Shown here in pieces: positions 1 to 64,000 of a DNA stretch of 64,000 nucleotides. Location: IMG/VR virus record IMGVR_UViG_3300033150_001736, positions 39,027 to 103,026 of that record; one strand, written 5' to 3'. Within the stretch, counting starts at the first letter, position 1. Each line of letters begins with the position of its first letter. The notes below the pieces were generated by a model. The model made no database searches and had not been told where the DNA came from. It was given only the letters and a program-made list of their open reading frames with translations. This DNA comes from a virus. The translations under genes and the position numbers were made by a program.

Positions 1-330
1 CTTTCTCAAATTGAGCAGATTATTCAAACTGAGTCTAAACCTACTGATGTGGGAGGGGAAGCTTTTATTCGTAAATATATTGATAGAGGAGTTGATTGGT
101 TTAAAGAACTTCTTTGGAGAATATATAATGTAGGTGATAAAGATTTACTTAAAGATATAACTGTAGCTTTAAGGATTCCTGAATATAGTCATTTGTCTCC
201 AGCTCTTTCTGTAGTGAGAGCTAAAAAAAGAAGAAAGGCTGTTAAGGTAGGTGTGAGAGTAACTGTAACAAAAAGGAATATAAGACATGGGAAAGGTTTT
301 ACCAAAGAAACTAGGAAACGTTTACGATAG
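1..330 (+). CDS. C-terminal part of an unrecognised phage protein (5' partial)
   Basis: The frame is open from base 1 to the TAG at 328-330, so the gene probably starts before the window; a GTG at 49 is only an internal candidate without a clear ribosome binding site. The last 45 residues are very basic (KKRRKAVKVGV and RKRLR), as in proteins that touch DNA or a nucleic-acid-filled capsid. It overlaps the next gene by 44 bases and belongs to the structural operon. I do not recognise the family. Confidence 0.6.
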   Translation, partial: LSQIEQIIQTESKPTDVGGEAFIRKYIDRGVDWFKELLWRIYNVGDKDLLKDITVALRIPEYSHLSPALSVVRAKKRRKAVKVGVRVTVTKRNIRHGKGFTKETRKRLR

Positions 331-664
331 TTTTGAATTTAGTAGAGATGATAATTTTGTAGGAACTGAATTTAAGCAAAATTTTGTAGCTAGTTTATCT
401 TCAACTGTAAGAGATATAAGAGTAGTTTTTAATGATGATAGTTTATCTAATGTTCTTGTTAGAGGTGTCATTAGAAACTTTGCAGATGATAATAAGCAGA
501 TAATTTTTGAAAGTTATGGTAATGGTTTTTTTAACAGAAATGATGATAAGATAAATTTAGGAGCAGGACAATACTTTGGAATTGAAACTATAGCATTGGA
601 TACAGGCACCCCTCCTGGTGGTAAAGTTGTGTTAGTAATGAAATCCAACAACTGGAGAGATTAA
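287..664 (+). CDS. Small structural-operon protein, unknown
   Basis: This gene encodes 125 aa from the ATG at 287, overlapping the end of the previous gene, and its TAA shares its last base with the ATG of the next gene (664). The protein has mixed beta-type composition, with a Pro-Gly turn (TGTPPGGKVVLV) near the C-terminus and no membrane segment. Position among connector and tail genes and size fit a neck, head-completion or tail-completion protein, but no motif proves it. No family was recognised. Confidence 0.65.
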   Translation: MGKVLPKKLGNVYDSFEFSRDDNFVGTEFKQNFVASLSSTVRDIRVVFNDDSLSNVLVRGVIRNFADDNKQIIFESYGNGFFNRNDDKINLGAGQYFGIETIALDTGTPPGGKVVLVMKSNNWRD

Positions 665-1533
665 TGGGAGCACAGTTCTCAGGTTTTGATTCTGAAAATC
701 TTTATACAAATCCTGAAGGAGTTATTGTTACTCTTAAAGGGATAAGTAAAAGATTGAAGATATTTTTTGAAGATTCTAATAATGATCCTTATGATCCTAA
801 TGATATAAAATTAACTGTTCAGGATGAGAAAGATAATATTATTGTTCAGGATGATCTTGCTAGCGGTTTAATTGAGAAAGAAAGTGTTGGGGTTTTTTAT
901 ATTGATGCTGTGAATAGTACTTATGTTCCTAACTATGATCTTGTGGTTAATGCTCCTAAACATTATACTTTGCAATGGCAATGGCAGGATGTGTCTGCTG
1001 GAGAATGGTTTTTGATTCTTTCTTACCTTAGTGTTCTTAGGAACTCTACATTTGGTTGGTTTCCTAGATTGAAAAATGAGTTGGATAAAGCATTTAAATT
1101 AGTAGGAGATGCAAGGATAGGATATACAGATGCAAACCTTATGTATTATTTACAGGGAGGGTTAGATGAGATTAACACTTTTCCTCCTGTAACTGGATTT
1201 ACATTAGATAATTATCCTAAAACTTATGGTCAACTTTTAATTGATTCTGCAACTGTGGTGGGGATTACATCACAAGCTATGTTTGCTATTGATACGGATG
1301 TGGGCGCTTTTTCAGATCAAGGATTCTCATTTACTTTAGATCACTTTAGTAAGTTAAATAGTATGATGACATCATTACTTGCTAAAATAAAAGATCAATT
1401 AAGAATGTTTAAAATGGAGTTTACAAGTATTGGAGGAGTGCAGGTACAGATGGTTCCTTCATTTCCATTTTATACTTTTTTACGAACAGCTCCAGCGGGA
1501 TCATTGTTTAGAAATTTCTTTGTTTCGGGTTAA
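664..1533 (+). CDS. Virion structural protein, neck/connector region
   Basis: This gene encodes 289 aa. The N-terminal 120 residues look like a beta-sandwich (alternating hydrophobic strands, acidic turns such as NDPYDPNDIKL). A second part contains the pattern DANLMYYLQGGLDEINTFPP followed by TLDNYP and a SDQG-type turn. From memory this combination recurs in tailed-phage virion proteins encoded near head-tail connector genes. It starts on the last base of the preceding stop codon and is followed by a TAATAA. The precise role (adaptor, tail terminator or decoration) cannot be read from sequence. Confidence 0.65.
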   Translation: MGAQFSGFDSENLYTNPEGVIVTLKGISKRLKIFFEDSNNDPYDPNDIKLTVQDEKDNIIVQDDLASGLIEKESVGVFYIDAVNSTYVPNYDLVVNAPKHYTLQWQWQDVSAGEWFLILSYLSVLRNSTFGWFPRLKNELDKAFKLVGDARIGYTDANLMYYLQGGLDEINTFPPVTGFTLDNYPKTYGQLLIDSATVVGITSQAMFAIDTDVGAFSDQGFSFTLDHFSKLNSMMTSLLAKIKDQLRMFKMEFTSIGGVQVQMVPSFPFYTFLRTAPAGSLFRNFFVSG

Positions 1534-1547
1534 TAAGGAGATATTAA

Positions 1548-2633
1548 ATGAAAAAGAAATCATTGGAACTTTGGGAACCGGCTTCTAATTATTTAGGGGA
1601 AGATTTTAGAGATTATTATATAGGTCCTTCTATTAGTAGAGATAGTGGTGCTCTTGAAAAATCTAATTTTGAAGTGGCTTTGGAGATGTTAGGGGGAGAA
1701 GGTGATGGGGTTAGTGTTGAAAGATTTAGTCATTGGGCGGTAGGATGGATTGAGGTTATTTTAGTTCACAAAGATGCCTCAGATAAAATTGCTATATTGG
1801 AAGATATTGAAAGACGATTGGAAGATTATCCTATTCTTGATGAATATGATTATTCAGAAAAAGAAAGTGAGGAGATTACTGAGAATTATAATTCATGGGG
1901 AAAAGATTATATTATAAACATCATAAATTTGGATGAACTCATGGATTTTAATTTTGATTCTTTATCTGATGAAACTAGAGCAACAATTGAAGATTCCTTG
2001 TGGAATCTTTATAGAAATAATGCTGAATACACAGGATCAGAAGTAGATGTTGATGAAAGAGGAGTAGAGGAGGATTGGAAAAGAGAAATTAAAAGATTGT
2101 CGGAAAAAGGAATTAACTTTATATATACTTATGATGGGATGATAGTTGGTGTTTGGGGGGAATCTGATATAGAAGAACTGAAACAATATTATGGGGAAGA
2201 TGAAATCAAAGCTCTTCCTGAACATGAGCCAGTTCCTAAAGAGCAGATGAGTTTGCCTTTTGAAAGTAAAAAAGCTCAGGAATTTGAAGTAGTGAATCCT
2301 GAAGATGAGGATTTTTGGAAAAATACATATCTGATTTATCTCGGACCTTTTGGAAGCAAGTTTGTTGTTTATGCTGATAATGAGGATGATGCTCTTGATT
2401 ATTTGATTGATTATGCTGACGAGAAAAATTATAAAGGCTTCTTTTTGGATGATGAGAAAATTAATGAACTTGAAGAAGAGGGATGTTTAGATGAATATAT
2501 AAGTGGTGGGAATTATGGAAAGTATTTAAGTTTTCCAGAGAATGAAGTTAGGATTAAAAGAATAAAAAGTTTAAGTTTTATAAATTCTTCTAAATATAAA
2601 AAGCTCAAGAGTTTAAGCCTGGAGATAAAGTAG
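1548..2633 (+). CDS. Two-domain phage accessory protein, C-terminus apparently frameshifted
   Basis: This gene encodes 361 aa with a good AAGGAG site before the ATG. Residues 25-105 match a family common in phages and plasmids: a GPxxxRDSxxLxxSNFEVAL segment, then a VxRxSHWAVGWIE segment, then LEDYPxLDExDYS. Residues about 255-345 resemble a second widespread phage domain (YLIYLGPFG, then ADNEDDALDYL, then SGGNYGKYL). Neither has a known biochemical function. The last residues (KLKSLSLEIK) look out of place, because a coherent continuation lies in the -1 frame from 2603 to 2734 (separate entry). It sits inside the structural operon but is probably non-structural. Confidence 0.7.
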   Translation: MKKKSLELWEPASNYLGEDFRDYYIGPSISRDSGALEKSNFEVALEMLGGEGDGVSVERFSHWAVGWIEVILVHKDASDKIAILEDIERRLEDYPILDEYDYSEKESEEITENYNSWGKDYIINIINLDELMDFNFDSLSDETRATIEDSLWNLYRNNAEYTGSEVDVDERGVEEDWKREIKRLSEKGINFIYTYDGMIVGVWGESDIEELKQYYGEDEIKALPEHEPVPKEQMSLPFESKKAQEFEVVNPEDEDFWKNTYLIYLGPFGSKFVVYADNEDDALDYLIDYADEKNYKGFFLDDEKINELEEEGCLDEYISGGNYGKYLSFPENEVRIKRIKSLSFINSSKYKKLKSLSLEIK

Positions 2634-2734
2634 AAGTTTTGGTTGATGATAAACAACCTTATTTATCGTATGAGGGTGAAATAGATAAAGTTTTGAGTGA
2701 AATGGGGAGTGAAGTTTTATCACAGATAAAATAG
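2603..2734 (+). other. Out-of-frame continuation of the 1548 gene (frameshift relic or recoding)
   Basis: In the -1 frame relative to the upstream gene, 43 codons are open from the A-run at 2598-2602 to the TAG at 2732. They read AQEFKPGDKVEVLVDD and onward, a KOW/SH3-like beta start. The same KKAQEF string occurs in frame earlier in the upstream protein (about residue 243). The segment has no start codon of its own. A one-base deletion in the A-run, or -1 slippage there, would join it to the 1548 gene. The site T AAA AAG is only a partial slippery heptamer. Confidence 0.5.
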
Positions 2735-2752
2735 TAATTAAAGGAGGAAAAA

Positions 2753-3010
2753 ATGTTAAATTTAGTTATTGTGGGGTCAATTTGTTTGGTGATTGGTATT
2801 ATATCCGGTTATATTATTTCTAATTTGAAGCAGGTTAAGAATTTTGAATCTCAAATGCAAAAAGAAATAGAAAAGATAAAGTTTCAAGGGAAGAAGGAGA
2901 TTGATAACTTTGAAGCAGAGATTGAAAATAAAGTAAATTTAGGAAAAGAAGCTAAGAATATTTTGGTTGAGAATATAAAAAAGATGAAAGAGCAACTAGA
3001 GAATCTTTGA
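2753..3010 (+). CDS. Small membrane-anchored coiled-coil protein
   Basis: This gene encodes 85 aa, preceded by AAAGGAGG at good spacing. Residues 2-24 form one hydrophobic segment (LVIVGSICLVIGIISGYII); the rest is a charged, Lys/Glu-rich helix with heptad character, probably a coiled coil. This is the layout of small phage inner-membrane proteins, including spanin-like and superinfection proteins, but nothing more specific is visible. A broken reading frame starts four bases downstream. Confidence 0.65.
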   Translation: MLNLVIVGSICLVIGIISGYIISNLKQVKNFESQMQKEIEKIKFQGKKEIDNFEAEIENKVNLGKEAKNILVENIKKMKEQLENL

Positions 3011-3013
3011 AAA

Positions 3014-3190
3014 ATGAAAATTATTGATAATGAAAAAAGTAATTAAATTGATTTTGATACTTATGATGAAGCTATGGACTATGCTAAGTCTTTAACTGAG
3101 AATTGATGAGAAACAGTTAAAATTTATGAAGATGGAATAAAAGAATCTGTTGGTTGTGTTGATAAAGAAGGTGATGGTAAATTTCATTAA
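3014..3190 (+). pseudogene. Small gene interrupted by three stop codons
   Basis: From the ATG at 3014 a single frame reads like a 58-residue protein except for TAA at 3044 and a TGA TGA pair at 3104-3109, before a final TAA at 3188. The readable parts are DFDTYDEAMDYAKSLTEN and ETVKIYEDGIKESVG. Trp-Trp at the double TGA would fit well, consistent with G-to-A decay of TGG codons. Neighbouring full-length genes use TGA and TAA as stops, so standard decoding cannot make the protein. I read this as a relic. Confidence 0.45.
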
Positions 3191-3216
3191 TTTAGATTTT
3201 TGAGAAATTATTTATT

Positions 3217-3960
3217 ATGGGGATAATTGAAATATCAAAAGAATTAAGAAATTGGATAATCCTGATTGTAGTTTTAGGAGTATTGGGGTTGGTAGGTTGT
3301 CTATATGGAAAGAACTATATAGACAATAAAAATAAACAAATAAATGATCTTGAGAAAAAACTGAGAGAGAAACCTAAAGTTGAAATCAAGTACCAGGATA
3401 GGGTAGTTGAAAAGGAAGTTATCAAATATAAAGATAGATGGCGTGTAAAGACGGAAGAGAGGATAGTCTATAAAGAACCCTCACTGGAGGTGCAAAAGGC
3501 ATTTTTGATCTATTGCGAAGCATGTGAGAAGGAAAATATATCTCCTTTGATAAGTATAGATGCTCTGAGATTCAAATGCACTGCTAATATCTGCAATCAG
3601 GAAGAATCAGAATGTGATGTGCAGGAGGGATATACGATTGTTAAAGAAAAAGAAATTAAAGATAAAATAGCTAAAATTTCTGTGATTGGTGGTTATGAAT
3701 TTGTAAATAAAGGTATGATGATAGGAGCTAGTTTTATAGATTATAAAGGAATAACAGTGGGAGCAGATATGGTTTCTGATTTTGAAAATGCTGAAAATTC
3801 AGGAATTGGAGGGTTTGTAGGGTATAGACCACAAACTAAGAAATGGAAATTGAATACAGTTGTTGGAGTAGGAGCTTTAAGTCATTTTGATGATTTTTCT
3901 GAGATAGGACTTCAAGGTTTCATAGGTTTTAATATAATTGATCGGAAGAGTAGAAAATGA
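3217..3960 (+). CDS. Membrane-anchored protein with coiled coil and beta-rich C-terminal domain
   Basis: This gene encodes 247 aa. Residues 13-32 form a strong N-terminal transmembrane helix. They are followed by a charged coiled coil (about 33-85) and a central part with cysteines (YCEAC near 95-99, CTANIC, SECDV). The C-terminal third has repeated glycine-rich strands of outer-membrane-barrel flavour (GGYEF, GASFIDYKG, GGFVGYRP). It overlaps the next gene by four bases (ATGA). The arrangement would suit an inner-membrane protein spanning the periplasm, as in lysis or phage-exclusion proteins, but the family was not recognised. Confidence 0.6.
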   Translation: MGIIEISKELRNWIILIVVLGVLGLVGCLYGKNYIDNKNKQINDLEKKLREKPKVEIKYQDRVVEKEVIKYKDRWRVKTEERIVYKEPSLEVQKAFLIYCEACEKENISPLISIDALRFKCTANICNQEESECDVQEGYTIVKEKEIKDKIAKISVIGGYEFVNKGMMIGASFIDYKGITVGADMVSDFENAENSGIGGFVGYRPQTKKWKLNTVVGVGALSHFDDFSEIGLQGFIGFNIIDRKSRK

Positions 3961-4280
3961 AAAAAATAAGAATATATGAGAAACTTAAAGGTTGGAAATT
4001 AAAATGGTATGTTGCTGGATGGGATGATTTGGATTTGGCAAGAAAATGGTATGAGGCAGGATGGGACAATCCTACCTCAGCTATGGGTTTTTATGAAGCT
4101 GGTTGGTTAGACCCTATATTAGCTCTTGAATGGAAAAAATCTGGATGGAGTGGGATTGATGCTGATTATGCTCTGAAATATTATAATAAAGGTTTTGATC
4201 CTTCAGAGGCTCTTCATTTTTTTGAAGATGAAGGTTTAAGACCTGATGAAGCTTTGGAGATGATGAAAAATGACGTTTAA
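3957..4280 (+). CDS. Short protein made of AGW-type tandem repeats
   Basis: This gene encodes 107 aa, coupled to the previous gene through ATGA. Nearly the whole protein is a degenerate repeat of about 14-17 residues with the pattern Tyr/Trp-x-x-Ala-Gly-Trp-x-x-Pro-x-x-Ala-x-x-Trp/Tyr. Copies can be seen at VAGWDDLDLARKWY, EAGWDNPTSAMGFY, EAGWLDPILALEW, KSGWSGIDADYALKYY, NKGFDPSEALHFF and DEGLRPDEALEMM. Each copy looks like a helical hairpin with an N-terminal Asp-Pro cap, so the fold is probably a small solenoid. Function unknown. Confidence 0.65.
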   Translation: MKKIRIYEKLKGWKLKWYVAGWDDLDLARKWYEAGWDNPTSAMGFYEAGWLDPILALEWKKSGWSGIDADYALKYYNKGFDPSEALHFFEDEGLRPDEALEMMKNDV

Positions 4281-4485
4281 TGAGATTATGGATGTTCTTC
4301 AGAGTATGGCTTTTGATGTTCCTGAGTATCGTGATAAAATAAGAGAAGTTGCTATGTCTATTGAAAGTAAAAGAAATCGTTTGAGAGATTATGTTAATGA
4401 ATTAGAAGAATTATCTTATTATTATAATGATAAAGAATTAGAAGATATTTTTAAGAAACTTGATAATGTTGTGTATGGAGATTAA
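4270..4485 (+). CDS. Small acidic helical protein, unknown
   Basis: This gene encodes 71 aa, beginning inside the end of the preceding repeat protein (11-base overlap) and ending immediately before the next gene. It is predicted almost entirely helical and rich in Glu, Asp, Lys and Tyr. No cysteines, membrane segment or known motif. Its placement suggests co-translation with its neighbours. Confidence 0.55.
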   Translation: MTFNEIMDVLQSMAFDVPEYRDKIREVAMSIESKRNRLRDYVNELEELSYYYNDKELEDIFKKLDNVVYGD

Positions 4486-4488
4486 TTG

Positions 4489-5427
4489 ATGGTATATTGG
4501 GGAAGGAATCCTAATAAAGTTATAGATCAATGGTGTGAACTTGATCGAGTAAGAAAACAAGTAGAAACAGGCAGAGATATTATTCAAATTAGAGCTAATT
4601 TGTGGATGGTGATAAATGATGGTGTAACTTGTTCTTGTAAGAAGAACGAAGGATTTGATAAACTTTGTTTTACTTGTTATGGAACTGGATTTATAGGTGG
4701 ATTTAGGAAGATAATAAACTTTTATAATACATTAAGTGCTACTGGATCAGTAAGTTATAATCAGAATGGGGTTGTTTCTTCTATTTCCAATCCTCTTTTG
4801 GTTAATATAGAGCAAGTTACAGATATTCTTCCTTTTAGATATAGACTTGTAGATGGAGAAGGATCAGGAACTATTGAGTGGACTGGGTTAGATTTATCTG
4901 ATATTTATGATTTTCAGTTTGATAATAGAGCTTTTTTGAGAGATACAGATTTAGGAACTGCTGAAGTATCTGTTGACATTAATGTTGATGCTTCGGGTTA
5001 TGTACCAATTACAACTTTGGTTGGGAATGATTTTGTAGGAGCTCATAGTGCTGATGTGAGAATATCTTTGAGTAGAAGTGATTTGAGTATGAGAAGCCCT
5101 CTATTTGAAATTTTGAGGATACGGGGAAGGAAAATCAAGAAAGATGTAGATTATATAATAATTTCAAAAAGTAGAGGACCAGAAGATGAAGCTTTTGAAA
5201 GAACTGGAAAGATTGATATTGAAAGTGGTATATCTGGATTGTGGACCATACTTGAATTTGAGATTACCCCAAAAGCTCTAATTGAGATGATTGATTCTCC
5301 ATTTACTGGTAATAGGTATCAATTATTTAATTTTAGAAGATCATTTTGGAAAGACAAAACTTTCAGGCAGATTTTTGACGGGCGTATGATATCTCGTGAT
5401 CGTGAGATTTTCAATGAGGTTTTTTAA
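4489..5427 (+). CDS. Virion protein with cysteine cluster, neck/tail region
   Basis: The protein has 312 aa if the ATG at 4489 is used (a TTG lies just upstream). A cysteine cluster near residues 47-66 (TCSCKKNEGFDKLCFTCYGT) resembles a zinc-binding knot and leads into a GFIGGF turn. From memory, CYGTGFxGG-type knots occur in tailed-phage structural proteins. The rest is beta-rich. It lies directly before another structural gene with no gap. Head-tail connection or tail completion is the likely role; this is inference from context. Confidence 0.65.
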   Translation: MVYWGRNPNKVIDQWCELDRVRKQVETGRDIIQIRANLWMVINDGVTCSCKKNEGFDKLCFTCYGTGFIGGFRKIINFYNTLSATGSVSYNQNGVVSSISNPLLVNIEQVTDILPFRYRLVDGEGSGTIEWTGLDLSDIYDFQFDNRAFLRDTDLGTAEVSVDINVDASGYVPITTLVGNDFVGAHSADVRISLSRSDLSMRSPLFEILRIRGRKIKKDVDYIIISKSRGPEDEAFERTGKIDIESGISGLWTILEFEITPKALIEMIDSPFTGNRYQLFNFRRSFWKDKTFRQIFDGRMISRDREIFNEVF

Positions 5428-6366
5428 TTGTCTGATATAATAACAGGATTCGAGAGACTGAGTGATTTTGTAAGAAGCACTTTTGTTTCTAGGATATCAG
5501 AATTTTTTAGTGCTCAAGATGGATTTTTAAGAGCTGTAGTTTCTGAAGTTCCAAATATAGAAAAGTATGAGATAACGGAAAATCAGGAAAGATTTTCAAG
5601 TTCAGTTCATATTCAGAGATATTTTGCTGATCTTTTTGAAAAATTACCTTTGATAGCTATAACAACTACAGGAGCCAGACAAGCTTTCAATCAGGTGGGA
5701 ATACAGGAATTTATGAATGAATATAATCCAGTTGTAATATCATCTTTGGATGCTCCTTACACTTTAGCCGATCAGGATGATCTTGTAGTAAAAATTAATG
5801 GTGTAGAATATACTATAATTTTTGAAAGTATAATGTTTGATGATATTACAGATGTTTCTATTAAAGAGTTTAAGGATGTTGTGGATCAACTATTAATTTT
5901 TTTGAGGTCTTATGACGTAGAAGGAAAGTTGGCTCTTAGAGATGTTTATTCAAGACCACTTGAGATAGTGGGTGGTTCAGCAGTGACAAAGTTAGGTTTT
6001 ACAAGTGGTCAAACTCCTGCTAATACTTTTATAAAATATTCTTTAATTTCTGAATCTATGGAAGCAGTTGTGGATATTGTAACTTCTGATAGAAATCAAA
6101 GAGTGGAAATTATGGATTTACTTTCTTCACTTTTTGGATTCTATGTTTTTGATAGATATCTTGGGCAATGGTTGGAGGAGGAAGGTTTTATATTCTTTAC
6201 AACTAATTATAGTAGGAGAGGAGAATCTGAAACTTTTTTGGATAATGCTCCTGTGGAAAAATTGTATTTTGATACTTTATCTATTCCGGTTAGAGCGTTT
6301 GTTCAAATTGATAGAGAGGAAAATTTTGAAGAATTGAATATATCGAAAGAAGGAATTATTCTGTGA
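5428..6366 (+). CDS. Virion structural protein upstream of the sheath gene, TTG start
   Basis: This gene encodes 312 aa starting with TTG immediately after the TAA of the previous gene; GAGG at about 5413-5418 serves as ribosome binding site and no ATG fits better. The protein is mixed alpha/beta without membrane segments or known motifs. Its place immediately before the tail sheath gene fits a tail terminator or neck protein. A non-coding stretch of about 300 bases follows. Confidence 0.6.
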   Translation: MSDIITGFERLSDFVRSTFVSRISEFFSAQDGFLRAVVSEVPNIEKYEITENQERFSSSVHIQRYFADLFEKLPLIAITTTGARQAFNQVGIQEFMNEYNPVVISSLDAPYTLADQDDLVVKINGVEYTIIFESIMFDDITDVSIKEFKDVVDQLLIFLRSYDVEGKLALRDVYSRPLEIVGGSAVTKLGFTSGQTPANTFIKYSLISESMEAVVDIVTSDRNQRVEIMDLLSSLFGFYVFDRYLGQWLEEEGFIFFTTNYSRRGESETFLDNAPVEKLYFDTLSIPVRAFVQIDREENFEELNISKEGIIL

Positions 6367-6422
6367 TTTTTAAAATTTTTTCAGTAAATTAGGTTATCAT
6401 AGAGAGTGTAAAAAGGAACTTT

Positions 6423-6486
6423 CTGAAACTTGATATTTATATTCAAATAGCTTCAAAGATGATTGGGATATTAAGCTAAGTTTCAG
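6423..6486 (+). other. Nested inverted repeats, possible structured RNA
   Basis: The gap between 6367 and 6665 lacks an intact gene. It holds CTGAAACTT (6423-6431) facing AAGTTTCAG (6478-6486), nine perfect base pairs. Inside, AGCTT (6449-6453) faces AAGCT (6473-6477), which abuts the outer arm, so the two stems could stack. The element ends about 20 bases before the RRXRR relic. It could be an RNA leader, a processing site or part of a decayed guide-RNA locus; the sequence shows only the pairing. Confidence 0.4.
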
Positions 6487-6506
6487 TAGTTAAGGAGATT
6501 GCTTAA

Positions 6507-6638
6507 ATGTAAAAAATTTTTGTGGTTGATAGGAAAGGAAAGTCATTTCTTTCGACTTGTTCTACAAGAGCAAGATTATTATTGAAGAAAAATAAAGCTA
6601 AAATTATATATGGTTTTCCATTCGTAATTCAGTTGTAA
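6507..6638 (+). pseudogene. Orphan RRXRR-domain ORF with a stop at codon 2
   Basis: An AAGGAG site (6492-6497) is followed by ATG TAA at 6507, then by 41 open codons ending with TAA at 6636. They read KIFVVDRKGKSFL, then CSTRARLLLKKNKAKI, then GFPFVIQL. This is the hallmark of the RRXRR domain, the N-terminal domain of IscB nucleases also found alone: a VxDxxGK start, CxxxRARxLL, and PFxIxL. The TAA directly after the ATG suggests an AAA-to-TAA nonsense change. A GTG at 6522 is the only in-frame rescue and lacks a ribosome binding site. No HNH or RuvC nuclease part follows. Confidence 0.55.
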
Positions 6639-6665
6639 ATTGAATAAAAAGGGAGGTCATGTAAG

Positions 6666-8666
6666 ATGACACAATATATTGAGCCTGGAACTTATATAAC
6701 TGAGTTGTTTAAACCTCAAGCTGTTATTCCTCCTGGTTTGGGTTTGAATCTAGTTATTGTAGGAGTAGGGAGTAAACAAAAGTCTATAGTCAATGAGGAA
6801 GTTTTGAGAGGAGGAATATATAATGAACTTTTGACTGTGTCCGGTACGTCTCCTCATTCAGCTACGTTGGTTAATACTTCAGATCAGAAAAAGGAAAACA
6901 CAACTATTTATGCTGATGGAATTGCTCTGACTTTGGATCAGTGGCAGTTTAATTCTGCTACTGAGGTTCAGATTCTTGATGCTTATTTTAATTCAGGAGC
7001 TACTTATACAATAGATTATGTAGCGATTGATTCATATATTGATGATCTTGATAATGAAATTCAAAGTGTGGATAAGGTGGGTTTGTTTTCTGGAAGTTCA
7101 AATTACAAAGAAAATGAGGATTTTCAAATAACAGGTGGTGATATTGATTGGACAATATTAACTGATGCGGAGTTTACTGGATTAAATACTGAAACTTTTG
7201 ATGTATCTACCAATAAAAATTTGAAGCTGAGTTTAGATGGAAAACCTTCTATAACGATTGATGTTTCTGCGACCGCATCTGATCCTGCAAATGCGACTGC
7301 GACTGAGATTGTTACTGACATTAATGCGGCTTTGGTGGCAAGTGGAGATTATGGAGCTGATTATGGATCGGTTGCTTCTGATGTTGGTGGAAAAGTTAAA
7401 CTTACTGCTCCAGGTCTTGATCCTTATGTCGGGATCAATTCTATAATAACTTTGTTTACCACAACTGATTCTGCTCTTGATACAATTTTTGGTTTGTCTG
7501 AAGATGATGCTCCTTATGAGTATAGAGGAACAGGAAAGAGACCTTTAGCTGGTCAAACATATTTTGTGGATTATAAAATAACTAGACCTAGCTCAGATTA
7601 TAATAAAGTAAGACAATTTAATAATGATATTGATTTTTACAATGACATAGGTTACCCGGCTGAGGGTAATACATTGGCTAATGCGGGAGAGTTGGCTTGG
7701 TCAAGAGGTGTTTTAACTCTGTTTGTTGTTCAGGTGGAAGATGCTGATGATGATGGGGTTTATACAAATTCTGATTTTATTACTGCAATTGATGCTCTTG
7801 TGGATGAGAGAGAGGCTACTGATATTGTGGTCTTGAGAAGTAATGCTACGATAAGAGCAAAGGTGAGAGATGTACTTACAAATGAGAGTGCGCAACTGAA
7901 ATCAAACTATAAGAGATATTGGTGTGGGATGCCAAGAGGATCATCTTTGGGAGATGTAGATACTCCTGATACGGCTATTTGGGTGGCCCAGAGAGAGTTT
8001 TCTGTCACCCCTGATTCAGTAGCAAGAGGAAGATTTATAGTTATCTTTCCTTCTGATTTACAACAGACGATTGTTGAGAATACAACAGAAAAAATTCTTG
8101 ATGTTGATTCTAATTATATGGCTACGATTCTTGCGGCCGAGACTGTAAGTTTTGAAAATGCAAGTAATAGTCTCTTTGGAAAAACTTTCTCAGGGTTGAC
8201 AGTTGAAAATAATCTCAGTAAGGCTGATATGAGATTTGCGGCGGCTAACGGTATAACTTGTGTTTTCCAGGAAGGGGGAGTATTGAAGTTGTTTGATGTT
8301 CTTACTACCGATGCTTCCGGGGATGCAAGATATGAAGAACCTTCAAGCTCTACACAGAAAGATAATTTAGCTTTCAAAATGATTGATGCTATTGATAATA
8401 ATTTAAAAGGGATAGTACCTGATAATCCTTCAGAATTTGTTGGTACTATTAAAGCGGTTGCTGGAGGAGTTATACTTGGAGAAATTGAATCTGGTAATAT
8501 TGGATACTATACAGATGATGATGGGAATGTGAGAGATATAGATTATAATGTTGATCTAGTAGCTTTCAGAGAAGCTGGTGATCCTAGAAATTATCGGTTG
8601 AGATACTACTTTAATTTGAGATATGTTGCTAAGAGATTCTTTGGTGAGTTCACCGTTACGATTTAA
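6666..8666 (+). CDS. Contractile tail sheath protein
   Basis: This 666-aa protein begins with the pattern typical of sheath proteins (TQYIEPGTYITELF, then LGLNLVIVGVG). It ends with a conserved-looking C-terminal strand-exchange region (RYYFNLRYVAKRFFGEFTVTI). The middle, about residues 50-290, holds inserted beta domains, giving a length in the usual sheath range. It is preceded by GGGAGGTC and followed, after one small relic, by the tail tube gene, the standard myovirus order. The sheath contracts around the tube to drive DNA delivery. Confidence 0.9.
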   Translation: MTQYIEPGTYITELFKPQAVIPPGLGLNLVIVGVGSKQKSIVNEEVLRGGIYNELLTVSGTSPHSATLVNTSDQKKENTTIYADGIALTLDQWQFNSATEVQILDAYFNSGATYTIDYVAIDSYIDDLDNEIQSVDKVGLFSGSSNYKENEDFQITGGDIDWTILTDAEFTGLNTETFDVSTNKNLKLSLDGKPSITIDVSATASDPANATATEIVTDINAALVASGDYGADYGSVASDVGGKVKLTAPGLDPYVGINSIITLFTTTDSALDTIFGLSEDDAPYEYRGTGKRPLAGQTYFVDYKITRPSSDYNKVRQFNNDIDFYNDIGYPAEGNTLANAGELAWSRGVLTLFVVQVEDADDDGVYTNSDFITAIDALVDEREATDIVVLRSNATIRAKVRDVLTNESAQLKSNYKRYWCGMPRGSSLGDVDTPDTAIWVAQREFSVTPDSVARGRFIVIFPSDLQQTIVENTTEKILDVDSNYMATILAAETVSFENASNSLFGKTFSGLTVENNLSKADMRFAAANGITCVFQEGGVLKLFDVLTTDASGDARYEEPSSSTQKDNLAFKMIDAIDNNLKGIVPDNPSEFVGTIKAVAGGVILGEIESGNIGYYTDDDGNVRDIDYNVDLVAFREAGDPRNYRLRYYFNLRYVAKRFFGEFTVTI

Positions 8667-8894
8667 GTGTTTGATGCTGTGTTGGGAGCTTTACAAGATG
8701 AATGTTATATTATATGAGAAGATGGAGAATATTCTTTGGCTCCTGGTTATGAAAACATATCTTTAGAGAAATTAAAAATGAAGATGCTGGAAGTTCCTTT
8801 AGTTACTATTTCAGGAAGAAATTTTAAGTTGAGTAACTTAGAAGATGTTGTTATTGAGCTTATTATAGAACAAACTATAGACTGGATTATATAA
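8667..8894 (+). pseudogene. Small ORF with one in-frame TGA between sheath and tube genes
   Basis: Directly after the sheath stop a frame opens with GTG at 8667 and continues to TAA at 8892, broken only by TGA at 8715. It reads FDAVLGALQDECYII, stop, EDGEYSLAPGYENISLEKLK and onward, ending in a plausible amphipathic helix. Trp at the TGA would make a natural Ile-Ile-Trp-Glu-Asp strand. No ribosome binding site is visible. This is either a gene lost by one TGG-to-TGA change or a readthrough case; I prefer decay. Confidence 0.4.
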
Positions 8895-8917
8895 AAATAA
8901 AATAGGAGGATAGTAAA

Positions 8918-9394
8918 ATGCCTGAAACTTTTCCAGTAAATAATCCCCCTGATACTTTGATAAAATCCTCACATGGGATACAAATTAAAGTAAGGGGAGA
9001 AACAATCGGAGCTATTGCGTCTTGGAGACCAGCAGATTATTCAAGGGAGATGAGACACATTTTTGAGTTGAATCCTTTGTCATCTGGTCATCCTATTGAT
9101 GTGGTTCCTGGGAACCTTGGTGGTTTTACACTTGATGTGGAAAGATATGATATCTGGCGTAGAGAGTTTGAAACTATCTTTGGTGGTGATGTAAGCTTGT
9201 ATGAAGCTCTTGGGAGACAGGATAATCCTTTTGAGATTTATCAGTATTTATGGCATCCTGATGGGTTCAAAGAATTGGTAGTATATAGAGGAACTTGGTT
9301 TAATCGTGTGGGTAGAGAGTATAGGGCTGATGGAGAAAGGACAGTTATGGTTAGAGCAGGGTTGACTTTTGTGAGGAGAGATAAAGTGATATAA
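8918..9394 (+). CDS. Tail tube protein
   Basis: This 158-aa protein follows the sheath gene, has a strong TAGGAGG site, and shows features of the gp19/Hcp-like tube fold: an N-terminal loop (residues 1-18), strands IQIKVRGETIGAIASW, and a C-terminal strand RVGREYRADGERTVMVRAGLTFVR. It forms the rigid inner tube inside the sheath. Order sheath, tube, chaperones, tape measure supports the call. Confidence 0.85.
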   Translation: MPETFPVNNPPDTLIKSSHGIQIKVRGETIGAIASWRPADYSREMRHIFELNPLSSGHPIDVVPGNLGGFTLDVERYDIWRREFETIFGGDVSLYEALGRQDNPFEIYQYLWHPDGFKELVVYRGTWFNRVGREYRADGERTVMVRAGLTFVRRDKVI

Positions 9395-9450
9395 AACTTT
9401 CTTTTTTTTAAGACAAAGCAAACTTTAAAATTAATCAAAGGAGGATTGTA

Positions 9451-9978
9451 ATGGGAGACATTTTAAAAGATTTAGGTGAACTGTTTTTGAAGGGTTTTGT
9501 GGAAGATGAAGTTGAGATTTCCGGGTTCAAATTCAAATTGAGAACTCTTGATGAACAAGAATCTATATGGAGAGATAAATACACTGATCTCTCCATGAAT
9601 ACTTCTTTTTTATCATCCAGGAGAGTTCCTACATTGGCTATATCTATTCGGGAAATTAATGGAAAAAAAGTTAAAGATATAGTTGATATTAGTGAAGAAG
9701 AAAAGAAGAAGTATGAAGATAAAGAAGATAATTATAAGTATTTGGTAGCAGAGAAAGTTAAAGATTTTCTTCTTGAAGCTCCTCCTTCATTCATTGATAA
9801 ACTCTGGTCTAAGTATCAGGAATTGGAAAGTAGATCATCTACGTTTTTGGGGGATATAAAAGACCCTGAGTTTTTTCGTAAAGAGGGGAAAGGAAAATCC
9901 CCTTCTAATGATGAAACTGGAAGTGATGAAGCAAATGAATCTGCTCCCAACGGAGGAGAGAGTAGGCAAGCTCTCTGA
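9451..9978 (+). CDS. Tail assembly chaperone, upstream frame
   Basis: This gene encodes 175 aa with an AAAGGAGG site. It is an acidic/basic helical protein of the size of lambda gpG-like chaperones, with a disordered Ser/Glu/Asn-rich tail (about residues 140-175). It lies between tube and tape measure, where phages encode two chaperones in overlapping frames that bind the tape measure during tail assembly. The last 71 bases overlap the next ORF, consistent with that arrangement. Confidence 0.75.
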   Translation: MGDILKDLGELFLKGFVEDEVEISGFKFKLRTLDEQESIWRDKYTDLSMNTSFLSSRRVPTLAISIREINGKKVKDIVDISEEEKKKYEDKEDNYKYLVAEKVKDFLLEAPPSFIDKLWSKYQELESRSSTFLGDIKDPEFFRKEGKGKSPSNDETGSDEANESAPNGGESRQAL

Positions 9979-10375
9979 TTTTCAATGGATAATTTTATAT
10001 AAATATATTCAGGAAAGAAAAAATAATGAATTGGAAAATTATCTTACTATCATTCATAGAGTTCTCGGTACTGATGTTTTGGGAGATGATAAACTGATTC
10101 CTCTAACAGCGTTTATGAATGTGGATATGTTCAAAGAATTAATTAAGCAAAGAGAGATAGATGGAGAAGTGGATTCTGATCTTCTATCAGAAGATATAGA
10201 CCTGAAAGCTCAACAGATGTTTGAGAGTGATATAGAAGGAGCTTTTACAGAGGAAGATTGGAAGAAGATGGAAGAATATGAAATGAAGAAAAGAGAAGAA
10301 TGGGAACGTCTTGAAAAAATAGCAGGAATAAAAGTGATTGAAAAAGGTGAGGACATAGAAGATGCCTCCGACTAA
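9908..10375 (+). CDS. Tail assembly chaperone, downstream frame (possible frameshift product)
   Basis: This 155-aa frame has ATG codons at 9908, 9911 and 9926 but is open from 9860, so it overlaps the upstream chaperone over 9860-9978. It is in the +1 frame relative to that gene, so a fusion would need +1 or -2 slippage rather than the common -1. Independent initiation at 9908 is possible: AAAGGA lies 13 bases upstream. The protein is acidic and helical, ending in a Glu/Lys-rich segment, and it overlaps the tape measure start by 14 bases. Confidence 0.7.
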   Translation: MMKLEVMKQMNLLPTEERVGKLSDFQWIILYKYIQERKNNELENYLTIIHRVLGTDVLGDDKLIPLTAFMNVDMFKELIKQREIDGEVDSDLLSEDIDLKAQQMFESDIEGAFTEEDWKKMEEYEMKKREEWERLEKIAGIKVIEKGEDIEDASD

Positions 10376-12488
10376 TAAAGAATTACAAGAGCAAATTGAA
10401 ATTCTTGACCATCTTGGTAGAGTAATGAAAAGTACTACTGGTTCTGTGGATTCAACTGTTGATGCTACTAATGAATTAGGTGAAAGAATTGAAGATGCTG
10501 GAGAGAGAGTTGAAAGGTTAAAAAATAAATTATCTGATCTCAGAATAGCTTTTCAACAAGGAGTTGAAGTTAATCAAGAGATGCAGGATGCTATGGAAAA
10601 TCTTGGTATAAAGTTTAAGACTTTTACAGAAGAAGATATGAAAAAAATGAAGGATAATATAGATGTATTAAAACAAAGATGGAGTGAATTACCAGAGCAT
10701 GTAAAAAAGAAAGTTAATGAAATGGAAGCTGAATTGAAGAGGTTGAGTAGTGGAACTGAAAGTTTAATAAAGAGAGTTGGAAAAATTACAGCAGAAGGAG
10801 CAAGAAGTACGGTACAGCAAGTTGGTGCTATAACTCAAAGTGAGATATCTAATTTAATTCCTGGTGGTAGGGCAATGATGAAATTTGGAATATGGGGAAT
10901 ATTGCTTGGAGCAGCTTTTGCGGGAGTTGAAAGATTTAGAGCAGAAAGATCACAAATTGTAAATGAATGGAGAAGAATGACATTTGCAGTAGGTGAAGGT
11001 GTTGGTAAAGTTACAGCAGATGTTTCTTCTTTAGGAAGTCAGTTTGATGCTTTTAGAGAAAAATGGCAATTTGTGATGACTGAAGAACAGATGGTTAAAG
11101 TTATGGGTGGAGTAGGTGGAGTTTTGGATCAATTTCAAGGAAATATTGGTGGTGTGACAAGTGAAATGGATAATCTTATTATGACTACTACTAATTTAGA
11201 TTTAGTGATGGGTACTCAATATGGATCAACAGTCAATCAGCTTACTAATATGATGACTCAATATAATGTGAATGTGCAGAGAACAGTAGGAAATATGGAT
11301 AATCTTGCAAGTAAGTTTGAAGATAATATAGGGCCGACAAATTTATGGTTGCAGAATGTTATGGATTTACAGTCCAGGTTAGGGTCTCTTGGAAAAGATT
11401 TAGGAAGAGTAGGAGAAACTTTAGATATTACAGGTGAAGCTTCTCAGAGATTGGGTGGTGGTATGACTCAGGCCAGAAAGGCTACTGAAGAAATAATGGG
11501 GATTTTTGGAAAAGTTGATATTCCTTTTCAGTATTTATTGGGAGGAAGGATTGCTGGTGAGGGTGCTGGAGCTATGGAGAGAATTTTTGCTTTTAGAAGA
11601 CAGGCTAGGTTTGCTGGAATTGAGGGAAAGTTACAACCTGAAATGTTTATGCAACTCTTGGAAACTGTGGCTCCAGGATTAAGAACAGCTAGAACAGGAG
11701 AAGATGTAAGAAAGCAGTTGTTTGCGGCTGAGAAAATGTTGGGATTATCTGAAGAAACTACTACCATTCTTGAGGAATTATTTACTACAGCTGAGGACGA
11801 ACCTAGAAGCAGGAAAGAAATGTTGAAAGCTTTATCTAAGAGTGGTGATTTGAGTGAATCAATGAAAAGTGATGCTGAAAAATTGAGGAACTCTTTAAAA
11901 GAAAATGTGGGGGCAGTTGAAAGAGCTATAGGAGAATTAAAAGATATAATATTTAATCTTTTAGGTTTGATATTAAGTGCTATTCTTGGAGGTATTGCAG
12001 TTTTGGCCGCTCCTGACAGAAAGGCTGCCGCTGAAGCTTATATGAATATATTGGGAGGGAAAACTAATGTAATTATATCTTCTCTTAAAGGATTAGGAAA
12101 GACAGCAGGAGCTTTTCAGATTGTTAAAGATTTGGAAAGGATATATGGGGCAGGATCACCTTTAACAGAAGAGGAAGTAAGTGCAATTTGGAAAGAACAT
12201 GAATCTACTACTCTTGAAGGAAGAGCTAGACCATTGCTTTTTGACATTCCAGAGGGAACAGAAAAGTCCAAATCTCTTTCATCTGCTTTTGAAGCTTTTA
12301 GAATGAGAGAAATTGGAGAAGGTCTTAAAAAAAGTAGATTTGATTTTTATGATGTAACTAAGGAAGGTGGGCAATTAGTAATAAAAGCAAATATTGTAAT
12401 GGATGAGAATACTTCAAGTAAATTGAGTTCTAAGTTAAATACAAGTGGAAAAGATTCTGAACCGATTCCATCAGCTCCTACAGAGTAA
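10362..12488 (+). CDS. Tape measure protein
   Basis: This 708-aa protein is mostly helical, with an N-terminal coiled coil (about residues 1-135). It has hydrophobic segments near 172-190 (MKFGIWGILLGAAFAGV) and near 528-548 (FNLLGLILSAILGGIAVLAA), as in tape measures that insert into the host membrane. Its position after the overlapping chaperones is diagnostic. Length is at the short end and predicts a tail on the order of 100 nm by the usual scaling of roughly 0.15 nm per residue. No lytic transglycosylase motif was seen. Confidence 0.85.
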   Translation: MPPTNKELQEQIEILDHLGRVMKSTTGSVDSTVDATNELGERIEDAGERVERLKNKLSDLRIAFQQGVEVNQEMQDAMENLGIKFKTFTEEDMKKMKDNIDVLKQRWSELPEHVKKKVNEMEAELKRLSSGTESLIKRVGKITAEGARSTVQQVGAITQSEISNLIPGGRAMMKFGIWGILLGAAFAGVERFRAERSQIVNEWRRMTFAVGEGVGKVTADVSSLGSQFDAFREKWQFVMTEEQMVKVMGGVGGVLDQFQGNIGGVTSEMDNLIMTTTNLDLVMGTQYGSTVNQLTNMMTQYNVNVQRTVGNMDNLASKFEDNIGPTNLWLQNVMDLQSRLGSLGKDLGRVGETLDITGEASQRLGGGMTQARKATEEIMGIFGKVDIPFQYLLGGRIAGEGAGAMERIFAFRRQARFAGIEGKLQPEMFMQLLETVAPGLRTARTGEDVRKQLFAAEKMLGLSEETTTILEELFTTAEDEPRSRKEMLKALSKSGDLSESMKSDAEKLRNSLKENVGAVERAIGELKDIIFNLLGLILSAILGGIAVLAAPDRKAAAEAYMNILGGKTNVIISSLKGLGKTAGAFQIVKDLERIYGAGSPLTEEEVSAIWKEHESTTLEGRARPLLFDIPEGTEKSKSLSSAFEAFRMREIGEGLKKSRFDFYDVTKEGGQLVIKANIVMDENTSSKLSSKLNTSGKDSEPIPSAPTE

Positions 12489-12493
12489 ATACA

Positions 12494-13240
12494 ATGACTG
12501 ATTTTTTATCTACATATGACACAGATAGTTTATTACGGAATATACTGTCAAGAGAAGTTTCACAATACGGGGTTTCCAGAATACCTTTCTGGTTTGGTAG
12601 TACAAAGAGTACAGGGATCAGAGTTTCTGATTTGGTTGAGGATGAAACTTTTAGGATAAATTTTGAAGCTTTGAGAAAGATGCTAAGATTGAAAGTTAAT
12701 CCTAATTCAATAGAAATAACTCCTTATATAAGATTTGCAGAATCAAGGACCAATGCAGGAAGGATTTATTATCATTGGGTGAATGAAGAAGGAAAGGCAG
12801 TAGATATATATGAAATTTCAATGAGAGGTCAAACAGGAAATCTTTTGCCAGGAAATGCTGAAGCTAAAAGGAAACTTTATTTGTGGATGAAATTAAGGGA
12901 ACTTTCTTATGAACCTAGAGTGTTTAAAAGTACAGAAATTACTGAAGATAGAGTTAGAGTTGGACCTGAATTTCAAACAATTACAAGTGAAAAAACTAAA
13001 GAAATAAAAAATGAGTTTTTCATATTTGTTAGAACTGTTAGTTTACCGACTCTTATTATGTTTACAGGATTCTTCAAGACTCCAATAGTTATAACAGAAA
13101 GAGCAGAGGATCAGTATAACATTGAATGGAGCTTTACTTTTGGAGTTACTAATGTATATCCAAGATTAGAAACTTTATCTAAGGTAGCTATGATACCTTT
13201 TTTCCCACAATTATTGCATAGAGTGTTTGGAGAAACTTGA
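12494..13240 (+). CDS. Tail/baseplate protein following the tape measure
   Basis: This gene encodes 248 aa, beginning six bases after the tape measure stop and coupled by TGATG to the hub gene. It is beta-rich, with a SIEITPYIRFAESRT segment and a hydrophobic C-terminal part (LIMFTGFFKTPIVI, then WSFTFGVTNVYPR). In other contractile tails this slot holds the peptidoglycan-hydrolase-like or LysM-like hub partner or distal tail protein. No LysM or catalytic motif is visible, so the call rests on position. Confidence 0.65.
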   Translation: MTDFLSTYDTDSLLRNILSREVSQYGVSRIPFWFGSTKSTGIRVSDLVEDETFRINFEALRKMLRLKVNPNSIEITPYIRFAESRTNAGRIYYHWVNEEGKAVDIYEISMRGQTGNLLPGNAEAKRKLYLWMKLRELSYEPRVFKSTEITEDRVRVGPEFQTITSEKTKEIKNEFFIFVRTVSLPTLIMFTGFFKTPIVITERAEDQYNIEWSFTFGVTNVYPRLETLSKVAMIPFFPQLLHRVFGET

Positions 13241-15180
13241 TGGCTCTTCAAAGTAAAAATATAGAGCTTAGAGTTTATATTGATGGTGTTAATGTTACAG
13301 AAAGATGTACCGGAGTAAGTGGTGTATCTTATCAGTTGAATAATCCTTCTTATTGTACTATTACTTTAGAATGTCCTGATTTTGATTTTCTTATTACTGA
13401 AGAAGATTTACAGAAAATAGATAATGCTAGAAAGACTAAAACTTTTAATAGTTTAACCTTCAATAATAAGTTTAAAAACTCTTTCTTGCCTGAACTAGCA
13501 GAAAAGACTTATGGATCAATAGCTAAAGGTGAAGCTGGTGGAACGGGTGAAGTAAAACCTAAATTTTTATATAAATTTGGTTTATTTAATCATGTAGTTC
13601 CGGTTCGAGCTAACGTAAGAGTTTTTGTTAAAGTAAATGGGATATGGTATTATGTTTTTACAGGAGTGGTAAATGGAAGATCATTCACTGTTGATGAAAA
13701 TGGTAGATATTTTGTTACCTATCAGGTTATAGATGTCTTTTGGTTCTTGAAGAGATCAACTCAAAGTACTTCTCTAGGAATATATGAACCAGCTAATCTT
13801 GTAGAATTTTTCAAAAATTATATAAAAATTGTGTCAAGAAAGACTAATAATGAAGATAAAGATTTGATAAGGGTTGTAAATGATACAGATGGGATATTTG
13901 CTATTCCTAATATTAACTATAGCATTACAAGATTTGGAATTAAGGAAAGAGAATTTATCCCGGCACTTATTTATACAGTTTATGGGGATGTTCCTTTGGA
14001 TATATCTAGTTATGGAGATGAAACAGAATCTATTAAAATAGGTGAAAATATAATTGAAAGGAATACAAATTCTTCTGGTCTTTGGAGTTTGCATCAGATT
14101 GAAGTTGGTGTGTTTGGACAAGGTGCTGAAAATTTCAGATCAACTTTGGATACTCTTTATAGTGGAAGAGGATGGAGAGGAAAAATCAGGACTATTCAGG
14201 ATTTATCAGTTTGGGATGATATAGTAGGAAATGTAGTGAGAAGGGAAGATGTAAGGGATTTAGCTGTTGTTGAAAATGAACCTGTTCCTGGTGAAAGTAC
14301 TTCGATGGATGAGGTTGTTGATATTATTGGAAAAGGAACAAGAAACACAGGTCTTTATCCAGCAGGAGGACAAGGACTGAAAATTCTTATGCCTGGCTCA
14401 TTGACTTCAGAAATTTATAATAAGTTGATCCCTTCTGATATTAAGAGTGAATCATTGGAATTTCATAATTTTCAAACAAGATTGCAAGCCTTTTCTTGGA
14501 TTGTTCAGAGAAGGACTGATATGTTTTTCTATAGCAGTCCTAAAGGACATTTAGTGGTGGAACTTCCTATGTATGATGTAGATCATTATGGAAGAGATGG
14601 TTGGAGAATTTTTACAAGAAATGATTGGTCAGGATCATTCTCTGATAACGAAAATCTTGATGGTCTTTTTTCAGTAGCAAGGGCTACTCCTCAAGTTGGT
14701 GCTGATGATCTTAGTATTGCTGGAAATCCTGCTGTAGTAGATATAATTCCTGAAGCTCAAGGAGCAATAAGTGAAGAATTAGTTCATAAGATAGGAGTTA
14801 GATATTTGGATAATGATGTTGGGTTTGGTTATATTCCTAATGATTCGAGGGCTGCTGAAATTAAAGCTAGAATTATTTTAAGTTTAGCTAACAGAAAGTC
14901 TTATACTGGAAATGTATCTTTAATTTTTGATCCTAGAATAATGTTGAATAGACAAGTTCAATTTAAAGAATTAGGAAGAGCAGGATTGGTTACAAGTCAA
15001 AGTACGAATTTGATTCCTGAGAATGCTCCTAGTGTAGATGTAAACTTGGGATATATGAGACAAAAAGGAGCAAATGGAAAATTTAGTATAGCTTTTGGAA
15101 CTGAGCTTAAAGATTTGTCTATAGAATATGATAGATTTTTCAACCCGGAAGTTTTTGATAAACCTAAAGAGGAAAGCTGA
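13240..15180 (+). CDS. Baseplate hub protein (gp27/XkdQ-like)
   Basis: This 646-aa protein starts at the ATG overlapping the preceding TGA. The first 60 residues (LRVYIDGVNVTERCTGVSG, then ITLECPDFDF) and the later VRVFVKVNGIWYYVFTGVV are typical of the beta-barrel hub domains that form the trimeric base of the tail tube. It is followed with a one-base overlap by the OB-fold spike gene, the usual pair. It has an insertion relative to minimal hub proteins (about residues 60-110 and 330-380). Confidence 0.7.
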   Translation: MALQSKNIELRVYIDGVNVTERCTGVSGVSYQLNNPSYCTITLECPDFDFLITEEDLQKIDNARKTKTFNSLTFNNKFKNSFLPELAEKTYGSIAKGEAGGTGEVKPKFLYKFGLFNHVVPVRANVRVFVKVNGIWYYVFTGVVNGRSFTVDENGRYFVTYQVIDVFWFLKRSTQSTSLGIYEPANLVEFFKNYIKIVSRKTNNEDKDLIRVVNDTDGIFAIPNINYSITRFGIKEREFIPALIYTVYGDVPLDISSYGDETESIKIGENIIERNTNSSGLWSLHQIEVGVFGQGAENFRSTLDTLYSGRGWRGKIRTIQDLSVWDDIVGNVVRREDVRDLAVVENEPVPGESTSMDEVVDIIGKGTRNTGLYPAGGQGLKILMPGSLTSEIYNKLIPSDIKSESLEFHNFQTRLQAFSWIVQRRTDMFFYSSPKGHLVVELPMYDVDHYGRDGWRIFTRNDWSGSFSDNENLDGLFSVARATPQVGADDLSIAGNPAVVDIIPEAQGAISEELVHKIGVRYLDNDVGFGYIPNDSRAAEIKARIILSLANRKSYTGNVSLIFDPRIMLNRQVQFKELGRAGLVTSQSTNLIPENAPSVDVNLGYMRQKGANGKFSIAFGTELKDLSIEYDRFFNPEVFDKPKEES

Positions 15181-16151
15181 TGGTTGTAGATATTTATAAC
15201 AGGTTGATAAGAGGTCATATTACATCTGTAGATATAAATAAAAATACTTGTACTGTTTTGTCGGCAGATAAATCAGGAGAATATGAATGTTATTTAAGTC
15301 ACCCTTTTATAAGTTCTACTTCAGGAATAAGATTTGCTCCAAGAGGAGGTGAAACTGTATTAGTAAGTTTTTCAGCTATAGGAGTTCCTACGATAGTGGG
15401 CTTTATATTGGAACAACAAAAAATAGAAGCTCAAAGAGCAAATAAAGATAAAGTTTTTTTTAGAGAATTAAAATCTAATGAATTAGTTATATATGGGGGA
15501 GCAACTGGAGATAGTGAGATTTATATAGATCAAAATGGTAATATACAAATAGGAGCAGGTGTAAGTGTTCTTAATCTTGATCCATTTAGAAGAACTATTG
15601 ACTTCATTACTGGTTCTTTGAGAGGGTCCACATTGAATGGTGTTAATGTAGATATGGGAAATGTGATAAGAGAGATAGCGGGACAGACTCAGGTAATTCC
15701 TGAAACCGTAGAATTTAGAGCACACGTTGAAACTAAGGATTTATCAGTTGTAGATGTAAAGTTTGGAAACGTGATAACTGATTCGGGAATACCTGATGTG
15801 AGTAGTAGAGCGCTTCCTAAAGTTTTTAGTTTGGTTACTTATGCAGGAATAGTTAAGTTAGGAGAAATATATGTGGATCAGGGAGGTTTAATAGAAGTGA
15901 CTTCCACGAATCAACTGAGTATTGATGCTCCTTTGATTCAGCTAGGAGGAAATCTTGCTCTTAGTTCTCTGGTAAAAGGAGAAGTATTGAATAGTCAATT
16001 AACAGAAATTATAAATATTTTGATTGAAGCTTTAGGAGCATTGAAACCAAAAGAGGGTTTTGAGAGTGTTCCTGCAACATTGATTACTCAATTAACTACT
16101 CTTTTAGGACAGATACCTTTGAATCTGTCTAGTTCAGTGAAGGTTAAATAA
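15180..16151 (+). CDS. Baseplate central spike protein with OB fold (gpV/gp45-like)
   Basis: This gene encodes 323 aa. Residues 5-85 match the OB-fold start of tail spikes: RLIRGHITSVDINKNTCTV, then RFAPRGGETVLVSFS and GVPTIVGFI. The middle part is repetitive beta (SEIYIDQNGNIQIGAG) and would form a triple-stranded needle. The C-terminus is helical. It starts on the last base of the hub gene stop. The protein would tip the tube and puncture the host envelope. Confidence 0.75.
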   Translation: MVVDIYNRLIRGHITSVDINKNTCTVLSADKSGEYECYLSHPFISSTSGIRFAPRGGETVLVSFSAIGVPTIVGFILEQQKIEAQRANKDKVFFRELKSNELVIYGGATGDSEIYIDQNGNIQIGAGVSVLNLDPFRRTIDFITGSLRGSTLNGVNVDMGNVIREIAGQTQVIPETVEFRAHVETKDLSVVDVKFGNVITDSGIPDVSSRALPKVFSLVTYAGIVKLGEIYVDQGGLIEVTSTNQLSIDAPLIQLGGNLALSSLVKGEVLNSQLTEIINILIEALGALKPKEGFESVPATLITQLTTLLGQIPLNLSSSVKVK

Positions 16152-16655
16152 ATGGCAGTTGAATTTGATGAAAGTGAATTTTTGTGTCTGGTAGATTACT
16201 TTGTGAGGGAAGTCAAGAGGGAAGCTTTGCTGGCTCTGAGAAATACAGCTATTCTTCTGAAAAGTTTGTTACAGACTTATTTAGTTACAAATATTAATGG
16301 TCTTATAGATAGACAACTGGAACAGACTCTAATAAATTTGAAGTTTGCTAATCCTGTAACTCAGGCTACTGATGATGCTACGAGATATATAAACGAAATT
16401 AGAACTTTGATGCCTCCTGATAATATATCTGAATGTGTAGGAGCTAATCTTATTTTGGAAACTGTCAATATTGCAATGGGATTTGTTTTGAGTTTTAAGT
16501 CTTTCTCTGATTCATATTTTAATAGATATAGAATTATATCTTTTGCTGAGAGTTTAAGAGAAGACCTTTTTAATGATGCTCTTAGCTATTTGGATATTTT
16601 AGTGACTATTATAGATGATGCTTTGACTAAGAAAACGGAGGAAGGACTTGGCTAA
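16152..16655 (+). CDS. Helical baseplate-operon protein, unknown
   Basis: This gene encodes 167 aa, starting immediately after the spike gene and overlapping the next gene by 8 bases. It is almost entirely alpha-helical and has two cysteines (CLVDYF near the N-terminus and ISECVG near residue 96). No family recognised. Position between spike and gp25-like genes suggests a baseplate assembly factor or minor component. Confidence 0.6.
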   Translation: MAVEFDESEFLCLVDYFVREVKREALLALRNTAILLKSLLQTYLVTNINGLIDRQLEQTLINLKFANPVTQATDDATRYINEIRTLMPPDNISECVGANLILETVNIAMGFVLSFKSFSDSYFNRYRIISFAESLREDLFNDALSYLDILVTIIDDALTKKTEEGLG

Positions 16656-17031
16656 GATTTTTAAAATAACTGATGGTGATCTTGAAAAGGATAGTTTAAA
16701 AAGATTGAAAGTTATTACAGGAACAGATATTATTAGACAAGATGTAAGAGAGATAGTTCTTAATTCTTTATCTCCTGATCTTGTTAGTGAGGATGGGGAT
16801 GCTTTTTCTGATTTGGTGGAAGGGTTAATAACTTTAAGAATAACAGCCATGATGGAAAAGTTACAAGACCTCTTTAATCAAACAGATATTGAAAGAGATG
16901 AAACTGAAAGAATAAGAGAGATAGATGCTGTGGTTGTAAGAAGATCAAAGATTGATCCAAGAACTATGAAATTTTGGATCAGGCTTTTAACATTAAGTGG
17001 AACCGAGCAGGAGATTACGGGAGAAGTATAA
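16648..17031 (+). CDS. gp25/XkdS-like baseplate wedge protein
   Basis: This gene encodes 127 aa from a TTG start with GGAGGAAGG just upstream. The segment IIRQDVREIVLNSLSPDLVSEDGDAFSDLVEGL has the spacing of the gp25-like fold (a conserved Arg-Gln-x-Val near the start, then an acidic helix). The gene order spike, gp25-like, J-like matches P2/Mu/T4-type baseplates, where gp25 links sheath and wedge. No canonical EPR motif was seen, so the family call is tentative. Confidence 0.6.
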   Translation: MAKIFKITDGDLEKDSLKRLKVITGTDIIRQDVREIVLNSLSPDLVSEDGDAFSDLVEGLITLRITAMMEKLQDLFNQTDIERDETERIREIDAVVVRRSKIDPRTMKFWIRLLTLSGTEQEITGEV

Positions 17032-18449
17032 TGGCTGTAAGATCAAAAGAAGAATGGGTTACTTATCTGAATAACTTAATACTAGGAGTTGATCGAAGCT
17101 TAGATGTTAGTTTTGGTCCTCTAAAGAATATATTTGTTGATCCTTCTGCTAATGGGCTTTCAATTCTTGATTTTGAGTTGGATAGAGTTAAGAAGATATT
17201 GAATATAGATAATAATGATTTGATGACTGATGATGAGTTTGAAGCAATATTAGGAAACTATTTAGTAGAGCAACTTTCTGGTATTAAAGCTACAGGAGTT
17301 GTTTATTTCCAAACGAGTAATTTGAATTTTGATGTTACAATTCCAAGAGGTTTTCCTATAAGCACAAATCCTAGATTTGGAAATAGGGTTATTTTTACAA
17401 CTACTGAGAGCAAGACTATGTTTGTTGCTAGTGCTCCTAGTTTTTTCAATCCGAGTGAAAATGTCTATGAAGTAGCTGTAAATGTAGAAGCTACTATAGC
17501 AGGGGATATAGGAAATGTGCCAGAAGAGTCTATAACTGTGATGCTTAGAGGTATTACTGGGATAGATAGAGTTATAAACAAGAATGAATTTAATACAGGA
17601 TCGGGAGAAGAAACAAGAAATGAATCTGTAAGGAGACTGAAGGGATTTTTGAAGTCTAATGGAATATTGATGTTAAGAAAAGGTTTGCTTTTTGATGCTC
17701 TTAGACTTGTGGAGGATGCTTCGGTGATTGGAGCAGGAGATGAGGGATTTACAAGAGACTCTGAAAATAGTGGAGCAGTTGATTTATTTGTCATTGCTGA
17801 AGAATTAACAGAAGTAACAGATTATTTTAGAGTGGGGTATCATTATTTGGAAGACCCCTCAAATGGTGTAACTTGGATTTTTGAGAATCAACCTGTGAAT
17901 GAGATAGTTGAAGTTATTATAGATGGTAATGATGAAACTTCTTTATTTACTTTACAAAAAGATGATGGGGTTTATTCAGATTCTATAAGAGCTAAAGATG
18001 CTTTGTTTACTTCAACTCCAGCATCTCTTGATCCATACTTTGGGAAAAATGCTTCTGTAAAGTATAAGTATAATTCAAAAGTTGGGAGTGTGAACTCAAT
18101 TTATAATAATTTTGACAGGAGAGTTTGGGGTAGAGATTTGTTGGTGAGGGAAGCAACTAGTGTCAAGGCTGTAATAACAGCTACGATTACAATTCTTTCT
18201 GGTTTTGATAAGCCTACGATTGCTTCTACTGCCAAGACTAAAATTATTGATTATGTTAATGCTCTTAATATAGGTGATCCTCTTGAGATTGCTGATATAA
18301 CTTTTATTGTCAGAGGTATTCCAGGTGTAGATAATGTAGTTTATAGTGATTTTAGAAAAGAAAGTGATCCAGGAGGAATAGTTGAAGATGTAATTGTAAA
18401 TAGAAATCAATATTTGAGAACTAATTCTTCATTGGTTACTGTATTATGA
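17031..18449 (+). CDS. Baseplate J-like protein
   Basis: This 472-aa protein starts at ATG 17031, overlapping the previous TAA. It shows the baseplate J pattern: an N-terminal helical region, then ATGVVYFQTSNLNFDVTIPRGF, the region around VEATIAGDIGNVPEESI, and RNESVRRLKGFLKSNG. J-like (gp6/XkdT) proteins form the ring of baseplate wedges that triggers sheath contraction. The C-terminal alpha/beta part (TSVKAVITATITILSGF and IADITFIVRGIPGVDNV) is also typical. Confidence 0.85.
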   Translation: MAVRSKEEWVTYLNNLILGVDRSLDVSFGPLKNIFVDPSANGLSILDFELDRVKKILNIDNNDLMTDDEFEAILGNYLVEQLSGIKATGVVYFQTSNLNFDVTIPRGFPISTNPRFGNRVIFTTTESKTMFVASAPSFFNPSENVYEVAVNVEATIAGDIGNVPEESITVMLRGITGIDRVINKNEFNTGSGEETRNESVRRLKGFLKSNGILMLRKGLLFDALRLVEDASVIGAGDEGFTRDSENSGAVDLFVIAEELTEVTDYFRVGYHYLEDPSNGVTWIFENQPVNEIVEVIIDGNDETSLFTLQKDDGVYSDSIRAKDALFTSTPASLDPYFGKNASVKYKYNSKVGSVNSIYNNFDRRVWGRDLLVREATSVKAVITATITILSGFDKPTIASTAKTKIIDYVNALNIGDPLEIADITFIVRGIPGVDNVVYSDFRKESDPGGIVEDVIVNRNQYLRTNSSLVTVL

Positions 18450-19132
18450 ATTTGATTGAGACAAATAGTATCATTTTGAAAATAGAGGATGATGTTCTTG
18501 ATAGTTTCGATTATCAGGAGCAAGTGGAATTTTTCAAACGAAGAGATTTCTATAAAAGTGCTGATTTTGTAATTCCTTATTTTAGAGATGGTGTAACAAT
18601 AGTTGCTGAAGGAGAAGCTGGAGTAAACTATCGAGTGGAAGCTGGAGATTTATCTTTTGATTTTGTAGAGTCAAGAAATATGTTTTTTCCAGCTACGGCA
18701 ATAGAAAGTAGAATTTTGGATATAAATGTTTACAAGGAAGGAAGTTATCTTGCAGGAACCTCTGTGGCTTTTGTTTTTTATATGATATTTTCTTATGTGG
18801 TTTATAAGGTATTGCTTGAACTTTTAGAGAGAGCTAGAGAAGTCAAGAAAAGTCGTTATCTTTTGGATAATACGGATTTTGCTGAAGGATTTGAAACAGT
18901 ATGGGGAAGACTTTATGAAATAGGAAGATTTGATACTTGGTCTTTTGATGAATATAAAGATTTGGTTATTCAGATAATATCAATTTTCAAGAATACTGTT
19001 GAGAAAAGTTTGAAAGAAGCTGTTACTGGAACTGGGTTTAAGATATTTGTTGAAGATGGAAGTAGAGTGGAAAGATATAGTAGTGGTTGGAATAAGATAA
19101 CGAATGATAATTGGGAAATTGAAAAAATTTAG
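18446..19132 (+). CDS. Baseplate/tail protein downstream of J
   Basis: This gene encodes 228 aa, coupled to the J-like gene by ATGA. It occupies the position of the gpI/XkdU-type tail protein that joins wedge and fibre. A hydrophobic helix near residues 103-130 (AGTSVAFVFYMIFSYVVYKVLLELL) is unusual for that family, so homology is uncertain. The remainder is mixed alpha/beta. Confidence 0.6.
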   Translation: MNLIETNSIILKIEDDVLDSFDYQEQVEFFKRRDFYKSADFVIPYFRDGVTIVAEGEAGVNYRVEAGDLSFDFVESRNMFFPATAIESRILDINVYKEGSYLAGTSVAFVFYMIFSYVVYKVLLELLERAREVKKSRYLLDNTDFAEGFETVWGRLYEIGRFDTWSFDEYKDLVIQIISIFKNTVEKSLKEAVTGTGFKIFVEDGSRVERYSSGWNKITNDNWEIEKI

Positions 19133-19142
19133 AAGGTGAAAT

Positions 19143-19364
19143 ATGGAACTTAAAATTATAAGTGATGGAACTGCTGTTGGAACTCAGGTTGTGGACAGTG
19201 AGACTGGTAAACCTGTTAGTTTTGTTCAGTATGTGGAATGGAGTGTGGATGCTGAAAAAGGGATAGCTGAAGCTGTCTTGAAAGTTTCTAAAATAGAAGT
19301 TGATTTGACTGTAAAAAAAGAAGATACAGAGATAGTGGAGAGAAAAATAGATGCCGATCTATAG
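19143..19364 (+). CDS. Small tail-operon protein, unknown
   Basis: This gene encodes 73 aa with a GAAGGTG site, overlapping the next gene by 14 bases. It is acidic and beta-rich (LKIISDGTAVGTQVVDSETG start), reading like a single small beta domain similar to those on tail appendages. No family recognised. Confidence 0.55.
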   Translation: MELKIISDGTAVGTQVVDSETGKPVSFVQYVEWSVDAEKGIAEAVLKVSKIEVDLTVKKEDTEIVERKIDADL

Positions 19365-21105
19365 TGATATCTCAAAAAATATCACTCTTTCATCTGCTAC
19401 AGATGAAGGGATAACTGTACTCGTAAGAGATTTAGGAATTATAAAATGGGTCAGTAGATGGAAGCTGGTAGCTGATATAGAAGTTGATACAGACAATGGA
19501 TTCAGTTTTGATTGTGCTATAAAGTTCTGGAACAATGATTTTTCAGTTCAATCCAGCCCTATAACTTTTACAGATTTACAAAGAAAAATTATAAGTTTTG
19601 AGGATTTTGTTTTTTGTGGTAATGAAGACTGGTTTTATGTGACTATTGAAGTGATTGATTATAATGGTAATACGTCTATTGATTTTACAATTCACAATTC
19701 ATTTTTAGTAAAAGGTGTTGATACTTTATTAATAAATAGCAATGGTAATTTGTTAAAAGATGAGCATCATTATAATTCCAGCTTGATTCTTGATGTTATA
19801 GATAATGAAGGAATCAATAGTGCTGGTTATCAAAGTTTAGTGGATTCATTGACAAGAGATTTAGTTCAAAGCCATTTGAGTATAAATAAGATTAGTGGTT
19901 TGTATCCTAGAGCTTTTGCAGATGGAGATTTTAGAGTGTTTAATGATGAAGGTGACAGTATGATTATTGTAAGTTTCGATCACAATAATGGTACTGATAT
20001 AGAAACCATAAATGTTACGTATTTAACAGGAACAGATGAGGTAAAAGTGACTACAGCTTTGGGATCGAATACTTTAAGTTATACTGGTCCTAATTTTTAT
20101 GAATTTCAAATAGTAAGTGGGCTCGATCAAGAAGATATAAGAGTGTGGGTAGATGTGGAAAAATCGAAAAGTCCTGGTCCTGTCAGTATAGGAGATATAG
20201 ACACAACAGTAGTTAGAAAGTATTTGAAAGGTTCTTTAGTAGAGCAAAAGAACTTTGATTTTATTGATCGGGGAAATGACTGGTTCAATTATTATAGACC
20301 TAAGAATAAGAGTGTGTTTGAGGAGAATCTTAATTTTTCTTTTGTGGGACCAGATTGGGAAGCTGATCTGACTTATGAAGCTATTCAAGATAAGAATTTA
20401 TGTTTACTTTTGAGAGATGGAGTTCCTATTCCTGATATTTATTGGGATTTTGTTGATAGTAATACAATCTCACTCGACAATGCTGAATTTGATAGCACGG
20501 CTGTTTATACTTTCAGTTACAAACTTGATCTTTTTATAACTTTTGAAATTGATATATCAGGATTTACGAGTATTAATGAAATGTATTTGTTACCTCTGAT
20601 TGATAATTTTAATCCTAATAGAAGTTTGATAGGAGAAGTTGATTTAGAAGAATCTGTAAACATAAATTCTGCTGGTGACGGAACTTTAAGGTTTTTTTCT
20701 AATGGAAATTTGGAGGATGTGGAAGTAAGAAGAATTGATAGAGATAGAGAGTTTATTCTTCCGGCTGATGGGATAATAGAAGTTGTAGATGATAGGATAA
20801 GAATAAATCCTTTTTATTTTAATGAGAATAGTTTGTATGTTGTGAGTTATAAGGGATTTCTTGCAAATGTGGATAGTTTTGCTGATGTATCTGTTACATG
20901 GAGATATCAGAAAGAAGATTTAAGTTGGTCATCTTTTACGGGTTGGGATGGAAGGACTTTAATTCCTCATAAATATTTTGACACAACAGTCAAGAATGTT
21001 CAAAAAATCGAATTAAAAGCTGAGATTGATACAATAGATAATCTTTTCTTTTTAAGAGGAATGGGATTAGTTTTTGTAAGTTTGAGAGCAGGAGAATTAT
21101 TTTAG
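19351..21105 (+). CDS. Large tail appendage protein (fibre/baseplate periphery)
   Basis: This 584-aa, beta-dominated, acidic and Asn/Asp-rich protein lacks membrane segments. It is composed of several beta domains, with recurring WxxEIDIS and YTFSYKLD strands. Position between baseplate genes and the main fibre suggests a fibre-attachment or proximal fibre protein. The ATG at 19351 lies inside the end of the preceding gene, so the two are probably co-translated. Confidence 0.6.
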   Translation: MPIYSDISKNITLSSATDEGITVLVRDLGIIKWVSRWKLVADIEVDTDNGFSFDCAIKFWNNDFSVQSSPITFTDLQRKIISFEDFVFCGNEDWFYVTIEVIDYNGNTSIDFTIHNSFLVKGVDTLLINSNGNLLKDEHHYNSSLILDVIDNEGINSAGYQSLVDSLTRDLVQSHLSINKISGLYPRAFADGDFRVFNDEGDSMIIVSFDHNNGTDIETINVTYLTGTDEVKVTTALGSNTLSYTGPNFYEFQIVSGLDQEDIRVWVDVEKSKSPGPVSIGDIDTTVVRKYLKGSLVEQKNFDFIDRGNDWFNYYRPKNKSVFEENLNFSFVGPDWEADLTYEAIQDKNLCLLLRDGVPIPDIYWDFVDSNTISLDNAEFDSTAVYTFSYKLDLFITFEIDISGFTSINEMYLLPLIDNFNPNRSLIGEVDLEESVNINSAGDGTLRFFSNGNLEDVEVRRIDRDREFILPADGIIEVVDDRIRINPFYFNENSLYVVSYKGFLANVDSFADVSVTWRYQKEDLSWSSFTGWDGRTLIPHKYFDTTVKNVQKIELKAEIDTIDNLFFLRGMGLVFVSLRAGELF

Positions 21106-21117
21106 TCGGAGGGTGTG

Positions 21118-24100
21118 ATGGATAAGTCTAATTTTCCAAATTCAGTTCCTTTTACTGGATCAGACTTAGTTTTTGAGTCTAATGCTAGGCAAAAGGTTGA
21201 TAGAAGAACTATAAAAGAAGGACTGCAAACAGGAGTAATTGAGGGTCTTATAGTATCTGTAAACGGATCAGATGCGACTAAGGTTGATATTTCTCCTGGA
21301 AATGGATATGTGGGAGATGTTGATTTTGGGGATAAGTTAGATTCAGAGTTTGGTTCTTATATAAAACATGGATCAGGGGCCACTTTAAATGCTCCTATTG
21401 GTGGATGGATTGCTGGAACTAATTATTATGTTAATGCTGTTTATAATGAGACTGTTACAATTCAAAGACCTGATGAAGATGGAACATCTTTATTTGATGT
21501 AAGAACTGAAAGCACGTCAGTTGATTGTACCTTTGAGATTATAACTGTTACAGATTATCTGGCTCTTAGTGATATTGATAAGCATAAGAGATTGAAGCTT
21601 GCTATAGTAACTCCCTCTGGAACTTCATTGGTGAGCAGTGATATAGAAAATTCTTATGTTATTGAAAGAGTTAAAACTGCTGGAACTTTATCTTTGACAG
21701 GTGTAGAAGTTCTTGAAGTTTCTTCAACTGCTGTTGATGGAACTTCTGAAATTGACTGGAATCAAGCAACAACAGAATTGAAATGGAAGGACGCAGGAGA
21801 TGGCTCGTTTGGAGCGTCTGTAGATATTTCGACAGATGGAATACATATTTTAGAATCTAACGTTACAAGTAAATTTATAAAAGTAAGAACCACATTAGCA
21901 TTGTTTCCAGCTTCAAGTGGAACCTTTGATCTTGAGATAAATGATCTGTATGAAGGAGTTATTAGACCTGCAAGTGGTGCAGATAGACTTTTAAGGAGTT
22001 ATGGTGGGTCTGCTCTTAAAACCAGAACAAATCCTTTGGGGTTGAGTATAGATGATTTGGGTGTTGGTGTGGGAGAAGATATAAAATCTCATAGAGTATA
22101 TATGCACAAGAATGGAATTGTATCTGATAATAGTAATACTCTAAAAGCTTCTATAATTCAAACATTGGAAGATTATTTAAGTTTAGGGGTTCTTGCCGGT
22201 GCTGACAGATTCTTCGTGAAAGGGAATGTGTTTACTGGTATAGTTGAATCTGAAGACTCTGCTCCTGCCGGGAATGAATATACGATTCAATTTAATGATT
22301 TTGATGATGGAGACTGGCATTTATTGGAGGTTTATGTTGATGAATTTGGAACTTTGAGCAGAAATGAATTGGCTAGTGTAAGTTCTCCTAATGTGATAGG
22401 AGTCGTTTTGCTTGATCTTCTTTTAGAAACACAAGCTAATTTTGATATTGATTATACTTATGTAAGTGTTGAGGAAAGGACTCTTCAATTTAATAACGGA
22501 GAAACTGTAACTTTAATTCCTGGAGCAGATGCTACTTATGAATTAACTGGAGAAAATGGATATGATAAACTTATAGTTTATGTGGATTGGGATGAACTTG
22601 ATACTTCAAATGCTTCTGATACCTGGGATATTGCTAATGCTCCTGTTGATGGAGTTGATGATAGTTTGAAGATTTGTAATATAGTTTATTTTAATTCAGT
22701 TCTTTATGGAGAGAATGCGGACTATATAACTGGTGGTGGAACTCCTTATGATTTAAGACAGTTTGGTACTCTAGGAGAAGAGAACTTTAGAAAGGATACA
22801 AAGGAATATATAGAGTTCCCAGGAAGAGAGATTTTAAGTAATGGGGTGATTCAAGGATTTGTATTGAATGAAAATCCTGCTAATAGTCTTGAGATTGGTC
22901 CAGGTAGGGGATACATAAAGGGAAAAGAAGTAGTATTGACTGATAGTACAACTATTGATTTTAGTACAGGTGCTTATGATAACAAAACTTGGTATGTATG
23001 GCTTTCTGATGATGGAACAATAGAAGCTCTTGAAGAACCTTTAGATAATAGCTCTAATGTGCTTGAGAGTGTTCTAGTTAGATTAGCTTCTGAAAGAATA
23101 ATACTAGCAAAAGTGGTAGTTGGTTCTAGTATAATATCTTCTTATTTGGATATGAGAAGCTATGTTGGAGTTGAAGATAGAAAAACAGATGATGATGAAA
23201 GTTTAGGTGTTTTAGTTCCTGAGTTGGAGATAAATAAATCTTTGATTTATCCTTCAGGAAGAATTATAAGGCTTGATGATGAGTTGCATATAACTAAAAA
23301 TTTGAGAAGGAATTATAGTACTGGAAAGTGGGAGTTAGAGGATTCTAGTAAACACGGAGTTACGGTTATTATTAAGTCCAATAGTGAAGATAAGGATTTA
23401 TTTTCAGTTAGACAACTTGAACCTTCATCTTCTCCTGTATCTGAAATTGATGATAGGGTATTATTTCAACAGAGTCCTTTCATACCTTATTTTAAAACAC
23501 TATATGGAAATGGTGAATTAGGTAATGTTGAACTATCGTCTAATACAGATTTGGGGACTGATAGAATAAGACAGTATAAGAATTTAACAATTAAAAGTGG
23601 AGTAGAATTAACAGGGAATGGTCCTTTTTTGATTATAGGAGTTCAGGAAAAACTTACTATTGAAAGTGGTGCAGTAATAAGACTTGATGGAATTGCAGGA
23701 GCTAGTTCTGTTGGAGGTCCTGGAAAGGGTGGAGTTGGGGGAAATGGTGGTTCAAATCCTGGAAATCCAGGACTTGCAAGTGGACCAGCTTCATATCCTA
23801 ATTACTATGCAAAAAATGGGTCAGCTAGAATAGGTGGTGGGGTTTTTTCTCCTTATTCTTTTGCCTCTGGTGGTGGTGGTGGTGGTGGTGGTTTAAGTTC
23901 TATCGGAGGAGGTGGTGCTGGTGGTGGTTACGGAGGTAATGGTGGTGATGTTTTTGTTGTTGGAAGTTCTGGAGTTGTAACTATGAATGGGATAGGAGAA
24001 TCTGCTTTAACTACAATTAAGATTAATAAACCTGAAGGTTTAATTTTAGTATCTAAAGGTGGAATTTTAGGATGGGGAGGGGGAGGAGGTGGTGGTGGTG

Positions 24101-24408
24101 TTGGTGGTGCTGGTGGTGGTGGTGGTGGTGCTATTTATATTGAAGCTAGAGAAATTGAAGTACTAGGATCAGGTATTAACTTTAGTGTTGTAGGAGGAGA
24201 TGGACAGTCAAGTGGAAGTGGTGGAGGTGGAGGTGCTGGTGGTGGAGGTACAGTTTTTATTGTAAGTTCTTTGTCAAATGAAAATTCAGATTTGATTTTA
24301 GCTAGAATTGATACATCAGGGGGAAGTGGTGGTAGTAGTAGTAATGGTAAAAATGGTGGAGGTAGTGAAGCTGGATTAAAAGGAGTTTATTTGTTTAGTG
24401 AATTATAA
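21118..24408 (+). CDS. Tail fibre with polyglycine-rich tip
   Basis: The 1096-aa protein starts at ATG 21118, preceded by CGGAGGG; a GTG three bases upstream is possible. The N-terminal 850 residues are modular beta repeats of phage-fibre type (VNGSDATKVDISPGNGYVGD, later repeated in form as LEIGPGRGYIKGKEVVL). Residues about 860-1085 contain several long glycine runs separated by short loops, with up to nine consecutive Gly (near 23871-23890). This resembles T-even gp38-type adhesins, where glycine-rich motifs pack as a polyglycine-II sandwich and the intervening loops contact the receptor. It is likely the receptor-binding determinant. Confidence 0.8.
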   Translation: MDKSNFPNSVPFTGSDLVFESNARQKVDRRTIKEGLQTGVIEGLIVSVNGSDATKVDISPGNGYVGDVDFGDKLDSEFGSYIKHGSGATLNAPIGGWIAGTNYYVNAVYNETVTIQRPDEDGTSLFDVRTESTSVDCTFEIITVTDYLALSDIDKHKRLKLAIVTPSGTSLVSSDIENSYVIERVKTAGTLSLTGVEVLEVSSTAVDGTSEIDWNQATTELKWKDAGDGSFGASVDISTDGIHILESNVTSKFIKVRTTLALFPASSGTFDLEINDLYEGVIRPASGADRLLRSYGGSALKTRTNPLGLSIDDLGVGVGEDIKSHRVYMHKNGIVSDNSNTLKASIIQTLEDYLSLGVLAGADRFFVKGNVFTGIVESEDSAPAGNEYTIQFNDFDDGDWHLLEVYVDEFGTLSRNELASVSSPNVIGVVLLDLLLETQANFDIDYTYVSVEERTLQFNNGETVTLIPGADATYELTGENGYDKLIVYVDWDELDTSNASDTWDIANAPVDGVDDSLKICNIVYFNSVLYGENADYITGGGTPYDLRQFGTLGEENFRKDTKEYIEFPGREILSNGVIQGFVLNENPANSLEIGPGRGYIKGKEVVLTDSTTIDFSTGAYDNKTWYVWLSDDGTIEALEEPLDNSSNVLESVLVRLASERIILAKVVVGSSIISSYLDMRSYVGVEDRKTDDDESLGVLVPELEINKSLIYPSGRIIRLDDELHITKNLRRNYSTGKWELEDSSKHGVTVIIKSNSEDKDLFSVRQLEPSSSPVSEIDDRVLFQQSPFIPYFKTLYGNGELGNVELSSNTDLGTDRIRQYKNLTIKSGVELTGNGPFLIIGVQEKLTIESGAVIRLDGIAGASSVGGPGKGGVGGNGGSNPGNPGLASGPASYPNYYAKNGSARIGGGVFSPYSFASGGGGGGGGLSSIGGGGAGGGYGGNGGDVFVVGSSGVVTMNGIGESALTTIKINKPEGLILVSKGGILGWGGGGGGGGVGGAGGGGGGAIYIEAREIEVLGSGINFSVVGGDGQSSGSGGGGGAGGGGTVFIVSSLSNENSDLILARIDTSGGSGGSSSNGKNGGGSEAGLKGVYLFSEL

Positions 24409-24470
24409 AGATGATGGTTTATATAATTTATAAAATTTATAGATAACTTGGAAATAAAGGAGATTGTATT

Positions 24471-25358
24471 ATGAGCTTCATGGATAATCTTAAAAGTTTA
24501 GAAAATCTGGTTGAGAATTTAAAAACAATATCTGGGAATGTAAAGAGGAATGAACTAGTTGCTCTTATAGATGCTGTTATTGAAATGCTTACAAGTGGTG
24601 TATCTACTTTAAGTAATGTTATAGGAATTGGAAAACCTTATCCACCTGAAGGTTTGTTGCTTACAGATGTTACGGCTTCTCAGGTTGATCTGGAATGGAC
24701 TGCGGCTTTTTTAAGTGATGCACAGTATGTGGAACGTAGTGATGATGATGGAGAAAATTGGAGTGATATAAGTGGAGATTTAGCTTCAGGTGCTAATTCA
24801 TATTCTGACGCTACTGTAAGTCCTGACACTGACTATCAATATAGAATTAAAGCTTATGCCAAGATGGGTAAACCAGATGCTAAGAAGCTTGTTTGGAGAC
24901 ATTCGGATTATATAAGTTCTGCTTTTCCTGAAGATATTATTTCAAGTTTGACGGATGCTTTTGCTTTTATAGCTCCAGGAAATGGTAAAATAACTAATGT
25001 GGGATTGTATGTTGCTAATACAGGAGAAGATGGTGCTAATCCTCTTGAGATAGAAGCTGATGTTAAAATAGCAGGAACTTCTATTTTTAATACTAAGCCT
25101 AAAATCACCAAAGATGCAACTGATGGTTCCAGTACCTATGAATCTGGAACAGGAATAACTCAACCGGTTTTTAATTTAACTACTGGAATTAGAGATTTTG
25201 CAGTTGGGGATTTAATAACTATAGATTTGAATCTTACTCGTACAGCTACTCCAACAGATGAGATGTCGGGAATAGTTGTGATTATAGATTATGAAGAAGG
25301 AGAAAGACAAGATTCTGATCCTTCAAATATATTATTTGTATCTACTCCTTCTTCATAA
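24471..25358 (+). CDS. FN3-domain virion protein
   Basis: This gene encodes 295 aa with an AAAGGAG site. After an N-terminal helical segment (residues 1-50), residues about 57-130 form a fibronectin type III domain: PEGLLLTDVTASQVDLEWT, then YVERSDDDGENW and TDYQYRIKAY. The C-terminal half is a second beta-sandwich with a carbohydrate-binding flavour. FN3 domains on phage structural proteins are thought to help weak surface attachment. It lies between the fibre and holin-like genes. Confidence 0.75.
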   Translation: MSFMDNLKSLENLVENLKTISGNVKRNELVALIDAVIEMLTSGVSTLSNVIGIGKPYPPEGLLLTDVTASQVDLEWTAAFLSDAQYVERSDDDGENWSDISGDLASGANSYSDATVSPDTDYQYRIKAYAKMGKPDAKKLVWRHSDYISSAFPEDIISSLTDAFAFIAPGNGKITNVGLYVANTGEDGANPLEIEADVKIAGTSIFNTKPKITKDATDGSSTYESGTGITQPVFNLTTGIRDFAVGDLITIDLNLTRTATPTDEMSGIVVIIDYEEGERQDSDPSNILFVSTPSS

Positions 25359-25370
25359 TAGGAAATTATT

Positions 25371-25730
25371 ATGAAAGATGAAAATTTTCAAGTTATAAAA
25401 GTAGAAGGGTTTAAGGAAACTTTGAAAAAATGGTGGTGGAAAGCTATGTTTACCATCATTTCTCAAAAGTATTGGATAACTTTAATTTCCATTTTTGTTT
25501 TATATCAATTAATGATAACAAAGCATACTTACGATTTAGTGAATACAAAAGGAGAGGTTGTATCTATTACATCTCCATATTTGAATGCAACGGATGGGGG
25601 AAATTATTTACAGTTAATAGTTGTAGCATTTCTTGCAATTAGATCATTACCTGTTATAATAATTTCTGCTGGTGAAGCTATACATAAAGCAAAAAACAGT
25701 AAAGAACTAGAAAAAGAAAAGGAGGTCTAG
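25371..25730 (+). CDS. Holin-like small membrane protein
   Basis: This gene encodes 119 aa with two hydrophobic segments (about residues 36-50, ITLISIFVLYQLMI, and 79-98, LQLIVVAFLAIRSLPVIIIS) and charged N- and C-terminal tails. Size and topology suit a holin or other lysis-timing membrane protein, and it follows the tail genes. The endolysin gene is 27 kb downstream, so linkage does not confirm the role. Confidence 0.5.
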   Translation: MKDENFQVIKVEGFKETLKKWWWKAMFTIISQKYWITLISIFVLYQLMITKHTYDLVNTKGEVVSITSPYLNATDGGNYLQLIVVAFLAIRSLPVIIISAGEAIHKAKNSKELEKEKEV

Positions 25731-25734
25731 TAAA

Positions 25735-26016
25735 ATGGAAGGAAAGAAAGTTGGATTTAAGGCTGAGGAAGTAGGTGAAATTTTTAAGAGGTTCATGTGT
25801 CTGATAGTGGATGACTCAGAAAACGTAATGGTGGACATTCATGAATCGGAAAATTCAATCATCTTTGAGCTGGCTGTTCCTGGTGATGAATACGGAAAGG
25901 CTATTGGAAAGAATGGAAAGCTGGCAAACGCTTTGAGAACAATGATTCGTGCAGTTGCAGGGAGCTTTGACAAAAGGCTTGTTTTGGAGTTCTCTGCTCG
26001 AAAAACAAAAAATTAA
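25735..26016 (+). CDS. KhpA/YlqC-like KH-domain RNA-binding protein
   Basis: This 93-aa protein matches the small bacterial KH protein family. It has an N-terminal helix, a beta strand (SIIFELAVPGDEYGKAIGK) and the RNA-contacting GxxG loop at residues 58-61 (GKNG), followed by helix KLANALRTMIRAVAG. Bacterial KhpA/B proteins bind many RNAs and act as sRNA chaperones, so a phage copy could steer host or phage mRNAs. It has AAAGGAGG, follows the holin-like gene by four bases, and is followed by a hairpin, suggesting it ends the late operon. Codon use looks slightly less A+T-rich than its neighbours. Confidence 0.8.
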   Translation: MEGKKVGFKAEEVGEIFKRFMCLIVDDSENVMVDIHESENSIIFELAVPGDEYGKAIGKNGKLANALRTMIRAVAGSFDKRLVLEFSARKTKN

Positions 26017-26047
26017 AGTTTCTCTCTTTTGTATTATAGAATGGAGA

Positions 26048-26076
26048 GTTCAAAAATAAAACTTTTATTTTTGAAC
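26048..26076 (+). terminator. Perfect hairpin after the KH gene
   Basis: GTTCAAAAATAAAA (26048-26061) and its exact complement (26063-26076) form a 14-bp inverted repeat around a single base, about 30 bases after the KH gene stop. It lacks a following T-run, so it may be a bidirectional terminator, an RNase-resistant 3' end or a protein-binding palindrome. It marks the boundary between late structural genes and the DNA-metabolism region. Confidence 0.5.
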
Positions 26077-26129
26077 CTTTGTGGTTGTTGAAATCTTGAG
26101 TATTTGTTTATTTTTTTAAGGAGATAGGG

Positions 26130-27500
26130 ATGATACTTTTAGTAGATGGAGATAGTTTAGTTTGGAGGTCTGTAGCTACAGGGTCGGATTTTACTCACGG
26201 ATGGATTGTTCAAAAGATACTTGGAATTTCAGATAGTTATGATCCAGAGGCTTTGATTGTAATATGGGATGATCTATCAGAAAGAAGAAAAGAGATTTAC
26301 CCAGACTACAAAGCCCAGAGACATGTAGATGAAGAGCTGTTAGCTAAAAAGAAAACTTTGAAAAATGAAACTATTGAATCTTTGAGAATATGTGGAATCC
26401 CTCAATGCAGAGTTGAGGGGGAAGAGGGAGATGATGTTATAGCCACTTTTGTTAATAATATCTTTTCAGATGAGCAAATTCTTATCTGTTCAAATGATAA
26501 GGATTATTACTCTTTGCTTTCAAAAAGAGTTAAGATTTGGAACTGGAAGGAGGAGTATGATGAGTTTAAATTCAGAGGAGAATATCAGATCAATCCTGAA
26601 GATTGGATAAAACTAAGAAGTTTGATGGGGGATTCTTCAGATAATATTAAAGGTGTTTATGGGATAGGACCAAAGAAAGGTTTAGAAATAATTAAGAACG
26701 GTAACTATGGAGATTATGAGAATCAAGATGATGTTCAACTAAGCAAGAAATTATTGAGCTTTTTTGATATTGATGAAGATAAAATATCTTCTGGAATGGA
26801 TTTTGGTTCTATTGATTTTTTCAAGATCAAACAACTTTGTGAAGTCTGTAGAATGAACTATGATAATTTTTCAACTTTTGTATGGACACTTTATAACAAA
26901 TCAAAATTGAAAAAGTGGAGAATTAGTAGTCTTGAGAGTGAGATGGAAAGTTGTGATAGATGTAAGCTTCGGGAAAAAGCAAAGAATGTTGTTTGCTTTT
27001 CAGGTGACATAAATTCAGAAATTATGATTATAGGTGAAGCTCCAGGTAAGGAGGAGGATGAGACAGGAATCCCTTTCATTGGTAAAGCTGGGGATGAACT
27101 GGATCGTTGGTTAAGGAGAATAGGGCTTGATAGGAACTCTCTGTTAATATCCAATGTTTGTTGGTGCAGACCTGTAGATAAACATGGGGAGAACAAAGCA
27201 CCTACTGAGAAGCATGTCAGTTTTTGTAGTCAGTATGGGATTGAAAGGTTAATAAAATATGTTAATCCAAAGTTTATAATATTGTTAGGTAAATCTCCTT
27301 CTACTTACTTCATGAATACGAAAATAAAAGTTACTAGAGACTATGGTAAGTACAATGTAACAAAATGGGGAATGAAGTTTGTTGTTTGGATTCTACTTCA
27401 TCCCGCAGCTCTTTTGTATCAAAAGGATCAAGAAGGTATTGTTTTCGATCAACTTAGGGAGATGGGAGAATATTTAAGAAAGGAAGGGTATGTAAAATGA
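26130..27500 (+). CDS. Fusion of 5'-3' exonuclease (FEN/RNase H type) and family 4 uracil-DNA glycosylase
   Basis: This gene encodes 456 aa. Residues 1-200 are a FEN/PIN nuclease: LLVDGDSLVW start, WDDLSERRKEIYPDYKAQR, the acidic EGEEGDDVIATF cluster at 96-107, SNDKDYYSLL at 121-130, and the helix-hairpin-helix LMGDSSDNIKGVYGIGPKKG at 165-184. Residues 270-450 are an iron-sulphur uracil-DNA glycosylase: CDRC at 275-278, GEAPGKEED at 302-310, PFIGKAG, NVCWCRP with C346, C366, and HPA at 424-426. The first part would remove RNA primers and flaps; the second would excise uracil from DNA. I am not aware of this exact pairing as a standard arrangement. It opens the replication region, after an AAGGAGAT site. 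Confidence 0.85.
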   Translation: MILLVDGDSLVWRSVATGSDFTHGWIVQKILGISDSYDPEALIVIWDDLSERRKEIYPDYKAQRHVDEELLAKKKTLKNETIESLRICGIPQCRVEGEEGDDVIATFVNNIFSDEQILICSNDKDYYSLLSKRVKIWNWKEEYDEFKFRGEYQINPEDWIKLRSLMGDSSDNIKGVYGIGPKKGLEIIKNGNYGDYENQDDVQLSKKLLSFFDIDEDKISSGMDFGSIDFFKIKQLCEVCRMNYDNFSTFVWTLYNKSKLKKWRISSLESEMESCDRCKLREKAKNVVCFSGDINSEIMIIGEAPGKEEDETGIPFIGKAGDELDRWLRRIGLDRNSLLISNVCWCRPVDKHGENKAPTEKHVSFCSQYGIERLIKYVNPKFIILLGKSPSTYFMNTKIKVTRDYGKYNVTKWGMKFVVWILLHPAALLYQKDQEGIVFDQLREMGEYLRKEGYVK

Positions 27501-27575
27501 TAGTTTATATTTATTAGTGATAAAGTCTTTTTGTTCTGAATGTTGTAAGAATGATATAGTTTAGGAGGTTGAAAA

Positions 27576-27734
27576 ATGAATGTAAATAAGATACTTAATT
27601 TATACAATCTTCTTAAAGGTGAAAAAAGAGATGAGAATCGTTCAACTAAGAAAAAGTCTTTAACAAAGAAACAAAAGAAAAAAAGAAATAAGATTGCAAG
27701 AATAAGTAGAAGAAAGAACAGGAGAAAGAAATGA
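27576..27734 (+). CDS. Very basic 52-aa protein coupled to speD
   Basis: The small ORF has TTAGGAGG (27561-27568) eight bases before its ATG, and its TGA overlaps the ATG of speD (ATGA at 27731). The C-terminal two thirds is nearly all Lys, Arg and Asn (KKKSLTKKQKKKRNK, then RISRRKNRRKK). Such a protein would bind nucleic acid. Tight coupling to a spermidine-pathway enzyme hints at a shared role in charge neutralisation of DNA; that link is inference. Confidence 0.6.
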   Translation: MNVNKILNLYNLLKGEKRDENRSTKKKSLTKKQKKKRNKIARISRRKNRRKK

Positions 27735-28078
27735 AGTTGAAGCATGTAATAGTTGATATAGAAGATATATCTGGTTCTAAGAGAATAATTAATGGTGTTT
27801 TAAATAGTGTGTCTGTTTTAGAAAAAATTTGTAAAGCTGCTGTTAGAGCTAGTGGTATGGATGTTGTCAATGAAGTAACTCATTCTTTTCCCGTTCAAGG
27901 AGTTACAATAAGTCTGATTTTAGCTGAAAGTCATCTTATGTTACATACTTGGCCGGAAGAAGGAAAATACTATATTGATGTTTTTGCTTGTGGAGATAAA
28001 GCTGATCCTTTCAAATGTATATATAGAATATGGGAAGCTTTAGGTGGAAAGATTATTAAGATACAAACTGTTAGATGA
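27731..28078 (+). CDS. speD: S-adenosylmethionine decarboxylase proenzyme
   Basis: This 115-aa protein has the length of class 1B bacterial/archaeal AdoMetDC. The self-processing site is clear: AESHLMLHTWPEEG, with Glu66-Ser67 as the predicted cleavage and pyruvoyl-forming serine, and His68; FACGDK with Cys87 follows. The enzyme makes decarboxylated AdoMet, the aminopropyl donor for spermidine. It overlaps its neighbours on both sides by four bases. No spermidine synthase is in the window, so host enzymes would complete the pathway. Confidence 0.9.
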   Translation: MKLKHVIVDIEDISGSKRIINGVLNSVSVLEKICKAAVRASGMDVVNEVTHSFPVQGVTISLILAESHLMLHTWPEEGKYYIDVFACGDKADPFKCIYRIWEALGGKIIKIQTVR

Positions 28079-28305
28079 TTATTAGCAATATGAGAAATTT
28101 AAGTGGTGTTGTTGTATTATGTGAGAAGTGTGATGGTTTGATTGGAGATGGTGAGGATTATGAAATGTTTGAGATGAGGTCTTATTTTGAGAAGATTTAT
28201 TTTCATAAAAATTGTTGTCCTCTTGTAATATATGAATTATTTAATCAAATACCAGTCAATTTGGAATTGATAAAATCAGTAATTGAAAATTTTGTGAGAG
28301 ATTAA
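28075..28305 (+). CDS. Small LIM-like zinc-binding protein
   Basis: This gene encodes 76 aa coupled to speD by ATGA. Cys-x2-Cys (LCEKCDGLIGDGE) is followed 25-30 residues later by FHKNCC, the spacing of half a LIM/treble-clef zinc knuckle. A similar 43-aa protein is encoded at 56243-56374 (YCLKCG then LHKSC). Proteins of this type are frequent in phage early regions; function unknown. Confidence 0.6.
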   Translation: MIISNMRNLSGVVVLCEKCDGLIGDGEDYEMFEMRSYFEKIYFHKNCCPLVIYELFNQIPVNLELIKSVIENFVRD

Positions 28306-28359
28306 TACAAGTTAATTTAAGGAATGTAGAAAATTTATCTATGAAGGAGGGTATAAAAA

Positions 28360-28842
28360 ATGAAAAAGGTAATGATGATAATTGGGTTGATAATGTTAAT
28401 GTCTTTTGGAGCTTTAAGCTCAGATGATATCAGTCCACGTGAAGCTTGTTGTATAATGAATGAGGGTTTTTCGGAAAGAGGTTGGGCTACAGCTACTAGA
28501 ATCAATAATTGTGATAAAGAACATCTTGATTTTATGACTTCAGTGGGTGTATCTCATATTCCAGGAGATAGAAAGAATTTAGATTTTGAATTACTGCTTT
28601 TCTATAAATCCGATTTTACAGCAAATATTACAAGTGCTACAAAATGGCGAAGTGATAAAGCATATTTGTTTGTTAGAGGTTTCTATTTTAGAACGACGAC
28701 TGCAAAACTTAGAAGATGTAGATATAATAATAAAAACCTATATGAAAGAAATAAGTGTTATGTAAGATCATGGGAAAGAATAGATGAGTTTGATGCTTCT
28801 TGTTTTTGGGAAGCTAAAATTAAGTGTGATAGTATAAAATAA
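28360..28842 (+). CDS. Secreted cysteine-rich protein with signal peptide
   Basis: This gene encodes 160 aa, preceded by AAGGAGGG. Residues 1-20 form a Sec signal (KK then MMIIGLIMLMSFGALS) with a plausible cleavage after ALSS. The mature part has about eight cysteines (EACCIMNEGF, NNCDKE, RCRYNN, NKCYVR, SCFWEAKIKC), suggesting disulphides in the periplasm or outside the cell. No lipobox is present. A phage protein exported to the envelope could act in superinfection exclusion or host-surface alteration. Confidence 0.6.
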   Translation: MKKVMMIIGLIMLMSFGALSSDDISPREACCIMNEGFSERGWATATRINNCDKEHLDFMTSVGVSHIPGDRKNLDFELLLFYKSDFTANITSATKWRSDKAYLFVRGFYFRTTTAKLRRCRYNNKNLYERNKCYVRSWERIDEFDASCFWEAKIKCDSIK

Positions 28843-28845
28843 AAA

Positions 28846-29874
28846 ATGAAGTGTCTTATTTATTCAGATGTTCATCATGGAACATCTATTGGAAAATTGG
28901 GAGATTCAGGTCTTGATCTTAGAATTGAAGACAGCTTGAATGTTGAAAAAGAAATAACAAAGTATTGTATGGATCATGAAATAGAAATTGTTATTTTTGC
29001 TGGAGATAGATTTAAATCGAGAAGTCCTGCTATGTGGTTAGCTAATGTAGTGGATGAGATATGGATGGAGAGACATAAAGTTGGAATTAAGACTTTTTCT
29101 GTGGTGGGTAATCATGATTCTTATAGGATTGTAGGATATGGAACTAACTACAGTAAGCTCTGGAAAGAAATGAGCAATATTGAAATTTTTGACAAATCTA
29201 AAATAATTAATCTTTTGGATAAGAAAATTGGGTTTCTACCTTGGGGATGGGAACTTGAGAGTCTGAAGGATAAAGTTGATCTTTTGATTTTTCATGGGTG
29301 TATTACTGGATATAAAGATGCTAGAGGATACATACCTGATAAGGAAGGTTTTGATCTAAACCTTTTAAAAAAATATTGTAAGTTTTTTGTGGCGGGACAT
29401 ATTCATTCTCGTGAAGAAATTCAAGGAGATGGGGTTTATTTAGGTTCTCCTTATCAGATAGATATATTAGATTCAGGATCAAGGAGAGGGTGGTTAGTTT
29501 TTGATATAGAAGATTTCAGTTATGAGTTTGTAGATAGTAATGCTCCTGAATTGATAATTATGGATAAGGTAAGGAGTATAAGTGATATAGATGAAGAAAA
29601 AATTGAAAGAAATTACGTTTTTTGTAAAGTTAAGAAAGGTCTGGAAAGAGAGTGTTCAAAGAAACTTGAAGATCATGGGGCCAGATGGTATCAGATAACT
29701 ACCGTAAAAGAAAAAGGAATATTCTTGAAAGGTGTATTAGAAGAGACTTATGCAGGTGAGGATGTAAACAAGATGATAAAGGAATATGTAAATTCAAGAA
29801 ATTTAAGTAACAAAAGTGAACTTATAGAAATTGGATTTGAGTTGTGGAAAGAAATAAAAGGAGGAGAAAAATGA
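28846..29874 (+). CDS. SbcD/Mre11/gp47-type nuclease subunit
   Basis: This 342-aa calcineurin-like metallophosphoesterase has the motifs in order: YSDVHHG (residues 5-11), FAGDRF (GDxx), VVGNHDSY (GNHD), FHGCITG and AGHIHSRE (GHxH). The C-terminal third is the capping/partner-binding part. It would pair with the Rad50-like ATPase at 31672 to process DNA ends in recombination-dependent replication, as T4 gp46/gp47 do. The partner genes are separated by four nucleotide-metabolism genes. Confidence 0.85.
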   Translation: MKCLIYSDVHHGTSIGKLGDSGLDLRIEDSLNVEKEITKYCMDHEIEIVIFAGDRFKSRSPAMWLANVVDEIWMERHKVGIKTFSVVGNHDSYRIVGYGTNYSKLWKEMSNIEIFDKSKIINLLDKKIGFLPWGWELESLKDKVDLLIFHGCITGYKDARGYIPDKEGFDLNLLKKYCKFFVAGHIHSREEIQGDGVYLGSPYQIDILDSGSRRGWLVFDIEDFSYEFVDSNAPELIIMDKVRSISDIDEEKIERNYVFCKVKKGLERECSKKLEDHGARWYQITTVKEKGIFLKGVLEETYAGEDVNKMIKEYVNSRNLSNKSELIEIGFELWKEIKGGEK

Positions 29875-30218
29875 ATATTGACGAGAGAAATGAGTTAATA
29901 AAAAATTTTTTTATGACAAGATGTTGGGGTATTCTTGAAAGTAAAGGTAGAGCTTCTACAGGTGGAACTGATGATGGAAATAAGAACTTTAAAGAAGCTC
30001 AACTGGAGGGGAAGTGTGATGATGTGGATGCTTGGTGGATTTATTACATAAAACATGTAATAAGACTTAAAAATTTTGTAACAACCAGAAAAATGATTGG
30101 GGAAAAAATAGAAGAAACTATAGCTGATCTTGTAAATTATCCTTTGATTCTTTATACAATTTTGATAGAAAAGGGTATACTTAAAAATCCTAATGTAAAG
30201 AAAAAATTAAAAAAATAA
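29871..30218 (+). CDS. Phage nucleotide-metabolism-associated protein (DUF1599/DUF6378-like)
   Basis: This gene encodes 115 aa from ATG 29871 (GGAGGAG upstream, four-base overlap). The layout ILESKGR, then NFKEAQLEG, then WWIYYIKHVIRLKNFV, then EETIADLVNYPLILY resembles the small phage family associated with nucleotide modification, where KGxDY, NF and D-x-xNY motifs recur. It sits directly before dCMP deaminase and ThyX, which agrees. The biochemical activity of that family is not established. Confidence 0.5.
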   Translation: MNIDERNELIKNFFMTRCWGILESKGRASTGGTDDGNKNFKEAQLEGKCDDVDAWWIYYIKHVIRLKNFVTTRKMIGEKIEETIADLVNYPLILYTILIEKGILKNPNVKKKLKK

Positions 30219-30232
30219 AATAGGATAATAGT

Positions 30233-30694
30233 ATGAATTGGGATGATTATTTTTTTGAGATTGTAGATGTGATTTGTAAGAAATCAAAAGACAGATCAGT
30301 TAAAATCGGTGCTGTAATAGTAGGTCCGGATCATGAGATAAGGTCTACTGGGTATAATGGTTTTCCTAGAGGGATTAATGATGATGTTGAGGAAAGACAT
30401 TGTCGTCCTACTAAGTACTTGTGGAGTGAACATGCTGAGAGAAATGCCATCTATAATGCGGCTCGAATGGGAACCTGTTTGAATGATTGTGAGATTTATA
30501 TAAATTGGATTCCTTGTAATGATTGTATGAGAGCTATTATTCAGTCTGGAATCAAAGTTGTAAAAGTTAGGTTAAAGAATCAAGAAGAAATAGGTAAGGG
30601 TTCTATGCTAAACAAAATGGAAATTTATGAAGATACGAAGGTAATGGCTAAAGAAGCTGGAGTGAAAATCTTTATTGAAGGAAAGGAAGAATGA
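30233..30694 (+). CDS. dCMP deaminase
   Basis: This gene encodes 153 aa with the zinc-dependent cytidine/deoxycytidylate deaminase motifs: SEHAERNAIYNAARMG (HAE) at about 64-79 and WIPCNDCMRAIIQSG (PCxxC) at about 89-103. An N-terminal Lys-Ile-Gly-Ala-Val strand and STGYNGFPRGIND are also characteristic. It converts dCMP to dUMP, the substrate for the thymidylate synthase encoded immediately downstream. Confidence 0.9.
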   Translation: MNWDDYFFEIVDVICKKSKDRSVKIGAVIVGPDHEIRSTGYNGFPRGINDDVEERHCRPTKYLWSEHAERNAIYNAARMGTCLNDCEIYINWIPCNDCMRAIIQSGIKVVKVRLKNQEEIGKGSMLNKMEIYEDTKVMAKEAGVKIFIEGKEE

Positions 30695-30697
30695 AAA

Positions 30698-31441
30698 ATG
30701 GAACTTGTTAGACAGTCTTTTCAGATTGAAAGAATTGGTGGTGGTGTTTTAACTCGTGACTACGGTCAACAGATACTTCAATTTATTGAATCGGCAGGGA
30801 GAACATGTTACAAAAGTGAAGAGAAGAATCCTACACTTAATTGGGAAAAAACTGAAAATTTTGTAAAAAGTATTATGAGAAGAGGACATCTTTCTGTAAT
30901 TGAGCATGTTGGTCTTACTGTGAGATTTATAAGTAATAGAGGAATGACTCATGAGGATGTAAGACACAGATTATGCTCATATTCTCAAGAATCAACTAGA
31001 TATTGCAACTATGGAAATGACCATGTGAAATTTATTATTCCTCCTTGGAGTGAAAACCTGGAACCTGGAGTTTATGAGACATTTGTGAACACTCCACCTA
31101 TTAAACTCAATAGTGAATGGACAGATGAGGAATATCTATGGATGAAAGCTATGGCTAATGCTGAGATTTCTTATCAACAACTTATTATGAGAGGTATGAA
31201 ACCTCAGTTTGCTAGAGGAGTATTACCAATAGACCTTAAAACTGAGATTGTGCATACAGCTAATCTTAGAGAATGGAGGCATATTTTTAATATGAGATGT
31301 GCAAAAACTGCTCATCCTCAAATAAGAGAGTTGATGCTTGGGGTTTTAAGTGAATTTAATCAATGTATTCCTGTGATTTTTGAGGATATAGCTGAGAAGT
31401 TTCTTGAAAATAAAGGTGAGTTAGGGATTCAATCTTTGTAA
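30698..31441 (+). CDS. thyX: Flavin-dependent thymidylate synthase
   Basis: This 247-aa protein carries the ThyX signature RHRxxSxxxxSxR at residues 89-101 (RHRLCSYSQESTR) and the C-terminal LREWRHIFNMR segment. It methylates dUMP to dTMP using FAD, NADPH and methylene-tetrahydrofolate. It directly follows the dCMP deaminase gene, making a compact dTMP supply module suited to an A+T-rich genome. Confidence 0.95.
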   Translation: MELVRQSFQIERIGGGVLTRDYGQQILQFIESAGRTCYKSEEKNPTLNWEKTENFVKSIMRRGHLSVIEHVGLTVRFISNRGMTHEDVRHRLCSYSQESTRYCNYGNDHVKFIIPPWSENLEPGVYETFVNTPPIKLNSEWTDEEYLWMKAMANAEISYQQLIMRGMKPQFARGVLPIDLKTEIVHTANLREWRHIFNMRCAKTAHPQIRELMLGVLSEFNQCIPVIFEDIAEKFLENKGELGIQSL

Positions 31442-31465
31442 TTTTGATTGAGGGGGATATTAGAT

Positions 31466-31666
31466 ATGGGGTTTAGAAAATGTAAAGATGAATACCCTGG
31501 TTATCATTCTGTCAATAGTGAATACTACTGGATAGCAGAATGTGATATCTGTGGTGAAGTATTTGAAGATCATGACATAGATTTGGATGATTTGAGACAT
31601 GCTCTTGAATGTGCTAATTGGTTTTATAGTGGGTTTGATGTTTGGTGTAATAATTGTAAACGATAA
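31466..31666 (+). CDS. Small zinc-ribbon protein
   Basis: This gene encodes 66 aa starting at ATG 31466 with GAGGGGG ten bases upstream. AECDICGEVFED and WCNNCKR provide two Cys-x2-Cys pairs about 35 residues apart; the intervening helix (DDLRHALECANWF) completes a zinc ribbon. Six bases separate it from the Rad50-like gene. Role unknown. Confidence 0.6.
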   Translation: MGFRKCKDEYPGYHSVNSEYYWIAECDICGEVFEDHDIDLDDLRHALECANWFYSGFDVWCNNCKR

Positions 31667-31671
31667 GAAAA

Positions 31672-33765
31672 ATGATAAAACTTAAAAATATAAATTGGTC
31701 AGGAATCTACGGATTTGGAAAAGATAATTATAATTATAACTTTGAAGAAGGTTTTCATTTAATAACAGGAAGGAATGGATCGGGAAAATCTTCTTTTTTG
31801 AATCTTATAACTTTGGCTTTGTTTGATAAATCTCCTACAATTGGAAAGAATCAGGCTATTAATGAATCATTGAACAAAGGGTATATAAATTTGTTTTTTT
31901 ATATTGGAGAAAATCAGTATAATGTGATTTATAGGAGAGAAAGTGGAAAACTTGAATGGGTTCTAAAGAGAAATGATAAAACAGTAGTTACAGGTAAGGA
32001 AACAGGTTCTTATCTCAGTGATCTTTTAGGATTCAACTATGAACAGTTTGTGAACTCTTTTTATCTGACTCAGATGAGCTTAGATACCTTGACTCTGCTT
32101 TACGGAACCTCCTCAGATCGCTTGAGAATACTTTCCAAGGTGTTTGGGGTCAATCAAATCATAGAGGCTTCTGAGAGGTCTAGAGAGAAGAAGAAGGACA
32201 AGAAACAGATTGTCCAAGACCTTGAGAAAGAGCAGATGGAGAATAAAGGGAAACTATCAGGATATAGTGGGTTGGAGGATGAAATAAAAGATTTGACAAA
32301 GAGAAAGAAAGATACTATAATGAATCGTGACTCTCTTTTGGTGAAAGTTGCGGATAAGTTTAAAATTGAGGAACAGGTGCAGAGTAAAGAAAACGAGATA
32401 AGAAAGATTAGAGATGATAGAGACAAGTATAAGGAAAGAATAGGAGAACTTAAAATAGATCAAAATAAGATTGAAGATTTGATACTTAAAGATTTGAGTA
32501 TTCTTGAGAAGTTTAAAGAGAGAGAAGAAAAAAGCGAAGAGATAACTTCTCTTGAAAAAGAGATTACTGATCTAAAGAAATTGATAGATAGACTTGATAT
32601 TGAAAGTAAAGAGCTTGCAGGTAAGTACAGTTATTATTGGAGTAGGATGGAAGAATTACAAGGTATTATTCATGATGTTGATAAGGTTAAAGAGGGGGTT
32701 TGTGATAGGTGTGGGAGTTTTGTGACCGGAGAAGACCTTGAGAAATACAGAGAAAAATTAAGAAGTGAGTTTGATAAAAATGAAAAAGAAGGTGCAAAAA
32801 TTAACAAAAGGAAAGATGAAATAAAAGAAAAATTAAAGGAAGAAAAAGATGACCTGGAGACTAAGGAATCAAAACTTAAAAAAATAAATATCAAATTCAA
32901 TGAATTAGAGGGAATAACTGAGGTTGAAGTTGTGAATCATGTTGAAAAATTGAAGAATGATAAACAGAGTGTATTATCAGAGATAAAAGTCTTGGAAAGT
33001 AAAGTTTCTGAACTTTCAGCTAAACTTCAAAAATTGGAGGATGATATTGTTGAAGAAAGAGAAAAGCTTAAAGATATATCAAAGATAGAAAATGAAGCTT
33101 CAGCTTTAGAATCTCAATTGAAGTCTTTGGATGAGAGAATAAAGAGTAATCAAAAGAAAGTAGAAAAGAAAAAAGAACTTGAAGAATCAGTTAAAAAGTT
33201 AAACAGGAAAATTGAAAAAACAAAGAAACAGGTAGAAGGGTATAACTTTTGGATCGAAGGGTTTAAGGAGATATCAATTTTGAAATTGAGGATGATGATA
33301 GAGGGAGTCAATGATAAGATGGAAAATATCTTGTCTCCTTTTGGGTTGAGATGTTGGCTTGATGTTCTTGAGGAGAAGAAAGGGTCTAAGACTCATGGTA
33401 GTTTGGATGACTTCAAGCGTAAGATCAATCTCTTTGTAGAGGGTGGTGGTAAAAGCAAAACTCCGATTGAAGCATACTCAGGAGGAGAGAAACAATTAGT
33501 AGCTTTGGCTCTTATTCTTGCTATGGGGGAGACTCTTCAAAACATAAACTTTCTTGCTTTTGATGAGGTCTTTAGCATGGTAGATGAATCCAATAGAAAT
33601 CTAATTATGAATCTCTTAGAGAATGAGAAGAATGAAGGGATTCTTAAAGGAAAGTCAATTTTTATGGTCACACACGATTCTGAAATCAAGTCAGGTTTAG
33701 ACTGGAATCAAATTATAACTATGGAGAAGAAGGATGGGTGTTCAAAAATTGAAATACAAAATTAG
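31672..33765 (+). CDS. SbcC/Rad50/gp46-type ATPase
   Basis: This gene encodes 697 aa. Walker A is GRNGSGKSS (residues 33-41), followed by a Q-loop region (YLTQMSL). Long coiled coils (about 165-580) flank a zinc hook CDRC at 344-347, followed by the ABC signature YSGGEKQ near 602 and Walker B FLAFDEVFSM near 627. It forms the DNA-end-processing complex with the nuclease encoded at 28846. Confidence 0.92.
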   Translation: MIKLKNINWSGIYGFGKDNYNYNFEEGFHLITGRNGSGKSSFLNLITLALFDKSPTIGKNQAINESLNKGYINLFFYIGENQYNVIYRRESGKLEWVLKRNDKTVVTGKETGSYLSDLLGFNYEQFVNSFYLTQMSLDTLTLLYGTSSDRLRILSKVFGVNQIIEASERSREKKKDKKQIVQDLEKEQMENKGKLSGYSGLEDEIKDLTKRKKDTIMNRDSLLVKVADKFKIEEQVQSKENEIRKIRDDRDKYKERIGELKIDQNKIEDLILKDLSILEKFKEREEKSEEITSLEKEITDLKKLIDRLDIESKELAGKYSYYWSRMEELQGIIHDVDKVKEGVCDRCGSFVTGEDLEKYREKLRSEFDKNEKEGAKINKRKDEIKEKLKEEKDDLETKESKLKKINIKFNELEGITEVEVVNHVEKLKNDKQSVLSEIKVLESKVSELSAKLQKLEDDIVEEREKLKDISKIENEASALESQLKSLDERIKSNQKKVEKKKELEESVKKLNRKIEKTKKQVEGYNFWIEGFKEISILKLRMMIEGVNDKMENILSPFGLRCWLDVLEEKKGSKTHGSLDDFKRKINLFVEGGGKSKTPIEAYSGGEKQLVALALILAMGETLQNINFLAFDEVFSMVDESNRNLIMNLLENEKNEGILKGKSIFMVTHDSEIKSGLDWNQIITMEKKDGCSKIEIQN

Positions 33766-33839
33766 AAAAGGAAAATAAAAAATTAACTGATGAAGAAATA
33801 AATTTAAGAAAGAAAGTAAAGAGAAATGGGAATGTTGTG

Positions 33840-34052
33840 ATGGATAAGGAGTGTGTTAAAACAATTAATCAGGAACGAGAAGAAAGATATCAAGAGATTG
33901 TCGAAGCTGTTTTAGAGATGGAACGAGAAAGAATAGATCGTTCTGAAGCAACTGGGGCTCAGGTAGCACCAGATATGTTACAGTATCAATACGTTGTTAA
34001 GCTTTGTAGAGAAGTAAAAAAGAAGATTTGCAATGGAAAAAATAAATATTGA
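33840..34052 (+). CDS. Small charged helical protein, unknown
   Basis: This gene encodes 70 aa from ATG 33840 (a GTG lies three bases upstream); the ribosome binding site is weak. It is rich in Glu and Arg, predicted as two helices (QEREERYQEIVEAVLEMERERI and QYQYVVKLCREVKKKI). No family recognised. Confidence 0.5.
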   Translation: MDKECVKTINQEREERYQEIVEAVLEMERERIDRSEATGAQVAPDMLQYQYVVKLCREVKKKICNGKNKY

Positions 34053-34155
34053 AGAAATAGAAGTTGCTTGAAGATAATTAAGCATCATCTATTCTTTGAT
34101 TGTGTGGGTTTGAGTACTACTCCTGTAAGTTTATTAAAAGTTGGAGGTAAATATA

Positions 34156-34683
34156 ATGAAAAAGAGTAAGAGTATAAAAGATGTAGATGAAAAAGAATTG
34201 ATAAAAGATTTAAAGAGATTAAATACTGTACAAATGAGTGATAAATATGATTTATCTAGTAGCAATATAAATAATCTCAGAGCAAAATATAATATCAAGG
34301 ATTATCCTAGAATGAGAAAGAAAAAAGAAAATATACCTTCTGTAGATAAATTGGAGAATAAAACTTTACAAGAAGTGATGAAGGAGTACGGAGTTTGCCG
34401 GTCTACTGCTTCTCGTTGGTTTAGAGAGAGAGGTATTCCTTGGAGGTTGAGTGAAAAAAATAAATATTTGAAATATGAAATTTTGAAACTAAAAAAACAA
34501 AATAGACTTTTAAGAATAGCCGCTGTTTTTCCTTTTATGACTAACGCACAGATAGCTAGAGCTTATGGATATAGCAGAGAAAGAATCAGACAATTTAGAA
34601 ATGAATTAGGTATTCCTTATGTGAGTTTAAAAGATATTGATTATGATATTGGTGAAGAAAAGAAGAATGAAAAAGAAAACTAA
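34156..34683 (+). CDS. DNA-binding protein with three helix-turn-helix segments
   Basis: This gene encodes 175 aa from ATG 34156, with TTGGAGG nine bases upstream. Three similar segments read as HTH units: TVQMSDKYDLSSSNINNLRA, LQEVMKEYGVCRSTASRWFR and NAQIARAYGYSRERIRQFRN. The last resembles sigma region 4 recognition helices. The array suggests a sequence-specific DNA-binding regulator or a homing-type resolver lacking a nuclease domain. Next gene starts at its stop codon. Confidence 0.65.
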   Translation: MKKSKSIKDVDEKELIKDLKRLNTVQMSDKYDLSSSNINNLRAKYNIKDYPRMRKKKENIPSVDKLENKTLQEVMKEYGVCRSTASRWFRERGIPWRLSEKNKYLKYEILKLKKQNRLLRIAAVFPFMTNAQIARAYGYSRERIRQFRNELGIPYVSLKDIDYDIGEEKKNEKEN

Positions 34684-34703
34684 TGTATGGGAGGGATACC
34701 AGA

Positions 34704-35087
34704 ATGGTTAATACTAAAGAATATAGAAAATTACAAGATGAATGTTATAGAATAGCTTGTGATAATGGATTTCATGATAATGATCCTTTATCAGAGGAAG
34801 CGTTTAAAGGACGGAAAAGGATGTCTTGTCCTAATTGTGAACATAGATTTGATGTTGATATAGACATAGTTCCAAGATGGTTAATGCTCATGGTTACTGA
34901 GATTGCAGAAGCTATGGAAGCTTACAGACATCAGGATTTTGAGAACTTCAAAGAAGAGCTATCTGATACAATTATCAGGATTATGGATACTTGTGAAGCA
35001 ATGGATATTGATCTTTTAGACGTCATCCTAAAAAAGTGTGAGAAAAATAGAAAGCGTGGGTATAAACACGGAGGGAAGAAATGCTGA
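34704..35087 (+). CDS. MazG-like nucleotide pyrophosphohydrolase with zinc-knuckle insertion
   Basis: The product has 127 aa if ATG 34704 is used, with GGGAGG eight bases upstream; an upstream ATG at 34683 lacks a site. The conserved MazG core is LMLMVTEIAEAMEAYR (EExxE-type helix), KEELSDTIIRIMDTCEAM (ExxD), and a KNxxRxYKHGGKK end. MSCPNCEHRFDVDID inserts a Cys-x2-Cys motif. The fold hydrolyses NTPs or (p)ppGpp-like nucleotides; phage versions may lower alarmone levels. Confidence 0.75.
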   Translation: MVNTKEYRKLQDECYRIACDNGFHDNDPLSEEAFKGRKRMSCPNCEHRFDVDIDIVPRWLMLMVTEIAEAMEAYRHQDFENFKEELSDTIIRIMDTCEAMDIDLLDVILKKCEKNRKRGYKHGGKKC

Positions 35088-35167
35088 GGAAAGAAATAAT
35101 GGTTCAAGATGTGGTAGACATACTCAATAGAATGTTGAAAAAAGACCTTATAGCAGTTGTAGATTAA
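35081..35167 (+). CDS. 28-aa ORF, remnant of a small phage family
   Basis: ATG 35081 overlaps the MazG-like gene end, with GGGAGG close upstream of the ATG. The product reads MVQDVVDILNRMLKKDL, which matches the start of a widespread small phage/bacterial protein that normally continues with a CNxAL-type segment for 40 more residues. Here it stops after IAVVD. Either a truncated relic or a minimal helical peptide. Confidence 0.4.
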   Translation: MLRKEIMVQDVVDILNRMLKKDLIAVVD

Positions 35168-35191
35168 TGATATAGAGGAGGAGATGAATTT

Positions 35192-35704
35192 ATGATTATT
35201 GTAGGAATAGATTTGTCTATTAATAACATAGGACTAGTTAAATGGGAAGATGGGTTATGGGAGTTTAGGTTAATATCTAAAGTAGGATATGCTGATGTAA
35301 AGTTGAAAGAAACAGAGAAGTTTAAAAGATTTAGAGAAGTAAGAGATCATATCTATTCTTTTGTGAAAATGTGGAATCCAGACCTGATTCTATTTGAGGG
35401 GTTGTCTTTTGGATCAAAAGGGAATGCACTTTTTGAATTAGGTATGATTAATGGAATTGTTTTAAATTTTTTACAAGAGGTGGGTTATAATATAGATGTA
35501 ATACCTCCAAGTAAAGTAAAGAAGAATATAACGGGAAAAGGTAATTCTTCTAAGTTGGAAGTGGCTTTATCTGTATCTAAAAAGATAAAGCTGGATTCTG
35601 ATTTGTCATCAATTTATCGTAAAGAGTGTGAACACATCTATGATGCAATCTCAATAATTTATAGTTATTTAAAGGAAAACAGTTTGTTAAATGAAACTTC
35701 TTGA
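35192..35704 (+). CDS. RuvC-like Holliday junction resolvase
   Basis: This gene encodes 170 aa with a GGAGGAG site. The RNase H-fold carboxylates can be followed: VGIDLSINNIG (Asp near residue 6), LILFEGLSFG (Glu near 70), and HIYDAISIIYSYL (Asp near 152). The segment VIPPSKVKKNITGKGNSSK matches the DNA-contacting loop of RuvC-type resolvases. It would resolve branched DNA before packaging. It overlaps the helicase gene by 14 bases. Confidence 0.8.
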   Translation: MIIVGIDLSINNIGLVKWEDGLWEFRLISKVGYADVKLKETEKFKRFREVRDHIYSFVKMWNPDLILFEGLSFGSKGNALFELGMINGIVLNFLQEVGYNIDVIPPSKVKKNITGKGNSSKLEVALSVSKKIKLDSDLSSIYRKECEHIYDAISIIYSYLKENSLLNETS

Positions 35705-37469
35705 CGTATCTGAAAAAGATTGTGGTATGAAGAACTCTCTTAATTTTGAAGTTATAGATTCTCACATTATGGTAAAAGGTTTATCTCTTGATGAGATAGA
35801 TTGTTTAGGTGAGTTGTGTTCTATGAAGGTGATTGGAACTACTGTATCTGTAGCTTGGTATAATCTTACAGAGCTTTTTAATAAGTTAAAAGATATAGGT
35901 TATCATACTGCTGATATTGCTGACTATTATTCTGAAAATTTTATAAATATTATAATGGAGAGAGAGAAAAATATAGATAGATTGAAGAATGATAATTCAA
36001 GTTTCTCATTGAAAAATGTCTCGTTTTTCAACGGGGAACTTTATGAAGTGCAGAAAAGAGGAGTTTTATCTCTTCTTATGAATAGAGTTTGGGGATTATG
36101 GTTTGAGATGGGAATGGGAAAGACAGTTCAAGTTATTTATGCTTATAAAATGCTTCTGGATCATATAGAAAATTGTAGATGCCTGGTGATATCACCAAAT
36201 ACTGTAACCTATGAATGGAAATTAATGTTTGAAAAATTTATAAATGAAGAAGCTCATGAAGTAACTAAAGATTCATATTTGGATGATAAAAAAATTGTAA
36301 TTGTAAACTATGAAAAATTGATTGATAGAAAAGTACCTAAAAAGGATGAAGTGATCGAAAGTGAAGTAATGAAGAAGCTCTCAAAACAAAAGTTTGATGT
36401 AATTGTAATTGATGAGAGTCATTTTATAAAAAATATATCTAGTAAAAGAACAAGAGCAGTTATAAAGTTAATAAGAGGAAAGTTAAGAAACTACAAAAGT
36501 TTCAATATTGGAAAAGTAAGTAGCAAATCTATATATAGTTCAGGGAAATTTCCTCACATTTGGTTTTTAAGTGGTACTCCTATGGAGGAAGTTCTGGATA
36601 TTTATGTTTTTTTACGAAGAGCTTTTGGAGTAAATTTTATAAAGTATAGTGATTTTAAGGAATATTTTTTAGAATGGAAAGAAATTTATATAAAGAATGG
36701 AAGGAAACTGAGAGTTCCTGATTGTGTAAAAAATGAAGAAGAGCTATCTAGGTTATTAAATAAGACAAGTATTAGAAAAGATAGATCAAGTATAAGAGAG
36801 ATAAAAAGTGTTGATAAAGTTATTCATATAAATATGTCAGATGATATGCTTAGAGAATATAATAAAATAATAAACAACGAAGATGATACTATTCTTGAAA
36901 GAATTATAAATGGGATAATGTTTTGTAATAATCCTAGTTTAGTAGGAATAGATAAACTAGCATCAGAAAAATACAACGCTTTAGTTGATATTATAAATGG
37001 GACCAAAGAAAAAATTTTAGTCTGGACTATATTTAGAGATTCAGCAGATATGCTTAAGTCAAGTTTAGATAAGGAAAAAATAAAATCGGTTGTGTTTAAA
37101 GGAGGAAGTGATGACAAAGAGGTGAGAAGAAAGTTTGAAGGTGACTATAAAGTGTTGATTTCTACTTTAGCCAAAGGATCAATAGGGGTTAACTTTATGA
37201 AGGAAGCTGGTACAGTTGTTTATTTAGATAGACCATTTAGCTATGCTCAATGGATACAGTCTAAAGATAGAGTTATGAGAGTTGACAGGGTTAATACTAA
37301 ACCCGTTTTGTTTATTGATCTCAAGATGAAAATTGAAGGTACTTCAGTTGAAGAAATGGTTGATGAGGTTATAGAAAGAAAAATCAATCTAAATCAGTTA
37401 ATCAAAGAACAGGGTAATCTTCTTCTTCAAAAGAAAAATAAAACTTTAGGAAACAATGAAAAAAAATGA
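35691..37469 (+). CDS. SNF2-family helicase/ATPase
   Basis: This gene encodes 592 aa. Motif I is FEMGMGKTVQ (about residues 137-146), motif Ia CLVISPNTVTYEW, motif II VIDESHFIKN (DESH box), and motif III FLSGTPMEE. Motifs V and VI are LAKGSIGVNFMKEA and YAQWIQSKDRVMRV. It resembles phage branch-migration or replication-restart ATPases of the UvsW/SNF2 group. Together with RecA, RuvC-like and Rad50-like proteins it suggests recombination-driven replication. Confidence 0.88.
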   Translation: MKLLDVSEKDCGMKNSLNFEVIDSHIMVKGLSLDEIDCLGELCSMKVIGTTVSVAWYNLTELFNKLKDIGYHTADIADYYSENFINIIMEREKNIDRLKNDNSSFSLKNVSFFNGELYEVQKRGVLSLLMNRVWGLWFEMGMGKTVQVIYAYKMLLDHIENCRCLVISPNTVTYEWKLMFEKFINEEAHEVTKDSYLDDKKIVIVNYEKLIDRKVPKKDEVIESEVMKKLSKQKFDVIVIDESHFIKNISSKRTRAVIKLIRGKLRNYKSFNIGKVSSKSIYSSGKFPHIWFLSGTPMEEVLDIYVFLRRAFGVNFIKYSDFKEYFLEWKEIYIKNGRKLRVPDCVKNEEELSRLLNKTSIRKDRSSIREIKSVDKVIHINMSDDMLREYNKIINNEDDTILERIINGIMFCNNPSLVGIDKLASEKYNALVDIINGTKEKILVWTIFRDSADMLKSSLDKEKIKSVVFKGGSDDKEVRRKFEGDYKVLISTLAKGSIGVNFMKEAGTVVYLDRPFSYAQWIQSKDRVMRVDRVNTKPVLFIDLKMKIEGTSVEEMVDEVIERKINLNQLIKEQGNLLLQKKNKTLGNNEKK

Positions 37470-37501
37470 AGTATGGTTTTCTCTTGAAAAAACAGTGGGT
37501 T

Positions 37502-37670
37502 GCGAGCGTAGCTCGCTATGATTTCTTCTTCTTAGAAGAAATCATGGAATTTAAAAAAAGTATAATATACATACAGAAATTAATATATATTATAAATTTA
37601 ATATATAAATATAATATTATATATACCTGGATATCTGGATATTCGTATATAGCAATGGGAAATTGTTAGT
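37502..37670 (+). repeat. Two adjacent hairpins and an A+T-only tract; no gene
   Basis: GCGAGC-gta-GCTCGC (37502-37516) is immediately followed by ATGATTTCTTCT-tctt-AGAAGAAATCAT (37518-37545), both perfect. Bases about 37550-37640 are almost purely A and T, with stacked TATAT/ATTTAA repeats. A 67-codon frame crosses the region but has no protein-like composition. DNA-unwinding-type A+T tract plus hairpins next to helicase and primase genes makes it a candidate replication origin or termination/processing site. Confidence 0.45.
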
Positions 37671-37689
37671 AAAGTTTTGGAGATTAAAA

Positions 37690-38388
37690 ATGATAAAAAC
37701 TACATCAAAAATTAAAAAATCTCTTAAACTACAAAAACAAAGTTTGTCTTTAGAAAAAATTAGTTTGTCACTTCAAAAAGATAGTTTAAAAAAATTGAGT
37801 TTAAAAAACGAAAAAACGGAAAGTAAAAATGATAAAAAATCAACAGTAAAAAATAAAACCAGGGAGTTGAATAAAAGTAGAATGAAGAAAGAAATGAAAG
37901 TTCATAAAAAAAAGATTCAAAAATCTAGTTCTGCTAAGGTTAGAAAAGTTGAAAGAGCTTGGGTGGAATTGTTTGAAAAGTGTTATGATTCCAAGTATAG
38001 AATTTCAGTTCAGGAAAGCAGTATGCTAAAAAAACTGGTTCAGATTACTCCAGAGGAAGATTTATATTCAACAATGATTTCAATATTTTGGGTTTATTTG
38101 AATGATGAATGGTTTCAAGAAAAGGAACTAGTGCCTTCGTTGACTGATTTTGTGAAGAAATTTGATAAATATAAATCTCGTGGTGCAAGAATCAAAAAAT
38201 ACATATCTTTGAATGGGGATAGGAAACGTTGGTGGATTATCAATGAAGCTAAGATACCAGAAGAGGAATTGAAAAATGAGAAGTTTAAAGATGTTTTGAA
38301 GGTTAGTAAAGAGAAAAAATATGTTGTAGTTTACAGAGTCAATGATGGTGTGGTTGCAAAAGAGTCAATTGGGAGAAGTTATGATTAG
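37690..38388 (+). CDS. Lys/Ser-rich protein, possible replication-loading factor
   Basis: This gene encodes 232 aa from ATG 37690 with TGGAG 8-12 bases upstream. Residues 1-85 are low-complexity, with a recurring heptad-like KxSLxLxK pattern (SLKLQKQSLSLEKISLSLQK) and then a Lys-rich linker. Residues 90-230 form a globular helical domain (RAWVELFEKCYDSKYRISVQ). It overlaps the next gene by 8 bases and stands before loader-like and primase genes, so a replication initiator or helicase-loader role is plausible but unproven. Confidence 0.55.
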   Translation: MIKTTSKIKKSLKLQKQSLSLEKISLSLQKDSLKKLSLKNEKTESKNDKKSTVKNKTRELNKSRMKKEMKVHKKKIQKSSSAKVRKVERAWVELFEKCYDSKYRISVQESSMLKKLVQITPEEDLYSTMISIFWVYLNDEWFQEKELVPSLTDFVKKFDKYKSRGARIKKYISLNGDRKRWWIINEAKIPEEELKNEKFKDVLKVSKEKKYVVVYRVNDGVVAKESIGRSYD

Positions 38389-38986
38389 AGATTTGGAAAA
38401 GACTGTAATTGGAAATTGTAATCTTTGTCAAGGAAAAGGTTTTGTAGATGATATTGAGTGTTCTTGCGTGAATAAATATAGAATTTTGTTATCTTTGAAA
38501 AATGGAGGTTTTTCAAGAGAATTTCTTATGATGGCTCTTGAAGGAAATTTAGATAATGTTGTTGAAATCATTGAGGGGAAAGAATACTGGGACTGGGCTT
38601 TAGATAACTGGGAAGAGTTCATTGAAAAGGGTTTAGGGATAGTTTTATGTGGAGATGATCTTGATTTGGTGTCTAGTTTTTTGATATATTGCTTCTTGAA
38701 GAAAGACTTTAGAATAACATGTTGTAATCTAACGAGTTATAATTCTGATGAAGAATTTTTTGATTTGATGGTGATTGAATATAATGCAGAAGAAAGTGTA
38801 TACAAGCATCTGGAAAAGAGAAAGAAAAAAATCTTATCCTCGATTTTACTTCTGGAAGACTATTCAATTCTGAAAAAAGATTTGAATTTGTCTGAAATTT
38901 TAGATTTTGATGGAAATAAACTAACAGGGATTTTTAGAAAAATAAAAGGTAAAGGCAAAAAGGAAAGAACAGGATGGAGAATTTGA
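38381..38986 (+). CDS. DnaC-like loader homologue without P-loop (tentative)
   Basis: This gene encodes 201 aa from ATG 38381 (GGGAGAAG upstream). The N-terminus GNCNLCQGKGFVDDIECSC resembles the zinc-binding start of DnaC-type helicase loaders, and the following helix (ILLSLKNGGF) also fits. The strand GIVLCGDDLDLVSSFLIY occupies the Walker A place but has no GKT/GKS. This could be a degenerate AAA+ loader; position next to primase and helicase supports replication. Confidence 0.5.
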   Translation: MIRDLEKTVIGNCNLCQGKGFVDDIECSCVNKYRILLSLKNGGFSREFLMMALEGNLDNVVEIIEGKEYWDWALDNWEEFIEKGLGIVLCGDDLDLVSSFLIYCFLKKDFRITCCNLTSYNSDEEFFDLMVIEYNAEESVYKHLEKRKKKILSSILLLEDYSILKKDLNLSEILDFDGNKLTGIFRKIKGKGKKERTGWRI

Positions 38987-39204
38987 TTACTCTTTTTGGT
39001 GAGAGTAAGTTTGATGAGACACCTCTTTCAGATGAAGATTTGGATAAGATTGAGTGTATGGTTAGGTCTGGAGAATTAGTACTTGTATTTAGAGGTGAGT
39101 ATGTTACAGGTCTTATAAGATTGATAAATGAATGTCGTAGGTTGAATAATTTGAGGAAAGATGATGCGTTCGTGGAGTCAATATCGAGAAGTTCTAAAGA
39201 ATAA
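38974..39204 (+). CDS. Small acidic protein, unknown
   Basis: This gene encodes 76 aa overlapping both neighbours (13 bases upstream, 41 bases into the primase gene). It is mostly helical, with a central strand GELVLVFRGEYVTGLIRL. No family recognised. Overlaps suggest translational coupling within the replication cluster. Confidence 0.5.
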   Translation: MENLITLFGESKFDETPLSDEDLDKIECMVRSGELVLVFRGEYVTGLIRLINECRRLNNLRKDDAFVESISRSSKE

Positions 39205-40021
39205 ACCAGAGTTGAAAGCTAAGAATGCTGGAAACCAGCTTAGAATATTATGTCCTTTTCATAATGATACTGATCCTTCACTTTATATAAACTTTGTTAA
39301 GGGATCATGGTATTGTTTTGGGGAATGTAAAAGAGGAGGCAATCTTGGGTATCTGTTAAAGAAACTTGGGGTTATAGATAGATATGAAAATTCCTTAGTA
39401 AACTATGTTGAAGTTGGAAAGAATAGAAAAATAAAAGTTTCAAAAACTAATCAAGAGATTCTTGATTATTTTCTCTCAAGGGGTTTTGATATTAAGTCAT
39501 ATAGAAAGTTAGTTACAGAATTTGGAATTAAACGTACATGGCTTGGGAAGGAAACTGGGTTGTATTTTCCAGTTTGGAATTTTGAAAAGGAGTATATTGG
39601 AAATGTAAGAAGAAAACTTTCAGATAAGCAATATTACATGAGTAGGGGATATAAAGGTGAAAGGTATTTGTATGGAGAGTGGAAACTTGAAGATTGTGGT
39701 TATGTAGTTCTTGTGGAAGGAGTTTTTGATTATTTTAAGGTGTGGTTGTCTGGTTTCAATGTTTTAGCTGTTCTAGGATTGTCAGGAGAAAGTTTGAAAT
39801 TGGCTAGGATAGCAACAAGTAATGAAAACATAAAAAAAGTAGTTTTATTTTTTGATAGTGATGTTAAGGATAAGATTTATAACGATTGGAGATATTATGG
39901 TGAAATGTTTGGTTTTAAGATGGGGGATGTGAGATTGGATTACGGTGATCCGGGAGAGATGATTGTTGATGAGATTAATGATATTCTTGGTCCTTTGAAG
40001 GCTCGTAGCTCAATTGGATAG
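39164..40021 (+). CDS. DNA primase (CHC2 zinc finger plus TOPRIM)
   Basis: This gene encodes 285 aa; ATG 39164 has GAGGAAAG at the right distance. The zinc motif is CPFHNDTDPSLY followed by SWYCFGECKRGGN (about residues 29-60). The TOPRIM motifs are VVLVEGVFDYFK and VVLFFDSDVKDK. It is shorter than DnaG and lacks a helicase-binding C-terminal domain. It synthesises RNA primers for the lagging strand. The last 23 bases of the gene lie inside the tRNA-Arg gene. Confidence 0.88.
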   Translation: MRSWSQYREVLKNKPELKAKNAGNQLRILCPFHNDTDPSLYINFVKGSWYCFGECKRGGNLGYLLKKLGVIDRYENSLVNYVEVGKNRKIKVSKTNQEILDYFLSRGFDIKSYRKLVTEFGIKRTWLGKETGLYFPVWNFEKEYIGNVRRKLSDKQYYMSRGYKGERYLYGEWKLEDCGYVVLVEGVFDYFKVWLSGFNVLAVLGLSGESLKLARIATSNENIKKVVLFFDSDVKDKIYNDWRYYGEMFGFKMGDVRLDYGDPGEMIVDEINDILGPLKARSSIG

Positions 40022-40072
40022 AGCACAGGACTTCTAATCCTGGGGTTGGGGGTTCAATTCCCTCCGGGCCTA
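39999..40072 (+). tRNA. tRNA-Arg (anticodon UCU)
   Basis: The full cloverleaf folds as a 7-bp acceptor AGGCTCG/CGGGCCT with one G-T pair and a D arm GCTC...GAGC. The anticodon arm is CAGGA-CTTCTAA-TCCTG with TCT at 40033-40035, and the T arm GGGGG-TTCAATT-CCCTC; discriminator A at 40072. CCA is not encoded. It reads AGA, the dominant Arg codon here. The 5' end overlaps the primase coding sequence. Confidence 0.95.
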
Positions 40073-40099
40073 CTATATGTATTAAAGGAAAGGGTTTAG

Positions 40100-41353
40100 A
40101 TGTATGATGAATTTATTGCTCGAATACTTCTGTTTTCTGATACAATAGTTCCTTCTTATGAGAGTTACTTAAGAAGGATAAAATTTAGAGATAGACTAGT
40201 TAATAATATAATTGAAAAGATATTGGAATCATGGGAAGTATTCAATGAAGTTAAAATTGAATTTCTTAGAGAGAAATTCAAAGACAGAGAAGATATAAAT
40301 TTGTTCATGAGGAAAGCATCAGAAATTGAGTTGTCTGGTGATGCTTCTTTTAATAAGTATTGGGTGGGTAATTTTATGTCACAAAGTGTTCTGGATGAAA
40401 TCAGAAATAGCGATTATGATGCTGATAAAGTTAGAGACCTTTCTGTTCTAGCTTCTGAGTTGAAAAATGTGGCTGAAGGTAAGATAACTCCAGTAAGAGT
40501 ATGGGATGTTAGTTCTGATAAAAAAGTTGATGAAAGGATAGATTTTTATCAAGCGGAAAAAGAAAAGGTATTGAAGATAGGAATAAGTTTATTTGATGAG
40601 CAGATAGAGATGAGCAATGGTACTGTAACTATCTTTATGGCTCCTTTTAAGAGATACAAGAGTATAACTTTGACAAACGTGGGTGCTGTTGCTTTGGCTC
40701 AGGGTTACTCAGTTTTTCAAGTTCATTATGAAGGAAAACAAAAGTTATGGGAAAAAAGATATGATAGCTGTATTTCAGGAATACCTTATAATCGTCTTTA
40801 CAAAGATTTGAATGAGAAAGAGAAAAATTTATTGAAGAAAGTTTATAGGAATGTGAAAGGTAAAGTTTACTTTATGAAAGCTACTCCTAAAAAGGTAGGA
40901 TATCCTGAAATAAAGAATGAGCTTGAGAAGTTGAAAAAGGAAGGTATATTTTTTGATGTTGTGATAGTTGATTATTTGAACTTGATGCGTCCATCTAAAA
41001 AGTATGGTGATGATTGGATCGAACAGGGAGATTTAGCTTGGGATTTGGTAACTTTGAGTCAAGAGGGGTATATAGTGGTGTCAGCGGCTCAGAGTAAGAT
41101 GGGGTCTGTTAGCAAAGAAGTTTTGGGGCCAGATGATCTTGGTAGGTCTGCTGTGATCGTGCAAGCTACAGATAATCTAATTGCTTTGAATCAGAATAGG
41201 ACTGAGTATGCAGGTGGACTTTTGAGGATGAATCCTTTAGTGATGCGTTATGATAAGGTATCTGCTCAAGAGATCAGGTTAGTTATGCGACTTTTTAAGA
41301 TGAGATTATCAGATGAGATGGATTCTATGTTTGAGCATCTTGTTAGTGATTGA
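40100..41353 (+). CDS. DnaB-like replicative helicase with divergent P-loop
   Basis: This gene encodes 417 aa. The RecA-like core begins near residue 155. The P-loop position reads MAPFKRYKSITLTNVG (near 178), retaining Lys-Ser but lacking the usual Gly-x-Gly-Lys. Walker B is VVIVDYLNLMRP, and the later VVSAAQSKMG and DDLGRSAVIVQATDNLIAL match motif H3/H4 regions of DnaB-type helicases. The N-terminal 100 residues are helical. It follows primase and tRNA-Arg. Likely the replication fork helicase; ATP hydrolysis depends on whether the altered loop works. Confidence 0.75.
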   Translation: MYDEFIARILLFSDTIVPSYESYLRRIKFRDRLVNNIIEKILESWEVFNEVKIEFLREKFKDREDINLFMRKASEIELSGDASFNKYWVGNFMSQSVLDEIRNSDYDADKVRDLSVLASELKNVAEGKITPVRVWDVSSDKKVDERIDFYQAEKEKVLKIGISLFDEQIEMSNGTVTIFMAPFKRYKSITLTNVGAVALAQGYSVFQVHYEGKQKLWEKRYDSCISGIPYNRLYKDLNEKEKNLLKKVYRNVKGKVYFMKATPKKVGYPEIKNELEKLKKEGIFFDVVIVDYLNLMRPSKKYGDDWIEQGDLAWDLVTLSQEGYIVVSAAQSKMGSVSKEVLGPDDLGRSAVIVQATDNLIALNQNRTEYAGGLLRMNPLVMRYDKVSAQEIRLVMRLFKMRLSDEMDSMFEHLVSD

Positions 41354-41387
41354 TTTCACCGAATAAGAGAGATATTGTATTTTTTAC

Positions 41388-41416
41388 TTGACAAAAAGTT
41401 GTTATTGTGTTATGAT
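41388..41416 (+). promoter_or_regulatory. Sigma70-type promoter, extended -10
   Basis: TTGACA (41388-41393), 17-base spacer, TATGAT (41411-41416) with an extended TG at 41408-41409. Start of transcription is expected near 41423, ahead of an AAAGGAG site and the GTG at 41454. It lies in a gap after the helicase gene and probably drives the small ORFs, tRNAs, polymerase and RecA genes. Confidence 0.8.
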
Positions 41417-41453
41417 GGGTGAAACTGAAAAACAAAGCAAAGGAGATGATTAA

Positions 41454-41582
41454 GTGATTTACAGACACAGGAGAAGAATTGAGTATGTGGATAAGTGGGA
41501 ACGTGACCTTGTGTATCTTAAATACAAGAAGCAGGTAATAGGAAAAGTTTTTGTCTGTTGTAGAATTAAACTTGTTATATGA
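41454..41582 (+). CDS. 42-aa basic protein, first gene after the promoter
   Basis: The GTG at 41454 follows AAAGGAG (41438-41444) and a strong promoter. The product begins with IYRHRRRIEYVDKWERDL and contains a CC pair, then ends at TGA 41580. A second TGA and a TGG follow in frame, so a Trp-rich extension is imaginable. Early, small and basic: typical of host-takeover peptides. Function unknown. Confidence 0.5.
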   Translation: MIYRHRRRIEYVDKWERDLVYLKYKKQVIGKVFVCCRIKLVI

Positions 41583-41644
41583 TGATGGTATCTAGTCAAA
41601 AAGGGTTTGAGGTTAAGTACTTTGTAGAATGATGGAGGTGGATA

Positions 41645-41839
41645 ATGAAGATTGAGATACAGATAGAAAACAAAGCGGTTGAAAAAGATAGAAAGGAGCT
41701 TCTAAAATTGAAACAGGAGTACCTGGAGGAAATGGAGGCTATCAATCCTTCAAGGTTTTATGATAAAGTGATTTGGGGATTAAGTATGAGTAAGGTTTTG
41801 GCCTTGATAGATGAGAAACTTACCAATTTGGAAGGATAA
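41645..41839 (+). CDS. Small coiled-coil protein, unknown
   Basis: This gene encodes 64 aa with a TGGAGGTGG site. It is a single long charged helix (RKELLKLKQEYLEEMEAI) then WGLSMSKVLALIDEKL. No family recognised. A gap of about 150 bases with no clear gene follows, containing only a small GAATC/GATTC hairpin near 41930. Confidence 0.5.
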   Translation: MKIEIQIENKAVEKDRKELLKLKQEYLEEMEAINPSRFYDKVIWGLSMSKVLALIDEKLTNLEG

Positions 41840-41993
41840 AATTTTACAATAAGACAAGAATACTGGATATAACTAGGTAGGTCTATGATTATTGTAGTTA
41901 CTAAAGAAGATGGGAAGTTTGACTGTTGAATCTAAGATTCAGTAATCAAAGACACTTGTCAAAACTTGTTGTTTTGTTAAAGGATGATGAATC

Positions 41994-42443
41994 ATGTCGA
42001 GAAAACAAAGTGATATTTTTTGGGATCAAGACGATAGAGATAAACTTAGGTTTAATAATTCCGACGAGGCTATTAAAGGGATTATTGATGAGATGTATCC
42101 AACACCAATAGAAGAAATAGGTGATATTACAATTTATGAATATAAGAGAGTGAATATAGAAATAAGTGGTGGAGTTAATAACGATAAGGAATTGGTTATT
42201 GAAAATATTTACGACCGATTGGATGAGGAATATGGGGATCATCGAAATGGAGAATTTCCCGATATACCTTATGATGATCTTGAAATTCAACAAGCCTGGG
42301 ATAAATTTGTTGAATCTGTTAAAAAAACTTATGTTCCGTGGGTTTGTGAAAAAACAGGCAATACGATAACAGTTAATGCTTTGGAATGGGTTAAAGAGAA
42401 CATGCCAGAATGGTTGACGAGAGAGGAGAAGAAAGATGGATGA
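41994..42443 (+). CDS. Phage protein of unknown function
   Basis: This gene encodes 149 aa with AAAGGATGATG upstream. It is acidic, alpha/beta, with several Trp (DIFWDQDDRDKLRF, AWDKFVESVKKTYVPW, ALEWVKENMPEWL) and no motif I recognise. It overlaps the next gene by 8 bases. Confidence 0.6.
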   Translation: MSRKQSDIFWDQDDRDKLRFNNSDEAIKGIIDEMYPTPIEEIGDITIYEYKRVNIEISGGVNNDKELVIENIYDRLDEEYGDHRNGEFPDIPYDDLEIQQAWDKFVESVKKTYVPWVCEKTGNTITVNALEWVKENMPEWLTREEKKDG

Positions 42444-42747
42444 GATTAAAGTTAAGAAAAGAGATGAAACTGTACTTGAGAAAGAAAATGAGAAAAAAGA
42501 ATCTGATTATCAAACACCTTCAAAATTAGAACTTTTGAAAAGATTTCATCCTGGTCAAGTATTTTTTCTTAGAGAAGGATTTTTGAAAGTTAGAAAAGTT
42601 ACGAACAAGGATGTTTTATTGAGACCTCTTAATGAGGATGAAGTAAGAAAGATAATGAAGGATATGGAGAAGCAAAAGAAAAAATTAGATAAGCAGAAAG
42701 ATAATGAAGAAAATAGTGATAGAATTAGTAAAAAAGCTCTAAAGTGA
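42436..42747 (+). CDS. Lys/Glu-rich small protein, unknown
   Basis: This gene encodes 103 aa with charged, probably disordered ends and a small beta core (RFHPGQVFFLREGFLKVRKV). Four-base overlap with the next gene. Could be a polymerase- or clamp-associated adaptor by position; no motif supports it. Confidence 0.5.
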   Translation: MDEIKVKKRDETVLEKENEKKESDYQTPSKLELLKRFHPGQVFFLREGFLKVRKVTNKDVLLRPLNEDEVRKIMKDMEKQKKKLDKQKDNEENSDRISKKALK

Positions 42748-43427
42748 GAATTGAAATGAAGGAAGATACTTTTAAAAAATGGTTTAACTCTATTATATCT
42801 TTTACCTCCAACTCTTGTGTTCATTGGGAATCTCAGAATGTTTTTTTATGCTTTGATAAAAATCGTATGGAAGGGTTGTTATATGATTGTGATGATGGAT
42901 TTTCTTCTTTAGGGTACACAGACAATTTAGGTTATAAGGTTAATTTGGGTTCTTTGATGAAAATATGTGGTTTTATAGATATTATATCAGCTAGAAAAAA
43001 AGTCTTTGATGATTTTATAGAGTTTAGAAAAGATAAAAGAAAAGCTCATATATGTGTGGAAGAAGTAAGAGAAATTCAACTTCCTGTTTGGGAGGTGGGA
43101 GAAAGTGTGGAAATTCCATCAGGTTTGACTTTTGATTGGGGCAGGGCTAATTACTATTTTGTTAATGGTGTTTTGTATAGTACAAAAGAAAGTAGATACT
43201 CATTTGCTTCTGTTGTTCTGAAAGAAGATATGAAAGATATCTATATTGAAATTCCTTATTGTTTTATTCATGTGATTAGTAATATGAATTTTTCTAGATT
43301 TGTGGTAGGAGATACTACTCTTTTTATGTCTGATAATGACTTGGAAATAACTGTTTTTTATAATAATAAAAATAAAATTGAAAATATGAAAGATGATATA
43401 TTGATAAAGGAATTAGGATTATCTTAA
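42744..43427 (+). CDS. Possible sliding clamp (processivity factor)
   Basis: This 227-aa protein starts at GTG overlapping the previous stop (ATG at 42756 is an alternative). Composition and strand pattern suggest two similar beta-alpha-beta halves: helix FKKWFNSII, strands VHWESQNVFLCFDK, and later IYIEIPYCFIHVISNM with SRFVVGDTTLFMSDNDL. Length equals the T4 gp45 clamp and it lies just upstream of the polymerase gene. No clamp motif is certain, so this is a structural guess. Confidence 0.4.
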   Translation: MRIEMKEDTFKKWFNSIISFTSNSCVHWESQNVFLCFDKNRMEGLLYDCDDGFSSLGYTDNLGYKVNLGSLMKICGFIDIISARKKVFDDFIEFRKDKRKAHICVEEVREIQLPVWEVGESVEIPSGLTFDWGRANYYFVNGVLYSTKESRYSFASVVLKEDMKDIYIEIPYCFIHVISNMNFSRFVVGDTTLFMSDNDLEITVFYNNKNKIENMKDDILIKELGLS

Positions 43428-43447
43428 TCGAGGGAAGATTTAGAAAT

Positions 43448-43531
43448 GCCCGGATGATGGAATAGGTAGACATGAGAGACTTAAAATCTCTTGGGAGTTA
43501 TCCCGTCCCGGTTCAATTCCGGGTCCGGGCA
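43448..43531 (+). tRNA. tRNA-Leu (anticodon UAA)
   Basis: An 84-nt class II tRNA: acceptor GCCCGGA/TCCGGGC, anticodon arm AGAGA-CTTAAAA-TCTCT with TAA at 43482-43484, a long variable arm (GGGAGTTATCCC), and T arm CCCGG-TTCAATT-CCGGG; discriminator A. CCA is not encoded. It reads UUA, common in this genome. Confidence 0.95.
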
Positions 43532-43561
43532 CTTAAAAGAAAAAAAGGGGTTGTAATAGTT

Positions 43562-43633
43562 GCTCGGTTAGACTAGTGGTTAGGTCACGAGATTTTCAAT
43601 CTCGTAGCAGGAGTTCGATTCTCCTACCGAGCA
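43562..43633 (+). tRNA. tRNA-Glu (anticodon UUC)
   Basis: A 72-nt tRNA: acceptor GCTCGGT/ACCGAGC, anticodon arm CGAGA-TTTTCAA-TCTCG with TTC at 43595-43597, T arm AGGAG-TTCGATT-CTCCT, discriminator A at 43633. CCA is not encoded. It reads GAA, one of the most used codons here. It lies 30 bases after tRNA-Leu and 30 bases before the polymerase gene. Confidence 0.95.
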
Positions 43634-43663
43634 TAAATCTTAAAAATGTAATTCTTAAATAAT

Positions 43664-45625
43664 ATGATAAAATTAAATAAAGGAGTAAAATTTTATTTAA
43701 TGTTAAAGCATTATGATGAAGAGTGGAACACGAATTTCATTGTCTCTGAAAATGAAGTTGAGACTCTTGAAGTTATAGACTGTGTTTATAAAGATATAGA
43801 GAAGAGTAAAGTTGTAGCTTTTGATTTTGAAACATCAAAAATTGCAGGGGATGATGATGAAGATGTGAATCCTTTTGTAGATTCTTTGTATTCGGTTTCT
43901 TTTTGTGCTAATACGGATTATACTTATGCTTTTAGATTACAAGATGAGAGTAATTGGATATATTCAGATAAAACTGTGAAAAAGATTGAGAAATTATTTT
44001 CTGATTTGTTTGATGAGCAGATAATAAAGATTCTTCATAATGCTAAGTTTGATTTAAAGATGGTATGGAGGATTTTAGGAAGATATCCTAATCCTTTCAA
44101 TACTTCATTTGAGGATACTATGATTTTGTGTTATCTTCTTGATGAAAACAGAACACAAAAGTTGAAGTTTGCTTCTGATAGATATTTAGACATGGATACT
44201 CAGAAATATGAACGAGAACTTAATAGTGTTGGTAAAAAAGGAAAGATAGAGAGTGTTGGTTGGTTTATATCCAGCAGGTACAACTGTGCTGATTCATATA
44301 TCACAAGGAAATTATGGTTTGTACTTAGAGATTTAGCAAATAAAGAAGGAGTGTTGGAGCTTTATGAGAAATTGTATTTAGGTTTTATTCTTGTTCTGCT
44401 TGAAGCTGAAATTACAGGCTTTAAAATAGATATGGATTATATAAAAAGAAAAAGCAGAGAATATAAAGAATATTTAAAAGATATAGAAAAATTTCTACAA
44501 GATTTTACTAATAATCCTGAGTTTAATCCGAGAAGTCATCTTCAAGTGAGGAAAGTTCTGAAAGACTTGGGTTTAGATAAGAGTATACAAAAGAGAACAA
44601 AGAAGTCTAAAGAGATATCAACTGATAAAGAAGTAATGGAATCTCTTATAAAGGTTGATGATACAGGTTTTGTTGAGAAAATGGTGGAGTATGGAAGAAA
44701 AGAAAAAGAAAGAACTTTTTTTGATGGTTTTATTGATAGAGCTGTGGAAATTGATAATGAATGTATTTTAAGAACAAAGCTTCTTCCAAACGGTACCAGA
44801 ACTGGAAGGTTAAGTTCACGAGACCCAAATTTCCAAAATTTGATAAGGGGGAAATTGTTAAAAGATGCTTTTCTCTCAAGATTTTATAAGAAACTTGTGA
44901 TAGCAGATTTTTCTCAAATAGAGTTACGGGTTGTGGCTTTTAATTCTGGTGATGAAATTATGTTGGAAGTGTATGAAAAGGGAGGAGATATTCATTCTAG
45001 AACTGCAAAGATAGTTTTTGGTTTGAGTTGTGATGAATCTGAAGTTAAAGAAAAATATCCTAAAGAGAGAAAAGATGGGAAGGAGGTGAACTTTGGGGTT
45101 CTTTATGGTTTGACAGCTATGTCCTTAGCTAAGAAGATAGATAGGTCTGAGGATGAGGCTCAATCTTTTATTAATGCTTATTTTGAAGAATTTACAAGAG
45201 TAAGAGATCATATAAGAGAAGTTTATGAGTTTGTGATTGAAAATGAGTATGTGGTCAATATCTTTGGAAGGAGAAGGAGATTTCCAGGTCTTAATCGGAT
45301 GTATATGCTTTATGGTTCGGATCATGAAGCGGTTGCGTCAAAGTTAAGAGAAGCTTTCAATTTCACTATTCAGAGTGTGGCAGTTGATATCTGTGATCTT
45401 TCCATAGTTAAAATTAAAAGAGCGGCTTTGGATGCTGGAATAGATGCAACTTTTTTAATGCAGGTGCATGATGAAATGATTTGGGAAGTTGAAGAATTGA
45501 AAATTAGGGAGTTTTGTAATATAGTAAGAGAGCAGTCAGAAAAGGTTGTGGATGGATTGAAAACTCCTATAGATATAGAAGTGTGTGAGAAGTGGGGAGA
45601 TGTTTATGATAGAGAGAGGGTGTAA
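43664..45625 (+). CDS. Family A DNA polymerase with 3'-5' exonuclease
   Basis: This gene encodes 653 aa. The start is uncertain: ATG 43664 lacks a ribosome site, while ATG 43700 has AAAGGAG 14 bases upstream. Exonuclease motifs are AFDFETS, HNAKFDLKMVW and YNCADSY (YxxxD). Polymerase motif A is VIADFSQIELR near residue 414, motif B is RKDGKEVNFGVLYGLT, and motif C is QVHDEM near 599. There is no 5'-3' exonuclease domain; that function is encoded separately in the FEN/UDG fusion. This is the replicative enzyme. Confidence 0.95.
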   Translation: MIKLNKGVKFYLMLKHYDEEWNTNFIVSENEVETLEVIDCVYKDIEKSKVVAFDFETSKIAGDDDEDVNPFVDSLYSVSFCANTDYTYAFRLQDESNWIYSDKTVKKIEKLFSDLFDEQIIKILHNAKFDLKMVWRILGRYPNPFNTSFEDTMILCYLLDENRTQKLKFASDRYLDMDTQKYERELNSVGKKGKIESVGWFISSRYNCADSYITRKLWFVLRDLANKEGVLELYEKLYLGFILVLLEAEITGFKIDMDYIKRKSREYKEYLKDIEKFLQDFTNNPEFNPRSHLQVRKVLKDLGLDKSIQKRTKKSKEISTDKEVMESLIKVDDTGFVEKMVEYGRKEKERTFFDGFIDRAVEIDNECILRTKLLPNGTRTGRLSSRDPNFQNLIRGKLLKDAFLSRFYKKLVIADFSQIELRVVAFNSGDEIMLEVYEKGGDIHSRTAKIVFGLSCDESEVKEKYPKERKDGKEVNFGVLYGLTAMSLAKKIDRSEDEAQSFINAYFEEFTRVRDHIREVYEFVIENEYVVNIFGRRRRFPGLNRMYMLYGSDHEAVASKLREAFNFTIQSVAVDICDLSIVKIKRAALDAGIDATFLMQVHDEMIWEVEELKIREFCNIVREQSEKVVDGLKTPIDIEVCEKWGDVYDRERV

Positions 45626-45711
45626 AAATTAAAGTATCTCTAAATTGTATTGTGAGTAGAAATGGTGTAAATCTAAACTATGAAATCAAACTTTAAAAAG
45701 GAGGAAAAGTT

Positions 45712-46539
45712 ATGGATGAAAGAATGAAGAAAAGGAAAGAAAAATTGGAAAAAGAAAGTGAGATTGTGGAATCATCCTCAAACATGATAGGTAAATCTTC
45801 TCTTTACAGGATGCTCCCAAATAAAGAAGGTTCTGTTTTTGATAATAGAATTATAATTTTATTGTGGAGACCTGGTGTTGTTTGTCCTGAGTTATTTTCT
45901 GATTATTATAGTGAGGATGATTGGGATTTCAAAGCGGCTGTAGTAGGACATTATATCGTAATCCCAAATCAAATGGGAGGTAAAGATACATACTTTGTGG
46001 TGTGTAAACCAGGGATGGCTGATTATTATTCTAAGTTTTTGGGTAAGGAAATCGAAAAAGGTGAGTGTGATTTTTGTGCTGAAAATGAAAAGCGTGTTAC
46101 TAGATATTTATTTCAAGTTTTTGACTATCAAAAACTGATAGGAGAAAGAGAACTTGATGAAGGTGAGGATAGACCTTATGTTCAAATTTTGATTGGACCT
46201 ACAGCAATTTATAATGGTCTTTGGTCAAAGTTCAAAGTTGATGTTGAGTTTTGGGATAAAAGGATAACCAGAATAACTAAGGATACGAAAAAAGGAGTTA
46301 GGTATTCTGATTATACAGTTGAGGTGGAGGGTACAGAACCGGAGGAACTGAGTGATGAAATTTTATCATATCTCCAGGATGAATCTAATCATATTAATCC
46401 AGTTAAGGAAGAACTGATAAAGATGAGTATGGATGATGTTAACAAAGCATCTGAAGCAAGAAAAGAAAGAAGAGGATTGAAAGGTGGAGAATCAACAAGT
46501 AATAGTAAAAATTCAACAAAGAAAAAAATAAATTGGTAA
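45712..46539 (+). CDS. Candidate single-stranded DNA-binding protein (gp32-like)
   Basis: This gene encodes 275 aa with AAAGGAGG. It has a basic N-terminus, a core with aromatic strands (VVGHYIVIPNQMGGKDTYFVV) and a Cys-x31-Cys-x2-Cys arrangement (VCPELF upstream, then GECDFCAENEKRVTRYLF) that recalls zinc-stabilised gp32-type proteins. The C-terminal 50 residues are charged and flexible. Its place between polymerase and RecA fits. No direct gp32 signature was confirmed. Confidence 0.55.
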   Translation: MDERMKKRKEKLEKESEIVESSSNMIGKSSLYRMLPNKEGSVFDNRIIILLWRPGVVCPELFSDYYSEDDWDFKAAVVGHYIVIPNQMGGKDTYFVVCKPGMADYYSKFLGKEIEKGECDFCAENEKRVTRYLFQVFDYQKLIGERELDEGEDRPYVQILIGPTAIYNGLWSKFKVDVEFWDKRITRITKDTKKGVRYSDYTVEVEGTEPEELSDEILSYLQDESNHINPVKEELIKMSMDDVNKASEARKERRGLKGGESTSNSKNSTKKKINW

Positions 46540-46588
46540 AGTGATTCTAGAGACTCTTGAAGTCCATAATTAAAATATGGAGGATGCA

Positions 46589-47497
46589 ATGAGCATAAAG
46601 ACTGCTATAGATTTGCCTGATACCAGAAAGTTTTCAACTGGATTAAAAAGTCTTGATGAAATAACTAGCGGTGGTTTAGTGATAGGTTCAATAGTTGAAG
46701 TTTTTGGAGAAGAAAGTGATGGTAAGACTACTTTAGGATTACAACTTTTGTCTAAAGCTCAAAAGGATGGGCTTCACTCTTTTTATTTAGATGCTGAACA
46801 TTCTACAACTAAGGAATACTTGAAAAATTTTCTTGATTTATCCAAATTAAAATACGCTCGTCCAGCTTCAGGAGAGGAAGCTTATGATAAGTTAAGGGAG
46901 TTTTTTGATGAATATGGTCAGGAGGATAGTCTAATCTTTGTAGATTCTGTTCCCGCTCTTATCCCGGAAAATCAAGTAGATACAGGACAAGCTAACTTTG
47001 GTCCTGTAGCTCTGCTGATGTCTATGAACTTACCTTCTATTTTAAGAAAGTATCAAAACTCTATAGTTGTCTTTTCTAATCAGACAAGAGATAGGATTAC
47101 TAAGTTTGGGAGTGGGGGAAAGAAAACTTCGGGAGGTAATTCTTTAAAATTTTATGCTGGTCATAGATTGGAGTTGAAAACTATAAAAATGATAATGGAT
47201 AAAAATAAGAATCTTCTTGGTAAAAAGATAAGAATTGAAGTAGTTAAAAATAAGTTTGGTGTTCCATTTGGAGTTACTACTTTAGATATGATGTTTGGAA
47301 AAGGTTACTGTCCTTATTCTGATCTTGTTGAATTTGCTATATCTAAAGAAATAGTTACAATTTCAGGAGCATGGGTTAAGTTTAAGGAGATATCATATCA
47401 GGGAAAGGAGGCTTTTGTTGATGAATTGAGGAATAATGAAGATTTATTTGGGGAATTAATGGATTTATGTGATATTGTAGAAAAGAATAGACTTTGA
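46589..47497 (+). CDS. recA: RecA-family recombinase
   Basis: This gene encodes 302 aa from ATG 46589, with GGAGG six bases upstream. Walker A is GEESDGKTT, the catalytic Glu lies in YLDAEHSTTKEYL, and Walker B is LIFVDSVPAL. Loop regions PVALLMSMNLPSIL and VVFSNQTRD follow the RecA order. It is shorter than bacterial RecA, lacking most of the C-terminal domain, like phage UvsX/RecA versions. It would drive strand invasion for recombination-dependent replication. Confidence 0.9.
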   Translation: MSIKTAIDLPDTRKFSTGLKSLDEITSGGLVIGSIVEVFGEESDGKTTLGLQLLSKAQKDGLHSFYLDAEHSTTKEYLKNFLDLSKLKYARPASGEEAYDKLREFFDEYGQEDSLIFVDSVPALIPENQVDTGQANFGPVALLMSMNLPSILRKYQNSIVVFSNQTRDRITKFGSGGKKTSGGNSLKFYAGHRLELKTIKMIMDKNKNLLGKKIRIEVVKNKFGVPFGVTTLDMMFGKGYCPYSDLVEFAISKEIVTISGAWVKFKEISYQGKEAFVDELRNNEDLFGELMDLCDIVEKNRL

Positions 47498-47519
47498 AAT
47501 TAAGCTAGAGGAGGGAGAA

Positions 47520-48251
47520 ATGAAAAAAATTGAAAAACTATTGTTTATTAAAGAAGTTGATGGAGATAATATCAAAGTCAAAGAGGCGGAATGGGGTAGA
47601 TCGGTTGCAGAATCAGATATTCCGAGTTGTTTTAGTTACATTGATGATCGTGATCCAGAATGTGTGGCTTGTATTATAAGAGTCTCTTGTGGTCTATGGA
47701 AAGAAAAGAATGAAGCGGAAAAAAGAGAGATTTTTGATGAGAAAAGAGAAGAACAAGAATTGAAAGAACAAAAAGGAGAGTTAGAAATGGAAGATAAGCT
47801 TGAAAATAGTACAGTAAAGGATCAAGAGGAAGAAGTCTCAGAGACAGGTGTAACTACAGAATCTTCAGTTATACTAGAGGAAGGGTTAGAGAAAAATTTG
47901 GATCAAAAGGAGATAACACAAATGGAAATTGAAAAGTCCGATGTTAAAGAGGAAACTAAGAAAGATGATTCATCTGAGTCAGATCATAGAAATGTTAAGA
48001 GAATGCCTAAAGGTTACATACAGCAAAAGGTTACTGAGATGTTGAAACGTGGTACTACCAGAGCAGAGATTAAGGCTTTTACTGATGAGTTGGGGTATGG
48101 TGAGTCTGGTGCAATGTTGGTGGTGAGGACAGCGAAGAAGCAGGGAAAACTAGGCGAAGATGTGGAGAAAGGAGTAAAACTTAAAGATCGAAAGATTTAT
48201 CTTATTGATAGTGAAAACAGCTCTGGTTTTGAATCCAAGGAAAGTGAGTAG
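47520..48251 (+). CDS. Charged protein with cysteine cluster and C-terminal HTH-like domain
   Basis: This gene encodes 243 aa with GAGGAGGG. Residues 36-62 contain CFSYIDDRDPECVACIIRVSC, a four-cysteine cluster suitable for zinc or iron-sulphur. Residues 70-155 are Glu/Lys-rich and disordered. The C-terminal part (PKGYIQQKVTEMLKRGTTRA, then ELGYGESGAMLVVRTAKKQG) resembles a winged HTH. The gene ends just before a strong terminator. Regulatory or recombination-accessory role is inferred. Confidence 0.55.
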   Translation: MKKIEKLLFIKEVDGDNIKVKEAEWGRSVAESDIPSCFSYIDDRDPECVACIIRVSCGLWKEKNEAEKREIFDEKREEQELKEQKGELEMEDKLENSTVKDQEEEVSETGVTTESSVILEEGLEKNLDQKEITQMEIEKSDVKEETKKDDSSESDHRNVKRMPKGYIQQKVTEMLKRGTTRAEIKAFTDELGYGESGAMLVVRTAKKQGKLGEDVEKGVKLKDRKIYLIDSENSSGFESKESE

Positions 48252-48260
48252 TTAAAGGAT

Positions 48261-48305
48261 AAGGGGGAGGAGATCAACCTAAAATATATCTCCTCTCCCT
48301 TTTTA
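48261..48305 (+). terminator. Strong intrinsic terminator
   Basis: AAGGGGGAGGAGAT (48261-48274) pairs with ATCTCCTCTCCCTT (48288-48301) over 14 positions with one G-T wobble. The loop has 13 bases and the 3' arm runs into TTTTT. It directly follows the stop of the 47520 gene and ends the polymerase-RecA operon. Confidence 0.85.
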
Positions 48306-48358
48306 TAAAGTTTTAAATTTTTCAAACAAAACAATAATATAATTAGAGGGAGATTAAT

Positions 48359-48937
48359 ATGAAGGTTGAAGTAAATGTTTCAAAGGATTCTCTTATTGTT
48401 GATGTGGATGGGATGATATTGGATGTTTATGGTGATTTGAGTAAGGAGATGGTGGAAGATGTTATAAGAAAGAGTGTATGGTTATCTTCTATTTCCTATG
48501 AAGTGAAAAGAAGATTGACAAGGTTTTCAGAGGTTGAAAAAAAGAGCTATATGACTCATTGGAGAGAATGGGCTATAAAGTGGGCTAAAGTTAAAGGTTT
48601 AAAAGACACTCAGGAAAATATTAATGATTGTGTAGCTAAAATATTTGGGGATATTCTGATAAAAGAAAAGATTAGATATCTCTTTGATATTAGAGGAATG
48701 TTGAGAAAGGATACTGATAAATTTGATACATGGGGAGATTTCTTTAATGATGATGATATTTCGGAAGATGTGAAAAGGATGTGTAAAGAAATGTATAAAA
48801 TTGAGTTTGAAAAAAAGATGAATTATGAGAAAGTTATTGAATTAGAAGCAAGGATGGCAACTATAGTTGCTAGTTTAAGAGATGCTTCTGTTGGATATAA
48901 AATGAAAAGTGAACAAGAAAAAAGTATGAGATTTTGA
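48359..48937 (+). CDS. Helical phage protein, unknown
   Basis: This gene encodes 192 aa with AGAGGGAG. N-terminal beta (MKVEVNVSKDSLIVDVDGMIL) then long helices (RRLTRFSEVEKKSYMTHWREW). No family recognised. It is the first gene after the terminator. Confidence 0.6.
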   Translation: MKVEVNVSKDSLIVDVDGMILDVYGDLSKEMVEDVIRKSVWLSSISYEVKRRLTRFSEVEKKSYMTHWREWAIKWAKVKGLKDTQENINDCVAKIFGDILIKEKIRYLFDIRGMLRKDTDKFDTWGDFFNDDDISEDVKRMCKEMYKIEFEKKMNYEKVIELEARMATIVASLRDASVGYKMKSEQEKSMRF

Positions 48938-48943
48938 GAAAGG

Positions 48944-49138
48944 ATGAAGATTATGTCACAGGTACAACAAAAGAAAATAGCATTAGGTGTTGTGGTAGGT
49001 TTTTGTATCTCTGATGTTAGAGAAGATGAAATCAATAATCTTAGTGAGAAAGCAAGAGTGGCAGTAAGAGAAGAGTTGAATTTATGGGATGATGATGTGA
49101 AAGTTTTACAGATTGTAGATGTGTTAGAGACGTCTTAA
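48944..49138 (+). CDS. Small protein, unknown
   Basis: This gene encodes 64 aa (ATG 48944; ATG 48953 also possible, with GAGAAAGGA upstream). Beta-rich start (IALGVVVGFCISDV) then an acidic helix. No family recognised. Confidence 0.5.
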   Translation: MKIMSQVQQKKIALGVVVGFCISDVREDEINNLSEKARVAVREELNLWDDDVKVLQIVDVLETS

Positions 49139-49158
49139 TTTTATAAGGAGGTCAAAAA

Positions 49159-49506
49159 ATGTTTAATAGATTGGAACAGTCTGTATCGGCAGGGGATCAA
49201 TTTGATGGGACTATTGGTAAAGGAAGGTTTGAATGGCCTGGGGATAAAAGTGGTGTTATAATTAAAAGATTGGATTTGGTTATGGGGTCAGAAGATAAGA
49301 ACTGGAATATTTTTATTGTTAGTAATGATGGTGATGATTCTGAATTAGAAGCTGGTTCTGGTACAGTATCAATGGTCTCATTAGTTGGGGAAATTCCTAT
49401 AGCAAGGGACGAAAGAGTGGAAATCAGAACTTCTTCAGCTATATCTGATATGAGAGCTGTGGTAGTGTGGGAAGATAAATCGAGTAATTTAAGAGATAGG
49501 CGATGA
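49159..49506 (+). CDS. Small beta-rich protein, possibly virion-associated
   Basis: This gene encodes 115 aa with AAGGAGG. Beta-dominated with Gly/Asp turns (DQFDGTIGKGRFEWPGDKSG, then VSLVGEIPIARDERVEI), like small phage decoration or fibre-head domains. It overlaps the NusG-like gene by four bases. Function inferred only from composition. Confidence 0.5.
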   Translation: MFNRLEQSVSAGDQFDGTIGKGRFEWPGDKSGVIIKRLDLVMGSEDKNWNIFIVSNDGDDSELEAGSGTVSMVSLVGEIPIARDERVEIRTSSAISDMRAVVVWEDKSSNLRDRR

Positions 49507-50021
49507 AGTGGTATGTAATTAATGTTCGTGTAAGATCAGAAGAAAAAGTTAAGGAAATGATAAATAAAACAGTTAAAAAAGAAAAACTCGAAGATTATAT
49601 TGGAGAAATTTTTGTTCCTATTGTTGAAATTATGGAAAATAAAGATGGTTTAAGGAGAAAGAAAAAAGTGAATTTGACTCCTGGATATGTTTTTCTTGAA
49701 TTAGATATGAATAAAACTGTCCAAAATTTTATAAAAAATGTATCAAAGAATTATGGTTTTTTAAAAAATGGATCAAAACCATTGGAAGTTGATGATATAG
49801 AAATTAAAAGGATGAAGGATACAATGAGAGATAAGAAAGTGGTTGTTAAGTTAGATAATCTTAAAAAAGGAACTAAAGTAAAAATAAAAGAAGGTCCTTT
49901 TATAGGTTTTGATGGTGAGATAACGGGTGTGAAAAATAATAAATGTAAAGTTAATGTCTTAATTTTTGGAAGACTTACTTCTGTGGAGATAAGTTCTGAG
50001 CAATTGGAGGTGATGTTATGA
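49503..50021 (+). CDS. NusG/RfaH-like transcription factor
   Basis: This gene encodes 172 aa. The NGN domain is recognisable: WYVINVRVRSEEKVKEMI, then IGEIFVPIVEI, then LTPGYVFLELDM (PGYVF is the NusG hallmark). A KOW domain follows: GTKVKIKEGPFIGFDGEITGV (about residues 124-146). NusG binds RNA polymerase and suppresses pausing or recruits Rho or ribosomes. A phage paralogue could redirect host polymerase on phage operons, similar to specialised NusG proteins. Coupled by ATGA on both sides. Confidence 0.9.
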   Translation: MKWYVINVRVRSEEKVKEMINKTVKKEKLEDYIGEIFVPIVEIMENKDGLRRKKKVNLTPGYVFLELDMNKTVQNFIKNVSKNYGFLKNGSKPLEVDDIEIKRMKDTMRDKKVVVKLDNLKKGTKVKIKEGPFIGFDGEITGVKNNKCKVNVLIFGRLTSVEISSEQLEVML

Positions 50022-50173
50022 TTGAAGAAAAAGAAATTTACTATCAATGTTCTATTTGTGAAAAAACACTTTTTGTTGGAGAGTCTTGTGATTGTCTAGA
50101 ATATTATTTGAATGAATATAATAGTTTTGTTTTTTCAGAGGCTAATGATGTATCATGTGAGATGGATAGTTGA
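50018..50173 (+). CDS. 51-aa zinc-finger-like protein
   Basis: The ATG at 50018 overlaps the nusG stop (TTATGA). The product begins IYYQCSICEKTLFVGESCDC, a Cys-x2-Cys followed by Cys-x-Cys, then an acidic tail. It overlaps the next membrane protein gene by about 30 bases. Function unknown. Confidence 0.5.
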   Translation: MIEEKEIYYQCSICEKTLFVGESCDCLEYYLNEYNSFVFSEANDVSCEMDS

Positions 50174-50357
50174 GATTATCTTGATATCTTTTTTGTCATT
50201 TTTTGCTGGATATTTTTATTGTTCTCACAGAATTGAAAGAGATGCAAAGCATATTTATAATATTGAAACTTTAATTAAAGGAGATAAGTTAGAGCTTAGA
50301 TGTGAAGATTGTACTAGTTTTGAACCTTTACCTCCTCCTGTGGAAGTAGAAAAATGA
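50145..50357 (+). CDS. Small membrane protein
   Basis: This gene encodes 70 aa from ATG 50145 (AGAGG upstream). One transmembrane helix (IVEIILISFLSFFAGYFYC) near the N-terminus, a charged middle, and a C-terminal Cys-x2-Cys and Pro-rich end (LRCEDCTSFEPLPPPVE). The topology recalls inner-membrane spanins but the soluble part is short. Confidence 0.5.
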   Translation: MMYHVRWIVEIILISFLSFFAGYFYCSHRIERDAKHIYNIETLIKGDKLELRCEDCTSFEPLPPPVEVEK

Positions 50358-50429
50358 ATGATTATGGTAAAGAAAATAAAAGAAATAGATAAACACATAA
50401 ATAGAATGTTCCTGACTACTAAAAAGTGA
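50358..50429 (+). CDS. 23-aa ORF
   Basis: ATG directly follows the previous TGA; the product is basic and helical (KKIKEIDKHINRMFL). Too short to judge beyond its tight placement. Low confidence. Confidence 0.25.
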   Translation: MIMVKKIKEIDKHINRMFLTTKK

Positions 50430-50449
50430 AATGAATAAAACCTATAATA

Positions 50450-50617
50450 GTGCTCACGGGGTTTGAGTGTTTTGAAGTTTGGGGTGTTGTTTGGGATGTG
50501 GTTCAGTTTTTGTGTAATAGTGTTTGTTATGATTTGGTGGATGAGTTGGAGAGTTTTGGGTATTTTGGGAGGGTGTGGAATTGGAGTTTTCGGGATTGGC
50601 TTCAGATAGGGGTTTGA
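50450..50617 (+). CDS. 55-aa Trp-rich ORF at the start of the G+C-richer island
   Basis: Open frame from GTG 50450 to a TGA that overlaps the next ATG (TGATG at 50615-50619). The product starts VLTGFECFEVWGVVWDVV and ends RVWNWSFRDWLQIG. Coupling to the next gene supports translation, but no ATG exists and the ribosome site is poor. Codon use (TGG, GTG, GGG) departs from the phage average. Confidence 0.35.
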   Translation: MLTGFECFEVWGVVWDVVQFLCNSVCYDLVDELESFGYFGRVWNWSFRDWLQIGV

Positions 50618-50913
50618 TGGTGTGTAAGCGTGATTCTTCTCCGCTGACGAAGATGAAATTGCCGAGTGGTCTGGTCCTGGAGAGCGATGTGAACGATTGT
50701 TCCTGGAACGCTGGGGACCTTTGTGAGGTTCAGGAGATATCGGGCCAGTGTACTTTTACACAGGTGGGGGTGTGGTTGTGTAAGGCTTATGTTCCCTTCC
50801 CGTTGGTATGCAGGTCGAGGCTGGAGGCGATTCAATCGAGTTGCCGGCACCATAAGCGTGTTTTCACTTGCCGGGGGAAGCGATGTTGCCTGGATTGCAG
50901 TGAGGTGTTTTGA
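50617..50913 (+). CDS. Cys-rich zinc-binding protein in acquired island
   Basis: This gene encodes 98 aa from ATG 50617 (a GTG at 50575 is less likely). The C-terminus SSCRHHKRVFTCRGKRCCLDC is a compact zinc-ribbon-like cluster. The base composition is visibly more G+C-rich than the phage genes (CTGG, CCGG, GGCC codons). Coupled on both sides by TGATG. Family not recognised. Confidence 0.55.
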   Translation: MVCKRDSSPLTKMKLPSGLVLESDVNDCSWNAGDLCEVQEISGQCTFTQVGVWLCKAYVPFPLVCRSRLEAIQSSCRHHKRVFTCRGKRCCLDCSEVF

Positions 50914-51011
50914 TGGTGAGTGAACATCCTGAAGGTGGTATTATCCCACCTGGGATTGAAGGATTGATTGTGGGTATTTCCCAAGAGCATTTATATGGGG
51001 GAGAAAAATGA
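50913..51011 (+). CDS. 32-aa coupled ORF
   Basis: ATG 50913 overlaps the previous TGA and the TGA at 51009 overlaps the next ATG (ATGA). Product contains EGGIIPPGIEGLIVGIS. The double coupling argues that it is translated. Function unknown. Confidence 0.4.
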   Translation: MVSEHPEGGIIPPGIEGLIVGISQEHLYGGEK

Positions 51012-51205
51012 TCTGGCGTTTTGATCGTGAGGATGACGGGAGTGTCCGGTTGAATTTTGGCAAGCATCAAGGTGAGTGTTTGCAGAATATTCCCGATAGT
51101 TATTTGTGGTGGCTGGAGGAAAACGTTGATGACGACGAGCTTTTGGACGAGGTTCAGGAGGAGTTGAGTTACCGGGAAAATACTGGGATCATAATACGAG
51201 ACTGA
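51008..51205 (+). CDS. DUF3820-like small protein
   Basis: This gene encodes 65 aa. The segment LNFGKHQGECLQNIPDSYLWWLEEN matches the pattern FGKxKGxxLxxIPxxYLxWL of DUF3820-type proteins, which occur in phages and bacteria near exonuclease-like genes. It begins by ATGA coupling to the previous ORF. Function of the family is not established. Confidence 0.65.
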   Translation: MIWRFDREDDGSVRLNFGKHQGECLQNIPDSYLWWLEENVDDDELLDEVQEELSYRENTGIIIRD

Positions 51206-51206
51206 C

Positions 51207-52112
51207 ATGGAAAAAATCTCACAACATATCCGTTCAAAAATTCCAAAACCGAACAGGATCATGTCTCCTGTTCAGTGGTATGGAGGGAAAGGACAAATGG
51301 TTAAAAAAATAATTCCTTATATTCCTGAAGGTTATCCCTATGTTGAACCGTATTGTGGAGCTGCTTCTATCTTCTGGCATCTAAACCCGCCGCGTAAGGT
51401 GGAGGTGTTGAACGACATTTATGGAGAGATTATAAATCTGTTTCGGGTGCTTCAGAATCCGGAAACATTCGAGGAGCTTGCTCACAGGTTGACATGGACA
51501 CTTTACAGCCTGGATGAATTTCGCAAAGCCCTCACAATAAACCTTGATAATAGTGACTCGGTAACAGCGGCCTGGGCGTGTTTCGTGAGACAGAATCAGG
51601 GATTTGCCGGTGGTGTAGCAAGAACAGAAGGTCATTGGGGTAAGGCGATTACTGCAACGGATCGGGGGATGAGTGGAACATCAAACAGATGGCGCGGTAG
51701 ATTGCACTTGCTCGAAACCTGGCATGATCGATTATCTCGCGTGCAACTTGACAATCGGGATGCTTTGGATGTTATAAAATACTGGGACACGGACAATACC
51801 GTGTTCTATTTGGACCCACCTTATGTAGTATCCACTCGTAAAGAAAAAAATGTTTATGATTATGAAACAGATGATAATCATCACGAAAAATTGATAGATA
51901 TACTGCTCAAAATAAAAGGGCAAGCTGTATTATCAGGTTATGACACACCATTGTATCAAAGACTTTTGGAATCAGGATGGAAAAAAATTGAAATTAAAAC
52001 AGCATGTAATGCTGTTGCTAAAACTAGAACATCTAAGATTCAAGGTGCAGGTAGTGCTTTTAAACATGCACCACGAACAGAGGTTTTGTGGGTTCTGAAT
52101 AAAAATAAGTAA
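51207..52112 (+). CDS. D12-class DNA adenine methyltransferase
   Basis: This 301-aa protein has motif I QWYGGKG (residues 23-29), followed by YVEPYCGAASIFWHL and VEVLNDIYGEIINLF, and the catalytic motif IV FYLDPPY near 202-208. The C-terminal AVLSGYDTPLY and TEVLWVLNK are typical Dam-family ends. It methylates adenine N6, probably to evade host restriction. The middle (51390-51800) is more G+C-rich than both ends, suggesting a mosaic gene. ATG 51261 is an alternative start close to motif I. Confidence 0.88.
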   Translation: MEKISQHIRSKIPKPNRIMSPVQWYGGKGQMVKKIIPYIPEGYPYVEPYCGAASIFWHLNPPRKVEVLNDIYGEIINLFRVLQNPETFEELAHRLTWTLYSLDEFRKALTINLDNSDSVTAAWACFVRQNQGFAGGVARTEGHWGKAITATDRGMSGTSNRWRGRLHLLETWHDRLSRVQLDNRDALDVIKYWDTDNTVFYLDPPYVVSTRKEKNVYDYETDDNHHEKLIDILLKIKGQAVLSGYDTPLYQRLLESGWKKIEIKTACNAVAKTRTSKIQGAGSAFKHAPRTEVLWVLNKNK

Positions 52113-52136
52113 TCAGGAAAAAAAGGAGGAAATATT

Positions 52137-52934
52137 ATGGAGATTATCGAAATGGAACAACTAAAGGAAATTTCAGATGGGTTTGTACTTGATCCTGTGA
52201 AAACAGAATCAGGGAAGGATTTGGAGAGAATGGCTATATTTTCTCCTATTAATGAATCTTTAGTGGCTATCACTAAACCTGATTTTAAGTTTATAAGACC
52301 TTATGAGTTTGTGGAACAAGTAGATTCTTGTCTAAAGGAAAGTAATATTCCAGTTTCAAATAAATTTATATCTATGAATGATTCAGCTTCAAAAATTGAA
52401 ATTTCATATCGAACTTCTATGACTGAAGAAGTGTTTGAAGGTGATGAAGTTGATTTTGGTTTTGATTTGACTTTTGATGTAGCTAAAGATATTAAATTTG
52501 ATGTTCTTTCTTGGAGAAAGGTTTGTGAGAATGGTCTTGTATCATTTGTTCCTTTTGTAAAAATAGCTAGAGATCAAATGGTAGGACAAGACGATATAAT
52601 GAAAAGTATAAGTTTTTGTATTAATCAGTTTAGAGAAACTGATTTGAAAAAATTCAAAAAGATGGTGAACAAATCTATCAGTAGAGATGATGCTTTTATG
52701 GAGATAGGAAATTATAAGATGAAGGAAGAAGAAAAAGATGAGTTGTTTAGTCACGTGGAAACGGTATTTGGAGATAATAGTGAAGTTTCAGAGTGGGAAT
52801 TATTTAATGCTATGATGTTTGTAGCTACTCATATATTGGTTAATGGTAAAGCTCTCAGAAAAAAAGCACGAAAGACTTTTTCTGCTCAGTTAATTTGTTA
52901 TCATGGGATTCCTCATAGATATATGAGTAGATAA
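52137..52934 (+). CDS. DUF932-like phage/plasmid protein
   Basis: This gene encodes 265 aa with AAAGGAGG. The pattern SYRTSMTEEVFEGDEVDFGFDLTFD followed by WRKVCENGLV resembles DUF932 proteins (a LxxxNSHDG/RLVCxNGL-type family common on plasmids and phages). Their role is unknown. Base composition returns to the A+T-rich phage type here. Confidence 0.55.
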   Translation: MEIIEMEQLKEISDGFVLDPVKTESGKDLERMAIFSPINESLVAITKPDFKFIRPYEFVEQVDSCLKESNIPVSNKFISMNDSASKIEISYRTSMTEEVFEGDEVDFGFDLTFDVAKDIKFDVLSWRKVCENGLVSFVPFVKIARDQMVGQDDIMKSISFCINQFRETDLKKFKKMVNKSISRDDAFMEIGNYKMKEEEKDELFSHVETVFGDNSEVSEWELFNAMMFVATHILVNGKALRKKARKTFSAQLICYHGIPHRYMSR

Positions 52935-53135
52935 ATGGAAATTAAAAAAGGTGATAAACTATATCTGGTTTTAAATGCTGGAACTATGAAAGAAGCTGAT
53001 AAGATTTTGGTTACAGAAACAGACCTTAATTCTGCTTTAGTTGTGTGTGACGGAGGTCCAAGGTTTGTTTTTGTTATTGAAGTTGGTGAGTGTTGGGAAT
53101 TTCCTAATACAGCTTTTAATGATGAGGATTTGTGA
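52935..53135 (+). CDS. Small protein, unknown
   Basis: This gene encodes 66 aa, starting right after the previous stop. Small beta protein (KKGDKLYLVLNAGTMKEADK start). Followed directly by the endolysin frame. Family not recognised. Confidence 0.45.
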   Translation: MEIKKGDKLYLVLNAGTMKEADKILVTETDLNSALVVCDGGPRFVFVIEVGECWEFPNTAFNDEDL

Positions 53136-53993
53136 ATGAAGAAAATTTGCAAGTTTTTTGGAAAAAATGAAGGTAGAGTGAAAATTTCTGTCAATAGAAA
53201 CACTGAGAAGGTTGATATAATAAAAAAAGGGGGAAGTATGATAATTACAATAGAACCTATTGTAATTTTGACTATTTATGGGAGTCAATCAGAAGAAGAA
53301 GATTATGCAACTGAACATCCTGATTCGACTGCCGCTTTTATGTTAGATTGGAGAAGAAAAGAAATTGAAAGATGGACCTTTCTTCAGCCTGAATATGCTC
53401 ACAATTTTTTAAGGGCACAAGCTGATTGGAAATCTCAAGGAGGAGAGATTTATGTGAGTGATGGTTTGAGAACTATTAAAACTCAGATAGATTTGATAAA
53501 GAGAAAACCTACTCTTGCGGCTAGGCCAGGAACTAGCTTACACGGTTTAGGAATGGCATTGGATTATCATACTGAGAAATTGGGATATATTGAAGGAAAG
53601 AAGATGACTTTTAAAGAGTTTGATGAACATTTGAAAGCTTACGGATGGAGGGTACATCCTAGGGCTTTTAGGAGCTCATCTCATGCAGAAGCTTGGCATA
53701 TTCAACCTACTCAATGGAGAGGTAGAGACTTGAACAATAGGATGGAAGTTTTTGAAACTTTGATGAGAGAGATGGGTCCGAAGATAAAAGATAGAGAAAA
53801 ACAGATAGTAAATAAAATAGCTCAGATAAAAGGGGATACAAATCTTTCTTTTGAGGAACAAGTGAAAGAAATACAGAAGATGGGAAAGTTGATTGATGAT
53901 GGAATCATAGGACCAAATACCAGAGGTTATCTTGCAATACTGGATTTGGAGTATCAGAGAGTCGCTAGCACTTTTGAGTTTTTAAACATATAG
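53136..53993 (+). CDS. M15/VanY-type endolysin with C-terminal binding domain
   Basis: The zinc-peptidase motifs are GTSLHGLGMALDYH (H136, D143) and AEAWHIQ (H188), as in L-alanyl-D-glutamate or D,D-carboxypeptidase endolysins. Residues about 200-280 are helical and contain a peptidoglycan-binding-like segment (MGKLIDDGIIGPNTRGYL). The frame allows a start at 53136 or, more likely, at ATG 53238 with GGGGGAAG upstream, giving 251 aa. A perfect hairpin begins right after that ATG (separate entry). It degrades the host cell wall at lysis. Confidence 0.82.
   Translation: MKKICKFFGKNEGRVKISVNRNTEKVDIIKKGGSMIITIEPIVILTIYGSQSEEEDYATEHPDSTAAFMLDWRRKEIERWTFLQPEYAHNFLRAQADWKSQGGEIYVSDGLRTIKTQIDLIKRKPTLAARPGTSLHGLGMALDYHTEKLGYIEGKKMTFKEFDEHLKAYGWRVHPRAFRSSSHAEAWHIQPTQWRGRDLNNRMEVFETLMREMGPKIKDREKQIVNKIAQIKGDTNLSFEEQVKEIQKMGKLIDDGIIGPNTRGYLAILDLEYQRVASTFEFLNI
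53243..53267 (+). promoter_or_regulatory. Hairpin at the start of the endolysin gene
   Basis: AATTACAATAG (53243-53253), AAC loop, CTATTGTAATT (53257-53267): an 11-bp perfect stem beginning three bases after the favoured endolysin ATG (53238). It could hinder initiation and so delay lysis, or be an operator-like palindrome. No data beyond the pairing. Confidence 0.4.
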
Positions 53994-54029
53994 AGTTGAA
54001 AGTAAAGTAAAATCAAAAAGTAAATTTTG

Positions 54030-54038
54030 TGTTATGAT
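54030..54038 (+). promoter_or_regulatory. Possible extended -10 promoter
   Basis: TGTTATGAT at 54030-54038 is an extended -10 without a good -35. The 12 bases TTGTGTTATGAT are shared with the promoter at 41388-41416. It lies in the gap after the endolysin gene, in front of the methyltransferase relic. Confidence 0.35.
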
Positions 54039-54108
54039 TGTATTGTACTGTTATTTATTGAAAGAAGATCAAAATTGCTTCGAGACAAGAATTGAAGCAC
54101 GATCTTAA

Positions 54109-54581
54109 AATGACTGTTGGACGAAAAATCAAGACTGGTGTACTCCTCCCAAGTATGTCGAGGCAGTGAAAAAGGTCTTTGGTGGTAGGATTGCACTCGA
54201 TCCTTGTTCAAGCAAGTATTTCATAATAGGTGCTGAAGTAGAATACATGTTACCTCGACATGATGGGTTAAGGGAGCTATGGAATTACCTCATGATATAT
54301 GTAAACTCATCGTACAGGGTAGGGGTAAAGAACATGGTACTAGCATCAAGATTTGGCTTTTTCGTTGTGTCAAGGTACATGAAGAACACGGGTCAGAGTT
54401 TCTTGTTTTGGTGTTTGTAGCTTCTAATACAGAACATTGGAAGAGATACGCTTTTAGTAATGTGACGGTGATCTGTTTTCTTTATGATACATGTCTCAAG
54501 TTCTTAGAGAACGGTAAAAATGGAAGCAAAGGTGCTCCAATGGAGGGAAAATTGATATACCATCACATAAATCCGAAATGA
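54109..54581 (+). pseudogene. Frameshifted phage-type N6-adenine methyltransferase (Dam)
   Basis: One frame (open from 54109) reads NQDWCTPPKYVEAVKKVFGG, then IALDPCSS, then YVNSSY, matching the start and catalytic region of phage Dam proteins (WxTPPxxxE, LDPAS, VNPPY). The other frame (54279-54581) continues with GRGKEHGTSIKIW, then GSEFLVLVFVASNTEHW, and VICFLYDTCLKFLENG. They would join near 54310-54330. The catalytic NPPY is NSSY and no start codon is in frame. Both facts say the gene is dead. Confidence 0.7.
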
Positions 54582-54682
54582 AGGAACCAGAAAGAGGAAG
54601 GCTGTTGTTTTATGTAATATTCAGTGGCGGAAGGGTATATTTAGACCATGAGGTTTTCACGAGGGAAATCATAAATGCGTGA
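54578..54682 (+). CDS. 34-aa ORF coupling the Dam relic to the intact methyltransferase
   Basis: ATG 54578 overlaps the relic stop (ATGA) and the TGA at 54680 lies inside the start of the next gene (ATGCGTGA). Product reads [20 protein letters not shown]. The two-sided coupling suggests real translation in the source genome. Function unknown. Confidence 0.45.
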
Positions 54683-56216
54683 GCTAGAGTACAAGGCCAG
54701 CACCTTCCTTTCTCATAGAAAGGAATATGGACAATTCTTTACCCCCACCGCCGTAGCTAGGATGATGGCAAAATGGGTAATCCAAGAACGTCCACGTACC
54801 ATACTTGATCCAGCGTTTGGCTTTGGTATCTTTTATGAAGCGATAAAGGTAGTTGAGACGGACGATCACTTCAGTTTTGTTGGTTATGAAATAGACGGGC
54901 ATCTGTTGGATTTTCTTGCTTTTCCTCCCAAAGACAATCTGAGGGTTATTCACGGTGATTATCTCGAATCAGAAATTGAGTATTACGACGCGATTATTTG
55001 CAATCCACCATACATAAGATTTCAGAAATTTCTGACAAGACATAATGTTATGCCAATATTGGAAAAGCAACTCGGAATGAGACTCTCAGGCTATTCTAAC
55101 ATTGCCTCGATATTCCTTGTAAAAGCGCTACATGAGCTAAAGACGAACGGGAGACTGGTATTTATCATGCCATACGAATTTTTCAATACCGGCTATGGTA
55201 CAGAGATCAAAAGGCAACTCTTGGAGAAGGGGTTGCTTAAGCAAATAGTTATCTTTTCCAACGAGAAGGAAATCTTCCCTGACGCGATCACTACCGTGTG
55301 CGTCATTCTATGTAGGAAAGACGGAAAACCTGAGCCAGTAAAAATTACCCATATTGAAAGTGTTGACGAATTAAAGAAATTGGATTGCGTTGGAAATCAC
55401 TTTCATGCACTAATACCTCCCAATGACTTACCCCCTGATAAAAAATGGATGCCAATAATAGGTTCTCAGCTCTACAATAGTGAAGAAATCCCCAATGGAT
55501 TTTGTCCTCTTTCTTCTTATGGAAAAGTTATGCGAGGCATTGCTACAGGAGCAAATGCATTCTTTGCACTAAGTAGAACCAAAGCTGACAGTCTAGAAAT
55601 AGGACAAGATAACCTGAGTAAGTGCATTACTAAAAGTAACCAAATAACCGAATTGGTGTTTACAGAAGATAATTTCTGCGAGCTCGTTAAGCTGGACAAA
55701 CCTGTCTTCTGCTTGAATGTCAAAGATGTGAATGATGAATCAGTACGGGCATACATTAAATACGGTGAAAGAAAAGGATATAATAACAGATATTTGACAA
55801 GAAAGCGCCATCCATGGTTCAAAGTTGAACACAGAAGGCCCGCTCCTCTCCTGTTCGGTGTATTTAATAGAGGGCGTTTGAAGATCATACGTAATTATTC
55901 CTCTACAGTGAACTTTACTTGCTACCATTCGTTTTATCCGAACATGTTTGGTACCGCTGTCTTAGATAGATTGTTTGTATATTTGATTAGTGATTTCGGG
56001 CAGAGGATTATCCAGTTAAATAAGAGGACTTATGGAGACACTTTGGACAAATACGAGCCTAGGGATTTGAACGAGGTGATGTGTCCGAGTACTGAACTGC
56101 TACATCTAATTACCGACGCTGAAGCAAACAATGTTATAAAGGCCGCAAAAGAGAGCGCCCCCTTGGCTATTGAAATGAGTAACAAGTTGATCGAAAGAAT
56201 ATTGATAATGTCCTAA
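54675..56216 (+). CDS. Eco57I/TaqI-class adenine-specific DNA methyltransferase
   Basis: This gene encodes 513 aa. [16 protein letters not shown] begins the catalytic domain, motif I is [11 protein letters not shown] (residues 44-53), motif IV is [10 protein letters not shown] (NPPY 110-113), then [11 protein letters not shown]. The C-terminal half (from about 250) is a target-recognition region. No restriction domain is fused and none lies adjacent, so it is an orphan modification enzyme, a common phage defence against host restriction. Less A+T-rich than typical phage genes here. Confidence 0.88.
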
Positions 56217-56242
56217 AGGTGGGGGTACACTACAGAGAGATT

Positions 56243-56374
56243 ATGTATTGTTTGAAATGTGGATGCTCTATAGGTGAAAGATCAGAAGTGATACTGAGAT
56301 TTTCACTGTTTTCTTACTTTTATCAGCTTCATAAAAGTTGTATTCTCTCCTTGTTTATGGAGGAGAGAAACTGA
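56243..56374 (+). CDS. 43-aa LIM-like zinc-knuckle ORF
   Basis: ATG 56243 to TGA 56372. YCLKCGCSIGERSE provides Cys-x2-Cys and LHKSC, 26 residues on, completes the same spacing as the 28075 gene (LCEKC then FHKNC). Ribosome site is weak. Two short inverted repeats (56316-56338 and 56343-56369) lie within it, which may reflect RNA structure instead. Confidence 0.4.
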   Translation: MYCLKCGCSIGERSEVILRFSLFSYFYQLHKSCILSLFMEERN

Positions 56375-56447
56375 TCTTTTGACAGTGAAATAGCAGAGAG
56401 GATAGTACAAGAATTGATGGAAAAATCTAATAAAATCAGGTAGTTAC

Positions 56448-56474
56448 AAGAAGATTTATTCTTCTTTTATTTTT
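56448..56474 (+). terminator. Weak intrinsic terminator before the ankyrin promoter
   Basis: AAGAAGA (56448-56454), TTTAT loop, TCTTCTT (56460-56466), then TTATTTTT. It ends four bases before the -35 box, so it separates the ankyrin array from upstream transcription. The rest of 56375-56447 shows no gene. Confidence 0.55.
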
Positions 56475-56477
56475 CTC

Positions 56478-56506
56478 TTGACAAACTAATGAAAAAGTGG
56501 TATAAT
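56478..56506 (+). promoter_or_regulatory. Consensus sigma70 promoter of the ankyrin array
   Basis: TTGACA (56478-56483), exactly 17 bases, TATAAT (56501-56506), both boxes perfect, with an upstream T-rich stretch and a TG before the -10. Transcription should start near 56513, 50 bases before the first ankyrin ATG. No operator-like palindrome overlaps it. Confidence 0.9.
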
Positions 56507-56562
56507 TGTATTTAGATTTTGAGATAGTGGAAGATCAAAACGATAAAGGAAAGGAGAAAAAA

Positions 56563-57201
56563 ATGAAAAAAGAATTAATGCTGATGAATGCAGCGCGTGA
56601 GGGACTTATTGAGATAGTAAAAAATCTACTCGATACAGGAGCGAATATACATGCTTGGAATGATTATGCTCTCCGCTGGGCGGCTGAAAATGGGCAGGTG
56701 GAAGTGGTAAAACTTTTGCTCGATGCTGGAGCAGATATACATGCTGGTGATGATTGTGCTCTCCGCTATGCGGCTGGAGAAGGTCATGCGGAGGTGGTGG
56801 AAATCCTGCTCGATGCCGGAGCGGACATACATGCTAGTGATGATTGTGCTTTTCGATGGGCGGCTGAAGAAGGTCATGCGGAGGTGGTGAAAATTCTCCT
56901 TTATGCCGGGGCGAATATACATGCTCGTGATGATTGTGCTCTGCGATGGGTGGCTAGAAAAGGTCATGCGGATGTGATGAAACTCCTGCTGGATACAGGA
57001 GCGAATATACATGCTTATAATGATTATGCTCTCCAGTGGGCGGCTAAAAACGGCCACACGGAAGTAGTGAAAATCCTGCTCGAAGCCGGAGCAAATATCT
57101 ATGCCGATAACAATTACGCTCTTCACTGTGCAACTAAAAACGGCCACACGGAAGTGGTAGAAATCCTACAGCAGGCTGAATCGGAAAGGAGAGAAAAATG
57201 A
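56563..57201 (+). CDS. Ankyrin-repeat protein 1
   Basis: This gene encodes 212 aa from ATG 56563 (AAAGGAG upstream), the first gene after the consensus promoter. N-cap MKKELMLMNAAREGLIEIVKNL, six full units (DYALRW, CALRY, CAFRW, CALRW, YALQW, YALHC) and the C-terminal cap ILQQAESERREK. Its N-cap is the most divergent in the array. No signal peptide or membrane segment, so it acts in the cytoplasm unless secreted by another route. Ends by ATGA overlap with gene 2. Confidence 0.9.
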   Translation: MKKELMLMNAAREGLIEIVKNLLDTGANIHAWNDYALRWAAENGQVEVVKLLLDAGADIHAGDDCALRYAAGEGHAEVVEILLDAGADIHASDDCAFRWAAEEGHAEVVKILLYAGANIHARDDCALRWVARKGHADVMKLLLDTGANIHAYNDYALQWAAKNGHTEVVKILLEAGANIYADNNYALHCATKNGHTEVVEILQQAESERREK

Positions 57202-57656
57202 CAAAAGAATCAATGTTGATAAGCGCGGCATATGAGGGGCGCATTGAAGATGTAAGGAGTTTGCTCGAAGCTGGAGCGAATATACACGCTGATGATGATT
57301 ATGCTCTCTGGTGTGCGGCTGGAAACGGTCATGCAGAGGTGGTAAAACTTTTGCTCGAAGCTGGAGCAGATATACACGCTATTGATGATTACGCTCTCCA
57401 GTGGGCGGCAAGAAATGGTCATGCAGAAGTAGTAAAAATTTTGCTTGATGCTGGCGCAAATATACACGCTATAGATGATTACGCTCTCCGTAGTGCGGCT
57501 GAAGAAGGTTACGTGAGTGTGGTGAAAATCCTGCTTGATGCAGGCGCAGATGTACATGCTGAAAACAATTGGGCTCTCCGCTGGGCAACCAAATGTGGTC
57601 ATACGAGGGTAGTGGAAATTTTACAGCAAGCTGAATCGGAAAGGAGAGAAAAATGA
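57198..57656 (+). CDS. Ankyrin-repeat protein 2
   Basis: This gene encodes 152 aa: N-cap MTKESMLISAAYEGRIEDVR, four units, C-cap QQAESERREK, identical to gene 1 in its last ten residues. ATGA overlaps at both ends place genes 1-3 under translational coupling. The third unit reads ALRSAAEEGYVSVVKIL, slightly diverged. Confidence 0.9.
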   Translation: MTKESMLISAAYEGRIEDVRSLLEAGANIHADDDYALWCAAGNGHAEVVKLLLEAGADIHAIDDYALQWAARNGHAEVVKILLDAGANIHAIDDYALRSAAEEGYVSVVKILLDAGADVHAENNWALRWATKCGHTRVVEILQQAESERREK

Positions 57657-58921
57657 CAAAAGAATCAATGTTGATAAGCGCGGCACGTGAGGGGCTTATC
57701 GAAACGGTAAGGAACCTGCTCGAATCGGGTACGGATGTACATGCTGAAGATGATTATGCTCTTCGGTGGGCCGCTTTCAAAGGGTATGTGGAAGTAGTGA
57801 AAATTCTCCTCGATGCAGGAGCGAATATCCATGCCGATGATGATTGCACTCTTCGCTGGGCGGTAGGAAACGGTCATGCAGAGGTGGTAAAACTTTTGCT
57901 CGATGCAGGAGCGGATATATATGCTAGAAATGGTTCTGCTCTCTGTTTAGCGGCTAAAAATGGTCACACGGAAATAGTAAAAATCCTGCTCGATGCTGGA
58001 GCGGTTATACATGCTCTTAATGATTTTGCTCTTTGTTTAGCGGCTAAAAATGGTCATGTGGAGGTAGTAAAAATCTTGCTCGATGCTGGTGCAAATATCC
58101 ATGCTAATAATGATTATGCTTTTCGTTATGCGGCACGTGAAGGTCATGCAGACATAGTAAAACTCCTCCTCGATGCTGGAGCGAATGTCCATGCTGATAA
58201 TGATTATGCTCTTCGGTGGGTGGTTGAAAATGGACATGTAGAAGTGGTGAAAATCCTGCTCGATACAGGTGTGAATATACATGCTTATAATGATACTGCT
58301 CTCCGTTGTGCGGCACGTGAAGGTCATGTAGAAGTGGTGAAAATCCTCCTTGATGCTGGTGCAAATATCCATGCTAATAATGATTACGCTCTCTGTTGGG
58401 CAGTCGAAAATGGACATGTGGAAGTAGTAAAAATTCTCCTCGATGCAGGAGCGAATATACATGCTGATGATGATTATGCTCTTCGTTGTGCGGTTGAAAA
58501 TGATTATGTAGGTATAGTAAAAATTCTCCTCGATGCAGGTGCAAATACACATGCTTGTAATGATACTGCTCTCTGTTGTGCGGCTGAAAATGGTTATACC
58601 GAAATAGTAAAACTCTTGCTCGATGCGGGAGCTAATATACATGCTGATGGTGATTGCGCTCTTTGCTATGCGGCTGAAAATGGACATGTGGAAGTAGTAA
58701 AAATCCTACTCGATACAGGAGCTAATATACACGCTGATGATGATTACGCTCTCCGATGTACGGCTAAAAATGGTCATGCGGATGTGGTGAAAGTCTTGCT
58801 CGATGCTGGTGCGGATGTCCATGCTAATGATGATTACGCTCTCCATTGGGCAATTGAAAACGATCACATGGAGGTGGTAGAAATCTTATTGGGATTTGGC
58901 GAAAGCAAATTGAATAATTGA
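57653..58921 (+). CDS. Ankyrin-repeat protein 3, largest copy
   Basis: This gene encodes 422 aa: N-cap MTKESMLISAAREGLIETVRNL plus 13 units, the longest in the window. The usual QQA cap is replaced by ILLGFGESKLNN. Several units are near copies (HANNDYA twice, KNGH runs), consistent with growth by unit duplication. Units 3 and 4 share LCLAAKNGH, a variant also found in gene 9. Confidence 0.92.
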   Translation: MTKESMLISAAREGLIETVRNLLESGTDVHAEDDYALRWAAFKGYVEVVKILLDAGANIHADDDCTLRWAVGNGHAEVVKLLLDAGADIYARNGSALCLAAKNGHTEIVKILLDAGAVIHALNDFALCLAAKNGHVEVVKILLDAGANIHANNDYAFRYAAREGHADIVKLLLDAGANVHADNDYALRWVVENGHVEVVKILLDTGVNIHAYNDTALRCAAREGHVEVVKILLDAGANIHANNDYALCWAVENGHVEVVKILLDAGANIHADDDYALRCAVENDYVGIVKILLDAGANTHACNDTALCCAAENGYTEIVKLLLDAGANIHADGDCALCYAAENGHVEVVKILLDTGANIHADDDYALRCTAKNGHADVVKVLLDAGADVHANDDYALHWAIENDHMEVVEILLGFGESKLNN

Positions 58922-58954
58922 AAAAGGAAAAAAGGATTGAAAGGGGAGAAAAAA

Positions 58955-59161
58955 ATGAAGCGGCAATTGAAAAATTGTGATATGATCTGGGATAATTCCA
59001 AAAAGGAAGAATACTGGATTTGCCGCAGAGATTTAGGAGGATGCGGAGCTCAGGTTCCTGACTCTTTCGGCAACACTTGCCCTCACTGTGGTCTGTGTCA
59101 CGGATGTTATCAACACCCTTGTGAGTGCCTGCCAGATGATTATCCAGCAGACCCTGATTGA
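58955..59161 (+). CDS. Cysteine-rich zinc-binding protein inside the ankyrin array
   Basis: This gene encodes 68 aa from ATG 58955 with AAAGGGGAG. Residues 23-62 hold nine cysteines (WICRRDLGGCGAQ, then NTCPHCGLCHGCYQHPCEC), enough for two zinc ions. It has no ankyrin similarity but lies between ankyrin genes 3 and 4 with the same A/G-rich leader, so it is co-transcribed. Could be an adaptor or effector for the ankyrin proteins; speculative. Confidence 0.65.
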   Translation: MKRQLKNCDMIWDNSKKEEYWICRRDLGGCGAQVPDSFGNTCPHCGLCHGCYQHPCECLPDDYPADPD

Positions 59162-59186
59162 GTATCAACTGAGAAAGGAGAAAAAA

Positions 59187-59735
59187 ATGACAAAAGAATC
59201 AATGTTGATAAGCGCGGCACGTGGGGGGCACGCTGAAGAGGTAAGAAGGCTCCTCGATGCAGGCGCAGATATACACGCTGATGATGATTATGCTCTTTGG
59301 TGGGCGGCTGGAAACGGGCATACAGGAGTAGTGAAAGTCCTGATAAATGCGGGGGCGGATATCCATGCTGATAGTGATTGTGCTCTCTGCAATGCGGCTA
59401 GAGAAGGTCACGCGGAGGTAGTGAAACTCCTCCTCGATGCCGGAGCGGATGTCCATGCTAAAGATGATTTTGCTCTTCGTTGGGCGGCTAGAAACGGGTA
59501 TACAGGAGTAGTGAAAGTCCTGCTCGAAGCAGGCGCGGAGGTACATGCTAGAGATGATTGGGCTCTCCGGTGGGCGGCTGGAAATGGTTATACGGAAGTG
59601 GTAAAACTCCTACTCGATACCGGGGCGGATATACATGCTAAAGATGATTATGCTCTTTGGTGGGCATCTGAAAATGACCATATAGAAGTAATAAAACTTT
59701 TACTCGATGCTGGGAGCGGATGTACATGCTTTTAA
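59187..59735 (+). CDS. Ankyrin-repeat protein 4, truncated by a one-base insertion
   Basis: N-cap MTKESMLISAARGGHAEEVRRL and five units, then the frame breaks at 59712-59714: GCTGGGAGCG instead of GCTGGAGCG. The product ends SGCTCF. In the corrected frame the sequence continues with HAFNDFALRWAIKNGH and the cap QQAESER to 59844, so the insertion is recent. The gene as written makes 182 aa with an unusual Cys tail. Confidence 0.8.
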   Translation: MTKESMLISAARGGHAEEVRRLLDAGADIHADDDYALWWAAGNGHTGVVKVLINAGADIHADSDCALCNAAREGHAEVVKLLLDAGADVHAKDDFALRWAARNGYTGVVKVLLEAGAEVHARDDWALRWAAGNGYTEVVKLLLDTGADIHAKDDYALWWASENDHIEVIKLLLDAGSGCTCF

Positions 59736-59844
59736 TGATTTTGCTCTCCGCTGGGCAATCAAAAATGGTCACACGGAAGTGGTGGAAATCTTACAACAAG
59801 CTGAATCGGAAAGGAGAAAAAAATGTCAAAAGAATCAATGTTGA
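59715..59844 (+). pseudogene. Out-of-frame last unit and cap of ankyrin gene 4
   Basis: Intact codons for one unit (DFALRWAIKNGHTEVVEIL) and the cap QQAESERRKK continue past the insertion and overlap the start of gene 5. No start codon. Removing one G from 59712-59714 would restore a standard gene of about 218 residues. A G-run slip during replication, sequencing error or recoding could explain it. Confidence 0.6.
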
Positions 59845-60359
59845 TAAATGCGGCACGTGTGGGTCATACTGAAAAAGTGAGAAATTTGATTGATGCAGGC
59901 GCAGATATACACGCTGATGATGATTATGCTCTCCGATGGGTGGCTGGGGAAGGTTATGTGAACGTAGTGAAAATCCTCCTCGATGCAGGTGCGGATGTAC
60001 ATGCTATAGATGATTGTGCCCTCCGTTGTGCGGCTGAAGAAGGCCATACGGATATAGTAAAAATCTTGATAGATGCAGGTGCGGATGTACATGCTATAGA
60101 TGATTGTGCCCTCCGGTGGGCGGCAAGAAATGGTCATGTGGATGTAGTGAAACTCCTACTCGATGCTGGAGCGAATATACACGCTGATGATGATTATGCA
60201 CTATATTGGGCCGCTTGCAAAGGTCATGTAGAAATAGTGAAAGTCCTGATAAATGCTGGTGCAGATGTACATACTAATAATGATGAGGCTCTCCGGTGGG
60301 CAATCAAAAATGGGCACAAGGAAGTAGTAAAAATCTTACAGCAAGCTGGAAAAGAATAA
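59823..60359 (+). CDS. Ankyrin-repeat protein 5
   Basis: This gene encodes 178 aa: N-cap MSKESMLINAARVGHTEKVR, five units, cap QQAGKE. Two units are identical over 44 bases at 59982 and 60072, exactly 90 bp apart (VHAIDDCALR), a clear recent duplication. First gene with the MSKES start used by the following copies. Confidence 0.9.
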   Translation: MSKESMLINAARVGHTEKVRNLIDAGADIHADDDYALRWVAGEGYVNVVKILLDAGADVHAIDDCALRCAAEEGHTDIVKILIDAGADVHAIDDCALRWAARNGHVDVVKLLLDAGANIHADDDYALYWAACKGHVEIVKVLINAGADVHTNNDEALRWAIKNGHKEVVKILQQAGKE

Positions 60360-60387
60360 TCAATAGTCAGGAAGGAAAGAAGAAAAA

Positions 60388-60834
60388 ATGTCAAAAGAAT
60401 CAATGTTGATAAGCGCGGCACGTGAGGGGTGTACTGAAGAGGTAAGGAGCCTGCTCGATGCAGGAGTGTATATACATGCTGAAGATGATTGTGCTCTCCG
60501 CTGTGCGGCTGAAGAAGGTCACACAGAAGTAGTAAAAATCTTACTCGATGCAGGCGCAGATATACACGCTGATGATGATTATGCTCTCTGGTGGGCGGCT
60601 GGAAACGGTCACACAGAAGTAGTAAAAATCTTACTCGATGCAGGAGCTAATATACACGCTGATAATGATTGGGCTCTCCGTTGGGCGGCTAGAAGCGGGT
60701 ATACAGGAATAGTAAAAATCCTGATAGATGCTGGAGCAAATGTACATGCTGATAATGGCTATGCTCTCCGTTGGGCAATCAAAAATGGGCACAAGGAAGT
60801 GGTGGAAATCTTGCAACAAGCTGATAATCAATAG
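60388..60834 (+). CDS. Ankyrin-repeat protein 6
   Basis: This gene encodes 148 aa: N-cap MSKESMLISAAREGCTEEVR, four units, cap QQADNQ. A 35-base identity recurs at 60517 and 60607, again 90 bp apart. The leader CAGGAAGGAAAGAAG is shared with later genes. Confidence 0.9.
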   Translation: MSKESMLISAAREGCTEEVRSLLDAGVYIHAEDDCALRCAAEEGHTEVVKILLDAGADIHADDDYALWWAAGNGHTEVVKILLDAGANIHADNDWALRWAARSGYTGIVKILIDAGANVHADNGYALRWAIKNGHKEVVEILQQADNQ

Positions 60835-60858
60835 CCAGGAAGGAAAGGAGAGAGAAAA

Positions 60859-61395
60859 ATGTCAAAAGAATCAATGTTGATAAGTGCGGCATATGAGGGG
60901 TGCATTGAAGAGGTAAGGAGTCTGCTCGATGCTGGAGCGGATGTCCATGCTGAAGATGATTGGGCTCTCCAGTGGGCGGCTGGAGAAGGTCATGTGGAGA
61001 TAGTGAAAATCCTGCTAGATGCCGATGCAGATATCCATGCCAATAATGATCGTGCTCTCCATTGGGCGGTCGGAAATGGACATATAAATGTGGTAAAAAT
61101 CCTGCTAGATGCCGATGCAGATATCCATGCCGATGATGATTGTGCTCTCCGCTGGGCGGCTGAAAATGGTTATACGGAAGTGGTAAAGATTCTATTAGAT
61201 GCAGGTGCAGATGTTCATGCTAGAGATGATTACGCTCTTCGGTATGCGGCTATAAGGAGTCATGCAGAAGTAGTAAAAATCCTACTCGAAGCTGGAGCGA
61301 ATATACATGCCAATAATGATGAGGCTCTTCGCTGGGCAACCGAAAATGGCCACAAGGAAGTAGTAAAAATTCTACAACAAGCTGATAATCAATAG
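60859..61395 (+). CDS. Ankyrin-repeat protein 7
   Basis: This gene encodes 178 aa: five units and cap QQADNQ. Two adjacent units share LLDADADIHA instead of the array-wide LLDAGADIHA, from one identical stretch 90 bp apart (about 61010 and 61100). The Gly-to-Asp change therefore spread with a unit copy. Confidence 0.9.
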   Translation: MSKESMLISAAYEGCIEEVRSLLDAGADVHAEDDWALQWAAGEGHVEIVKILLDADADIHANNDRALHWAVGNGHINVVKILLDADADIHADDDCALRWAAENGYTEVVKILLDAGADVHARDDYALRYAAIRSHAEVVKILLEAGANIHANNDEALRWATENGHKEVVKILQQADNQ

Positions 61396-61416
61396 CCAGG
61401 AAGGAAAGAAGGAAAA

Positions 61417-62064
61417 ATGTCAAAAGAATCAATGTTGATAAGCGCGGCACATGAGGGGTGTACTGAAGAGGTAAAAAATCTGCTCGATGCGGGTGCGGAT
61501 ATCCATGCCGATAACGATTGTGCTCTTCGGTGGGCGGCTGGAGAAGGTCATGCGGAGGTAGTAAAAATCCTACTTGATGCCGGTGCAGATATACATGCTG
61601 ATGATGACCACGCTCTCCGTTGGGCAGCTAGAAACGGTCATGTGGACGTGGTAGAACTCCTGCTCGATACCGGGGCCAATACAGATGATTATGCTCTCTG
61701 GTGGGCGGCTGAAGAAGGTCGTGCGGATGTGATAAAAATCTTGCTCGATGCTGGGGCAGATATACATGTTGGTAATGATTGCGCTCTCCGGTGGGCGGCT
61801 GGAGAAGGTCATGTGGAGGTAGTAAAAATCCTACTTGATGCCGGTGCAGATATACATGCTAACAATGATGAGGCTCTCCAGTGGGCGGCTGAAAAGGGTC
61901 GCACGGATGTAGTGAAAATCCTGATAAATGCTGGAGCAGATATACACGCTTGTAATGATTACGCCCTCCGTTGGGCAACCGAAGGCGGTCACACGGAGGT
62001 GGTGGAAATTTTACAACAGGCTGGAAAGGAAAGGAGGAAAAAATGTCAAAAGAATCAATGCTGA
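61417..62064 (+). CDS. Ankyrin-repeat protein 8
   Basis: This gene encodes 215 aa: six units. The third unit is three residues short (GANTDDYALWW, near 61675) through an in-frame loss of nine bases. The C-terminus runs through the leader of gene 9 (GKERRKKCQKNQC), overlapping its start by 22 bases. Confidence 0.9.
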   Translation: MSKESMLISAAHEGCTEEVKNLLDAGADIHADNDCALRWAAGEGHAEVVKILLDAGADIHADDDHALRWAARNGHVDVVELLLDTGANTDDYALWWAAEEGRADVIKILLDAGADIHVGNDCALRWAAGEGHVEVVKILLDAGADIHANNDEALQWAAEKGRTDVVKILINAGADIHACNDYALRWATEGGHTEVVEILQQAGKERRKKCQKNQC

Positions 62065-62579
62065 TAAGCGCGGCGCGTGAGGGGCTTGCCGAAACAGTAA
62101 GAAGCCTGCTCGATGCCGGAGCGGATATACATATTGATAATGATTACGCTCTCCAGTGGGCGGCTATAAATGGTCATACGGAAGTGGTAAAAATTCTTCT
62201 CGATGCCGGAGCAAATATACACGCTTGTAATGATTACACCCTCCGCTGGACGGCTAGAGAAGGTCATATAGATGTAGTGAAAATCCTACTCGATGCAGGC
62301 GCAGATATACATGCCGGTAATGATTATGCTCTCCAGTGGGCGGCTGGAGAAGGTCATGCGGAGGTGGTAAAACTCCTACTTGATGTCGGTGCAAATATAC
62401 ACGCTGATGATGATTACGCTCTTTGTTTAGCGGCTAAAAATGGCCATGTGGATATAGTGAAAATCCTACTCAATGCTGGCGCGGATATACATGCTAAAGA
62501 TGATTCTGCTCTCCACTGGGCAATTGAAAACGATCACATGGATGTGGTAAAAATTCTACAACAAGCTGATAATCAATAG
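62043..62579 (+). CDS. Ankyrin-repeat protein 9
   Basis: This gene encodes 178 aa from ATG 62043 (AAAGGAGG upstream): N-cap MSKESMLISAAREGLAETVR, five units, cap QQADNQ. The fourth unit has the ALCLAAKNGH variant and the last the ALHWAIENDHM variant, both also in gene 3, which points to exchange between distant copies. Confidence 0.9.
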   Translation: MSKESMLISAAREGLAETVRSLLDAGADIHIDNDYALQWAAINGHTEVVKILLDAGANIHACNDYTLRWTAREGHIDVVKILLDAGADIHAGNDYALQWAAGEGHAEVVKLLLDVGANIHADDDYALCLAAKNGHVDIVKILLNAGADIHAKDDSALHWAIENDHMDVVKILQQADNQ

Positions 62580-62593
62580 CCAGGAAGGAAAAA

Positions 62594-63130
62594 ATGTCAA
62601 AAGAATCAATGCTGATAAGCGCGGCGCGTGAGGGGCTTGCCGAAACAGTAAAGAGCCTGCTGGATGCCGGAGCGGATATACATGCTGAAGATGATGAAGC
62701 ACTATACTGGGCCATTCGCAAAGGGTATATGGAAGTAATAAAAATCCTACTCGATGCTGGAGCGGATATACACGCTAGAGATAATTACGATTTCCGCTGG
62801 GCGGCAAGAAACGGTCATGTAGAAATAATAAAAGTTTTGCTTGAAGCCGGTGCGAATGTACACGCTTGTAATGATTTCGCTCTCCAGTGGGCGGCTGGAG
62901 AAGGTCATGCGGAGGTAGTAAAAATCCTACTCGATGCAGGTGCAGATATACATGCTGAAGATGACCATGCTCTTCGGTGGGCGGCTGGAAAGGGTCGCAC
63001 GGATGTAGTGAAACTCCTGCTCGATTCCGGGGCAGATGTACATACTAATAATGATGAAGCTCTTCGGTGGGCAATCAAAAATGGGCACAAGGAAGTAGTA
63101 AAAATTTTACAGCAAGCTGGAAAAGAATAA
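62594..63130 (+). CDS. Ankyrin-repeat protein 10
   Basis: This gene encodes 178 aa, N-cap as gene 9, five units, cap QQAGKE as gene 5. The second unit is the most irregular (DNYDFRWAARNGH). The short leader CAGGAAGGAAAAAATG has lost part of the usual spacer. Confidence 0.9.
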   Translation: MSKESMLISAAREGLAETVKSLLDAGADIHAEDDEALYWAIRKGYMEVIKILLDAGADIHARDNYDFRWAARNGHVEIIKVLLEAGANVHACNDFALQWAAGEGHAEVVKILLDAGADIHAEDDHALRWAAGKGRTDVVKLLLDSGADVHTNNDEALRWAIKNGHKEVVKILQQAGKE

Positions 63131-63158
63131 TCAATAGTCAGGAAGGAAAGAAGAAAAA

Positions 63159-63530
63159 ATGTCAAAAGAATCAATATTGATAAGCACAGCAATGGTAAGT
63201 GCGGCACGTGAGGGGTTTGCCGAGATAGTAAAAATTTTACTTGATGCTGGAGCTGATGTCCATATTGATGATGATTGTGCTCTTCATTGTGCGGCAGGAA
63301 ACGGACACGCAAATGTAGTAAAAATCTTGCTTGACGCGGGAGCAAACGTACACGCTCGTAATGATTATGCACTCCAATGGACGGCTAAAAATGGCCACGT
63401 GGATGTGGTAGAGATTTTAATCGAAGCTGGAGCGGATATACATGCCTGTAACGATCTTGCTCTCCGGTGGGCAATCGAAAGTGGCCACAAGGAAGTAGTA
63501 AAAATTCTACAACAAGCTGATAATCAATAA
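63159..63530 (+). CDS. Ankyrin-repeat protein 11, shortest copy
   Basis: This gene encodes 123 aa: three units only. The N-cap carries a five-residue insertion (ISTAMVSAAREG instead of ISAAREG). Cap QQADNQ. Shows that the array also loses units. Confidence 0.88.
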   Translation: MSKESILISTAMVSAAREGFAEIVKILLDAGADVHIDDDCALHCAAGNGHANVVKILLDAGANVHARNDYALQWTAKNGHVDVVEILIEAGADIHACNDLALRWAIESGHKEVVKILQQADNQ

Positions 63531-63554
63531 CCAGGAAGGAAAGGAGAGAGAAAA

Positions 63555-64000
63555 ATGACAAAAGAATCAATGCTGATAAATGCGGCACGTGAGGGGTGTA
63601 CTGAAGAGGTAAAAAATCTGCTCGATGCGGGTGCGGATATACATGTTTGTAATGATTATGCTCTTCAGTGGGCGGCTGGAGAAGGTCATACGGAGGTAGT
63701 AAAAATCCTACTTGATGCAGGTGCAGATATACATGCTAACAATGATGAGGCTCTCCAGTGGGCGGCCAGAAAAGGATATGTAGAAGTGGTGAAAATCTTG
63801 CTTGATGCTGGAGCGGATATCCATGCTGAAGATGATTATGCTCTCCGTTGTGCGGCAGGAAACGGTCATGCAGAGGTGGTAAAACTTTTGCTCGATGCTG
63901 GCGCGAATATCCATGCTGGAGATAATTTTGCTCTCCGTCATGCGGCTGGAGAAAATCATGCGGAAGTGGTAAAGCTCCTGCTCGATGCGGGGGCGGATGT
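63555..64000 (+). CDS. Ankyrin-repeat protein 12 (3' partial)
   Basis: Starts at ATG 63555 with the usual GGAGAG leader, N-cap MTKESMLINAAREGCTEEVK, at least four units, open to the last base of the window. The array continues downstream. Confidence 0.9.
   Translation, partial: MTKESMLINAAREGCTEEVKNLLDAGADIHVCNDYALQWAAGEGHTEVVKILLDAGADIHANNDEALQWAARKGYVEVVKILLDAGADIHAEDDYALRCAAGNGHAEVVKLLLDAGANIHAGDNFALRHAAGENHAEVVKLLLDAGAD

What the first reader, a model, noticed from the sequence alone, without database searches (positions are those of the whole stretch)
56563..64000. Tandem array of at least twelve ankyrin-repeat genes on a phage genome
Twelve paralogues with a common N-cap (M-[ST]-KES-[MI]-LI in all but the first) and mostly a QQA-type C-cap stand head to tail behind one consensus promoter, and the array runs off the window. 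Single ankyrin genes on phages are known (the ankyphages of sponge symbionts, proposed to modulate eukaryotic immunity), but I know of no described phage locus with this serial structure. It could be a repertoire of binding proteins against host, competitor-phage or eukaryotic targets.
Basis: partly seen in the sequence, partly recalled or inferred. Interest (0 to 1): 0.93.

Follow-up and report, generated by a model that had tools for sequence, protein, structure and literature searches.

The report
Phage array of ankyrin binding-protein genes
A tailed bacterial virus carries at least fifteen small ankyrin-repeat proteins, most in one head-to-tail run behind a strong bacterial promoter; similar runs occur in several unrelated phages, so this looks like an expandable set of molecular binders used inside the infected bacterium, though no target has been shown.

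Summary
Window 56563-63998 encodes twelve same-strand ankyrin (ANK) genes. They belong to a tailed phage: the window is the end of a 103,026-bp IMG/VR contig with terminase, portal, capsid, tape-measure and baseplate genes. The array runs off the contig end and two ANK genes open the contig start; two more precede the terminase genes. A perfect extended -10 sigma-70 promoter lies just upstream, and every array start I checked has a Shine-Dalgarno site. A giant-virus chimera is therefore very unlikely.

Repeats are exactly 30 residues, modelled with high confidence as a capped ANK solenoid with no other domain. All 70 internal repeats differ. Purifying selection holds the core (dN/dS 0.16), while variation concentrates at classical target-contact positions (0.82). 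The same positions vary in unrelated phages.

It is not unique. Sequence scans found comparable runs in several unrelated viral contigs, including a 150-kb phage with 19 ANK genes. Two of the 16 genes have lost their C-terminal cap, suggesting birth and death.

Best reading: a repertoire of stand-alone binders made in the bacterium, probably against host proteins (counter-defence or takeover), evolving by duplication and recombination. Targets, host and timing are unknown. Eukaryote-directed effectors remain possible but lack support.

The parts
56478..56506 (+). sigma-70 promoter TTGACA-17-TATAAT with TGn (12/12, extended -10)
   Evidence: genome-wide rarity
56563..57201 (+). ANK gene 1 (212 aa, 7 repeats; divergent N-cap MKKELMLM)
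57198..57656 (+). ANK gene 2 (152 aa, 5 repeats; overlaps gene 1 by 4 bp)
57653..58921 (+). ANK gene 3 (422 aa, 14 repeats; overlaps gene 2 by 4 bp; C-terminus not QQA)
58937..59161 (+). 74-aa cysteine-rich (zinc-ribbon-like) ORF inside the array, no family match
59187..59735 (+). ANK gene 4 (~182 aa, 6 repeats); a frameshift cuts off the last repeat and QQA C-cap, which continue in another frame to about 59820
59823..60359 (+). ANK gene 5 (178 aa, 6 repeats)
60388..60834 (+). ANK gene 6 (148 aa, 5 repeats)
60859..61395 (+). ANK gene 7 (178 aa, 6 repeats); modelled, pLDDT 95
61417..62064 (+). ANK gene 8 (215 aa, 7 repeats; one repeat shortened by 3 residues)
62043..62579 (+). ANK gene 9 (178 aa, 6 repeats; overlaps gene 8)
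62594..63130 (+). ANK gene 10 (178 aa, 6 repeats)
63159..63530 (+). ANK gene 11 (123 aa, 4 repeats)
63555..64000 (+). ANK gene 12 (148+ aa, cut by the contig end)

Best explanation
The locus is a multigene repertoire of self-contained ankyrin-repeat binding proteins carried by a large tailed phage. Shown by sequence: the genes are phage genes with bacterial start signals, behind a consensus host-type promoter, encoding capped ANK solenoids with no enzyme or targeting domain, under purifying selection in the core and with variation concentrated on the surface that ANK proteins normally use to grip partners. Inferred: host RNA polymerase transcribes the array strongly without phage factors, probably early, and the bacterium's ribosomes make many different DARPin-like binders in the cytoplasm. 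Each would bind and block, sequester or redirect a bacterial protein, most likely a defence or host-takeover target. Copies are gained, reshuffled and lost by duplication and recombination between near-identical gene junctions, so the phage can field many specificities (a genomic accordion).
For: Phage context: terminase, portal, MCP, tape measure, baseplate J and Pol A, RecA. Promoter and SD. Fold: 178-aa gene 7 modelled at pLDDT 95 with helices from residue 3 to 176, i.e. only caps and repeats; nearest solved structures are DARPins and designed binders. Selection: 70 internal units all unique in DNA and protein; dN/dS 0.30 overall, 0.16 core, 0.82 at positions 29, 2, 5, 9, 10, 13. Similar positions vary most in unrelated phages (Spearman 0.58-0.83 against this phage). 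Birth and death: one frameshifted and one stop-truncated copy; exact repeats of 40-69 bp, many at gene junctions; no correlation between N-cap, first and last repeat distances across genes (Mantel r 0.09, -0.13, -0.26, none significant). Recurrence: arrays in other phages, each with its own caps. Setting in two of them, read by eye: at the lysis/early boundary in G3, next to RecT- and YqaJ-like genes in G4.
Against: No target, no expression data, no host. Variation at hairpin and helix-1 positions is typical of ANK proteins in general and does not prove diversifying selection; dN/dS over those positions stays below 1 and synonymous sites are near saturation. Absence of correlation between repeats can also come from saturation. 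A host-type promoter does not prove early timing. Counter-defence is a guess by analogy: no known anti-defence protein was matched.
Confidence: 0.45

Rival explanations
1. Eukaryote-directed effectors, as proposed for ankyphages and phage WO: the phage arms its bacterial host with ANK proteins that act in a protist or animal.
For: Precedents PMC9203015, PMC7532657, PMC11309003 (coral phages rich in ANK genes). Closest predicted viral structures are giant-virus ANK proteins.
Against: No signal peptide, membrane segment, F-box, PRANC or other effector domain seen in the array proteins. The host-type promoter and SD favour expression in the bacterium, though this does not exclude later secretion. 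The closest MCP relative among annotated phages comes from a methane-oxidising enrichment, not an animal symbiont.
Confidence: 0.2
2. Superinfection exclusion: the binders target proteins of competing phages or plasmids rather than host proteins.
For: Several ANK-bearing viral contigs come from the same metagenomes (3300033141, 3300005573), so related competitors are plausible.
Against: No direct evidence; I saw no integrase, and a lytic phage has less use for long-term exclusion.
Confidence: 0.13
3. Largely neutral or selfish expansion: ANK genes multiply by slippage and unequal recombination with little function.
For: Repetitive DNA, two disrupted copies of sixteen, uneven lengths.
Against: Core dN/dS 0.16 with intact caps, SD and start codons in nearly all copies; arrays in unrelated phages.
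Confidence: 0.14
4. Virion or assembly scaffolding proteins.
For: ANK solenoids can scaffold; two ANK genes lie just upstream of the terminase genes.
Against: Variable gene and repeat number; no ANK gene in two 50-kb relatives whose terminase is 56% identical and which cover the terminase region.
Confidence: 0.05
5. Assembly artefact or chimera with a eukaryotic or giant-virus contig.
For: Contig ends lie in the repeats, foreign-looking composition (four-fold-site GC 0.40 against 0.18), closest viral structures from giant viruses.
Against: Same array in three assemblies; same family embedded at 20.5-22.1 kb among phage genes with a 57-bp exact match; SD and sigma-70 signals. The exact gene number across the contig ends is however unresolved.
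Confidence: 0.03

Closest known systems
Tandem ankyrin genes of Bodo saltans virus and other giant viruses (PMC5871332)
   Same: Directional tandem ANK genes with 4-17 repeats each (here 4-14 within the array), interpreted as a genomic accordion; giant-virus ANK proteins (Pithovirus LCPAC302, Tupanvirus, mimiviruses) are the closest predicted viral structures, the two best 44 and 52% identical
   Different: A eukaryotic giant virus with 148 copies in the genome periphery and fusions to fragments of viral enzymes; here a tailed phage with bacterial signals and pure ANK proteins
Phage WO of Wolbachia (eukaryotic association module)
   Same: Tailed phage with several clustered ANK genes
   Different: Large heterogeneous genes with 33-residue repeats and other domains (TPR, PRANC), in an endosymbiont; not a homogeneous paralogue array
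Ankyphages of sponge symbionts (ANKp)
   Same: ANK gene on a tailed phage
   Different: Reported as an ANK protein that dampens the eukaryotic immune response and phagocytosis (PMC7532657); here at least fifteen stand-alone genes and no eukaryotic link shown
DARPins / designed ankyrin binders
   Same: Capped ANK solenoid with variation at the contact surface
   Different: Natural, 30-residue instead of 33-residue repeat
Amplified anti-defence loci of phages T4 and T6 (PMC9391042, PMC13096335)
   Same: Copy-number expansion of counter-defence genes is a known phage strategy
   Different: Those are fresh amplifications of a locus; here diverged paralogues, and counter-defence is unproven

Membership tests
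Ankyrin repeat proteins (Pfam Ank clan) | Over the curated Ank cut-offs and tandem helix-turn-helix units | tested here: met
   eight of twelve scanned, all over cut-off; all twelve by HMM; 12 helices, pLDDT 95
Ankyrin repeat proteins (Pfam Ank clan) | Canonical 33-residue period with TPLH motif | tested here: not met
   period exactly 30 in all 16 genes, motif DxALRWAA; a length variant of the ANK repeat rather than another fold, so the assignment to the fold stands
Ankyphage ANKp type (eukaryote immune modulation) | ANK protein exported by the bacterium to act on a eukaryote | tested here: inconclusive
   no hydrophobic leader in the array proteins (sequences; helix starts at residue 3); other export routes and activity not testable here
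Phage WO eukaryotic association module | Eukaryotic-like domains fused to or beside the ANK genes | tested here: not met
   strong matches of the array proteins are all to Ank families; neighbours are methyltransferases, VanY, MoxR-like, DUF2201
Giant-virus tandem ANK arrays | Located on a nucleocytoplasmic large DNA virus | tested here: not met
   tailed-phage terminase, portal, MCP, baseplate
Diversity-generating retroelement targets | Reverse transcriptase in the genome | tested here: not met
   no RVT_1 match in the record
Known anti-phage defence system components | Specific PADLOC family match | tested here: inconclusive
   two array proteins scanned: matches to PDC-M72A and a model named Ankyrin, which an ANK repeat alone may cause
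Anti-defence proteins | Inhibition of a bacterial defence system | not testable with these tools
   needs experiment

The most novel reading that the evidence does not exclude
Large phages of unrelated lineages independently maintain expandable arrays of DARPin-like ankyrin binders, mostly of a 30-residue repeat class, as a repertoire-type counter-immunity or host-takeover strategy; the same repeat class is shared with giant eukaryotic viruses, which also carry ANK arrays, so bacterial and eukaryotic viruses share one binder toolkit by transfer or convergence.
Probability: 0.3. Interest if true: 0.88.

Novelty: new variant of a known kind. Interest (0 to 1): 0.64.

Why it matters
If the proteins bind bacterial targets, the array would be a natural library of ready-made binders against host or defence proteins, and each partner would name a protein worth attacking in that bacterium. 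It would also show that the copy-number accordion proposed for giant viruses operates with the same protein scaffold in bacterial viruses. Because the arrays break short-read assemblies, they are probably under-counted: a long-read marine study found ankyrin-repeat proteins ten times more often than in its assembled data sets (PMC9238414).

Tried and rejected
Chimera or giant-virus origin: rejected (see rivals). DGR diversification: no reverse transcriptase. Link with the MoxR-DUF2201 (VWA) pair that lies beside ANK genes in this phage and in the 150-kb phage, and a DUF2201 gene within about 8 kb in the 377-kb one: not pressed, because DUF2201 relatives occur in 796 of 50,697 phage records and none was found in the smaller ANK contigs. 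Host identification: the capsid protein gave no match in 399 genomes of the phylum of the Clostridium MAG (uninformative without a positive control); no paper in the library names the metagenomes. Relatives covering the array locus: RecA, Pol A and DUF2201 scans returned only the same contig and its twins or distant ones, so the age of the main array is unknown. Order of gene duplication: not recoverable. Literature: the searches found no description of a tandem ANK array in a tailed phage, but the library holds open-licence papers only.

Full report
What is there. The window is G000:39027-103026, the last 64 kb of a 103,026-bp virus record. Viral-contig scans show two contigs of that length, IMGVR_UViG_3300033141_004202 and 3300033149_004753, and a longer sister, 3300033148_007227, of 103,855 bp. 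From 56563 to the end lie twelve same-strand ANK genes. Eight were scanned with Pfam and all are far over the Ank cut-offs. Intergenic distances run from -22 to +28 bp, except around a 74-aa cysteine-rich ORF (58937-59161) and before gene 5. The starts carry a purine-rich Shine-Dalgarno site, mostly AAAGGA or AAGGAG (sequences; one search scores 92% of ANK genes because one start there was miscalled). A 12/12 extended -10 promoter at 56478-56506 ends 57 bp before the first start; a first-order simulation expects about 0.03 perfect hexamer pairs per strand of the contig.

It continues past the contig end. Contig bases 1-572 encode the tail of one ANK gene and a complete short one with the same caps. 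The 829 extra bases of the sister assembly add about two more genes, and in it the last 114 bp of our contig are followed directly by base 41 of our contig. This fits a circularly permuted or circular genome cut inside an array that short reads cannot resolve; the exact number of genes stays open. Two more ANK genes lie at contig 20515-22146, upstream of the terminase genes, with a 57-bp exact match to the array. In all 16 ANK ORFs are seen in this contig, 14 of them in the array; because the last and the first array ORF are both cut by the contig ends and could be one gene, there are at least 15 distinct genes. Two are damaged at the C-terminus: gene 4 by a frameshift and the second gene of the small cluster by an in-frame stop.

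It is a phage. Terminase, portal, major head protein and tape measure match PHROGs families; baseplate J, DNA polymerase A, an SbcC-like ATPase and ThyX, RecA, NusG and a D12 methyltransferase are present. The MCP is 50% identical to that of Virus Rctr197k from a methane-oxidising enrichment. Two 50-kb relatives share 56% of the terminase and 69-75% of the MCP and have no ANK gene, although they cover the terminase region. The ANK genes have a four-fold-site GC of 0.40 against 0.18 (s.d. 0.08) for the rest, which suggests foreign origin or separate constraint.

The proteins. Every gene has a 30-residue period. Gene 7 is modelled at mean pLDDT 95 as twelve helices from residue 3 to 176 of 178. 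The closest solved structures are DARPins and other designed ankyrins; the closest predicted viral ones are giant-virus ANK proteins, Tupanvirus at 52% identity and 1.0 A rmsd among them. That giant-virus repeats also have the 30-residue period is my knowledge plus that fit; I did not measure it. Seventy internal units are all distinct. A pairwise count gives dN/dS 0.30 overall, 0.16 for the core and 0.82 for positions 29, 2, 5, 9, 10 and 13; the hairpin and first-helix positions among them correspond to those randomised in DARPins (from my knowledge). Positions 29, 9, 2, 10 and 5/6 are also among the most variable in unrelated phage contigs, and the entropy profiles correlate (Spearman 0.58-0.83). 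Site ratios are approximate because synonymous differences are near saturation, and this pattern is common among ANK proteins.

How widespread. Scans with array alignments brought in dozens of viral contigs. Runs of at least three adjacent ANK genes occur in 3300023179_000261, 3300005573_000004 (150 kb, 19 ANK genes, 33-residue repeats, some with hydrophobic leaders), 3300036987_000310 (377 kb), 3300037461_001096, 3300037264_007062 and 3300022874_001951. The 150-kb and 377-kb ones have only a distant MCP relative (26-27% identity), so they are different phages. Caps and repeat consensus differ between records. In this phage, G3, G4 and G15, and more weakly in the Clostridium contig and L125, repeats are closer to repeats of other genes in the same record than to those of any other record; in G14, G9 and L128 they are not. 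The 30-residue D-x-AL....AA consensus recurs in most of them, and also in a Clostridium MAG contig beside genes that look to me like spoIIIA genes. Among 50,697 annotated phage records only Wolbachia phage WO and Leptospira phages matched at 1e-5.

Mechanism. Shown: phage genes, bacterial expression signals, pure ANK solenoids, conserved core, variable contact surface, decay of some copies, recurrence. Inferred: early high-level expression, many binding specificities, bacterial targets, counter-defence or takeover. I put the repertoire-of-binders part at about 0.75 and the whole explanation with intrabacterial host targets at 0.45. Eukaryotic targets (0.2), near-neutral expansion (0.14) and competitor elements (0.13) stay open.

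Against the literature. ANK genes on phages are known (ankyphages and WO: PMC9203015; coral phages: PMC11309003), tandem ANK arrays are known in a giant virus (PMC5871332), and copy-number expansion of anti-defence genes is known in T4-like phages (PMC9391042, PMC13096335). The combination, a homogeneous tandem array of stand-alone 30-residue ANK genes in tailed phages, I did not find described in the open-licence library. I therefore rate it a new variant of a known kind.

Noticed in passing
L125, L128, L136, L146, L151, L224, L241 and contig 3300032053_000163 (L030-L031): Many otherwise different proteins of these viral contigs, ANK ones among them, start with a shared leader (M[KR]AKFV[NY]E.I..IL.PKS.EE, MKLVREHINEKF or MIKFEQYLNE). 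It looks like a phage-wide N-terminal tag, perhaps for packaging or processing.
   Followed up: no
window 26130-27500: One 456-aa ORF joins a 5'-3' exonuclease to a uracil-DNA glycosylase domain, a fusion that I do not know from elsewhere.
   Followed up: no
L011:849-4241 and L165:12386-14960: MoxR-like AAA plus DUF2201 (metallopeptidase-VWA) genes lie beside ANK genes in two unrelated phages; DUF2201 is common in phages, so the link may be chance.
   Followed up: partly
L011:5309-7975 and L012:9356-11494: The ribonucleotide reductase and portal ORFs appear to carry inteins, judged by eye.
   Followed up: no
L041-L069 (rabbit Akkermansia MAGs): Bacterial contigs with up to six neighbouring large ANK genes sharing leaders; repeats of about 32-35 residues in the two contigs measured.
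   Followed up: partly
L039 and L045 (uncultured Clostridium MAG): Two tandem ANK genes with the 30-residue consensus and identical leaders, downstream of spoIIIA-like genes: a possible bacterial relative or source.
   Followed up: partly
L165:16630-18870: In the 150-kb phage, a stretch holding a 158-aa and a 100-aa gene is repeated nearly identically in tandem.
   Followed up: no
window 50617-50913: ORF with four-fold-site GC of 0.63 in a genome averaging 0.18, just before the D12 methyltransferase: another possible recent import, or not a gene.
   Followed up: no
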